DNA of 33,037 bases from the NCBI GenBank assembly GCA_037382465.1, contig JARRPX010000018.1, positions 1 through 33,037 of the forward strand. Direction: 5' to 3'. This DNA is from Anaerolineales bacterium (GTDB lineage Bacteria; Chloroflexota; Anaerolineae; Anaerolineales; E44-bin32). Under the pieces are notes generated by a model. The model was not told the origin of the DNA, searched no databases, and worked only from the letters and a program-made list of their open reading frames with translations. A program made the translations under genes and the position numbers. The first letter of the stretch is position 1. Each line of letters begins with the position of its first letter. This document shows, piece by piece, positions 1 to 33,037 of this stretch.

Positions 1-285
1 GTAGAAATACTGCCCAACACATTGGCGCATAGAGCATACGGAACCGACTCGGCAGCGGAGGTATACCGCTGCCGCTACGGTCTAAACCCTGCGTATCGGC
101 ACGATTTTTTCAACGCTGAAATGGTCGTTTCGGGAATCGATGCGGACGGAGAAGTGCGCATCGTCGAACTCAAGGAGCATCCCTTCTTCATCGCCACATT
201 GTTCGTGCCGCAGCATCGGTCGAAGCCGGAGGTTCCTCACCCCCTGATCACCGCCTACCTGGAAGCCGCGCTTGACTCCCTGTAG
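1..285 (+). CDS. CTP-synthase C-terminal-like (seleno)protein, C-terminal part
   Basis: The reading frame is open from the left edge, so the 5' part of the gene lies outside the window; 94 residues are visible. The sequence runs through a YG motif, a Y-x-C-x-YGLNP stretch and a HPFF-IATLF segment, which is how the glutaminase domain of CTP synthase ends. The small stand-alone family related to that domain (CTP synthase C-terminal region-related (seleno)protein) has the same end. In CTP synthase the equivalent of FVPQ is FHPE, which supplies the catalytic His and Glu. Here both are replaced (Val and Gln), so this copy should not be a working glutaminase. It converges on the oxidoreductase genes that follow. 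The family is fairly clear; the function is unknown. Confidence 0.6.
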   Translation, partial: VEILPNTLAHRAYGTDSAAEVYRCRYGLNPAYRHDFFNAEMVVSGIDADGEVRIVELKEHPFFIATLFVPQHRSKPEVPHPLITAYLEAALDSL

Positions 286-318
286 AAGGCTCATCGTTTT
301 TCAAAGAAATCCCAGCGC

Positions 319-858
319 CTAGGCCGCCTGCTCCCACACAGGCTTGTGCGCATATCCCATGGAAAAAGCCTTCTTGTTCAGCATTAAAGTTGTCGGCGGT
401 ACGGTGGCGGCGATGGCCTTTTCGACCGCCTTTCGCTCGGTGAAATCCACCACCGCAGTGAAGAATCCCAACATGATCACGTTCATCACGATACGCCGGC
501 CCAATTCTTCGGCCATACGCGTCGCCGGAATCCCGACCGTCTGATCCCCCGTCTCCGGTGTGACGAAGTCACTCTCGATGATCACCAGGGCGTCCTCCCG
601 CGCTTCGGGACGGAAGCGCGCGTAGCTCTCCTGCGAGAGCGCCACCAGCACGTCCGCCTTCTGCACGAAGGGATAATCGATCGGCCGGTCGGCGACGACG
701 AGATTTGCGTTCGACGCCCCACCCCGCGCTTCGGGTCCGTAGGCCTGGGTCATGACGGCGTTCAAATCCTGGTAGAGCGAGAGCGCCCGGCCCAGGATCA
801 CACCGAACAATCCGACACCTTGCCCCCCGAAACCGGAAATGCGAATCTCTTCTCTCAA
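319..858 (-). CDS. korC: 2-oxoacid:ferredoxin oxidoreductase, gamma subunit
   Basis: Last gene of a four-gene operon for a CoA-dependent 2-oxoacid:ferredoxin oxidoreductase, a cytoplasmic enzyme that interconverts a 2-oxoacid plus CoA with acyl-CoA, CO2 and reduced ferredoxin. The gamma-family signature GFGGQG lies near the N-terminus, followed by a YGPEARGG motif and a late NVIMLG segment; about 180 residues is normal for the family. A GTG at 867 overlaps the beta-subunit stop (GTGA). A TTG at 858 is preceded by GGAG at good spacing and gives an N-terminus (x-REEIRISGFGG) that matches the other gamma subunit near the right end of the window, so I prefer 858. Substrate cannot be read from this subunit; 2-oxoglutarate is inferred from the neighbouring citrate-cleavage operon. 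Confidence 0.88.
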   Translation of the reverse strand: MREEIRISGFGGQGVGLFGVILGRALSLYQDLNAVMTQAYGPEARGGASNANLVVADRPIDYPFVQKADVLVALSQESYARFRPEAREDALVIIESDFVTPETGDQTVGIPATRMAEELGRRIVMNVIMLGFFTAVVDFTERKAVEKAIAATVPPTTLMLNKKAFSMGYAHKPVWEQAA

Positions 859-863
859 ATCGA

Positions 864-1691
864 TCACTCCTCGATCTGCACGGGTTGATAGGGCAGCAGG
901 TCACGATCCACGAATCGACCGACGTAGATCGGCTGGTTGCTGCTCAAATCGATCTCGACCTCATCCAGAGGCACGCTCTTATCGATCTTGCAGCGTTCCT
1001 TGTAAAGCAGCATCTCTTCCAGGCCATCCTCGATCTGGTTCGATTTCCCGTAACCGATGGGACACGGCGAGAGCACTTCGATGAACGAAAAACCGGGTTT
1101 ACGGAAGGCGTAGAGGATGTCCTTCTGAACCTGGTGGGCGTGCATGGTCGTCCAGCGCGAGACGAAATTCGCCCCGGCCGCGGCCAAAAGCATGGGAAAG
1201 TTAAACGGGTGTTCGGGGTTACCGTACGGCGCCGTCGTCGCCCGCGCCCCATACGGCGTCGTCGGTCCCGCCTGGCCGCCGGTCATGCCGTAATTGAAAT
1301 TATTTGCGCAGATCACCGTCAAGTCGACGTTGCGACGTGCAGCGTGGATCAGATGATTTCCACCGATGGCGGCCAGATCTCCGTCGCCGCTGAAAACCAC
1401 CACGTTCAGTTCGGGTTTGGCCAGTTTGATCCCCAGGGCAAACGGGATGGCCCGGCCGTGCGTGGTGTGGTAGGAATCGATTGCCATGTAGCCCGCCACG
1501 CGGCCGGAGCAGCCGATCCCCGAGACGACCACATGTCGATCGATGGGGATCTCGGAATCGAGGATCGCCTGTGCGTAGCAGCGCATGACGATACCGATCC
1601 CGCATCCCGGACAAAAGATGTGGGGGATGCGTTCCTCCCGCAGGATGACGTCCAGCGGGTGCCTATCGACGGCGATGATGACCGTTTCCAC
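864..1691 (-). CDS. korB: 2-oxoacid:ferredoxin oxidoreductase, beta (TPP) subunit
   Basis: Catalytic beta subunit that binds thiamine diphosphate and a [4Fe-4S] cluster. Visible motifs are CPGCG near residue 27, a GCSGR motif, the thiamine diphosphate signature GDGDLAAIGG ending in NN, and a SPCPIGYG motif. The four cysteines of these motifs (CxxC, GCS, SPC) are the usual cluster ligands. About 275 residues is normal. The start is a GTG preceded by GGAGG, inside the end of the alpha-subunit gene (overlap of roughly 29 bases), and the stop overlaps the gamma gene, so translation of the three is coupled. The 2-oxoglutarate-type assignment rests on context: VorB and KorB cannot be told apart by eye. 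Confidence 0.9.
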   Translation of the reverse strand: METVIIAVDRHPLDVILREERIPHIFCPGCGIGIVMRCYAQAILDSEIPIDRHVVVSGIGCSGRVAGYMAIDSYHTTHGRAIPFALGIKLAKPELNVVVFSGDGDLAAIGGNHLIHAARRNVDLTVICANNFNYGMTGGQAGPTTPYGARATTAPYGNPEHPFNFPMLLAAAGANFVSRWTTMHAHQVQKDILYAFRKPGFSFIEVLSPCPIGYGKSNQIEDGLEEMLLYKERCKIDKSVPLDEVEIDLSSNQPIYVGRFVDRDLLPYQPVQIEE

Positions 1692-2841
1692 GACCGCTAA
1701 CCTCCGTGATCACTCGAAAGATATCCTCGGGCGACATCATTTTCCCGCCGGCATGATTCACGCCGACGACTTTCTGCGTAACGTGGCGTTCCAAGTCTCG
1801 GGACACCTGCCCCAGATTGATTTCGGCCACGATAAATGCGTTCACCTGCCTGGCGATTTCCTTGATCCTGCGCTCGGGAAACGGCCACAACGAGACCAGC
1901 CGCAAGTAACCGACTCGCATTCCCACCTGCCGGGCCTCCCGTACCGCCCGCTTTGCGGACCGTGCCGTGCAGCCAAAGGAAACCACCACGATTTCCGCTT
2001 CATCGAGCCATTCTTCTTCAACGACGATGATCTCGCCGGCGTTACGCTCGATCTTGTCACTGAGACGCGTCACGAGCGCATGGTGCGCTTCGGCCGACAT
2101 GTCCGGATACCCGCGTGCGTCGTGCGTCAGGCCCGTGAAATGAATCCGGTATCCTTCTCCTGCGTGAGCCATGGGCGGCACCAGATCGTCGTCTTCGACT
2201 GCGTAAGGCTTGAAATCCTCGCCCGGCTTCTTTTTAGGCCGCTTGCGTCCCCAGCGTTCGATCTCGTTTTCGGGCGGGATGACCACCTTCTCGACCATGT
2301 GCCCGACGACCTCGTCGGCCAGAACGATCACCGGGGTGCGGTAGCGATCGGCCACGTTGAAAGCTCGCACGGTGAGATCGAACATCTCCTGCGGTGAACT
2401 GGGCGCGTAGGCCACGATCTGGTAATCCCCATGAGACCCCCATTTGGCCTGCATCACGTCGGCCTGGCCGGGAAGTGTGGGCAAGCCGGTCGAAGGCGCG
2501 GCGCGCATCACGTTGACCAGAACGCAGGGGATTTCGAGCATGATCGCCAGACCGAGATTCTCCATCATCAGGCTGAAACCGGGCCCGGAAGTCGCCGTCA
2601 TAGCGCGTGAGCCGGCGGCGGACGCGCCCAGCACGGAGGCGATGCTGCTGAGCTCGTCTTCCATTTGAATGAAAACGCCGCCCGTGTTGGGAAGACGGCG
2701 TGCCAGATACTCTGCGATCTCGGTCGACGGCGTGATGGGATAGCCACCGAAAAACGTGCAGCCAGCGGCGATCGCCCCTTCGGCGCAGGCGTGGTCGCCG
2801 TGCATGAAATGCTTACCGGAGCGTACGACGCTGTCGCTCAA
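1663..2841 (-). CDS. korA: 2-oxoacid:ferredoxin oxidoreductase, alpha subunit
   Basis: Alpha subunit carrying the pyrimidine-binding and domain II regions of the oxidoreductase. The N-terminal part contains the hallmark GGYPITPSTEI, followed by an MEDELSSIASVLGASAAGSR region and TSGPGFSLM, as in KorA/VorA. The frame is open well upstream, but homology begins only at HGDHACAEGAIAAG. I place the start at a TTG at 2841 that overlaps the ferredoxin stop (TTGA) and has GGGGGA just upstream. This gives 392 residues, the usual family size; a longer start would read through the ferredoxin gene in another frame. The gene order ferredoxin-alpha-beta-gamma is the four-subunit type. Confidence 0.88.
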   Translation of the reverse strand: MSDSVVRSGKHFMHGDHACAEGAIAAGCTFFGGYPITPSTEIAEYLARRLPNTGGVFIQMEDELSSIASVLGASAAGSRAMTATSGPGFSLMMENLGLAIMLEIPCVLVNVMRAAPSTGLPTLPGQADVMQAKWGSHGDYQIVAYAPSSPQEMFDLTVRAFNVADRYRTPVIVLADEVVGHMVEKVVIPPENEIERWGRKRPKKKPGEDFKPYAVEDDDLVPPMAHAGEGYRIHFTGLTHDARGYPDMSAEAHHALVTRLSDKIERNAGEIIVVEEEWLDEAEIVVVSFGCTARSAKRAVREARQVGMRVGYLRLVSLWPFPERRIKEIARQVNAFIVAEINLGQVSRDLERHVTQKVVGVNHAGGKMMSPEDIFRVITEVSGRGNGHHRRR

Positions 2842-3107
2842 TCGTCCCCCTTCACAGTGTATATGGCGAACTCGGGGCAAACCATGCCGCAGAAACCACA
2901 CAGCGTACAGGCGCTTTCCATTCCCGGCGCGATCTCCGGGATATGGTACCCTTTTTCGTTTGCCTGCTCGGAGTCTTGAAGTACATTTCGAGGACAAAGG
3001 CGGATACAAATCCGACAACCTTTGCAGCGTTCAGGTATCAGATAGATGATCCCTCGCGAGACGACTGCTTCATCCGTATCGAGAGGCGCTCGTGCAAAGT
3101 ATCTCAT
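2838..3107 (-). CDS. korD: 2-oxoacid oxidoreductase ferredoxin (delta) subunit
   Basis: Small dicluster ferredoxin that passes electrons between the oxidoreductase and free ferredoxin. Two complete [4Fe-4S] motifs are present: Cys28, 31, 34, 38 followed by Pro, and Cys67, 70, 73, 77 followed by Pro. The chosen ATG at 3107 has GAGGG four bases upstream and gives 89 residues; an ATG at 3146 would add 13 residues but has a poor ribosome site. It is the first gene of the operon and its stop overlaps the start of the alpha subunit. A TATAAT-like box lies about 110 bases upstream on the same strand. Confidence 0.88.
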   Translation of the reverse strand: MRYFARAPLDTDEAVVSRGIIYLIPERCKGCRICIRLCPRNVLQDSEQANEKGYHIPEIAPGMESACTLCGFCGMVCPEFAIYTVKGDD

Positions 3108-3181
3108 CGTGCCCTCGTGGTAATCGACAAACCGATGAAACCACATTCCCGGGCCGCAAGAAAACCTGCCGCCTTGCCACT

Positions 3182-3229
3182 GTACGGCAAACCGCGTTCC
3201 GTACGGGACCGAACTCTTTCTGAATTATA
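3182..3229 (-). promoter_or_regulatory. Probable promoter -10 and leader inverted repeat of korDABC
   Basis: On the minus strand TATAAT occupies 3229-3224, about 120 bases before the korD start. No good -35 hexamer is seen at 16-18 bases. Just downstream, GTACGG (3182-3187) and CCGTAC (3199-3204) form a six-base inverted repeat with an 11-base spacer, which may be an operator or a small leader hairpin. Confidence 0.4.
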
Positions 3230-3376
3230 TTAAAGGGTAGACGGAAACGACCTTACAGGCAAGTATCAACTGTCAGGGACAAAGTCATGCCTTTTGGCGT
3301 AGGGAAGCAGCTATTTCGGCAAACAATCGTTTTGTACCCGGATGCAAACTACCACTGCGATAAACGAGGAAAATAA

Positions 3377-3405
3377 TTGATTCCTACACGCAGCACATGT
3401 ATAAT
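3377..3405 (+). promoter_or_regulatory. Sigma-70-type promoter of the citrate-cleavage operon
   Basis: TTGATT (3377-3382), a 17-base spacer and a perfect TATAAT (3400-3405). Transcription should begin near 3412, leaving a leader of about 160 bases before the first start codon at 3575. Confidence 0.7.
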
Positions 3406-3479
3406 CGCATCGAATTGATGATATGAGCGTTATATCATTAAGTGCAATTCAGAGGCGGAGGAGGCAGAAAAGCAGCGCT

Positions 3480-3509
3480 CAAGCCAGCGGTTTGCTGGCT
3501 TGTTTTCTT
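3480..3509 (+). terminator. Terminator-like hairpin in the operon leader (possible attenuator)
   Basis: A perfect nine-base stem, CAAGCCAGC (3480-3488) with GCTGGCTTG (3494-3502), has a five-base loop and is followed by TTTTCTT. This is an intrinsic-terminator shape placed between the promoter and the first gene, so it could reduce or control read-through into the operon. No start-stop peptide rich in one amino acid is obvious upstream. Confidence 0.55.
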
Positions 3510-3574
3510 GGCAAGACGAACCGGATTACGAACGCCCACACGTATCTTTCCACTTTGAGCGCAAAAGGAAAAGT

Positions 3575-5116
3575 ATGGCACGTTTACACGAACACCAGGG
3601 GAAATCCCTACTCGCGAATTGCGGCATCAGCGTCCCGCGAGGCGGTCCCGTAAAATCCGCAAAGGAAGCCCAGGCGCTGGCCGAGGAAATCAACGGTCCC
3701 GTCGTCGTCAAAGCGCAGGCATGGGTCACCGGCCGCGCCGGCATCGGCGCCATTCGCTTCGTCGATTCAGCGCAAGCCGCCGCGGAAGCGGCCGCCGAGA
3801 TCCTGGGCATGCAGATCAGGGGCTTCACCGTCGATACGGTGCTGATCGAAGAGAAGCTCGACGTCGCCCGGGAATTCTACGCCGGCGTGATCATCGACGA
3901 CCAGTCGCAGGCGCCGATGATGATCTTCAGCAGCTCCGGGGGAAGCGGGATCGAAGAAATCGCCCGGGAGCATCCCGAGACGATTTCGCGGCGGATTGTG
4001 GACATCCGCACCGGCCTGCTCGAACACCAGGCCCGCGACCTGGTCCGCAAGGTCGATATTCACGAGAAACTGCAGCTCAAGCTCGGGGGGATGCTGGCCA
4101 AGCTGTACGACGTCGCACGCAAATACGATGCCCGCGCTGCGGAAATCAACCCCATTGTGCTCACAAACGAGGGCGAGTTGATAGCCGCAGACTGCCGCAT
4201 CACGGTCGACGACTCCGCCGTTTACCGCCACCCGGAACTGGGCATCGAAATCGCCCGCGAGTTCGACCGGCCGCCCACGGCGTTGGAACGAATCGCCTGG
4301 CAGGTCGAAAAGAACGATTACCGCGGAACGTTCTACTTCATCCAGCTCGAGCGTGATTTCCAATCCGGGAACGGCGTGATCGGTTTCCACGGCGCCGGCG
4401 GCGGCGGTTCGATGATGAGCATGGACGCGGTTTTGAACCGCGGTTACAAACTGGCCAACTTCGTGGACACGAGCGGCAATCCACCGGCATCGAAGGTTTA
4501 TCGAGCCGCACGGATCATCCTCTCGCAGCCCGGAATCGACGGCTACTTTGCTTCCGGATCCGGTGTCGCCTCGCAGGAGCAGTTCCACAGCGCACGCGGC
4601 CTGGTGAAAGCCTTCATGGAGGTTCCCCTCGAAGTTCCTGCCGTCATCCGGCTGGGCGGGAACGCCGAAGAAAGGGCCATCGCCATTCTGGAACGCGCCG
4701 AGGATTACATCCCTGCGCCCATCGAGGGCTACGGGAAAGACGACACGCCGGAATTCTGTGCCCAGAGGCTGGACGCATTGATCCAGGAATCCGAACCCGC
4801 AGATACAATATCCTCAGGGTATGAACCTCCCGAAGCGAAGGAACCCTACCAATTCGAGACCGTCACGGGGGGCACCGTCACCTTCGACCACGCTGCCTGC
4901 CGTGATTGCGAGAGCAAAATCTGCATCGAGACCTGCGTTCCCAGAATCCTCAAACTGGAAGACGGCGTCCCCGTGCTCAACATTTCGCTCGAGGAAGCCA
5001 GGAAAGGTGGATGCAGCGAGTGCCTGGCTTGCGAGGTCGAATGTTTCTTCGAAGGCAACCGCGGCGGTTACGTTTCTTTGCCCATTCCCGGGCTGGACGA
5101 GCTTTCCGCAACGTGA
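3575..5116 (+). CDS. SucC-like acyl-CoA synthetase beta subunit fused to a dicluster ferredoxin
   Basis: Residues 1 to about 240 are an ATP-grasp domain of the succinyl-CoA synthetase beta family: it begins LHEHQGKSLLA, has a VVVKAQ stretch, and has an AEINPIV motif with the following DDSAVYRHPE. Residues about 240-420 match the CoA-ligase domain. The family is normally near 390 residues; this protein has 513. The extra C-terminus is a two-cluster ferredoxin: Cys442, 445, 450, 454 and Cys480, 483, 486, 490, ending in a Gly-rich FEGNRGGY tail reminiscent of FixX-type ferredoxins. The ATG at 3575 follows AAAAGGAAAAG. Likely role: large subunit of a citryl-CoA synthetase-like enzyme (ATP + citrate + CoA), inferred from the SucD-like and citryl-CoA-lyase-like genes behind it. 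Plain succinate-CoA ligase is the alternative. Confidence 0.85.
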   Translation: MARLHEHQGKSLLANCGISVPRGGPVKSAKEAQALAEEINGPVVVKAQAWVTGRAGIGAIRFVDSAQAAAEAAAEILGMQIRGFTVDTVLIEEKLDVAREFYAGVIIDDQSQAPMMIFSSSGGSGIEEIAREHPETISRRIVDIRTGLLEHQARDLVRKVDIHEKLQLKLGGMLAKLYDVARKYDARAAEINPIVLTNEGELIAADCRITVDDSAVYRHPELGIEIAREFDRPPTALERIAWQVEKNDYRGTFYFIQLERDFQSGNGVIGFHGAGGGGSMMSMDAVLNRGYKLANFVDTSGNPPASKVYRAARIILSQPGIDGYFASGSGVASQEQFHSARGLVKAFMEVPLEVPAVIRLGGNAEERAIAILERAEDYIPAPIEGYGKDDTPEFCAQRLDALIQESEPADTISSGYEPPEAKEPYQFETVTGGTVTFDHAACRDCESKICIETCVPRILKLEDGVPVLNISLEEARKGGCSECLACEVECFFEGNRGGYVSLPIPGLDELSAT

Positions 5117-5147
5117 AAGCGCATTGTGTGGTAGATATGGAGCTAAG

Positions 5148-6059
5148 ATGGCCATATTGATCGACGAAACCAAACGCGTGCTGGTGCAAGGCATTACGGG
5201 CCGCGAAGGCAAAACCCGGGCGCGTTTGATGAAGGAATACGGCACCCAGGTCGTTGCCGGCGTAACGCCCGGCAAGGGCGGCCAGGACGTCGAAGGCGTC
5301 CCTGTTTTCGATACCGTCCAGGAAGCCTGGGAGAACGTTGGACCGATCGACGTAAGTGTGCTCTTCATCCCGGCGCCGCTGGTGAAAGACGCCGCACTGG
5401 AAGCGATCGACGCCGGCGTGAAACTGCTCGTCATCGTCCCCGATCGCGTGCCGATCTACGACGTGCTCGAGATCGCCGAAGCCGCGCACCGCAAAGAATC
5501 ACACTTTGTCGGGCCGAACACGCTCGGCGTTCTTTCACCGGGCAAGGCCTTGCTGGGCATGATCGGCGGCCGGGCGGCGTCGGCCAAGGCCTGGTTCATG
5601 CCGGGTCCCGTGGGGATCTGCTCCCGCTCCGGCGGGATCACCTCCTCGATGGCCTACTACCTGGCGCAGGAAGGGATCGGTGCGACGACTCTGGTCCACG
5701 TGGGCGGCGACGTCGTCGTCGGAACACCGCTGCCGGAAGTCGCCCTGCACTTCGAGAACGATCCGCAAACGAAGGCCATCGTGATGTTCGGCGAGATCGG
5801 CGGCACCCAGGAAGAGCGTCTGGCCGACCTGATCGAAGCCGGCGAGGTCACAAAGCCGGTCGTCGCCTTCATCGGCGGGAAAGCGGCGAAGAGCGGCACA
5901 CGTTTCAGCCATGCCGGCGCGATCATCGAAGGCGGGCGCGGTACGCACGAAGGCAAGGTAAATCGTCTGCGCGAAGTCGGCGTGCACGTCGTCGATGGCT
6001 TCGGGATGCTGCCGCAAGAGACGAAATCCGTCCTTATCAAACATGGGATTATGAAATGA
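5148..6059 (+). CDS. SucD-like acyl-CoA synthetase alpha subunit (citryl-CoA synthetase-like)
   Basis: Partner of the preceding beta subunit. It has 303 residues, near the family norm. The N-terminal Rossmann CoA-binding domain carries VLVQGITGREG. The phosphohistidine motif is intact as SHAGAI with His255. Two signature stretches differ from housekeeping SucD: the ITEGIP loop reads IVPDRVP and the CPG-I-T-PGE loop reads GPNTLGVLSPGK, which points to a substrate other than succinate. In Hydrogenobacter, SucC/SucD-like proteins form citryl-CoA synthetase, and that is the favoured reading here. The ATG at 5148 has GGAG upstream; its stop overlaps the next start (ATGA). Confidence 0.83.
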   Translation: MAILIDETKRVLVQGITGREGKTRARLMKEYGTQVVAGVTPGKGGQDVEGVPVFDTVQEAWENVGPIDVSVLFIPAPLVKDAALEAIDAGVKLLVIVPDRVPIYDVLEIAEAAHRKESHFVGPNTLGVLSPGKALLGMIGGRAASAKAWFMPGPVGICSRSGGITSSMAYYLAQEGIGATTLVHVGGDVVVGTPLPEVALHFENDPQTKAIVMFGEIGGTQEERLADLIEAGEVTKPVVAFIGGKAAKSGTRFSHAGAIIEGGRGTHEGKVNRLREVGVHVVDGFGMLPQETKSVLIKHGIMK

Positions 6060-6832
6060 GTGAAGATACCTGGAAAACTGCCATTACCCGGATCGAACCC
6101 AACGAAGTGCGCTTGCGCGGCTACCGCATCGATGAATTGATGGGAAATGTAACCTTTGCGCAGGCAATTTTCCTGGCCTTGACCGGCGAATTACCTGCGC
6201 CGAACGTTGCAAAACTGCTCGATGCCATGCTGGTATCGTCCATCGATCACGGCGCCACGCCGCCTTCGGCGCTCGCTGCTCGCACTGCGGCATCGACCGG
6301 CGCTCCACTCAACGCAGCCGTTGCGGCGGGGGTGCTTTCGATCAACCGTTTTCACGGCGCAGCAATCTACGACTGTATGGGCGTCCTCGAAGAGGGGATC
6401 CAACTGGCTGAAGACTCGAACGTGAGTATCGAAGATGCCGCCGGTGAATTGGTCGCCCGCTATCGCCAGGAGAAGAAACGTATCGCCGGCCTGGGTCACC
6501 GCATCCACAGCGACGACCCCAGGACGAAGAAACTGTTCGCCCTGGCGCAGGAACTGAAGGTCGCTGGAGACGGCGTGACCATGATTACTGCCATCCATGG
6601 TGCGTTGTCGAAAGGCGGCAAAGATCTGCCCATCAACGTTGACGGCGCCATTGCAGCCCTGCTCGTCGATCTGCACATGCCGCGCGAATTGGCCAACGCC
6701 TTCTTTATCATGGCGCGCGTTCCGGGTTTGGTGGCACACGTGTACGAAGAACAAACACGCGAGCGTCCGATGCGCAAGATCGATCCAGTAAAGCATGAAT
6801 ACGACGGCCCCCCTGCCAGAAGCCTCGATTGA
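6056..6832 (+). CDS. Citrate-synthase-fold lyase, citryl-CoA lyase type
   Basis: Short member (258 residues) of the citrate synthase superfamily, lacking the N-terminal part of full synthases (about 370-430). The equivalents of the active-site residues are all present: DHG with His65, RFHGAA with His100, GLGHRIHSDDPRT with His148, and NVD with Asp196. Stand-alone proteins of this size include citryl-CoA lyase, which cleaves citryl-CoA to acetyl-CoA and oxaloacetate after the synthetase step. The start overlaps the SucD-like stop by four bases, so the synthetase and lyase are translationally coupled, which supports a two-step ATP-citrate cleavage. It could instead act on a methylated or longer citryl-CoA, or work as a small synthase. 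Confidence 0.82.
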   Translation: MSEDTWKTAITRIEPNEVRLRGYRIDELMGNVTFAQAIFLALTGELPAPNVAKLLDAMLVSSIDHGATPPSALAARTAASTGAPLNAAVAAGVLSINRFHGAAIYDCMGVLEEGIQLAEDSNVSIEDAAGELVARYRQEKKRIAGLGHRIHSDDPRTKKLFALAQELKVAGDGVTMITAIHGALSKGGKDLPINVDGAIAALLVDLHMPRELANAFFIMARVPGLVAHVYEEQTRERPMRKIDPVKHEYDGPPARSLD

Positions 6833-6938
6833 AACGTCCGTGCGACCTTCATCCCAATGCTTCAAGACTGACGGATCTGGCGCGCCGTTTGCCCGTCTTT
6901 GCGGGTAGTATATTAAAAGCACCAGTGAGGAAAAGAAG

Positions 6939-7478
6939 ATGTCCAACGAATTGATCGAACTCATTCCCGAATTTTCAGAAATCGAAGATGAAGAGCTTCG
7001 AAGAAAGGCGCTCGCCGTCTGGGAAGAGGCGCTGGAAATCGGCGGGTGGAGCATCGACGATCTCAAACACATGCCCTACACGCTGTTGGTGGAGGACGTA
7101 GAGATCAGCTTCCCCGAACACGTGAGCACCGTCTGCCGCCTGTGTATCGCCATGCAAGAAGTGCTCGAAGATGCGCATGGCGCGCGATACGACATCGATC
7201 GTGACACGCTCATCGCCGGCGCGCTGCTGGCCGACGTCGGCAAGCTGCTCGAATTCCGCGAAGAGAACGGCGAATACAAATGGGCGAGCATGTATCAGTA
7301 CCTACGCCACCCTTTTACCGGCGTCGGCTTGTGTTTCAAACACGACATTCCCGAGGCAGTGATGCACGTCATCGCAACGCACTCCTGGGAAGGCGACAAA
7401 TTCGCCCGCCGGCCGGAATCGATTATCTTCCATCACGCGGATTTTACGGATTTCGACCTGACCAAATCCGTAAAATAG
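6939..7478 (+). CDS. HD-domain protein with altered HD dyad
   Basis: HD-superfamily protein of 179 residues. Metal-binding positions can be followed as His61 (PEH), the dyad at 98-99, His124 (RHPF), His148 (ATH) and Asp168 (HHAD). The dyad, normally LLHDVGK, reads LLADVGK, so the His is Ala while its Asp and the other ligands remain. Activity may be reduced, or the metal site may differ. It sits inside the citrate-cleavage operon, 106 bases after the lyase and just before the aconitase-type subunits; that gap is the largest in the operon. GAGGAAAAG precedes the ATG. Substrate and role are unknown; a regulatory nucleotide hydrolase or a metabolite-damage enzyme are both possible. Confidence 0.7.
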   Translation: MSNELIELIPEFSEIEDEELRRKALAVWEEALEIGGWSIDDLKHMPYTLLVEDVEISFPEHVSTVCRLCIAMQEVLEDAHGARYDIDRDTLIAGALLADVGKLLEFREENGEYKWASMYQYLRHPFTGVGLCFKHDIPEAVMHVIATHSWEGDKFARRPESIIFHHADFTDFDLTKSVK

Positions 7479-7532
7479 GCGCCACGAGAAAACACTCAAT
7501 TGCATGATCGTGTTGTGCAGGTAGGAGAGAAC

Positions 7533-8789
7533 ATGCCGCAGACATTCGCCGAGAAGGTATTAGCCAGGAAAGCCGGTGCGAAACAACTATCCGCCGGCCA
7601 GATCGTGGAGATCACGCCGGACGTGGCGCTTTCCCACGATAACACAGCGCCCATCTACGGGATTTTCAAGAAGATGGGTGCGGAGCGGGTCTTCGATCCC
7701 GAGATGCACGCCATCTTCCTCGATCACGCCGCGCCCGCACCTACGACGGCCCACGCAGAAAACCACCGCATCATCCGCGAATTCGTTCGTGAACAGGGCA
7801 TCCCGCACTTCTACGAAGTGGGGCGCGGGATTTGCCATCAGGTGCTGGTCGAAGAGGGATTGGCGCTTCCGGGTGAGATCGTGCTGGGATCGGATTCGCA
7901 CACACCGCACGCCGGTTCGATGGGCGCCTTCGGCGCCGGCATCGGCCGCAGCGAGATGGCTTCGATCTGGGCCATCGGATCACTGTGGCTGCGTGTTCCG
8001 GAAAGCATCAAGATCGTCGTACACGGCCGTCTCGTGGAAGGCGTTTCCGCCAAGGATCTGGCGCTGCACGTCATCGGCGAGAACGGCGCCGACGCGGCGC
8101 TCTATCAATCGGTCGAATGGCACGGCGAGGCGATCGCCGCCCTCGACATTTCCCAGCGCGAGGTACTGCCCAACATGATGGCCGAAATGGGCGCCAAGAA
8201 CAGCTACGTTCCCGCAGACGAGAAGACTTTCGCTTATCTCGAAGGCCGGGCGAAACGCACCTACGAGCCCGTCTTTCCGGACGATGATGCCGGCTACGCA
8301 AGAATTCTCGAGTACGATGCGGCGCAGATTCAACCCATGATCGCCTGTCCGCATACCGTGGATAACGTCCGGCCGCTGTCTGAACTGCGTGGCACGCACG
8401 TCGACCAGGCCTTTCTGGGTACTTGCACCAACGCCAGGTTGGACGATCTCGCCATTGCAGCAGCGATTCTCGAAGGAAAACACATCGCCAAGGGTGTGCG
8501 CATGATCGTCATTCCCGCCTCCTCCGAGGTGTACCTGGAAGCGCTTAAAGCGGGTTATTTGGAAACTTTCGTGCGCGCCGGCGCGGTCATCGAAAGCCCC
8601 GGATGCGGACCCTGTATGGGGAATCACATGGGCGTGCCTGCCATCGGCGAGGTGACGATCAGCAGCGCGAACCGCAATTTCCGCGGGCGTATGGGCACGA
8701 AAGAGAGCGAAATTTACCTCGCCAGTCCCGCCGTCGTCGCCGCTTCGGCGGTCGCGGGAGAAATTTCTCATCCGAAGGACGTATCCTGA
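7533..8789 (+). CDS. Aconitase/3-isopropylmalate dehydratase family, large subunit
   Basis: Large [4Fe-4S] subunit of the split LeuCD/homoaconitase type, 418 residues. Cluster ligands are visible as Cys298 (GTCTNA) and Cys358/Cys361 (GCGPCMG). [16 protein letters not shown] and [12 protein letters not shown] are further family motifs. The ATG at 7533 follows GTAGGAGAGAAC. The family isomerises 2- to 3-hydroxy tricarboxylates (or malate derivatives) by dehydration and rehydration. No 2-isopropylmalate, citramalate or homocitrate synthase is nearby, while a citryl-CoA-lyase-type gene and a dehydrogenase flank it. A citrate/isocitrate (aconitase) or homologous role is therefore more likely than leucine synthesis. 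Its stop overlaps the start of the small subunit. Confidence 0.85.
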
Positions 8790-9319
8790 TGGCCAAAAAC
8801 AAAATCATTCGAGGTCGAGTTTGGAAATACGGTGACGACGTCAATACCGACGTCATCTTCCCGGGCAAATACACGTATACGGTCAGCGATCCGAAAGAAA
8901 TGCCGCAGTATGCCCTCGAAGATCTCGACCCGCGTTTTGTGAAAGAAATATGTCCCAACGACATCATCGTCGCAGGGACGAACTGGGGCTGCGGATCTTC
9001 ACGCGAACAAGCCGTCACCTGCCTGAAGGAGAGCAGACTGGGAGCGATCGTGGCGAAGAGCATCGCCCGGATTTACTACCGCAACTGCATCAACGCAGCG
9101 CTTCCGGCTCTGATTTGCCCCGAAGCGGTCGACGCCATCGAAGACGGAGAAACCATCGAGATCGATCTCGAGAGTGGTTCGATCCGCTGCGCTGGCGGGG
9201 AATTCAGTTTCCCGCCGCTCCCGGAAGCGGTGATGAAGATCTTCGACGCCGGCGGCCTGGTGCCCTATACCCGGCAGCGGTTGGAGCAGATGAAATCCCC
9301 ACCCCCGACCAACGAGTAA
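8789..9319 (+). CDS. Aconitase/3-isopropylmalate dehydratase family, small subunit
   Basis: Swivelling small subunit (176 residues) that completes the active site of the preceding protein. It carries DVNTDVIFPGKYTYT near the start, and GTNWGCGSSREQA followed by AIVAKSIARIYYRNCINAAL. The loop after DTDVI, which contacts the substrate side chain in LeuD and homoaconitase (YLxx-type in characterised enzymes), here reads KYTYT, so specificity cannot be assigned by rule. The ATG shares its A with the TGA of the large subunit. The C-terminal tail is longer than in minimal LeuD proteins. Confidence 0.85.
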   Translation: MAKNKIIRGRVWKYGDDVNTDVIFPGKYTYTVSDPKEMPQYALEDLDPRFVKEICPNDIIVAGTNWGCGSSREQAVTCLKESRLGAIVAKSIARIYYRNCINAALPALICPEAVDAIEDGETIEIDLESGSIRCAGGEFSFPPLPEAVMKIFDAGGLVPYTRQRLEQMKSPPPTNE

Positions 9320-9374
9320 TAATCGTAATCTGACGTTGATCGCTCAACGATCCTGAATTGAGGAGAACTATTGA

Positions 9375-10493
9375 ATGGCGAAATATCAAATTGCTTGGAT
9401 GCCCGGAGACGGCATCGGCGTCGATGTGATGGACGCCGCCCGTATCGTACTCGATGCGCTCGGCCTCGACGCCGAATACATTCCCGCCGACATCGGCTGG
9501 AAATTCTGGTGTACGGAAGGAGAAGCACTTCCCGAACGGACGGTCAAGATCTTAAATGATTGCACCTGTGGATTGTTCGGCGCGATCACGTCCAAGCCCA
9601 AGGATGAGGCGGCCAAAGAACTCGCCCCCGAACTGCAGGATAAAGGATTTTCCTACCGCAGCCCGATCGTGCGTCTGCGGCAGATTTTCGACCTGTACAC
9701 CAATCTACGACCGTGCAAGGCGTTTCCGGGGAATCCCCTGAATTACCGCGACGACATCGATCTGGTCGTCTTTCGGGAGAACACGGAAGGACTATACAGT
9801 GGCGTCGAATTCTACCCCTTGCCGGACGAAGTACGCACCGCGATGGCGGAATTCAGCCCGGCGATGTCGCGTTTCGACGGCGTTCCTGGCGCCGAAATCG
9901 CCATCAGCCTGCGCGTGATCACCAAAAACGGCGCCACCCGTATCGTGCGCCAGGCCTTCGAATTTGCCCGGAAATTCGGCTACCCCACCGTCACCCTGGT
10001 CGAGAAGCCGAACGTACTGCGCGAAACCAGCGGGTTAATGACCCGTCAGGCGAGAGAAATCGCTGCCGAATACCCGGACATCAAACTCTGGGAGACCAAC
10101 ATCGACGCGCAGATGATGTGGTTGGTAAAGAACCCGACGGATTACGGCGTCCTGGTGACGTCGAACATGTTCGGGGACATCGTGTCCGATCTGGCGGCGC
10201 AGTTGGTCGGCGGGCTGGGCTTCGCTTCAAGTGGAAACATCGGCGACGATTTCGCGGTCTTCGAACCCACGCATGGATCGGCCCCGAAATACGCCGGCCA
10301 GTACAAGGTCAACCCCACGGCGATGCTGCTTGCGGTGAAATTGATGTTGGATTGGCTTGGTGAGAACGACCTGGCTGAAAGCCTGGAGCAATCCATCCGT
10401 AAAGTGATCGCAGCCGGAGAAATCCGCACCTACGACCTGGGCGGATCCAGTTCGACGCTCGACGTTGCAAACGCCGTCGTGGCGCAGCTGTAA
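9375..10493 (+). CDS. Isocitrate/isopropylmalate-type dehydrogenase
   Basis: NAD(P)-dependent beta-decarboxylating dehydrogenase of 372 residues. MPGDGIG lies at 9-15, the substrate arginines in RLRQIFDLYTNLRP, the RENTEGLYSG motif after that, the NMFGDIVSDLAA metal site, and HGSAPKYAG near the C-terminus. HGSAPKYAG followed by NP resembles NAD-isocitrate and homoisocitrate dehydrogenases rather than isopropylmalate dehydrogenase, where HGSAPDIAG is common. In the proposed pathway it interconverts isocitrate and 2-oxoglutarate plus CO2. AGGAGA lies eight bases before the ATG. Isopropylmalate, homoisocitrate or alkyl-isocitrate remain possible substrates. Confidence 0.83.
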   Translation: MAKYQIAWMPGDGIGVDVMDAARIVLDALGLDAEYIPADIGWKFWCTEGEALPERTVKILNDCTCGLFGAITSKPKDEAAKELAPELQDKGFSYRSPIVRLRQIFDLYTNLRPCKAFPGNPLNYRDDIDLVVFRENTEGLYSGVEFYPLPDEVRTAMAEFSPAMSRFDGVPGAEIAISLRVITKNGATRIVRQAFEFARKFGYPTVTLVEKPNVLRETSGLMTRQAREIAAEYPDIKLWETNIDAQMMWLVKNPTDYGVLVTSNMFGDIVSDLAAQLVGGLGFASSGNIGDDFAVFEPTHGSAPKYAGQYKVNPTAMLLAVKLMLDWLGENDLAESLEQSIRKVIAAGEIRTYDLGGSSSTLDVANAVVAQL

Positions 10494-10516
10494 GGATTTC
10501 AAGGAGACAAAGAACG

Positions 10517-11893
10517 ATGGATTCAATAAGCCGTGAAATGGCAGTATTCGCCCGAAATCTTACTTATGCGGACGTTCCCGCAGCGGCGAAGCACGAAGCC
10601 AAACGTTTCTTGCTGGACAGCGTAGGCTGTGCCCTTGCGGCTACACGAAATGAAGACATGCGGGCGATGCTGCGCTTCACGGAGAAACTCGGCGGCACGC
10701 CCGAAGCCACAGTGATCGGCAGCGGACTGCGCACCAACGTCCCCAACGCTGCCTTGATGAATTGTCTGCTTACCCGGGCGATGGATTACAACGACATCTA
10801 CTGGGAGCAGGATCCCAGCCACCCCTCCGACCTCATCGGCGCCGCTCTGTCCGCCGCGGAGGCAAACGGAAAAAATGGGGCAGAGACGCTGACGGCCATC
10901 GTCCTGGCCTACGAATTGGAAATGCGCTGGTGTCATGCCGCCCATCCCGGCGTTCGTGAAGTCGGCTGGCACCACGCCACACTGACCCAGTTCGTCAGTC
11001 CGCTGGTGGCGGGTAAATTGTACGACCTCGATCTCGACCAACTCGTCGCCGCGGTCGGCATCAGCGGCAGTTCGCATTTCACCCTCGGCGGCGTCGTCGC
11101 CGGCCATCTGACGAACATGAAGAACACCGCCGATCCTCTGGCCGCGCAGGCCGGCGTCATCGCTGCACTCATGGCGCGCGAAGGCTACGAAGGGCCGGTG
11201 GAAGTGATCGAAGGCAAAGAGGGTTTGATCGAGGTCATTTCCAACGTCGAATGGAAGACGGACGAGCTGCTCAAAGGACTCGGTGAGGAATTTATCATCA
11301 CCCGCTGCGGCTACAAAGCCTATCCCAGCGAAGCCCTCACCCATCAGCCAATTTCTGCAGCGCTGCAGGCGCGCAGCACACTTGGTGTCACCCACGACGA
11401 GGTGGCGGAAATCCTCGTCGAGACAACGACGCGCGGCGCCGACATCTTGTCCGATCCGAGTAAATACAAGCCCGAAACCAAAGAGACCGCAGATCACAGC
11501 CTGCCCTACGTGATCGCCGCCGCGATCGTGGACGGCAACGTGCTGCCCAATTCATTCAGCGACGAGAAATTGAAAGATCCCGCAATCCTGGCGACGCTGC
11601 CGAAAATCAAGGTCGTTGCCGATCCGGAAATCGACGCGCTCTTCCCCGGCGTGAAACGTGCTCGCGTGACCATCACCTGTAAAGATGGGCGCAGCCATAC
11701 CGCCCAGACAGACGTCGCAAAAGGTGCTCCAGAGAACCCACTCAGCGATGAGGAAATCGCCGCAAAATTCCAGGCCAACGCACAAGGCATCGTCAACGAT
11801 GATCGTTTGGATGAAATCGTCGAAGCGACCTGGAACGTCGATCGCGCAACGGACATCGCAGCCTATATGACGCTACTCATCTCCGATGTGTGA
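10517..11893 (+). CDS. MmgE/PrpD family protein
   Basis: 458 residues of the MmgE/PrpD fold. Typical parts are LDSVGCALAATRNEDM near the N-terminus, TRAMDYNDIYW, the HPSDLIGAALSAAE helix, and KAYPSEALTHQPI in the lid domain. Known members are 2-methylcitrate dehydratase, cis-aconitate decarboxylase and iminodisuccinate epimerase, all acting on small tri- or dicarboxylates. It is the last gene of the operon, with AAGGAGAC before the ATG and a clear terminator behind the stop. Next to aconitase-type and citryl-CoA-lyase-type genes it probably handles citrate, aconitate or a 2-alkylcitrate. It is the main hint that the operon's substrate may not be ordinary citrate. Confidence 0.82.
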   Translation: MDSISREMAVFARNLTYADVPAAAKHEAKRFLLDSVGCALAATRNEDMRAMLRFTEKLGGTPEATVIGSGLRTNVPNAALMNCLLTRAMDYNDIYWEQDPSHPSDLIGAALSAAEANGKNGAETLTAIVLAYELEMRWCHAAHPGVREVGWHHATLTQFVSPLVAGKLYDLDLDQLVAAVGISGSSHFTLGGVVAGHLTNMKNTADPLAAQAGVIAALMAREGYEGPVEVIEGKEGLIEVISNVEWKTDELLKGLGEEFIITRCGYKAYPSEALTHQPISAALQARSTLGVTHDEVAEILVETTTRGADILSDPSKYKPETKETADHSLPYVIAAAIVDGNVLPNSFSDEKLKDPAILATLPKIKVVADPEIDALFPGVKRARVTITCKDGRSHTAQTDVAKGAPENPLSDEEIAAKFQANAQGIVNDDRLDEIVEATWNVDRATDIAAYMTLLISDV

Positions 11894-11918
11894 GGCAGGC
11901 TAACCCGAAGAATCAAAA

Positions 11919-11958
11919 ACGTGGCAGTCCATCGAGCGGCTGCCACGTATTGTTTTTT
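11919..11958 (+). terminator. Intrinsic terminator, probably bidirectional
   Basis: The perfect nine-base stem ACGTGGCAG (11919-11927) with CTGCCACGT (11940-11948) is followed by TTGTTTTTT. On the opposite strand the same stem is followed by TTTTTG, so it can also end the convergent membrane-protein gene. Confidence 0.85.
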
Positions 11959-11966
11959 GTAGTTCC

Positions 11967-13187
11967 TCAGCCGAACATTCCGGAGGGACGCTCTCCATTT
12001 TCATCGTTTGCCGGCGGCGGCACCGGTGTCGTCTCCAAGCCTCCCGAATCCGCATACGCAGGTGGGGTAACAGATCCCGGGGAGACTACGTTCTGTGAAG
12101 ACGTTGGAATCGCAGGTCGCACAGCACGATGAAAGAGATAGCCGATAACCAGGATCGCAATTCCCATGATGGTGATGAGGACTCCCGCTCCCATCACTTC
12201 TCCCGTGACCTTTTCCCGCACGGCGGTTACCGGAATCAGCAGCAAATCGTACAACGCGCTGGATTGCTGGCGGAACTCCACCGAAGCCTGCTGCCAGTAG
12301 CGATTGAATGCGGTGCCTGCTGAAAAACCAAGCGCGATGGTCAATATACCAGCGATCAACACCGGCAGACCCCACCAGATGGCGACATCGCGCCAGGAAC
12401 GAATGGCCAGGATCATGATCAGCCCCAACAGAGCGGCAGACAGCAGCCAGCCTCCCATGGTGAAAGCACGGATCGTACGAATGCGTTCCTTCAAGAGCAG
12501 CACATCATCGAGGTTCAGATCGTTCTGTTCAGTATCGAACGCAGAGAAGGTCGCCGGTAAATCACGGAAGAAACTCTGGAAGCGCCGTGTGGCGAAGTCG
12601 ATCAACTCGGACCGGAAGGGTTCCGGCGGCTCGCAGTAAAGAATCACCGGGTGTCCCGCCTCTACTGATGCTTGCTGCATGCGGTCCACCTGCTCCTGCG
12701 TGCACGTGGGCCAGGAGTCGACGATCAAATCGATGACTTCCAGCATGCTTTCGCCTTGCATCCGCGCTTTGATCGGCCGCAAGTCGATCTCGATGCCCGG
12801 CGTCAGCCGGTCATCATCGAGCCAGGTGTGGATCGACATGACGGCTCCCTTGAGCTGGTTTTCCATCCAGGCATCCGGCAGCAGCAGGTCAATGATACGA
12901 TCCCATTCATCGGCAGACAGATCGCTGAGTGCCTGACGGACTTCCGTATCGTCTTCGAAATCGTCGCCGAATTCCATCTCGGACAGCATCTCGGTAATGC
13001 TGCGCCGAAGAACCCCGGATGCAATCAGACTCTCGCTCAGCGTACTGCTGAGCTCTTCAGGACTGAAGATCACGTTCGAACTGAAGAATGCCAGCAAGCC
13101 AAACGGCAGCGTGACGATGAAAATCAGTGCACAAATGGCGGCCAGGATTCTCATCGAAAGCTGCAAACAACTCATTGGTTCTGACAC
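11967..13187 (-). CDS. Multi-pass membrane protein of unknown function
   Basis: 406 residues, not recognised. One hydrophobic segment lies at about 12-36, then a long acidic hydrophilic region (about 37-225, including DDFEDDTEV and a CTQEQV / YCEPPEP pair of cysteines), then two close transmembrane segments (about 240-295) and a last one (about 330-352). A Pro-rich polar tail ends the protein. The layout implies a large domain outside the membrane. The start is a GTG with GGGAG eight bases upstream; a second possible start is the ATG four codons later. A -10 box lies at 13262-13267. It is transcribed alone between two terminators. Confidence 0.75.
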   Translation of the reverse strand: MSEPMSCLQLSMRILAAICALIFIVTLPFGLLAFFSSNVIFSPEELSSTLSESLIASGVLRRSITEMLSEMEFGDDFEDDTEVRQALSDLSADEWDRIIDLLLPDAWMENQLKGAVMSIHTWLDDDRLTPGIEIDLRPIKARMQGESMLEVIDLIVDSWPTCTQEQVDRMQQASVEAGHPVILYCEPPEPFRSELIDFATRRFQSFFRDLPATFSAFDTEQNDLNLDDVLLLKERIRTIRAFTMGGWLLSAALLGLIMILAIRSWRDVAIWWGLPVLIAGILTIALGFSAGTAFNRYWQQASVEFRQQSSALYDLLLIPVTAVREKVTGEVMGAGVLITIMGIAILVIGYLFHRAVRPAIPTSSQNVVSPGSVTPPAYADSGGLETTPVPPPANDENGERPSGMFG

Positions 13188-13261
13188 GACCTTTCTCCCT
13201 TTTCGACCTTCCTTTTCAATCGCAAACGTTTATCGCCTGTACTCCCGCCTCGTGGCAGCAA

Positions 13262-13267
13262 ATTATA
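13262..13267 (-). promoter_or_regulatory. -10 box of the membrane-protein gene
   Basis: TATAAT on the minus strand, about 75 bases before the GTG start. The -35 region is weak. Confidence 0.4.
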
Positions 13268-13295
13268 CACTCGTGCCTCACCCGCGGCCAGAAAC

Positions 13296-13324
13296 GAAAA
13301 ACGAGGCGCTTGATGCGCCTCGTT
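13296..13324 (-). terminator. Intrinsic terminator after the second oxidoreductase operon
   Basis: On the minus strand a ten-base perfect stem (13324-13315 with 13309-13300; AACGAGGCGC and its complement, five-base loop) is followed by a run of T (13301-13297). It closes the regulator-korA-korB operon about 45 bases after the last stop. Confidence 0.85.
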
Positions 13325-13368
13325 CACTCTCCGTTCGACCGGAAGTCCGCTGCCGGATTTGAAAACCT

Positions 13369-14415
13369 CTATCGAAAGTCAGCCATGATTTCTTCGAGCG
13401 CCTCTTTAGAGGGCCGTAACGCATCCTGCTGAAGCCGGGCGAGCGGTTTGTCGACGAGATTTTCCACCGATTGGAACGTCTCCTGGTTCTGGTTGAGGTA
13501 AATCAAACCCGTAGCCAGGATTTCGGCACAGCAGGTTTCCTCGAGAAGCTGCATTGCGGCAAGCCTGTCCGAAGTGTCGTGATTGTGCTCCAGCTTCTTG
13601 AGCACCAAACGGGACTTGTTGTGCAATTCGACTTCCACGATTTCCCCGGGTTCGATTTCCATCTCGATTTCATCGTAGGAAGGAACCCAGGTGACGTCGT
13701 GCAGGGGATATTCGTGTTCGATTCCCCACGAATAACTCTTCGTGGATTCATCGCGATTGTTGAAAGTCACACAGGGGCTGATGATGTCGAGCACCGCTGT
13801 CCCTTGGAAGTTGAGCGCGGATTTCAACAGTTCCTTAACCTGCTTGGGATCTCCCGCAAAGGATCGCGCCACGAAACCGCAGTTGGCGATGAGCGCTTCC
13901 ATGCACAAATCGATCGGCATGAAAGGATTTACGCCCATCTTCTTCAACTTCTGCCCCTGATCGGCGGTCGCGGAAAATTGACCTTTGGTCAGCCCATAAA
14001 CGCCGTTGTTTTCGATGATGTAAACCATGGGCACGTTGCGGCGCATCAAGTGGATAAATTGGCCAATGCCGATGCTGGCAGTGTCTCCATCCCCGGAGAC
14101 TCCGATCGTCTTCAGCGACCGGTTTGCGATGGACGCGCCGGTCGCGATAGACGGCATGCGTCCATGCACGGCGTTGAAACCATGCGAACGGCCCATGAAA
14201 TATGTCGGACTCTTGCTCGAGCAGCCGATCCCGGAAATCTTGATCACATTCTCGGGCTGTATCGAGAGTTCGTAACAGGCTGCCATGATCTGGCTCGAGA
14301 TGGAATTATGCCCACAACCCTGGCATAAAGTAGTCGGCCGACCCTTGTAATCCGATCTCGAAAGGCCGATCTCGTTTACTTTTTTCTTAGCTCTTCCGTT
14401 GCCATTATCTTTCAT
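13369..14415 (-). CDS. korB: 2-oxoacid:ferredoxin oxidoreductase, beta subunit (two-subunit type)
   Basis: 348 residues from the ATG at 14415, longer than the beta subunit of the four-subunit enzyme, as expected for the two-subunit type. Motifs: TLCQGCGHNS, GIGCSSKSP, GDGDTASIG ending in ENNGVYGL (thiamine diphosphate), and ISPCVTFNN, giving the four cluster cysteines. The start lies inside the end of the alpha gene (11-base overlap) and is preceded by GAGGAAC. With its partner it forms a second, distinct ferredoxin-dependent oxidoreductase. In bacteria this arrangement is commonly annotated as 2-oxoglutarate:ferredoxin oxidoreductase KorAB, but pyruvate or other oxoacids are not excluded. 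Confidence 0.9.
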   Translation of the reverse strand: MKDNGNGRAKKKVNEIGLSRSDYKGRPTTLCQGCGHNSISSQIMAACYELSIQPENVIKISGIGCSSKSPTYFMGRSHGFNAVHGRMPSIATGASIANRSLKTIGVSGDGDTASIGIGQFIHLMRRNVPMVYIIENNGVYGLTKGQFSATADQGQKLKKMGVNPFMPIDLCMEALIANCGFVARSFAGDPKQVKELLKSALNFQGTAVLDIISPCVTFNNRDESTKSYSWGIEHEYPLHDVTWVPSYDEIEMEIEPGEIVEVELHNKSRLVLKKLEHNHDTSDRLAAMQLLEETCCAEILATGLIYLNQNQETFQSVENLVDKPLARLQQDALRPSKEALEEIMADFR

Positions 14416-16255
14416 GTCGTTGTTCCTCTGCGCTTCGAACTGCCTCGAAAGTCCAATCCGCATCGAGCGGCACGCCGTTGTTCTTGGTCAGGGAAACCAG
14501 CTTCGTCGCCAGTGCAGGCCACTCGAGTTGCAGCAGTTGATGCATCTGGCCATCCGTGTTCATTTCAACAACGTACACGACCTCGTGTTCCTGTATAAAA
14601 TCTTCCACGGTTTCGGAGAAGGGAATCGCGCGGATGCGTAAATAATCCGTCGCCAGGCCTTCATCCGATAGGTATTCGCGTGCTTCGAGGATGGCCGGAT
14701 CCGTCGATCCGAAAGCGATGATCCCCACATCGGCATGATCCATTCGCTGCACCACGGGAGCAGGCAGCGCATCACGGACGTTCTCCAACTTTCGCCAAAG
14801 CCGTTCGATGTTGGCGTCCCAATCTTGCGCCTTTTCGCTGTAAATCGCCCGCTCGTCGTGACCCGTACCTCGGGTGAAGAACGCCGCCAGGGGATGATCC
14901 GTTCCCGGAAGCGTGCGTGGCGCGATGCCATCGCCATCGATGTCACGATAACGGCCAAAATCTCCCAGCTTTTCCAGGTCTTCGGCGGACAACACCTTGC
15001 CGCGATCCATATCCACATCGGGATACTGGAATGGCTTCGAAACCCACTGATTCATGCCCAGATCCAGATCGCTGAGTACGAAGACTGGCGTCTGGAATCG
15101 TTCGGCCAGGTCGAAAGCACGCCAGCCGAACTCGAAGCACTCGTGCGGCGCAGCGGGGATGAGCAGCGTGTGACGAGTGTCGCCGTGACTGAGAAAACGC
15201 AGAATGAGCACGTCACCTTGCGAGGTGCGTGTGGGCAGGCCCGTGCTGGGACCCATACGCTGTACGTCCCAGATTACGATCGGAATTTCGGCGATGAAGG
15301 CCAGGCCGGCGAATTCGGACATGAGCGAAATTCCGGGCCCGGACGTCGAGGTCATGGCTCGGGCGCCGACCCATCCCGCACCGACGGCCATCCCGATTGC
15401 GGCGAGTTCATCCTCGGCCTGGACCACGGCGTATGTGGCTTTTCCCGTCTCGGGATCGCTTCGCAGATGAGGCAAGTAATACTCGAGCGTCTCCGCGAGA
15501 CTGGATGCCGGTGTGATCGGATACCAGGACGCAACGGTCACACCGCCGTAAATCGCGCCCAATGCGGCTGCCGTATTGCCATCGACCAGGAGGTGTTCTT
15601 CGTCTCTCGGCATCCGTTCGACGCGATAGGGATCGCGCTTGGGCAGGTTGTCACGCGCCCACGATGCCGCCAGGTCGATCATTTTCATGTTCAATGCGAC
15701 GGACGTCTCCCGACCGCCGAAATGGGTATCCAAAGCGCTGCGGATCTCTTCGTTGTCGATCTGCAGAATTTCAGTCAGCACACCTACATAGGCCATGTTG
15801 GCTACGTATTCACGCAACTGTTTCGGAGGGTCTGCTTCGTTTACGAGATCTCGAAGCGGTATGGGGTAGAAGATGACGTCCGGGCGATCCGCCGGTTCAG
15901 CCAAACGATCGTCATAGAAACAAACACCACCCTGCTTCAAATCTTGTAGATCATCGCGAAACGTCGCCATGTTCATGGCGACGAGCAGGTCGGCTTTCAG
16001 TTTGTTTGCCGTGTAGCCCTTTGCATTGACACGAATGGTGTACCACGTCGGCAAACCCTGGATGTTGGATGGGAAAAGATTCTTCCCACAAACCGGTATG
16101 CCCATACGGAAAAAAGCCCGTACGAGCGCCAGGTTCGATGTCTGGCTGCCCGATCCGTTCACCGTGGCAACGACCAGCGTGAAGTCGTTGACGATCGGCC
16201 GCTGCGCTTCCGCTTCACCTGCCGCTTCCTTCTGCTTTACTTGAGATTTACTCAT
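14405..16255 (-). CDS. korA: 2-oxoacid:ferredoxin oxidoreductase, alpha subunit with fused gamma domain
   Basis: 616 residues. Residues about 25-200 are the gamma domain (TVNGSGSQTSNLALVRAF, then SNIQGLPTWYTIRV), fused ahead of the alpha domain, which begins with DGNTAAALGAIYGG and SWYPITPASSLAE. It continues with AEDELAAIGMAVGAGW and TSTSGPGISLM, so the order is gamma-alpha. This is the standard domain order of two-subunit KorA. No separate ferredoxin subunit is present. GGAG lies nine bases before the ATG, within the end of the regulator gene, so the regulator, alpha and beta genes are translationally coupled. Confidence 0.9.
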   Translation of the reverse strand: MSKSQVKQKEAAGEAEAQRPIVNDFTLVVATVNGSGSQTSNLALVRAFFRMGIPVCGKNLFPSNIQGLPTWYTIRVNAKGYTANKLKADLLVAMNMATFRDDLQDLKQGGVCFYDDRLAEPADRPDVIFYPIPLRDLVNEADPPKQLREYVANMAYVGVLTEILQIDNEEIRSALDTHFGGRETSVALNMKMIDLAASWARDNLPKRDPYRVERMPRDEEHLLVDGNTAAALGAIYGGVTVASWYPITPASSLAETLEYYLPHLRSDPETGKATYAVVQAEDELAAIGMAVGAGWVGARAMTSTSGPGISLMSEFAGLAFIAEIPIVIWDVQRMGPSTGLPTRTSQGDVLILRFLSHGDTRHTLLIPAAPHECFEFGWRAFDLAERFQTPVFVLSDLDLGMNQWVSKPFQYPDVDMDRGKVLSAEDLEKLGDFGRYRDIDGDGIAPRTLPGTDHPLAAFFTRGTGHDERAIYSEKAQDWDANIERLWRKLENVRDALPAPVVQRMDHADVGIIAFGSTDPAILEAREYLSDEGLATDYLRIRAIPFSETVEDFIQEHEVVYVVEMNTDGQMHQLLQLEWPALATKLVSLTKNNGVPLDADWTFEAVRSAEEQRHER

Positions 16256-16991
16256 AAGGAGTCACTCCCATCGTTCCGACGAACGAATCGATTTCCGCCC
16301 CACTCTCGATTGCCGGTTGATAGTTGTCCATTTCCAAAGATTGCTGCAGTAGACCGATGTGCTGCACAAGTGCCTGGTACCCACTTTCGTAATCACCCGT
16401 TATGATCGCATCTACCATCTTCTCGTGATATTCCCATACACGATGCAAGTAATCGTAATCGCTGTATCGTTGATAACCAATCCGCTCGTAAAAAAACCAA
16501 TAAGCCTCTAAAACAGCCTGTAAAATGGGATTGTCGAGCCGCGAGTAAACCGTGAGATGGAGCTGGCGGTGCTCGCTGTGGGGAATCTGTATCGGCGTAC
16601 TTTTCAGGCGCTGCCATGCCCGGTCGACCAACTCCTGCAGCCGCTCTTTGTCTTCATCATGCAGCAATCGCACGGCTTCGTGCCAAAAGCCTGCTTCCAG
16701 ATGGTTGCGCAGCATACCCAGCGAATCGAACAGCCCATTATCGGCTTCCATACCAAATTGCAGCCCGGTGATCAAAGTCGGCAGCAAAGAAAAAGCCTGC
16801 GTTCGTGTTCCGGTTTTTGGCCGTACCTCGACGAAACCCAGGATGCGCGCGACCTCGAGTTGTTCACGAAGTTTGCTTCTACTGATCCCAAGCTTAGCAG
16901 CGATTTTCTTGATTGGTGGAAGCCTCTGGCCGGGCGGCGCGTTCAAGCCTGCGAGGTACGTAAGAAACTCGGATTGCATCGTATCATCCAT
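16248..16991 (-). CDS. GntR family (FCD/FadR-type) transcriptional regulator
   Basis: The N-terminal winged helix (PPIKKIAAKLGISRSKLREQ, then GFVEVRPKTGT) is followed by an all-helical FCD ligand domain. His residues at HRQLH, WEYHEK and LVQHI fit the metal or ligand site of the family. I choose the ATG at 16991, which has AAGG seven bases upstream, over the one at 17018, which has none. This gives 247 residues. It is the first gene of the operon with the two-subunit oxidoreductase, overlapping korA by eight bases, so it probably senses a carboxylate or oxoacid related to that enzyme and controls its own operon. An imperfect palindrome lies about 30 bases upstream. Confidence 0.82.
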   Translation of the reverse strand: MDDTMQSEFLTYLAGLNAPPGQRLPPIKKIAAKLGISRSKLREQLEVARILGFVEVRPKTGTRTQAFSLLPTLITGLQFGMEADNGLFDSLGMLRNHLEAGFWHEAVRLLHDEDKERLQELVDRAWQRLKSTPIQIPHSEHRQLHLTVYSRLDNPILQAVLEAYWFFYERIGYQRYSDYDYLHRVWEYHEKMVDAIITGDYESGYQALVQHIGLLQQSLEMDNYQPAIESGAEIDSFVGTMGVTPYE

Positions 16992-17019
16992 GATATACCT
17001 TGATCGCTGCATAATCATC

Positions 17020-17033
17020 TGACATATATTACA
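17020..17033. promoter_or_regulatory. Palindrome upstream of the GntR gene, possible operator
   Basis: TGACATATATTACA reads TGNNATATATNNCA on both strands. It lies about 30 bases upstream of the regulator start and overlaps a TAATAT sequence that could be the -10 box. A self-regulatory operator is plausible, not shown. Confidence 0.3.
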
Positions 17034-17172
17034 AATCCGATCTTTTAAAGTCTATCGCACGGACATTGGCATGTCAAACCAGGCCAGGCCTGCAGGTTTC
17101 GCGCTGTGTCAGTCTCGCGGCGCGCTGTTCACGAATGCCCCATGGGAATGACCATTCTGGTAAAATGCGGTG

Positions 17173-17826
17173 ATGCTTTTGAGTCGAATTATCCCGATAC
17201 TGCGTATCTGCATTTTATTCGGAGCGACCGTGCTGATGCTGCTCCTGCCGCGTTGGCTGCTCCGGCATCGCTACGCCGATCGCATCCTCGACCCGCAAGA
17301 AGTACCTGCGCGGCCGATCGCCATCGTTCTTGGTGCAGGCTTGAGACGAGACGGCAGGCCGACGACCGTACTGGCGGATCGCGTACGAACCGCCGTTACG
17401 CTGTATCGGTCGGGAAAGACAGGTAAAATCCTCATGAGCGGGTCGTCATCCGCCGGCAAGGATGAACCGCAAGCCATGCGCTCACTGGCCTTGAAACTCG
17501 GCGTGCCGGATGAGGACATCCTCGTCGATCGAGAAGGAATTCGCACATTCGAGACTTGTCTGCGCGCGTCCAAAATTTTTGGCGTAGACCAGGCGCTCAT
17601 CATCACGCAGCGGTTTCATCTGCCGAGGGCGATGGCGCTTTGCGAAGCGCACAACGTTGACGCGATCGGCGTTCCTGCCGACCTGCGCCCCTATCGTTCG
17701 AGCTTTATATGGAACCTACGGGAGATACCTGCCAGTTTGCGAGCCTTCTGGGACGTATATCGACATCATTCCGTAGATGACAAAGAACCGGCGGAGCTGA
17801 GCCCTCAGGAGCCGAATTGCAGTTGA
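17173..17826 (+). CDS. YdcF/SanA (DUF218) family membrane-anchored protein
   Basis: An N-terminal hydrophobic helix (about residues 2-27) anchors a DUF218 domain: AIVLGAGLRRDGRPT, then LYRSGKTGKILMSGSSS, EPQAMRSLALKLGVP, and ITQRFHLPRAMALCEA. SanA/YdcF proteins act at the cell envelope; the reaction is not established. An extended -10 (TGGTAAAAT, 17158-17166) ends only seven bases before the ATG at 17173, so the message may be leaderless; a GTG at 17170 is the alternative start. The stop lies two bases before the next gene. Confidence 0.8.
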   Translation: MLLSRIIPILRICILFGATVLMLLLPRWLLRHRYADRILDPQEVPARPIAIVLGAGLRRDGRPTTVLADRVRTAVTLYRSGKTGKILMSGSSSAGKDEPQAMRSLALKLGVPDEDILVDREGIRTFETCLRASKIFGVDQALIITQRFHLPRAMALCEAHNVDAIGVPADLRPYRSSFIWNLREIPASLRAFWDVYRHHSVDDKEPAELSPQEPNCS

Positions 17827-17827
17827 G

Positions 17828-18394
17828 ATGGAACGTCAGCAGGCGTTGAATTTGCTCCACCAATACGTAAAGAATCAATCCCTCCGGCGCCACATGTACG
17901 CGGTGGAAGCTGCCATGCGAGATTATGCCTTGCGCATGGATGGCGACCCACAGGAATGGGGACTGGCGGGCTTGCTGCACGACTTCGATTGGGAAATTCA
18001 TCCAGACCTGGATTCGCATCCCCAAGACGGTGCGCCGATCCTGCGTCAAAATGGCGTCCCTGAACGCATCGTCCGCTGTGTCCTCAGTCACGCAGATCAC
18101 ACGGGCGTGCCGCGGGAGACGATGATGGATCGCGCACTCCATGCATGTGACGAGATTGCCGGTCTCATCACGGCGGTCGCTCTCGTGCGTCCGTCCAAAT
18201 CGATCCTCGACGTTAAAGTTTCCTCTGTGCGTAAGAAATGGAAGGATCAGCGCTTCGCCGCCAACGTCGATCGCGAGGAGATCGCCTCCGCCGCCGAAGA
18301 ACTCGGGGTGGATTTATGGGATCACGTACAGAACGTTCTCGAATCGATGCAGGCGATCGCTCCTGACCTCGGCCTTGCTGGTGAAGAGCAGTGA
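17828..18394 (+). CDS. HD-domain hydrolase
   Basis: 188 residues with an intact HD site: His22 (RRHMYAV), His51-Asp52 in GLLHDFDWE, and a distal Asp in HACDEIAG. Widespread predicted metal-dependent phosphohydrolase, often annotated only as an HD-domain or HDIG protein. It follows the YdcF/SanA gene by one base and is probably co-transcribed. Substrate unknown. Unlike the HD protein inside the citrate-cleavage operon, its dyad is complete. Confidence 0.8.
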   Translation: MERQQALNLLHQYVKNQSLRRHMYAVEAAMRDYALRMDGDPQEWGLAGLLHDFDWEIHPDLDSHPQDGAPILRQNGVPERIVRCVLSHADHTGVPRETMMDRALHACDEIAGLITAVALVRPSKSILDVKVSSVRKKWKDQRFAANVDREEIASAAEELGVDLWDHVQNVLESMQAIAPDLGLAGEEQ

Positions 18395-18425
18395 AATCGT
18401 GGGTTAATCGTCGAAATATTGCGCC

Positions 18426-18454
18426 TTGGGGTCTTGCACCGCTGCTGGTATAAT
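18426..18454 (+). promoter_or_regulatory. Promoter of the LysM protein gene
   Basis: TTGGGG (18426-18431), 17-base spacer, then TATAAT (18449-18454) preceded by TGG, an extended -10. The gene starts about 40 bases downstream. Confidence 0.55.
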
Positions 18455-18493
18455 GCCACGATCCTAGATCAGGAACGATAAACGAACGAGCCA

Positions 18494-19633
18494 ATGACCA
18501 AATCACCTGAAGCTACGTCCACTGAACCAACGATCTGTCGAATCTGCGGGAGTAAGCTGGGCCCGAATGCCACGCGCTGTGTCGTTTGCGGCACACCCGT
18601 CGGCTCCGAAGGCGGGCAGCGATTTTCCGGCGGATCCCAGGTCACGCTTTCTCTACCGCGTGCGATTGGTTTACTGGCGATTTTTACCTTCCTCGCTGCC
18701 GGCCTGACCTTCGCCGCCACACGGTTGGTTGGATCGGCACCGGGCGAAGAACCGGTAAGCACCCCGACGGATACACCCACGGTGACGGCGACGCTGCAAG
18801 CATCCCCAACGGACACGGTTGCGCCGCCACCGACGGCACTGCCGACGCTCGAATACACCGTAATTGCCAACGATACCTGCATTGCCATTGCCGTACGGTA
18901 TGACATTTCGATCCAATCCATCCTCCAGTCCAATCCGGGCTTGACGGCGGATTGCATCCTCTCCGTCGGCCAAAAAATCAACATCCCGCAGCCGACTCCA
19001 ACGGCTTCTCCGGAACCTACATCGACGCTGCCGCCGGAGGAAGCCACTCGGGCGGCCTGCGAAACGATCACCTACACCGTCGAAGCCAACGACACTCTCA
19101 GCGGCATTGCGCAGAATTACAACGTAGATGTCCGCGCAATTCTGGATTACAACGGGCTGAACAACGAAACCGTCTTCCTCGGACAAATTCTCATCATCCC
19201 CCTTTGCGAACGCCTGCCCACACCCGGACCTTCTCCAACCGCCACACCACCGCCCCCTCATCCGGCGGCGAATCTGCTCCTTCCGCAAGATGGTGCAGCC
19301 TTTACGTTGGCAAACGATACGATTACCCTGCAATGGGCATCCGTCGGCGTTCTACGCGAGAATGAACTTTACGAAGTCACCGTGGTGGATATCACCGAGG
19401 GATCGGGAACTCGACGTATCGTCGGCTACGTAAGCGACACGAAATACATCGTGCCTTCTTCTTTCCGCCCGCAGGAGGAGCTCCCGCACATCATGCGTTG
19501 GTCCGTGCGAGTGGTGCGGCAAGTCGGACTGACGGAAGAAGGCGAGCCGATTTACGAATCAGGCGGCGCCGAAAGCCTGAAACGTGTATTCACCTGGTCG
19601 GGGGCCGCGGTGGAAGCCACACCAGCGCCGTAA
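18494..19633 (+). CDS. Zinc-ribbon, membrane-anchored LysM protein
   Basis: 379 residues. Order of parts: a double CxxC zinc ribbon (CRICG at about 15 and CVVCG at about 28), one transmembrane helix (about 55-77), a Thr/Pro-rich linker, a LysM repeat (YTVIANDTCIAIAVRYDI to GQKINIP), a second Thr/Pro linker, a second LysM (YTVEANDTLSGIAQNYNV to GQILIIP), another Pro-rich linker, and a C-terminal beta-rich domain beginning LLLPQDGAAF. LysM repeats bind N-acetylglucosamine glycans such as peptidoglycan, so the C-terminal part is outside and the zinc ribbon inside. Single-gene transcription unit with its own promoter and terminator. Function beyond wall binding is unknown. Confidence 0.82.
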   Translation: MTKSPEATSTEPTICRICGSKLGPNATRCVVCGTPVGSEGGQRFSGGSQVTLSLPRAIGLLAIFTFLAAGLTFAATRLVGSAPGEEPVSTPTDTPTVTATLQASPTDTVAPPPTALPTLEYTVIANDTCIAIAVRYDISIQSILQSNPGLTADCILSVGQKINIPQPTPTASPEPTSTLPPEEATRAACETITYTVEANDTLSGIAQNYNVDVRAILDYNGLNNETVFLGQILIIPLCERLPTPGPSPTATPPPPHPAANLLLPQDGAAFTLANDTITLQWASVGVLRENELYEVTVVDITEGSGTRRIVGYVSDTKYIVPSSFRPQEELPHIMRWSVRVVRQVGLTEEGEPIYESGGAESLKRVFTWSGAAVEATPAP

Positions 19634-19658
19634 GCAGAAGATCCGACGAATAAAACAG

Positions 19659-19688
19659 AAGGCGGGTTATTACCCGCCTTTTTATTTT
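19659..19688 (+). terminator. Intrinsic terminator between convergent genes
   Basis: The nine-base stem AAGGCGGGT with ACCCGCCTT has a four-base loop and is followed by TTTATTTT. On the other strand it is followed by CTGTTTTATT, so it may also serve the malate dehydrogenase gene. Confidence 0.85.
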
Positions 19689-19722
19689 CCATTTGCTCCC
19701 AATCGCAGATTCGATATACCCG

Positions 19723-20646
19723 CTACAATGGGAGCGCCTCGATCGTTTTGCGTACGCGATCTGCCGATGCTTCCAGCGCGCGCAGTTCCGTTTTATTCAA
19801 ATCATACTCGATGATTTGCTCGACACCATTTTTCCCGAGTTTGACGGGTACGCCGAAGAAGATTCCGGATTGCCCGTACTCCCCATTCAGGTAGGCGGAG
19901 GCAGGAACGATCTTTTTTCGATCGAGCAGGATGGCTTCGACCATTTGCGCCAGGGCTGCAGAAGGAGCGTAGAAAGCGCTGCCGGTTTTCAGTAGAGAAA
20001 CGATCTCCCCACCGCCTTTTCGAGTCCGTTCGATGATGGCTTTCAGTCGCTTGGGTTTCAAGATCTTATCCAGGGGAACACCCGCGACGTTGGAATGATG
20101 GGTGAGCGGCAGCATGTCATCCCCATGCCCGCCGAGAACGTAGCAGTGCACGTTCTTCACGCTGACTTCCAGTTCCATGGCCACGAACGCCCGCATGCGC
20201 GCCGAATCGAGTATGCCCGCTTGGCCGACTATCCGTTCGCACGGCAGGCCGCTTTTTTTCATGGCCAGATAACTCATCGCATCCAAGGGATTGGTGAGGA
20301 TGATATAGATCGCATCCGGAGAGACTGCGACCGAACTCTCCACGGCGCTGGAAACGATTTTTGCATTGGCTGCCAGGAGATCGTCGCGGCTCATGCCCGG
20401 TTTTCTCGGCAAACCTGCGGTGATCACGACAACGTCAGAATCGGCTGACTCCGCATAGCTATTCGAACCGACGACGTGCACATCCGATCCAATTACCGGC
20501 AGCGCCTCCATCAGATCGAGCGCTTTTCCCTGCGGTACACCCTCAACGATATCGATCATGACGATGTCTGCGATCTCTCGCTCGGCAAGCCAATGGGCCG
20601 TCGTTGCACCGGTATGTCCTGCGCCTACGATCGTCACTTTCGCCAT
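19723..20646 (-). CDS. mdh: Malate dehydrogenase (LDH-like type)
   Basis: 307 residues, NAD-dependent malate/oxaloacetate interconversion. GAGHTG at 8-13 binds NAD and an acidic residue follows the second strand (MIDIVEG). The substrate loop GLPRKPGMSRDDLL has Arg where lactate dehydrogenases have Gln, which indicates malate. GGHGDDMLP contains the catalytic His. GGAGGTGAG sits directly before the ATG, a near-perfect ribosome site. It lies 45 bases behind selD on the same strand and probably shares its promoter. It would supply the oxaloacetate-to-malate step next to the citrate-cleavage module. Confidence 0.92.
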   Translation of the reverse strand: MAKVTIVGAGHTGATTAHWLAEREIADIVMIDIVEGVPQGKALDLMEALPVIGSDVHVVGSNSYAESADSDVVVITAGLPRKPGMSRDDLLAANAKIVSSAVESSVAVSPDAIYIILTNPLDAMSYLAMKKSGLPCERIVGQAGILDSARMRAFVAMELEVSVKNVHCYVLGGHGDDMLPLTHHSNVAGVPLDKILKPKRLKAIIERTRKGGGEIVSLLKTGSAFYAPSAALAQMVEAILLDRKKIVPASAYLNGEYGQSGIFFGVPVKLGKNGVEQIIEYDLNKTELRALEASADRVRKTIEALPL

Positions 20647-20691
20647 CTCACCTCCAGAATATCGTCACAAACGACCTGTCTACTACCTATT

Positions 20692-21840
20692 TTATCCAAT
20701 CGAGGAAGCAAACCACAGCCGGTCTGTATGCTGATCGATGCCTGCAAGTTCGAACGCTGTGTCTTCTACGTGAACCCCCTCCCCTTCCTCGACCTGACCG
20801 ACAACCCAAAGAGGCAATCCTTTTTCTTGCCCACTGGAAAGAAACGCGTTCAAGCTGGCCCTTGGGACGCACAAAATCAGTCCGCCGGAAGTCTGTGCGT
20901 CGAATAAAAGCATGCGGCTTTCCTCGTCGATCGAATCCGCGAACGTCACACGCTTCCCGAAATAGGCACGGTTGTCGATGCTGCCACCGGGGAAACTCCA
21001 CGCTTCGGCATACGATCTGGCGTTGGCTAAAAACGGGATCCCTGGCAAATAGAAGCGTAAAGCTACACCTGACGCCTCGGCAATTTCCACACTGTGTCCG
21101 AGCAGACTGTAGCCCGTCACGTCGGTCGCTGCCGTGACGCCAAATTTCCTGGCCAAAACTGATGCTGGTCCGTTCAAACGTGACATCCACAACGTGGCTT
21201 GATCCACGTCCTGCGCTTCGGCGTGGCCATTCTTCAACGCCGTCGTGGTCACCCCCATGCCAAGCGGTTTCGTCAGCACGAGGACGTCCCCACTTCTTGC
21301 GTTGGACTTTGTCATCAATTCGCGTTCCCTGGCAATTCCGATCGCTACGAGACCGTACTTCGGTTCACGATCCTGGATGCTGTGTCCACCCGCGATCACG
21401 GCGCCCGATTCGCGGACCTTTTCCGCCCCGCCGCGTAAAATATCGGATATTACCTCTAGATCCAGATCCGCCGGGAAGGCGGAAATGTTTAAAGCCAGGA
21501 TTGGATCCGCACCCATCGCAAAAAGGTCAGACAGCGCGTTCGCAGCAGCAATCGCGCCGTAATCGTAAGCGTCATCGACCACCGGAGTGAAGAAGTCCGT
21601 CGTGACGACCAACATTCTTTCTTCATCCAGACGCCATACGGCCGCGTCGTCCGGCATACCCAGACCGATGATCAAATCCGGGTATTCCTCGGCGCGGAAT
21701 ATTTCCTGTAGTGGGCGCAGAACCTGCGCGAGCGTCTCCGCGTTTAGCTTAGACGCTCAACCCGCGCAGGAAGAAAGACTGGTCAGCCGAATCTGGCGAC
21801 CAGAACTTCCACGTTCCCCGACGCGCTCTTCGTCCGTCAT
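20692..21840 (-). CDS. selD: Selenide, water dikinase SelD, a UGA-encoded selenoprotein
   Basis: Makes selenophosphate from selenide and ATP for selenocysteine synthesis. The visible uninterrupted frame starts late, at LIIGLGMPDDAAVW, but reading upstream through one TGA (21759-21757) restores the expected N-terminus: IRLTSLSSCAG-Sec-ASKL. This places Sec28 and Lys31 where SelD has its catalytic Cys/Sec and Lys, and forms a CxxU pair with Cys25. No other stop interrupts the frame from the ATG at 21840 (a TTG one codon earlier is possible). The full length is 382 residues. Downstream motifs: TTDFFTPVVDDAYDYG, NALSDLFAMGA, GGHSIQDREPKYG and DVTGYSLLGH. A strong promoter lies upstream and mdh follows. 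A standard annotation would truncate this gene. Confidence 0.9.
21715..21759 (-). other. Bacterial SECIS-like hairpins directly after the selD UGA
   Basis: On the minus strand the UGA is followed by two perfect hairpins. The first pairs GAGCGTCT (21758-21751) with AGACGCTC (21737-21730) around a 13-base loop. The second pairs GCGCAG (21729-21724) with CTGCGC (21720-21715) around the loop GTT. The second loop begins about 33 bases after the UGA and starts with G, which fits the general description of bacterial SECIS elements (a small G-containing apical loop a few tens of bases downstream). A sequence before the UGA (CCTGCGC) could compete for the second stem. Confidence 0.65.
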
Positions 21841-21906
21841 CAATAAAGATTGGCCTTTCCTGAAATCGGGATTACAGACGAGCTGATATGGAGTTCATCA
21901 GTCTGA

Positions 21907-21935
21907 ATTTTAGGCGTTGGGGGTGGTGATGTCAA
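21907..21935 (-). promoter_or_regulatory. Sigma-70-type promoter of selD
   Basis: On the minus strand TTGACA (21935-21930), a 17-base spacer, then TAAAAT (21912-21907). Transcription would start near 21900, about 60 bases before the selD start. Confidence 0.75.
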
Positions 21936-21962
21936 CATGGCGTTTTCCCAGTGTGTGTCGGT

Positions 21963-22853
21963 TTATTGTCCGAGGATATTAGGCAGTTCCGCCAACGCTT
22001 TCGCCAGCCGCGTTCCGTGCCAGGTAATCAAACGTCCGTCGACCGCGACGACGCGGTGGCTTCGAACCGCAGGAGTATCGGCCAATAATTCCTTCAACTC
22101 ATCTACGTCGGGCTTTGAGAAATCATACGGCTCATTGGGGATCAAGATCAATTCCGGAGCCCGTTCGGCCACCTCAGCTGGCAGAACGCGCGGATAGCGA
22201 GTATCGCGCTCTCCCGGCTCTTCTGGCTCGGCTTGCCCCAAGTCCGCCAGCAAGGGATAACGTCGTTCGCGGTCTCCGAACACATTCAGTCCGCCGCAGA
22301 TCCGCAAAACGTTATGGCAGTACGTATCCCAGTTAAAAGTCATCCACCAGGTTCCCACGGAATCGGTTTGCTCCCGCCAGATCGGACAGAACACACGGGC
22401 GGACGGTTCATCCCAGGAGGCGCGCGATACCCAATCCAATGACATCTCGATCGAGCGAAGCCGCTCTCGATTCTCCTGTTCGATATTAAACAAGCGCACC
22501 ATTGCCCAAAGGATTTTAATCGCGTCTTCCACAGAACGCGGGAATGTCAACCACACGGGTATTCCAACCGCTCGTAAATCTTCGATCGTCGATTTTTCGT
22601 TTTCTTCCCGGCCGGCGATCACCAAATCCGGTTTCAGTGCCGCTATAGTTTCCACCGCACTATCCAGGATGCCGCCAACGCGAGTGACGTCCGCAGCGAT
22701 GGCATCCGTCAGAGGGCAATGATCGGTCGCGCCGACCAGCCTGTCACCGATGCCAAGGTCGATCATGCTTTCCGTAAGGGACGGCACAAGGCTCACGACG
22801 CGAGCGGGTACCCCGGAGAGATCCGGAGGTTGAATGAAATCCGGATGATTCAT
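21963..22853 (-). CDS. BtuF-like metal/cobalamin-binding protein without signal peptide
   Basis: 296 residues of the helical-backbone substrate-binding fold (BtuF/FepB-like): RVVSLVPSLTESMIDLG, GATDHCP, then VGGILDSAVETIAALKPDLVIAG. The C-terminal half begins around PSARVFCPIWREQ and contains DTYCHNVLRICGG. The start used overlaps the upstream stop (ATGA). Neither this start nor the frame 17 codons upstream offers a signal peptide or lipobox, so the protein is probably cytoplasmic. No permease or ATPase gene is next to it. Last gene of a long minus-strand run. Confidence 0.72.
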   Translation of the reverse strand: MNHPDFIQPPDLSGVPARVVSLVPSLTESMIDLGIGDRLVGATDHCPLTDAIAADVTRVGGILDSAVETIAALKPDLVIAGREENEKSTIEDLRAVGIPVWLTFPRSVEDAIKILWAMVRLFNIEQENRERLRSIEMSLDWVSRASWDEPSARVFCPIWREQTDSVGTWWMTFNWDTYCHNVLRICGGLNVFGDRERRYPLLADLGQAEPEEPGERDTRYPRVLPAEVAERAPELILIPNEPYDFSKPDVDELKELLADTPAVRSHRVVAVDGRLITWHGTRLAKALAELPNILGQ

Positions 22854-23536
22854 GCCTCGACCCAGCCTTTTCCCAGGGCGATCACGGGTTTCATCGCGCT
22901 CCACACTTCAACGTCTCCTTGTGGACCGAGGGCGAAGATCGCATCGAGCGGCAAACCAACAGCGAAGGCGCGCTCGCGTCCGGCGAGCAGCGCTCGAATT
23001 CGATCGTCTTCCATGGGCGCCGACTCGTCAGGCAGTACGACCGCATTAGGTATCCAATCCAATCCCGGCTTAATGTCGCCATCCAGCGGAGAAAACACCC
23101 AGGAACCCAGGCTCGCGACAACCGGCCCCAGCGCCATGATCATGCGGTCCTGGCGGAAGAAATCGGCTGCAGAATTCCCTGAACCCGAGGGATCGATTTG
23201 AGCAACCCAATCCAGAGCCAACCCACCGGTGAGGATCACGAATCCCGCTTGCGATACGGCCGCAATCGTTTCCTCGTAGCTGAGGTCCCACAAATCGACG
23301 ACCGTCACCTCCACGCCGGTCAGCGTCTCATAGTCATCGAGGAATTCACCTACCGCTTCGAAATCGTCCGAACCCAACGACAGGCAAAGCGGCGGGTAGG
23401 ACAGATCGATAAGCGCCAGCATGCGTTCCATCAACATGGGTGTTTCATCTCCCAAGCTGGGAATGCTGTTGCTGAGCACCAGCCAGCCTTTGGAATCGGG
23501 TTTTCGGAAAGCGGGAAGGGTTTCACTCATTTTCAT
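22850..23536 (-). CDS. Type-1 glutamine-amidotransferase-like / peptidase S51-like protein
   Basis: 228 residues, weakly recognised. The alternation of hydrophobic strands and the segment AGFVILTGG followed by a helix resemble peptidase S51 (cyanophycinase/PepE) and class-I amidotransferase-like proteins. The nucleophile elbow expected as GxSAG instead reads ALGPVVASLG, so a catalytic Ser or Cys is not evident and the protein may be inactive or a binding protein. It overlaps the M20 gene upstream (14 bases) and the BtuF-like gene downstream (4 bases), so all three are coupled. Confidence 0.45.
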   Translation of the reverse strand: MKMSETLPAFRKPDSKGWLVLSNSIPSLGDETPMLMERMLALIDLSYPPLCLSLGSDDFEAVGEFLDDYETLTGVEVTVVDLWDLSYEETIAAVSQAGFVILTGGLALDWVAQIDPSGSGNSAADFFRQDRMIMALGPVVASLGSWVFSPLDGDIKPGLDWIPNAVVLPDESAPMEDDRIRALLAGRERAFAVGLPLDAIFALGPQGDVEVWSAMKPVIALGKGWVEA

Positions 23537-24710
23537 TCAACAACGACCATGCAGCCGCTGCAAGCAACGCGGCCGCTCGAGGTAGAACGGCCTCGTCAAA
23601 ATCGAAGCGAGGATTGTGATGCGATTCGCAAAGACCCTTCTTTCGATTGTTGCTACCCATAAGCATGTAACAGCCCGGAATCGTCTGCATCATGAAAGCC
23701 ATATCCTCGGAAGTCATCGACACTTCAGTTTCACACAAGGTTGCCTTGGGAAACATACTTGCGGCCAGGGTCGCCACTTTGTCGGTCAGTTCTGCGTCGT
23801 TGACCACCGGCGGGGTGAGCTGTTGCATATCGACGTTCGCCGTACAGCCCATCGAAGCCGAAACGCCATTGACGATCTCCTCCACGCGGCGTAGAACCAT
23901 CTTACGCACTTCCGGGACAAATGTGCGAATTGTGCCGCGGAGCTGCACTTGTTCGGGGATCACATTGAAAGTCTCGCCAGCTTGTACCTGCGTTACACTG
24001 ACGACCGCCGATTCGAGAGGATCGACGTTTCTCGAAACGACGGATTGCAAAGCGGTAACCACCTGCGCGGCTGCCAGAACCGGATCGACCGCCTCGTGAG
24101 GGATGGCGCCATGCCCACCTTTGCCCGTTATGCTGATTTCGAATAATTCCGCTCCCGCCATGACCGGTCCCGGCGTGAGGCCGATCCATCCCACGGGTCT
24201 TTCATTCCACAAGTGAAACGCAAGTGCATAATCCGGCTCCGGATCGGCCAACGCCCCCTCGCGAACCATGCCCTCGGCGCCGCCGAGGCCTTCTTCAGCG
24301 GGCTGGAACACGAACTTGACCTTCCCGGCCAACTGATCACGCCTTTCGGCAAGCATCCGGGCGACCGTAATTCCAACGGCCGTATGTCCGTCGTGCCCAC
24401 AGGCATGCATCACGCCGGGAACCGTGGATGCATAGGGAACGTCGTTCGCCTCCTGGATGGGCAGGGCATCCATGTCGAAACGCATCAGAACGACCGGGCC
24501 CGATCGTGAACCTTCCAGCAGCGCTATCACCCCAGTTTGAGCCACTTCCGTACGCACCTGCAGATCGAGCTCATTCATCACAGCGGCGACGATCTTCGCC
24601 GTGCGCTTCTCCTCGAATCCCAATTCCGGATGACGATGAAGGTCACGCCGCCGTGCAACCGTGTCGTTCTTCAGTGATCTGGCATGTTTGGCGAACGCAG
24701 AGTAATCCAA
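23523..24710 (-). CDS. M20 family metal-dependent amidohydrolase
   Basis: 395 residues of the M20D group (hippurate hydrolase, IAA-amino acid hydrolase, N-acetyl-diaminopimelate deacetylase). RRDLHRHPELGFEE opens the protein. Metal ligands appear in MHACGHDGHTA, FQPAEEGLGGA and the late ESHHNPRFDFDE. The dimerisation domain has GGHGAIPHEAVDP. It hydrolyses an N-acyl amino acid; the acyl group and amino acid are unknown. Start is a TTG with AGGA nine bases upstream. It lies 11 bases behind the PIG-L gene. Confidence 0.88.
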   Translation of the reverse strand: MDYSAFAKHARSLKNDTVARRRDLHRHPELGFEEKRTAKIVAAVMNELDLQVRTEVAQTGVIALLEGSRSGPVVLMRFDMDALPIQEANDVPYASTVPGVMHACGHDGHTAVGITVARMLAERRDQLAGKVKFVFQPAEEGLGGAEGMVREGALADPEPDYALAFHLWNERPVGWIGLTPGPVMAGAELFEISITGKGGHGAIPHEAVDPVLAAAQVVTALQSVVSRNVDPLESAVVSVTQVQAGETFNVIPEQVQLRGTIRTFVPEVRKMVLRRVEEIVNGVSASMGCTANVDMQQLTPPVVNDAELTDKVATLAASMFPKATLCETEVSMTSEDMAFMMQTIPGCYMLMGSNNRKKGLCESHHNPRFDFDEAVLPRAAALLAAAAWSLLNENE

Positions 24711-24721
24711 CGCCTTCTTTC

Positions 24722-25453
24722 CTAACGCCTCAAGTCGATGCGGTTGAACGTTTCGATGTATCGCGGTACTTCGGGCGGACTGTCCCGATCCAGCATGCGC
24801 TCACGAATTCTATGTGCCAATTGCTCCATGTCCTTGATCTGACTTTTGTGCTCTTGCAGTGCCTTTATTTTCAGGTCGACGAAACGAGTGACGTCGATCA
24901 CCGTATTGGGGTGTTGCGCCATGGATACGTATACTTGCTCGACCTTGTGCGGTTCCACCCCTTCCGTATCCAACATCTCGGTGAAGTAGAGTCCTGAACC
25001 CGCCGCCGGGAACACGGCGTCGATGGTAGCCTGGCCCGCCGCGCGATGGTCGGGATGATTGATGTAGCGTGCGCCGGGAAAGTAATTCGTCGGATCGCAA
25101 GTGACCACAATGCTTGGGCGTTTGATACGAATGGCACGCACCAAATCCTTGCGCAATTGGATATCCGGTACGAGATATCCGTCAGGATAATCGAGAAATT
25201 CTACTTCGTTTACCCCCAGGATTTTTGCCGCTGCCCGTTGTTCTTTCATGCGCAGTTCGGCGAGCGCCTTCGAATCCGTGCCCACCTCGTCGTTGCCTTT
25301 ATCACCACGCGTGAACAAGAGGTAGCTCACGTCCCACCCCAGCGAGGTCCAGCGAGCGATTGTGCCGCCACAGAAAAATTCCGGATCGTCAGGATGTGCC
25401 AACATCACGAGGACCCGGATATTATGATCGTGGTCGTTAATCTGATCGTCCAT
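24722..25453 (-). CDS. PIG-L family deacetylase
   Basis: 243 residues from the ATG at 25453, which has AAGGA five bases upstream. The zinc site is given by AHPDDPEFFCGGT near the N-terminus and the HPDHRAAG segment in the middle. This family removes acetyl groups from N-acetylglucosamine conjugates (GlcNAc-PI, MshB and BshB types) and related substrates. The actual substrate here is not known. Directly behind the RicT-like gene and ahead of the M20 amidohydrolase. Confidence 0.85.
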   Translation of the reverse strand: MDDQINDHDHNIRVLVMLAHPDDPEFFCGGTIARWTSLGWDVSYLLFTRGDKGNDEVGTDSKALAELRMKEQRAAAKILGVNEVEFLDYPDGYLVPDIQLRKDLVRAIRIKRPSIVVTCDPTNYFPGARYINHPDHRAAGQATIDAVFPAAGSGLYFTEMLDTEGVEPHKVEQVYVSMAQHPNTVIDVTRFVDLKIKALQEHKSQIKDMEQLAHRIRERMLDRDSPPEVPRYIETFNRIDLRR

Positions 25454-25461
25454 GTCTGTCC

Positions 25462-26373
25462 TTAATTCTCTACACAATCGCAGCCGCCGTTCTCATTTTT
25501 CTTGCACGATTGTTGGGCTTTCGCCTCGAGATTCTTCAGTTCTTCATAGGGTTCGATTTCATCCGCTGAGAACTCGACGTTACGCCCATCTTCCATTTGA
25601 ACGATGACCGCCTTTTTTAAGGCCAGCACGTCGATCACTTTTCCCTCTCCCATCGGGGTCAACACGCGTTTCTTGCGTTTTGGGAGATTCTTCCTCGCTT
25701 CAACATACAGCTTGTATTCATACAGCAAGCAGCAGCGCAATCTGCCGCACATGCCTGTGATTTCTTCGGGGTTGAGTGAAATACTCTGCGCCTTCGCCAT
25801 ACGAATGGAAATGGGGCTGAACTCCGTCATGTACAGCGAACAGCAACGGGTTTCCAATCCACAAGCGCCCAGGCCGCCGAGAATCTTGGCCATGTCACGT
25901 GGACCGATTTGACGCAGCTCGATACGGGTGCCGCGATAGGCTTTCCGCAAGTTGGAATGCAGTTTCTTCAGATCGATCTTCTCATCACCCTCGATGTGAT
26001 AGAAAAACGTCAAGCGCGATCCATCATAGGAATACTCCGCCTTGGGGATTTTGACCCCCTCCAATCCCAATTGCTCGACCTCCGCGCGGCACGTATCCAG
26101 CACTTCCTGCTCTCGTTTTTGCCAGATCCGCTGCATGACGAGTTCCCGCGCTGAGGCGCTTCTCTCCACCTTCTTCCAGGAACCCTCGGAGGGCCTGGGC
26201 GGTTTCTCCGGCCGGTTCACGACCTGGCCCAATTCACGGCCGCGGCTGGTCGATACGATGACATAATCACCGGGCTTTACATCCGGCACGTTACTCGCAT
26301 CGAAGTGATACAACTTACCGAGTTCATTAAATCGCACCCCCACGACTTTACTCGTGGATTCTCTTTTCGCCAT
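25462..26373 (-). CDS. ricT: PSP1-domain protein, RicT/YaaT type
   Basis: 303 residues. The PSP1 core follows an N-terminal strand-rich part (VVGVRFNELGKLYHFD, GDYVIVSTSRGRELG). Cysteines CGLETRCC and CGRLRCCLLYEY match RicT, a subunit of an Fe-S-containing complex known in Bacillus for effects on RNA processing. The Cys-rich tail CCKKNENGGCDC-like end is additional. The ATG at 26373 has AAAGG upstream. Its neighbour, an Mrp-type Fe-S carrier, fits an Fe-S-dependent protein. Role in this organism is inferred. Confidence 0.82.
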   Translation of the reverse strand: MAKRESTSKVVGVRFNELGKLYHFDASNVPDVKPGDYVIVSTSRGRELGQVVNRPEKPPRPSEGSWKKVERSASARELVMQRIWQKREQEVLDTCRAEVEQLGLEGVKIPKAEYSYDGSRLTFFYHIEGDEKIDLKKLHSNLRKAYRGTRIELRQIGPRDMAKILGGLGACGLETRCCSLYMTEFSPISIRMAKAQSISLNPEEITGMCGRLRCCLLYEYKLYVEARKNLPKRKKRVLTPMGEGKVIDVLALKKAVIVQMEDGRNVEFSADEIEPYEELKNLEAKAQQSCKKNENGGCDCVEN

Positions 26374-26496
26374 AGCCAACCTTTACGATTGTTCCCTCTC
26401 CCTCGCTGTCGATCATACTTCTACCACTATCCGAATTTGATTGCAATTAATTTAATCCTACCTCGCCCACATTCTACTTTCGATTCTTAAGCAAGA

Positions 26497-27582
26497 TCAA
26501 TCGATGATCTCCAACGGTATGTTTTGTTTCTTATCCATCGCAAGCTGGCTGATCTTGGCGGCGATCTTCTCAGCGATGGCAACCAGTGCTTGCGCCACGG
26601 CAGATTCCGGACGATCCAACACGACCGGTTTGCCCGTGTCGCCCGATTCACGAACGATCGCATCCATCGGAATTTCACCGATCAATTCAACCCCCGTCTC
26701 GCCGGCGAGTTTCTTTCCTCCACCATGTCCGAAGACATCCACGCGTTGTCCGTCCGGGAGTTCGAGGTAGCTCATGTTTTCGACGACGCCCAAAATCGGG
26801 ACATCCATGGTGCGGAACATCTCCAACCCGCGCCGTGCGTCTTCCAGGGACACGTTCTGCGGCAGCGTAACGATCACGCCGCCGGAGAGAGGTACCGATT
26901 GAGCGAGACTCAACTGCGCATCCCCCGTCCCTGGAGGCAAATCTACGATAAGGTAATCGAGATCACCCCAAGCGACGTCGTTGATGAACTGCTGGATCGC
27001 GCTGTGGAGCATCGGGCCGCGCCAGATGATCGGCTGGTCGGGCCGGACGAGAAATCCGATCGACATCACTTTCACGCCGTACGATTCGGCGGGGATCATT
27101 TTTCCGCCTTGCGGCGCGGGCATCGCATCCAACCCCATCATCGTCGGTACGTTGGGTCCATAGATATCCGCATCGAGCAAGCCGACCTTGGCGCCCGATT
27201 TTGCCAATGCAACGGCGACGTTCACGGCAACGGTTGTCTTTCCCACCCCGCCCTTGCCCGAAGCAATGGCAATCGTATTTCGCATCGTCTGGATACCTTT
27301 TTCCTTAATGCGGCGGTCCGAGGGCACACTGGCACCGAATTCAATTTCCACCGCCGAAACGCCCGGGATGGCTTCGACGGCGCTGCGCGCGCTCGCTTCG
27401 ATGTGGTCTTGCAGCGGACATGCAGGGGTGGTCAACTGTATCCGGAAGCGGACCTTGCCGCCGTCGATCTTTAAATCCTTAATCATGTCCAGGCTGACGA
27501 GATCCTGGTTTAATTCCGGGTCGATTACTCCACCCAACGCAGCCAATACCTTCTCTTCGGTCACCTTGGTCTGATTAGCCAT
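26497..27582 (-). CDS. Mrp/ApbC-type Fe-S cluster carrier ATPase
   Basis: 361 residues from the ATG at 27582 (GGAG nine bases upstream). Residues about 1-95 are a MIP18/DUF59 domain (GVIDPELNQDLVSLDMI, TTPACPLQD). Then comes the deviant Walker A ASGKGGVGKTTVAVN and a Walker B DLPPGTGD. In many Mrp proteins a CxxC follows ENMSY; here ENMSYLELPDGQRVDVFG has none, so cluster binding at that site is doubtful. It overlaps the Cys-rich gene upstream by eight bases. It presumably serves Fe-S assembly for the adjacent complex I subunits. Confidence 0.87.
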   Translation of the reverse strand: MANQTKVTEEKVLAALGGVIDPELNQDLVSLDMIKDLKIDGGKVRFRIQLTTPACPLQDHIEASARSAVEAIPGVSAVEIEFGASVPSDRRIKEKGIQTMRNTIAIASGKGGVGKTTVAVNVAVALAKSGAKVGLLDADIYGPNVPTMMGLDAMPAPQGGKMIPAESYGVKVMSIGFLVRPDQPIIWRGPMLHSAIQQFINDVAWGDLDYLIVDLPPGTGDAQLSLAQSVPLSGGVIVTLPQNVSLEDARRGLEMFRTMDVPILGVVENMSYLELPDGQRVDVFGHGGGKKLAGETGVELIGEIPMDAIVRESGDTGKPVVLDRPESAVAQALVAIAEKIAAKISQLAMDKKQNIPLEIID

Positions 27583-27949
27583 TTTGAGTATCTCCAAACG
27601 ATGATTCGTACACCTCGTCGACGATCGGCGCTGCGCCTTGCATGAATTCACTCACGTCGTGATAGGCTCGATCGTAACACTGAAGCAAACTCGAATCGGT
27701 CTCCCGATAACGCCGTACGGCGTGTTTCGCACAGGTCGTGCAGCCGCGTAACGCCCGATACGAATTCGTGTGGCAATTGAGGCAGTTGCACATGCGTACG
27801 ATGAGCAAACTGAACGCCAGATGATCGATCGATGCCTCGGGACTTGCCAGGACTTGATCGATGAGATCCCGCCAAGACTCTCCGCGCAGATTGCGCAAAT
27901 GCGGCGTCACCCGCATCGGGTAAATGATCTCGGTGTCACTTTGGTACAC
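27575..27949 (-). CDS. Small Cys-rich protein of unknown function
   Basis: 124 residues, not recognised. A cluster of cysteines, CNCLNC followed by a CTTC pair about 14 residues later, sits in a mostly helical context and could bind Zn or an Fe-S cluster. The start is a GTG with AGGATG about nine bases upstream. It lies 32 bases after nuoI and overlaps the mrp gene, so it links complex I with the Fe-S carrier. A helper in cluster delivery to complex I is a guess from position only. Confidence 0.65.
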   Translation of the reverse strand: MYQSDTEIIYPMRVTPHLRNLRGESWRDLIDQVLASPEASIDHLAFSLLIVRMCNCLNCHTNSYRALRGCTTCAKHAVRRYRETDSSLLQCYDRAYHDVSEFMQGAAPIVDEVYESSFGDTQNG

Positions 27950-27981
27950 GAATCATCCTATCCGTTCTGTAAATGAGGGTC

Positions 27982-28596
27982 TTACGAAGAACCTCCGCGC
28001 CTTCTGGCAGTTTTGGCAGCTTCCTTTTCTGCACGAGCTGTCTCTTCGATGGCGTAGTCCGAAGGGCGGATCGAACGGTAGTACTCGACAGGCCGCGACA
28101 AGCGCTTCTTATCGTAGATATGATTTTCCAGGCGATTGTAGGAAGCGAGTTCATAATCGTGACCCATCTTCATCGCATCGAACGGGCAAAACTCCGCACA
28201 CAGGCCACAGTTAATGCAGTTATCGATATCGATGTAGAAATTTGTCGGCGCAGGTATCGGCCGTCCTGTCTCCGGATCGTTCGAACGTTCGATCCAGATA
28301 CATTGCGGCGGACACACTTTGGCGCAAATGCCGCACGACGTGCATCGGTCCTCGATCGTTCCATCTTCCGCTTCCTCATACACCAGGAAGGGAATGTATC
28401 GAAATTCCTCCGGAAGAGGCAGTTTCTCTTCCGGGTACTGAACGGTGAAAACGCCCCGCGCCTTGGGACTCTGCCGGATTTGTATCGCTTCGTCCCGGTA
28501 GTAACGCCTGCCAAGCCAGCGAATGTCGTCGATGTACGTACCGATAAAGTGCTTCAATGTAACGTAAAGCCCTTTAATCAACCCCTCACCAACCAT
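27982..28596 (-). CDS. nuoI: NADH-quinone oxidoreductase subunit I
   Basis: 204 residues with two [4Fe-4S] motifs, CTSCGICAKVCPPQC and CINCGLCAEFCPFDA, that carry electrons in the peripheral arm of complex I. The N-terminal helix (LIKGLYVTLKHFIGTY) is the usual membrane-facing one. A charged C-terminal tail (KEAAKTARRRGGSS) is added. It follows the nuoCD gene on the same strand. Confidence 0.92.
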   Translation of the reverse strand: MVGEGLIKGLYVTLKHFIGTYIDDIRWLGRRYYRDEAIQIRQSPKARGVFTVQYPEEKLPLPEEFRYIPFLVYEEAEDGTIEDRCTSCGICAKVCPPQCIWIERSNDPETGRPIPAPTNFYIDIDNCINCGLCAEFCPFDAMKMGHDYELASYNRLENHIYDKKRLSRPVEYYRSIRPSDYAIEETARAEKEAAKTARRRGGSS

Positions 28597-28632
28597 TCAG
28601 ATTCCACCACCCTTTCAAACACAAACGCATCA

Positions 28633-30384
28633 CTATCGATCTGTTTCACCCAGGACGATGTCGATCGAACCTAAAACGGCGACCACGTCTGCCACCTTTT
28701 GTCCTTTGCACATCTCGCCCAACGCGGTCAAATTGATGAACGACGGCGCTCGAACGTGATAACGCCAGGGATTGGGTTTTCCGTCGGACACGACATAGAA
28801 ACCCAATTCGCCCTTCGGATTTTCCACTCGACCGTAGGAGTCCCCCTGCGGTACACGCACCTGGTATGGGGATTTTCCGGTTTGAATCTCACCCTGCGGG
28901 ATATCGCGGATGACCTGCTCCAGGATCTTCAGACTCTGCCAGATCTCGTCGATGCGGATTAGATAGCGGTCGTACACGTCCCCGTTGTTGCGGACCGGTA
29001 TGTCGAAATCGAATCGATCGTAAATCGAATACGGATCAGCACGGCGCACGTCGTACGCCACACCGGAGGCGCGTAGTATCGGACCGGCCGCAGAAAACGC
29101 AAGCGCCTGCTCCCGAGTCAACACACCGACGCCGATTCCGCGCGCACGTACGATTTCGTTCGAGGTTATATATAGATCCAATTCCTCGACCTTGCGCGGC
29201 AGGCGGTTCGTAACAAGCTCTTTGACGACATTGAAGGTGTCATCTTGCAGATCGCGGGCCAGACCTCCGAAACGCAGATAGTTGCACATCATGCGAGAGC
29301 CGGAGACGGCCTCGAAAACATCGAGAATGAGTTCGCGCTCGTTGATCGCATACAACGCCGGGGTAAAAAATGCACCCAGATCGTTGAGTAGAAAGCCGAT
29401 CGCCCACAGGTGGTTGACGATCCTGGTCAGCTCCGCCATCATCACACGGATGTACTCCGCCCGTTCGGGCACGGCGATGCCCATGAGCTTTTCCACCGCA
29501 AGTGCATATCCCAGGTTGTTGCTCATGGAACAGATGTAATCGAGCCTGTCGGTGAACGGCATGTTCATGATGTAGGTGTTCCGTTCGCCGATCTTTTCAT
29601 GATTTCGATGTAAATATCCCATCACGGGCTGCAAATCGACGATGGTCTCGCCATCGAGCGTAACGACCATGCGAAAGACGCCGTGCGTCGAGGGATGCTG
29701 TGGTCCTAAATTGACGACGATTTGATCCGTCTTGAGCGGCTTCCCGTTGCCGTTACGCTTCTTGGGAACGCGCGCCAGGCCCGCGTACAGCCCGGCGTCA
29801 CCCTCCGGAATCCAGGTCTCGGCGGAAAAATTCTCGGGATACTGCACGTTCTTGTGATACGGATTTTGATCTTCGATGCGGATCACGTCTCCTTCAGGCC
29901 AGCGGCTCTTGAAGGGTTTATGGTCTTCTTCGTAGTACGGCTCATGCCAGTCTTTTCGGAGGGGATGACCGTGGAAACCTTCCCAGGTTAGGATCCGCTT
30001 CAGGTTGGGATGTCCTTCGAAACGAATTCCCAGCAGGTCCCACGCCTCTCGTTCTTGGAAATCAGCCCCTGGATATATCGGGACCAGGGACGGTACACTC
30101 GGGTTTTCGCGCGGCGTCTGCGTCTTGATGACCAAGGCGGGTCCACCCTGCGAGCGGTAAAGGTGGTACACGACCTCCATTTTTTCATCGGGAAGATAAT
30201 CCACACCCGTGACGGACGATAAATAATCGTAGCCGAGTTCTTCTCGTGCCGCGGTCGCAAATTCTATCAGTCGATCCGCTGCAACGAGGAAGCCCTCGTG
30301 CCCCTCGCGTTCGTCCGCAAGCACCTCACCATCAAAACGATCTCGAATTTCGTCCAATATTTCTTTCTTACGTTCTTCAAGCAT
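28633..30384 (-). CDS. nuoCD: NADH-quinone oxidoreductase subunits C and D, fused
   Basis: Single protein of 583 residues (594 from an ATG at 30417). Residues up to about 190 are NuoC ([20 protein letters not shown], then LRKDW). The rest is NuoD ([38 protein letters not shown], and the C-terminal [11 protein letters not shown]). The PQHPSTHG region lies near the quinone site. The ATG at 30384 has GAGGA about ten bases upstream, while the one at 30417 follows the nuoB stop with no ribosome site. NuoCD fusions occur in several phyla. Confidence 0.92.
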
Positions 30385-30417
30385 ATCGTGTGATTCCTCG
30401 CCAACACCTGGAGTCAT

Positions 30418-31065
30418 TCAACGCTCGATACTCTTCTCGTTTACTTTTACGTCCACGTGTTGCCGTTCCTGATCGTGCTTCGGAAAATCTCGCGGATCGA
30501 TCAAATCCGGACCGAGGATCGGAATGGGAATCGGTTCCACCGCTTCCTTCCGATACCAGCGGACATTGCGGATCGACTGACGTTCGATTTTCTTCTGTAA
30601 GGTGATCAATCCGTGCAGCAGCGCCTGCGGTGTGGGAGGACAGCCTGGAACGTAGACATCCACGGGTAGGAATTTATCGACACCCGAAACCACACTGTAC
30701 CCTTCCTTGAAAGGACCTCCACCGGAGGCACATGCCCCCATGGCCATTACGTATTTTGGTTCCGGCATTTGATTGTAGAGCCTCACGATTTGCGGGATCA
30801 TCTTCTTCGTAACCGTACCTGAGATGATCATTAGATCCGATTGCCTCGGTGTCGGACGCATTACTTCCATCCCAAAACGCGAGAAATCGTAGCGGCTGGC
30901 TGCGACGCAGATCATTTCGATGGCGCAGCACGCCAAGCCAAACATCATCGGCCAGATCGAATTCTTACGGCCCCAGTTGTAAATTTTGTCCAGCGATGTG
31001 ACTGATACCAGCCCTTGAAGTTCCTCGGGGACGGGGATTTCGGGATTGTTAATGTCTTCCGTCAT
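30418..31065 (-). CDS. nuoB: NADH-quinone oxidoreductase subunit B
   Basis: 215 residues. The N2 cluster ligands are present: GLACCAIEM (Cys46, Cys47), MGACASGGG and [18 protein letters not shown] precedes the ATG. A C-terminal extension of about 35 residues, charged, goes beyond the common end. It is the first gene of the run; nuoA, which normally precedes nuoB, is absent. Confidence 0.92.
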
Positions 31066-31082
31066 TCATCCCTCCGCGCGCA

Positions 31083-31113
31083 GGGGCCTGTAGCTCCCAC
31101 GTCTTCAGGCCCC
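31083..31113 (-). promoter_or_regulatory. Hairpin in the nuoB leader
   Basis: Eight-base perfect stem: GGGGCCTG (31113-31106 on the minus strand) with CAGGCCCC (31090-31083), 15-base loop. It sits between the predicted transcription start (about 31117) and the ribosome site, with no T-run behind it, so it is more likely a stabilising or regulatory leader structure than a terminator. Confidence 0.45.
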
Positions 31114-31123
31114 CGCCACCAGA

Positions 31124-31151
31124 ATTATACTTCCTCGATATGAGGTGTCAA
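31124..31151 (-). promoter_or_regulatory. Sigma-70-type promoter of the nuoB operon
   Basis: On the minus strand TTGACA (31151-31146), 16-base spacer, TATAAT (31129-31124): both hexamers perfect. Transcription would start near 31117, about 50 bases before nuoB. Confidence 0.8.
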
Positions 31152-31275
31152 GCAAACGGGTTTTATAGCTCACAATTGCGTTCTTAATTCTCCGAGTTGA
31201 TCCCGTCTGGGATGCCATTTTTCCCTTACATCGACAATGATTTGACATTGACCACTATTATGCAATTATAGACCC

Positions 31276-31289
31276 TATTAGTACTATTA
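31276..31289. promoter_or_regulatory. Palindrome in the erpA upstream region, possible operator
   Basis: TATTAGTACTATTA matches TANTAGTACTANTA on both strands and lies in an AT-rich stretch 34 bases before the Fe-S carrier start. TTGACATTGACC lies about 30 bases further up. An Rrf2/IscR-like or similar site is possible but the sequence is not a clear match to a known box. Confidence 0.3.
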
Positions 31290-31322
31290 TAACTTTTCCC
31301 TTACGGGATGGAGGCGTTTCCG

Positions 31323-31721
31323 ATGGAGCAAACGGGACGAGAATCGACGGCGGTTCAGCTTACGGATGCGGCCGTCCATCGAGTGCATAATCTGATCACA
31401 GAACGAGGCCTGAAAGACCACGCACTGCGTATATTCGTCACGGGCGGCGGATGTTCTGGCCTGAAATACGGCATGGCCTTGGAGCGGGACGTCCGTGATG
31501 CCGACGTGCGTTTCAACTTTGACGGCATCGATGTCCTCATCGATCCGAACTCGCTGCCATATCTCGCCGGGGCGACGGTCGATTACATCGACGACATCAT
31601 GGGCGGAGGATTCCACATCGAGAATCCAAACGCCGTGGCGAGTTGTGGCTGTGGAAACTCGTTCCGCACCAGAGATTCGCGGGCAACAAATTCCAACGAG
31701 AACGATTGTGCAGGTGCTTGA
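31323..31721 (+). CDS. A-type Fe-S cluster carrier (IscA/ErpA family)
   Basis: 132 residues from the ATG at 31323, which has GGAGG eight bases upstream. The three conserved cysteines are present in GGGCSGLKYGM and SCGCGNSF. A-type carriers hand [4Fe-4S] or [2Fe-2S] clusters to target enzymes. It is transcribed divergently from nuoB. It ends with a polar tail of about 20 residues after the SCGCG motif. IscA, SufA and ErpA cannot be told apart by eye. Confidence 0.9.
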   Translation: MEQTGRESTAVQLTDAAVHRVHNLITERGLKDHALRIFVTGGGCSGLKYGMALERDVRDADVRFNFDGIDVLIDPNSLPYLAGATVDYIDDIMGGGFHIENPNAVASCGCGNSFRTRDSRATNSNENDCAGA

Positions 31722-31752
31722 AGAGCAGGATCTACACAGTAACTGGAATATA

Positions 31753-31778
31753 AAAAACCGCCCGATAAGGCGGTTTTT
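31753..31778 (+). terminator. Intrinsic terminator between convergent genes
   Basis: CCGCC (31758-31762) pairs with GGCGG (31769-31773), extended by A-T pairs, and is followed by TTTTT; the stem is preceded by six A, so it can work in both directions. Confidence 0.8.
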
Positions 31779-31802
31779 CGCCTTAAATGAATTATGGATT
31801 GC

Positions 31803-32420
31803 CTAGCGGCTTCGCAGGAATGAAATCACCATACCGAACAGGCCCACAACGAGCAATCCCAATATGGCCAGAATCGGGGGTACACCACGAGATTGGTTGA
31901 CGACGGACGGCGCAAATGTGGGTTGAACGACGGGTTGTGCGGGCGTAAACGTCGGCAAGCGCGTCGCAGGCGCTTCTCCGAGGTTGAATTGAGCTGCGTA
32001 GGTCGGGTTGATGGTCGCCGTGACGCGCGGCGTCGGTGTCGGAGGGGGTTCGATGATGGGGAGGAGCTCGTTCGAATCGAGCACCACGTAGCGCGAATAT
32101 ACCCAGGCGTACTCATCGAATTGGCTGGGGTACACGATCATGATCCAGTCCCCGCCAGCCGAGCGGCCGACCGCCGGCGCTTGTTGCCCGGCGATGAGCA
32201 CGCCGATTTTATCGTATTCCGTCCCCGGCCCGAGACGAACGTTGACCAGATCCGGAACGACGATCATCGGCCCTTCGGGTGTGCCGGTCACCGTAATCAC
32301 GACCGTCGCTTGGGCGGCCTCAGTTCCGACGGAAGCGCCCGTGAATAAAACCATCATGGTCAAGACGCAGGCCGCAACCCCCATCCAGGCCACGATTCTC
32401 ATTTGCATGTTCTCTCTCAT
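31803..32420 (-). CDS. Secreted SH3-domain protein with C-terminal anchor
   Basis: About 205 residues. The N-terminal signal or anchor (about residues 9-30) is followed by a bacterial SH3 domain (VPDLVNVRLGPGTEYDKIG, ending YVVL), a Thr/Pro-rich linker and a C-terminal transmembrane helix (about 183-202) with RSR at the end. Bacterial SH3 domains bind peptidoglycan peptides or surface ligands. Same Thr/Pro style as the LysM protein. ATG at 32420; another ATG at 32408 is possible. A TATAAT box lies 20 bases upstream. Confidence 0.78.
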   Translation of the reverse strand: MRENMQMRIVAWMGVAACVLTMMVLFTGASVGTEAAQATVVITVTGTPEGPMIVVPDLVNVRLGPGTEYDKIGVLIAGQQAPAVGRSAGGDWIMIVYPSQFDEYAWVYSRYVVLDSNELLPIIEPPPTPTPRVTATINPTYAAQFNLGEAPATRLPTFTPAQPVVQPTFAPSVVNQSRGVPPILAILGLLVVGLFGMVISFLRSR

Positions 32421-32439
32421 AACTGCCCCATCCCGGCGC

Positions 32440-32445
32440 ATTATA
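32440..32445 (-). promoter_or_regulatory. -10 box of the SH3-protein gene
   Basis: TATAAT on the minus strand (in TAGTATAATGC), about 20 bases before the ATG. It lies inside the odd tail of the gamma-subunit frame, which suggests that this tail is really intergenic DNA. Confidence 0.45.
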
Positions 32446-32968
32446 CTACAGCGCGGTGCGCGGGAACCCGGGAAACGGATTCCCGCACATGGTCAGCCTG
32501 CTGAAATTCCCCCGTATGTGGAGTCGCCGCCGAACGGTTGACTGATTTCGTCGTGACCTCAGCTTCTCCAACCGAGTCCAATCCGATCCCGGTCGTCGCC
32601 ATCGACGGCCCCAGCGGGGCGGGTAAGGCAGGCACCGCGATGACAGCGATGTCTTCTCTGCCCGGTTCACGATCGATCAGCGAAGTGTTCACCACCAGGA
32701 TTCCACCCGTTTTCACCAGCGGTTCGTACCGCTCGAGTGAAGGAATGTTCATCACGATTGCGGCGGACGGATTGCGGATGAACGGGGAACCGATTTCGTC
32801 GCCGCTAAGGATCACCGTACAATGCGCGGTTCCGCCTCGCATCTCCGGACCATAGGAAGGGACATAAACGACTTGAAGATCAGTCTCCAAACCCGCATAG
32901 GTCAACAGCTTACCGGCGAAGAGCACCCCCTGTCCACCAAAGCCGGAGATGATAACTTCTTCCCGCAT
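32441..32968 (-). CDS. 2-oxoacid:ferredoxin oxidoreductase gamma subunit with foreign tail
   Basis: Residues 1 to about 113 are a good gamma subunit: MREEVIISGFGGQGV, PSYGPEMRGG, then VNTSLIDREPGREDIAVIAVPA. After VPA the family should continue with a cofactor-contacting helix and an N-x-V-x-LG segment. Instead the frame runs on for about 60 residues of unrelated sequence, and neither other frame of this strand restores the family. The break coincides with the broken end of a cytidylate-kinase start on the opposite strand (about 32630). The last third is therefore probably not native. GGAGG lies six bases before the ATG. Confidence 0.7.
   Translation of the reverse strand: MREEVIISGFGGQGVLFAGKLLTYAGLETDLQVVYVPSYGPEMRGGTAHCTVILSGDEIGSPFIRNPSAAIVMNIPSLERYEPLVKTGGILVVNTSLIDREPGREDIAVIAVPALPAPLGPSMATTGIGLDSVGEAEVTTKSVNRSAATPHTGEFQQADHVRESVSRVPAHRAVV
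32538..32630 (+). pseudogene. cmk: 5' fragment of a cytidylate kinase gene
   Basis: On the plus strand, PIPVVAIDGPSGAGK appears about 18 residues after a possible TTG start. This is the N-terminal P-loop signature of (d)CMP kinase (E. coli Cmk: VITIDGPSGAGKGT). Immediately after the Lys the similarity ends and the sequence becomes antisense of the gamma-subunit gene. Only about 31 codons remain. No ribosome site is convincing, so the start is uncertain. Confidence 0.55.
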
Positions 32969-32969
32969 G

Positions 32970-33037
32970 CTAGCCTCCGGAATCTCGATCGTCTTCTGTG
33001 AGATCTGCAGGTAACTTAAAATCCCCGAGCGGAAACG
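32970..33037 (-). CDS. C-terminus of an upstream gene, probably oxidoreductase beta subunit
   Basis: One minus-strand frame is open from the right edge to a TAG at 32972-32970 and reads FPLGDFKLPADLTEDDRD. It ends one base before the gamma-subunit ATG. Position directly ahead of the gamma gene suggests the end of a beta subunit, but only about 22 residues are visible, and the sequence alone does not prove it. Confidence 0.4.
   Translation of the reverse strand, partial: FPLGDFKLPADLTEDDRDSGG

What the first reader, a model, noticed from the sequence alone, without database searches (positions are those of the whole stretch)
4850..5116. Dicluster ferredoxin fused to the C-terminus of an ATP-grasp acyl-CoA synthetase subunit
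The SucC-like protein ends with eight cysteines in two CxxC...C sets (442, 445, 450, 454 and 480, 483, 486, 490) plus a FixX-like Gly-rich tail. Succinyl-CoA synthetases and characterised citryl-CoA synthetases are not redox proteins. The fusion could dock the synthetase to the divergently encoded ferredoxin oxidoreductase, make citrate cleavage respond to ferredoxin redox state, or hint at an electron-linked reaction. I do not know a described system with this architecture.
Basis: partly seen in the sequence, partly recalled or inferred. Interest (0 to 1): 0.85.

Follow-up and report, generated by a model that had tools for sequence, protein, structure and literature searches.

The report
Citrate-CoA synthetase with built-in ferredoxin
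A citrate-processing enzyme subunit in these bacteria carries a permanently attached ferredoxin-like iron-sulfur domain, unchanged in its eight cysteines across about ten bacterial phyla, which suggests that an ATP-dependent step of central carbon metabolism is tied to an iron-sulfur cluster in a way that I found no description of.

Summary
Window 3575-5116 encodes a 513-aa SucC-like ATP-grasp subunit whose last ~92 residues carry Cys442/445/450/454 and 480/483/486/490. It is no artefact: a scan of species genomes gave 361 relatives, and the best 80 all encode the fusion, in about ten phyla, with all eight cysteines invariant (81/81). AlphaFold2 models the domain confidently (pLDDT 94), with a fold consistent with dicluster ferredoxins. 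The gene travels with SucD (75/80) and citryl-CoA lyase (67/80), often with LeuCD-type aconitase, isocitrate dehydrogenase and an HD protein. The synthetase shares the GGGGS...GNPPAxKxY signature of Hydrogenobacter citryl-CoA synthetase, and the catalytic residues I checked are intact. Best reading: a citryl-CoA synthetase/lyase module with an iron-sulfur domain built in, probably a redox-responsive or assembly element rather than a chemical electron-transfer step. The Kor docking idea is weak: KorA lies beside only 4/80 loci, and related loci in one genome carry the ferredoxin as a separate gene between sucC and sucD in other pathways. The FixX claim is not supported by sequence. I found no paper describing this architecture; the library searched is open-access only. 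Function is inferred; nothing has been assayed.

The parts
3575..5116 (+). SucC-like (citryl-CoA synthetase large-subunit-like) ATP-grasp / CoA-ligase protein with C-terminal dicluster ferredoxin domain, 513 aa
   Evidence: AlphaFold2 model pLDDT 91.9; Foldseek best matches are SCS, CCS and ACL beta subunits
4838..5116 (+). C-terminal ferredoxin-like domain, eight invariant Cys (442, 445, 450, 454 / 480, 483, 486, 490)
   Evidence: 81/81 invariance; Fer4_9 in 64/67 relatives; domain-only AlphaFold2 model pLDDT 94.3; VIA-align Z 5-7.6 to dicluster ferredoxins
5148..6059 (+). SucD-like small subunit (CoA-binding / Succ_CoA_lig), phospho-His motif SHAGAII
   Evidence: His invariant in 67/67 relatives
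6056..6832 (+). Citryl-CoA lyase (PRK06224 subfamily, 261.6 bits over the 212-bit cut-off), citrate-synthase-like His/His/Asp present
   Evidence: catalytic-residue invariance; in 67/80 loci
6939..7478 (+). HD-domain protein of unknown role, conserved in the operon
   Evidence: TIGR00277 E 2.2e-5, below its cut-off; present in 39/80 loci
7533..8789 (+). LeuC/aconitase-type large subunit
8789..9319 (+). LeuD/aconitase-type small subunit
9375..10493 (+). Isocitrate/isopropylmalate-type dehydrogenase
   Evidence: in 27/80 loci
10517..11893 (+). MmgE/PrpD family protein
   Evidence: in 11/80 loci
319..3146 (-). Divergent korDABC-like 2-oxoacid:ferredoxin oxidoreductase (KorD 2838-3146, KorA 1663-2838, KorB 864-1691, KorC 319-867)
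   Evidence: KorA NF006412 562.9 bits over the 411 cut-off; KorD Fer4

Best explanation
Window 3575-5116 is the large subunit of a citryl-CoA-synthetase-type enzyme. With the SucD-like small subunit it would make citryl-CoA from citrate, ATP and CoA through a phospho-histidine. The neighbouring citryl-CoA lyase would then split it to acetyl-CoA and oxaloacetate, or the pair would run in reverse. Its C-terminus is a dicluster ferredoxin-like domain that has become a fixed part of this synthetase branch. Shown here: the fusion, its conservation, the operon, the intact catalytic residues and a predicted ferredoxin-like fold. Inferred: citrate as substrate, two bound [4Fe-4S] clusters, and their job. 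I think the clusters act as a built-in iron-sulfur switch or assembly element, setting synthetase activity or its complex according to cluster state or the cell's redox state, and are not part of the chemistry.
For: All best 80 relatives are fusions, from about ten phyla, with eight invariant Cys plus invariant Cys395. SucD in 75/80 and citryl-CoA lyase in 67/80 loci. The GGGGS...ANFxDxxGNPPAxKxY signature is shared with H. thermophilus citryl-CoA synthetase 6hxq_B and absent from the SCS chains aligned in the same search; PF16114 Citrate_bind matches 268-390, E 3e-7. ATP/Mg, phospho-His and lyase His/His/Asp residues are essentially invariant. The protein is below NCBI cut-offs for succinate-CoA and malate-CoA ligase, and the genome has an ordinary SucC elsewhere. 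Confident ferredoxin-like model. Stand-alone homologues between sucC and sucD, and a tree placing those SucCs outside the fused clade, indicate that the ferredoxin belongs to the synthetase itself.
Against: No biochemical data exist: cluster binding, substrate and redox effect are all unmeasured. By whole-protein phmmer the subunit scores higher against T. aquaticus SCS (226 bits) than against citryl-CoA synthetase (125 bits). Thirty-five of 44 fusion genomes have a citrate synthase domain hit beyond the lyase, so the direction is open. A purely structural cluster would leave the same sequence record.
Confidence: 0.55

Rival explanations
1. The Fe-S domain is purely structural: the clusters staple the C-terminus and support subunit assembly, with no redox sensing. 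The ferredoxin-like domain of archaeal RNA polymerase subunit D is a structural analogue.
For: Citryl-CoA synthesis needs no electrons. VIA-align lists archaeal RNAP subunit D (7ok0_D, 2pa8_D, 2y0s_D, Z about 5.3-5.6) among the matches of the domain. In the two stand-alone relatives the second motif has lost one Cys, so not all eight are needed everywhere.
Against: In fusions all eight Cys are invariant over about ten phyla, including the classic ferredoxin spacing. Purely structural sites are often lost or replaced (general knowledge, not tested here).
Confidence: 0.25
2. The domain docks the synthetase to 2-oxoglutarate:ferredoxin oxidoreductase (Kor) or taps its ferredoxin pool, forming a metabolon for the citrate to succinyl-CoA arm.
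For: Kor is divergent from the operon in the window. The best PDB profile match of the domain is the KorD-like subunit OorD of H. pylori, 8ys5_D, E 0.0045. KorA-type genes are more common in fusion genomes, 26/45 against 7/35.
Against: KorA is next to the fusion in only 4/80 loci; 19/45 fusion genomes have no KorA over the cut-off (MAGs may be incomplete); two loci lie beside pyruvate-type dehydrogenase or lipoate genes instead; the comparison genomes were not matched by phylum.
Confidence: 0.12
3. The enzyme activates another hydroxy-polycarboxylate (for example methylcitrate, citramalate or malate), not citrate.
For: The aconitase and dehydrogenase match homoaconitase and homoisocitrate families as well as TCA ones; MmgE/PrpD is linked in 11/80 loci; a related SucC sits with fumarase-type and CitE-type genes.
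Against: The lyase passes the citryl-CoA lyase cut-off, and the synthetase carries the citryl-CoA synthetase signature and a Citrate_bind match.
Confidence: 0.15
4. The clusters take part in a real electron-coupled reaction of the synthetase.
For: A dicluster ferredoxin is normally an electron carrier; fold matches include electron-bifurcating enzymes.
Against: The catalytic residues of the normal phospho-His mechanism are intact, and no flavin, nucleotide or other redox site was found in the protein by Pfam.
Confidence: 0.04
5. Assembly, frameshift or sequencing artefact.
For: None found.
Against: Same architecture and similar length in independent assemblies from many studies and phyla.
Confidence: 0.005

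Closest known systems
Citryl-CoA synthetase CcsA/CcsB plus citryl-CoA lyase of Hydrogenobacter thermophilus (6hxq)
   Same: Two-subunit SucC/SucD-type synthetase with a separate citryl-CoA lyase; shared GGGGS...GNPPAxKxY ligase signature
   Different: The solved large-subunit chain is 429 aa against 513 aa here, and matches P0001 only over residues 33-335, outside the ferredoxin domain
Succinyl-CoA synthetase SucCD
   Same: Overall fold (3ufx, 35% identity, TM to target about 0.9), ATP-grasp and phospho-His
   Different: Below the NCBI SucC cut-off (258 against 370 bits); GGGGS/GNPPA in place of the SCS motif; extra ferredoxin domain
ATP-citrate lyase
   Same: Citrate-binding CoA-ligase domain (PF16114 match; Foldseek 5tes and others)
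   Different: Here synthetase and lyase are separate proteins, and the sequence is only 18-20% identical to human ACL chains
Malate-CoA ligase (malate thiokinase) beta subunit
   Same: SucC-type ATP-grasp subunit; the stand-alone-ferredoxin relative L019 sits with CitE-type lyase and fumarase-type genes
   Different: 178.7 bits against a cut-off of 604
Dicluster 2[4Fe-4S] ferredoxins, including KorD/OorD and the PFOR ferredoxin subunit
   Same: Eight-Cys dicluster pattern and similar predicted fold
   Different: Fused to a non-redox ligase; first motif CxxCxxxxCxxxC; own conserved tail with G...LP

Membership tests
Citryl-CoA synthetase (CCS) | Heterodimer of an ATP-grasp/CoA-ligase large subunit and a SucD-like small subunit with phospho-His | tested here: met
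   Pfam ATP-grasp_2, CoA_binding and Ligase_CoA; SHAGAII in 67/67. Subunit genes only; assembly not tested
Citryl-CoA synthetase (CCS) | Ligase-domain signature of CcsA (GGGGS, GNPPAxKxY) | tested here: met
   Alignment to 6hxq_B; invariant or nearly so in 81 sequences
Citryl-CoA synthetase (CCS) | Linked or co-encoded citryl-CoA lyase | tested here: met
   NF004869 over cut-off; in 67/80 loci
Citryl-CoA synthetase (CCS) | Closest relative by overall sequence is a CCS | tested here: inconclusive
   phmmer ranks SCS chains above 6hxq_B; no CCS row in the tree
Citryl-CoA synthetase (CCS) | ATP- and CoA-dependent citryl-CoA formation | not testable with these tools
   Needs an enzyme assay
Succinyl-CoA synthetase beta (NF001913) | Score above the equivalog cut-off | tested here: not met
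   258.3 bits against 370
Malate-CoA ligase beta (NF010647) | Score above the equivalog cut-off | tested here: not met
   178.7 bits against 604
Dicluster ferredoxin (Fer4) | Eight cluster-ligating Cys in two ferredoxin motifs | tested here: met
   81/81 invariant
Dicluster ferredoxin (Fer4) | Match to a Fer4 profile | tested here: inconclusive
   Window copy: no family at E<=0.1; 64/67 relatives match Fer4_9, best E 4.9e-7
Dicluster ferredoxin (Fer4) | Ferredoxin fold | tested here: inconclusive
   VIA-align Z 5-7.6 to dicluster ferredoxins and ferredoxin subunits, mostly rmsd 2.0-2.8 over 55-71 residues, below the Z 8 that the tool treats as clear; Foldseek E >= 0.35
Dicluster ferredoxin (Fer4) | Bound [4Fe-4S] clusters | not testable with these tools
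   Needs UV-visible, EPR or Moessbauer spectra
FixX / ETF-QO ferredoxin | Match to the FixX/ETF-QO family profile | tested here: not met
   Absent from all 17 families matched by 67 members; Foldseek 7koe_D E 0.37

The most novel reading that the evidence does not exclude
Citrate cleavage (or ATP-yielding citrate formation) by citryl-CoA synthetase and lyase is gated by the redox state of a dicluster ferredoxin domain built into the synthetase, so that the ferredoxin pool sets the direction or rate of the citrate arm of the TCA cycle in a module spread over about ten phyla.
Probability: 0.3. Interest if true: 0.82.

Novelty: new variant of a known kind. Interest (0 to 1): 0.64.

Why it matters
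Citrate cleavage or synthesis is the step that decides whether the TCA cycle runs forwards or backwards. A synthetase with an invariant iron-sulfur domain, found in many uncultured phyla, would be a new way to couple that step to cellular redox or iron state. It also flags a widespread CCS/CCL-type module that marker sets built on the Aquificota enzymes may miss.

Tried and rejected
Assembly or frameshift artefact: rejected by conservation in independent genomes. FixX relationship: not found. Kor dependence as the general explanation: weak. The trio as a general replacement for citrate synthase: not supported, since 35 of 44 fusion genomes have a citrate synthase domain hit beyond the lyase; nine show none. 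Stand-alone ferredoxins beyond one genome: not found in 300 same-order genomes other than G011 or in a 400-genome phylum sample; weak hits G232, G749 and G1165 were not examined. Two Azospirillum plasmid SucC hits have no ferredoxin gene between the ligase subunits. Plasmid search: no record covers 80% of the query. Foldseek with the domain gave no significant hit. Literature searches on the fusion, citryl-CoA synthetase with ferredoxin, and Caldithrix gave no description; subscription journals are mostly not covered. I had no atomic coordinates, so the distance from clusters to active site was not measured.

Full report
What is there. It starts a run of genes with a SucD-like subunit (5148-6059), a citryl-CoA lyase (6056-6832), an HD-domain protein, LeuC- and LeuD-type aconitase subunits, an isocitrate/isopropylmalate-type dehydrogenase and an MmgE/PrpD protein. 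A korDABC-like oxidoreductase lies divergently upstream. The same genome has an ordinary SucC (contig C2) and a full-length citrate synthase (contig C52), so this synthetase is an extra one.

Not a one-off. Among 60 related genomes, nine carry the full-length fusion at 67-76% identity and two more carry pieces of it. A scan of species genomes returned 361 relatives; the best 80 all match the query through the ferredoxin part, in Chloroflexota, Deinococcota (Trueperaceae), Gemmatimonadota, Fidelibacterota/Marinimicrobia, KSB1, Zixiibacteriota, Calditrichota, Cloacimonadota, Acidobacteriota and Myxococcota, among others. The other 281 were not shown, so the claim 'all are fusions' holds for the best 80 only. 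Distribution is patchy: 2 of 301 sampled genomes of the phylum, 15 of 199 in the phylum of an acidobacterial relative, 4 of 40 in Calditrichota, and 2 of 284 in the phylum of the 'Deltaproteobacteria' relative, one of those a weak hit. All eight cysteines are invariant in 81 of 81, as is Cys395 in front of the linker.

The ferredoxin domain. AlphaFold2 models the whole protein at pLDDT 91.9 and the domain alone at 94.3. Foldseek with the domain has no significant match (best E 0.35). A structural second look gives Z 5-7.6 to dicluster ferredoxins and ferredoxin subunits, consistent with the fold but below the level that tool treats as clear. Single-sequence Pfam misses the window copy, but 64 of 67 relatives match Fer4_9. 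The best PDB profile match is the KorD-like OorD subunit, E 0.0045. Cluster binding is therefore strongly implied, not shown. The FixX resemblance is not supported.

The synthetase. Aligned to solved structures, the ligase domain shares GGGGS...ANFxDxxGNPPAxKxY with H. thermophilus citryl-CoA synthetase, where the SCS chains in the same search have a different motif. It scores below the NCBI cut-offs for succinate- and malate-CoA ligase, and residues aligned with the SCS Mg-ATP site (E190, N192, D206) are invariant. The SucD phospho-His is invariant in 67 of 67 and the lyase His/His/Asp in all 61-64 relatives aligned there. Against this, whole-length phmmer ranks SCS above citryl-CoA synthetase. 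I judge citrate the likely substrate, not a proven one.

The company it keeps. Across the 80 loci SucD is present in 75, citryl-CoA lyase in 67, the HD protein in 39, LeuC in 32, the dehydrogenase in 27, LeuD in 25, MmgE/PrpD in 11 and KorA in 4 (many loci are cut by contig ends, so these are lower bounds). Two loci lie next to 2-oxoacid dehydrogenase or lipoate genes. The KorA type is commoner in fusion genomes (26/45) than in a comparison set (7/35), but that set was not matched by phylum. Thirty-five of 44 fusion genomes have a citrate synthase domain hit beyond the lyase. So the direction of the pathway is open, and Kor is a frequent companion in the genome rather than a fixed neighbour.

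A separate ferredoxin gene. In one relative (RBG_16_48_8) two further loci have sucC, then a separate 96- or 120-aa homologue of the domain, then sucD: one beside fumarase-type and CitE-type lyase genes, the other beside HMG-CoA reductase and a beta-hydroxyacid dehydrogenase. A tree puts those two SucCs outside the fused clade and well apart from ordinary SucC, with a caution for the long L020 branch. The simplest reading is that the ferredoxin was first a subunit gene of this synthetase branch and was later fused; rooting is by midpoint only, so this is an inference. In both stand-alone copies the second motif has lost one cysteine, so the first cluster looks the more essential.

How it may work. 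The chemistry needs no electrons, so I favour a regulatory or assembly role for the clusters, with redox gating at about 0.3 and a purely structural role about 0.25. Docking to Kor is weaker and an electron-coupled reaction unlikely. None of this has been tested experimentally.

Novelty. Nine searches of an open-access library found no description of this architecture. Most subscription papers and sequence-database annotations were not searched, so 'undescribed' means not found there. I rate it a new variant of a known kind.

Noticed in passing
window 6939-7478: HD-domain protein of unknown role kept in the operon in 39 of 80 loci, with highly conserved His and Asp residues (H61, D99, H124, H143, H148, H166, D168).
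   Followed up: partly
L056, L063, L067, L071, L077, L089: Two LeuC/LeuD-type pairs in tandem in the same operon; among those tested, L067, L071, L077 and L089 come from genomes with no full-length citrate synthase hit.
   Followed up: no
L022 9617-11890 and L098 9786-10772: Unrelated genes (a 757-aa ORF; a DNA methylase) inserted between the fused sucC and sucD.
   Followed up: no
L022 1104-4526: Large 1140-aa HdrA-like protein (judged by reading the sequence) beside the kor genes of a close relative; the window starts at a contig end, so a counterpart cannot be seen.
   Followed up: no
window 13369-16255: A second 2-oxoacid:ferredoxin oxidoreductase (beta 13369-14463, fused gamma-alpha 14405-16255) with a GntR-like regulator gene at 16248-17018; the regulator and beta assignments are from reading the sequence only.
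   Followed up: no
L020 7801-11669: SucC, stand-alone ferredoxin and SucD next to degradative HMG-CoA reductase (TIGR00532 over cut-off) in Chloroflexi RBG_16_48_8.
   Followed up: partly
window protein residue 395 (about 4757-4759): A ninth cysteine just before the linker is invariant in 81 of 81 fusions.
   Followed up: no
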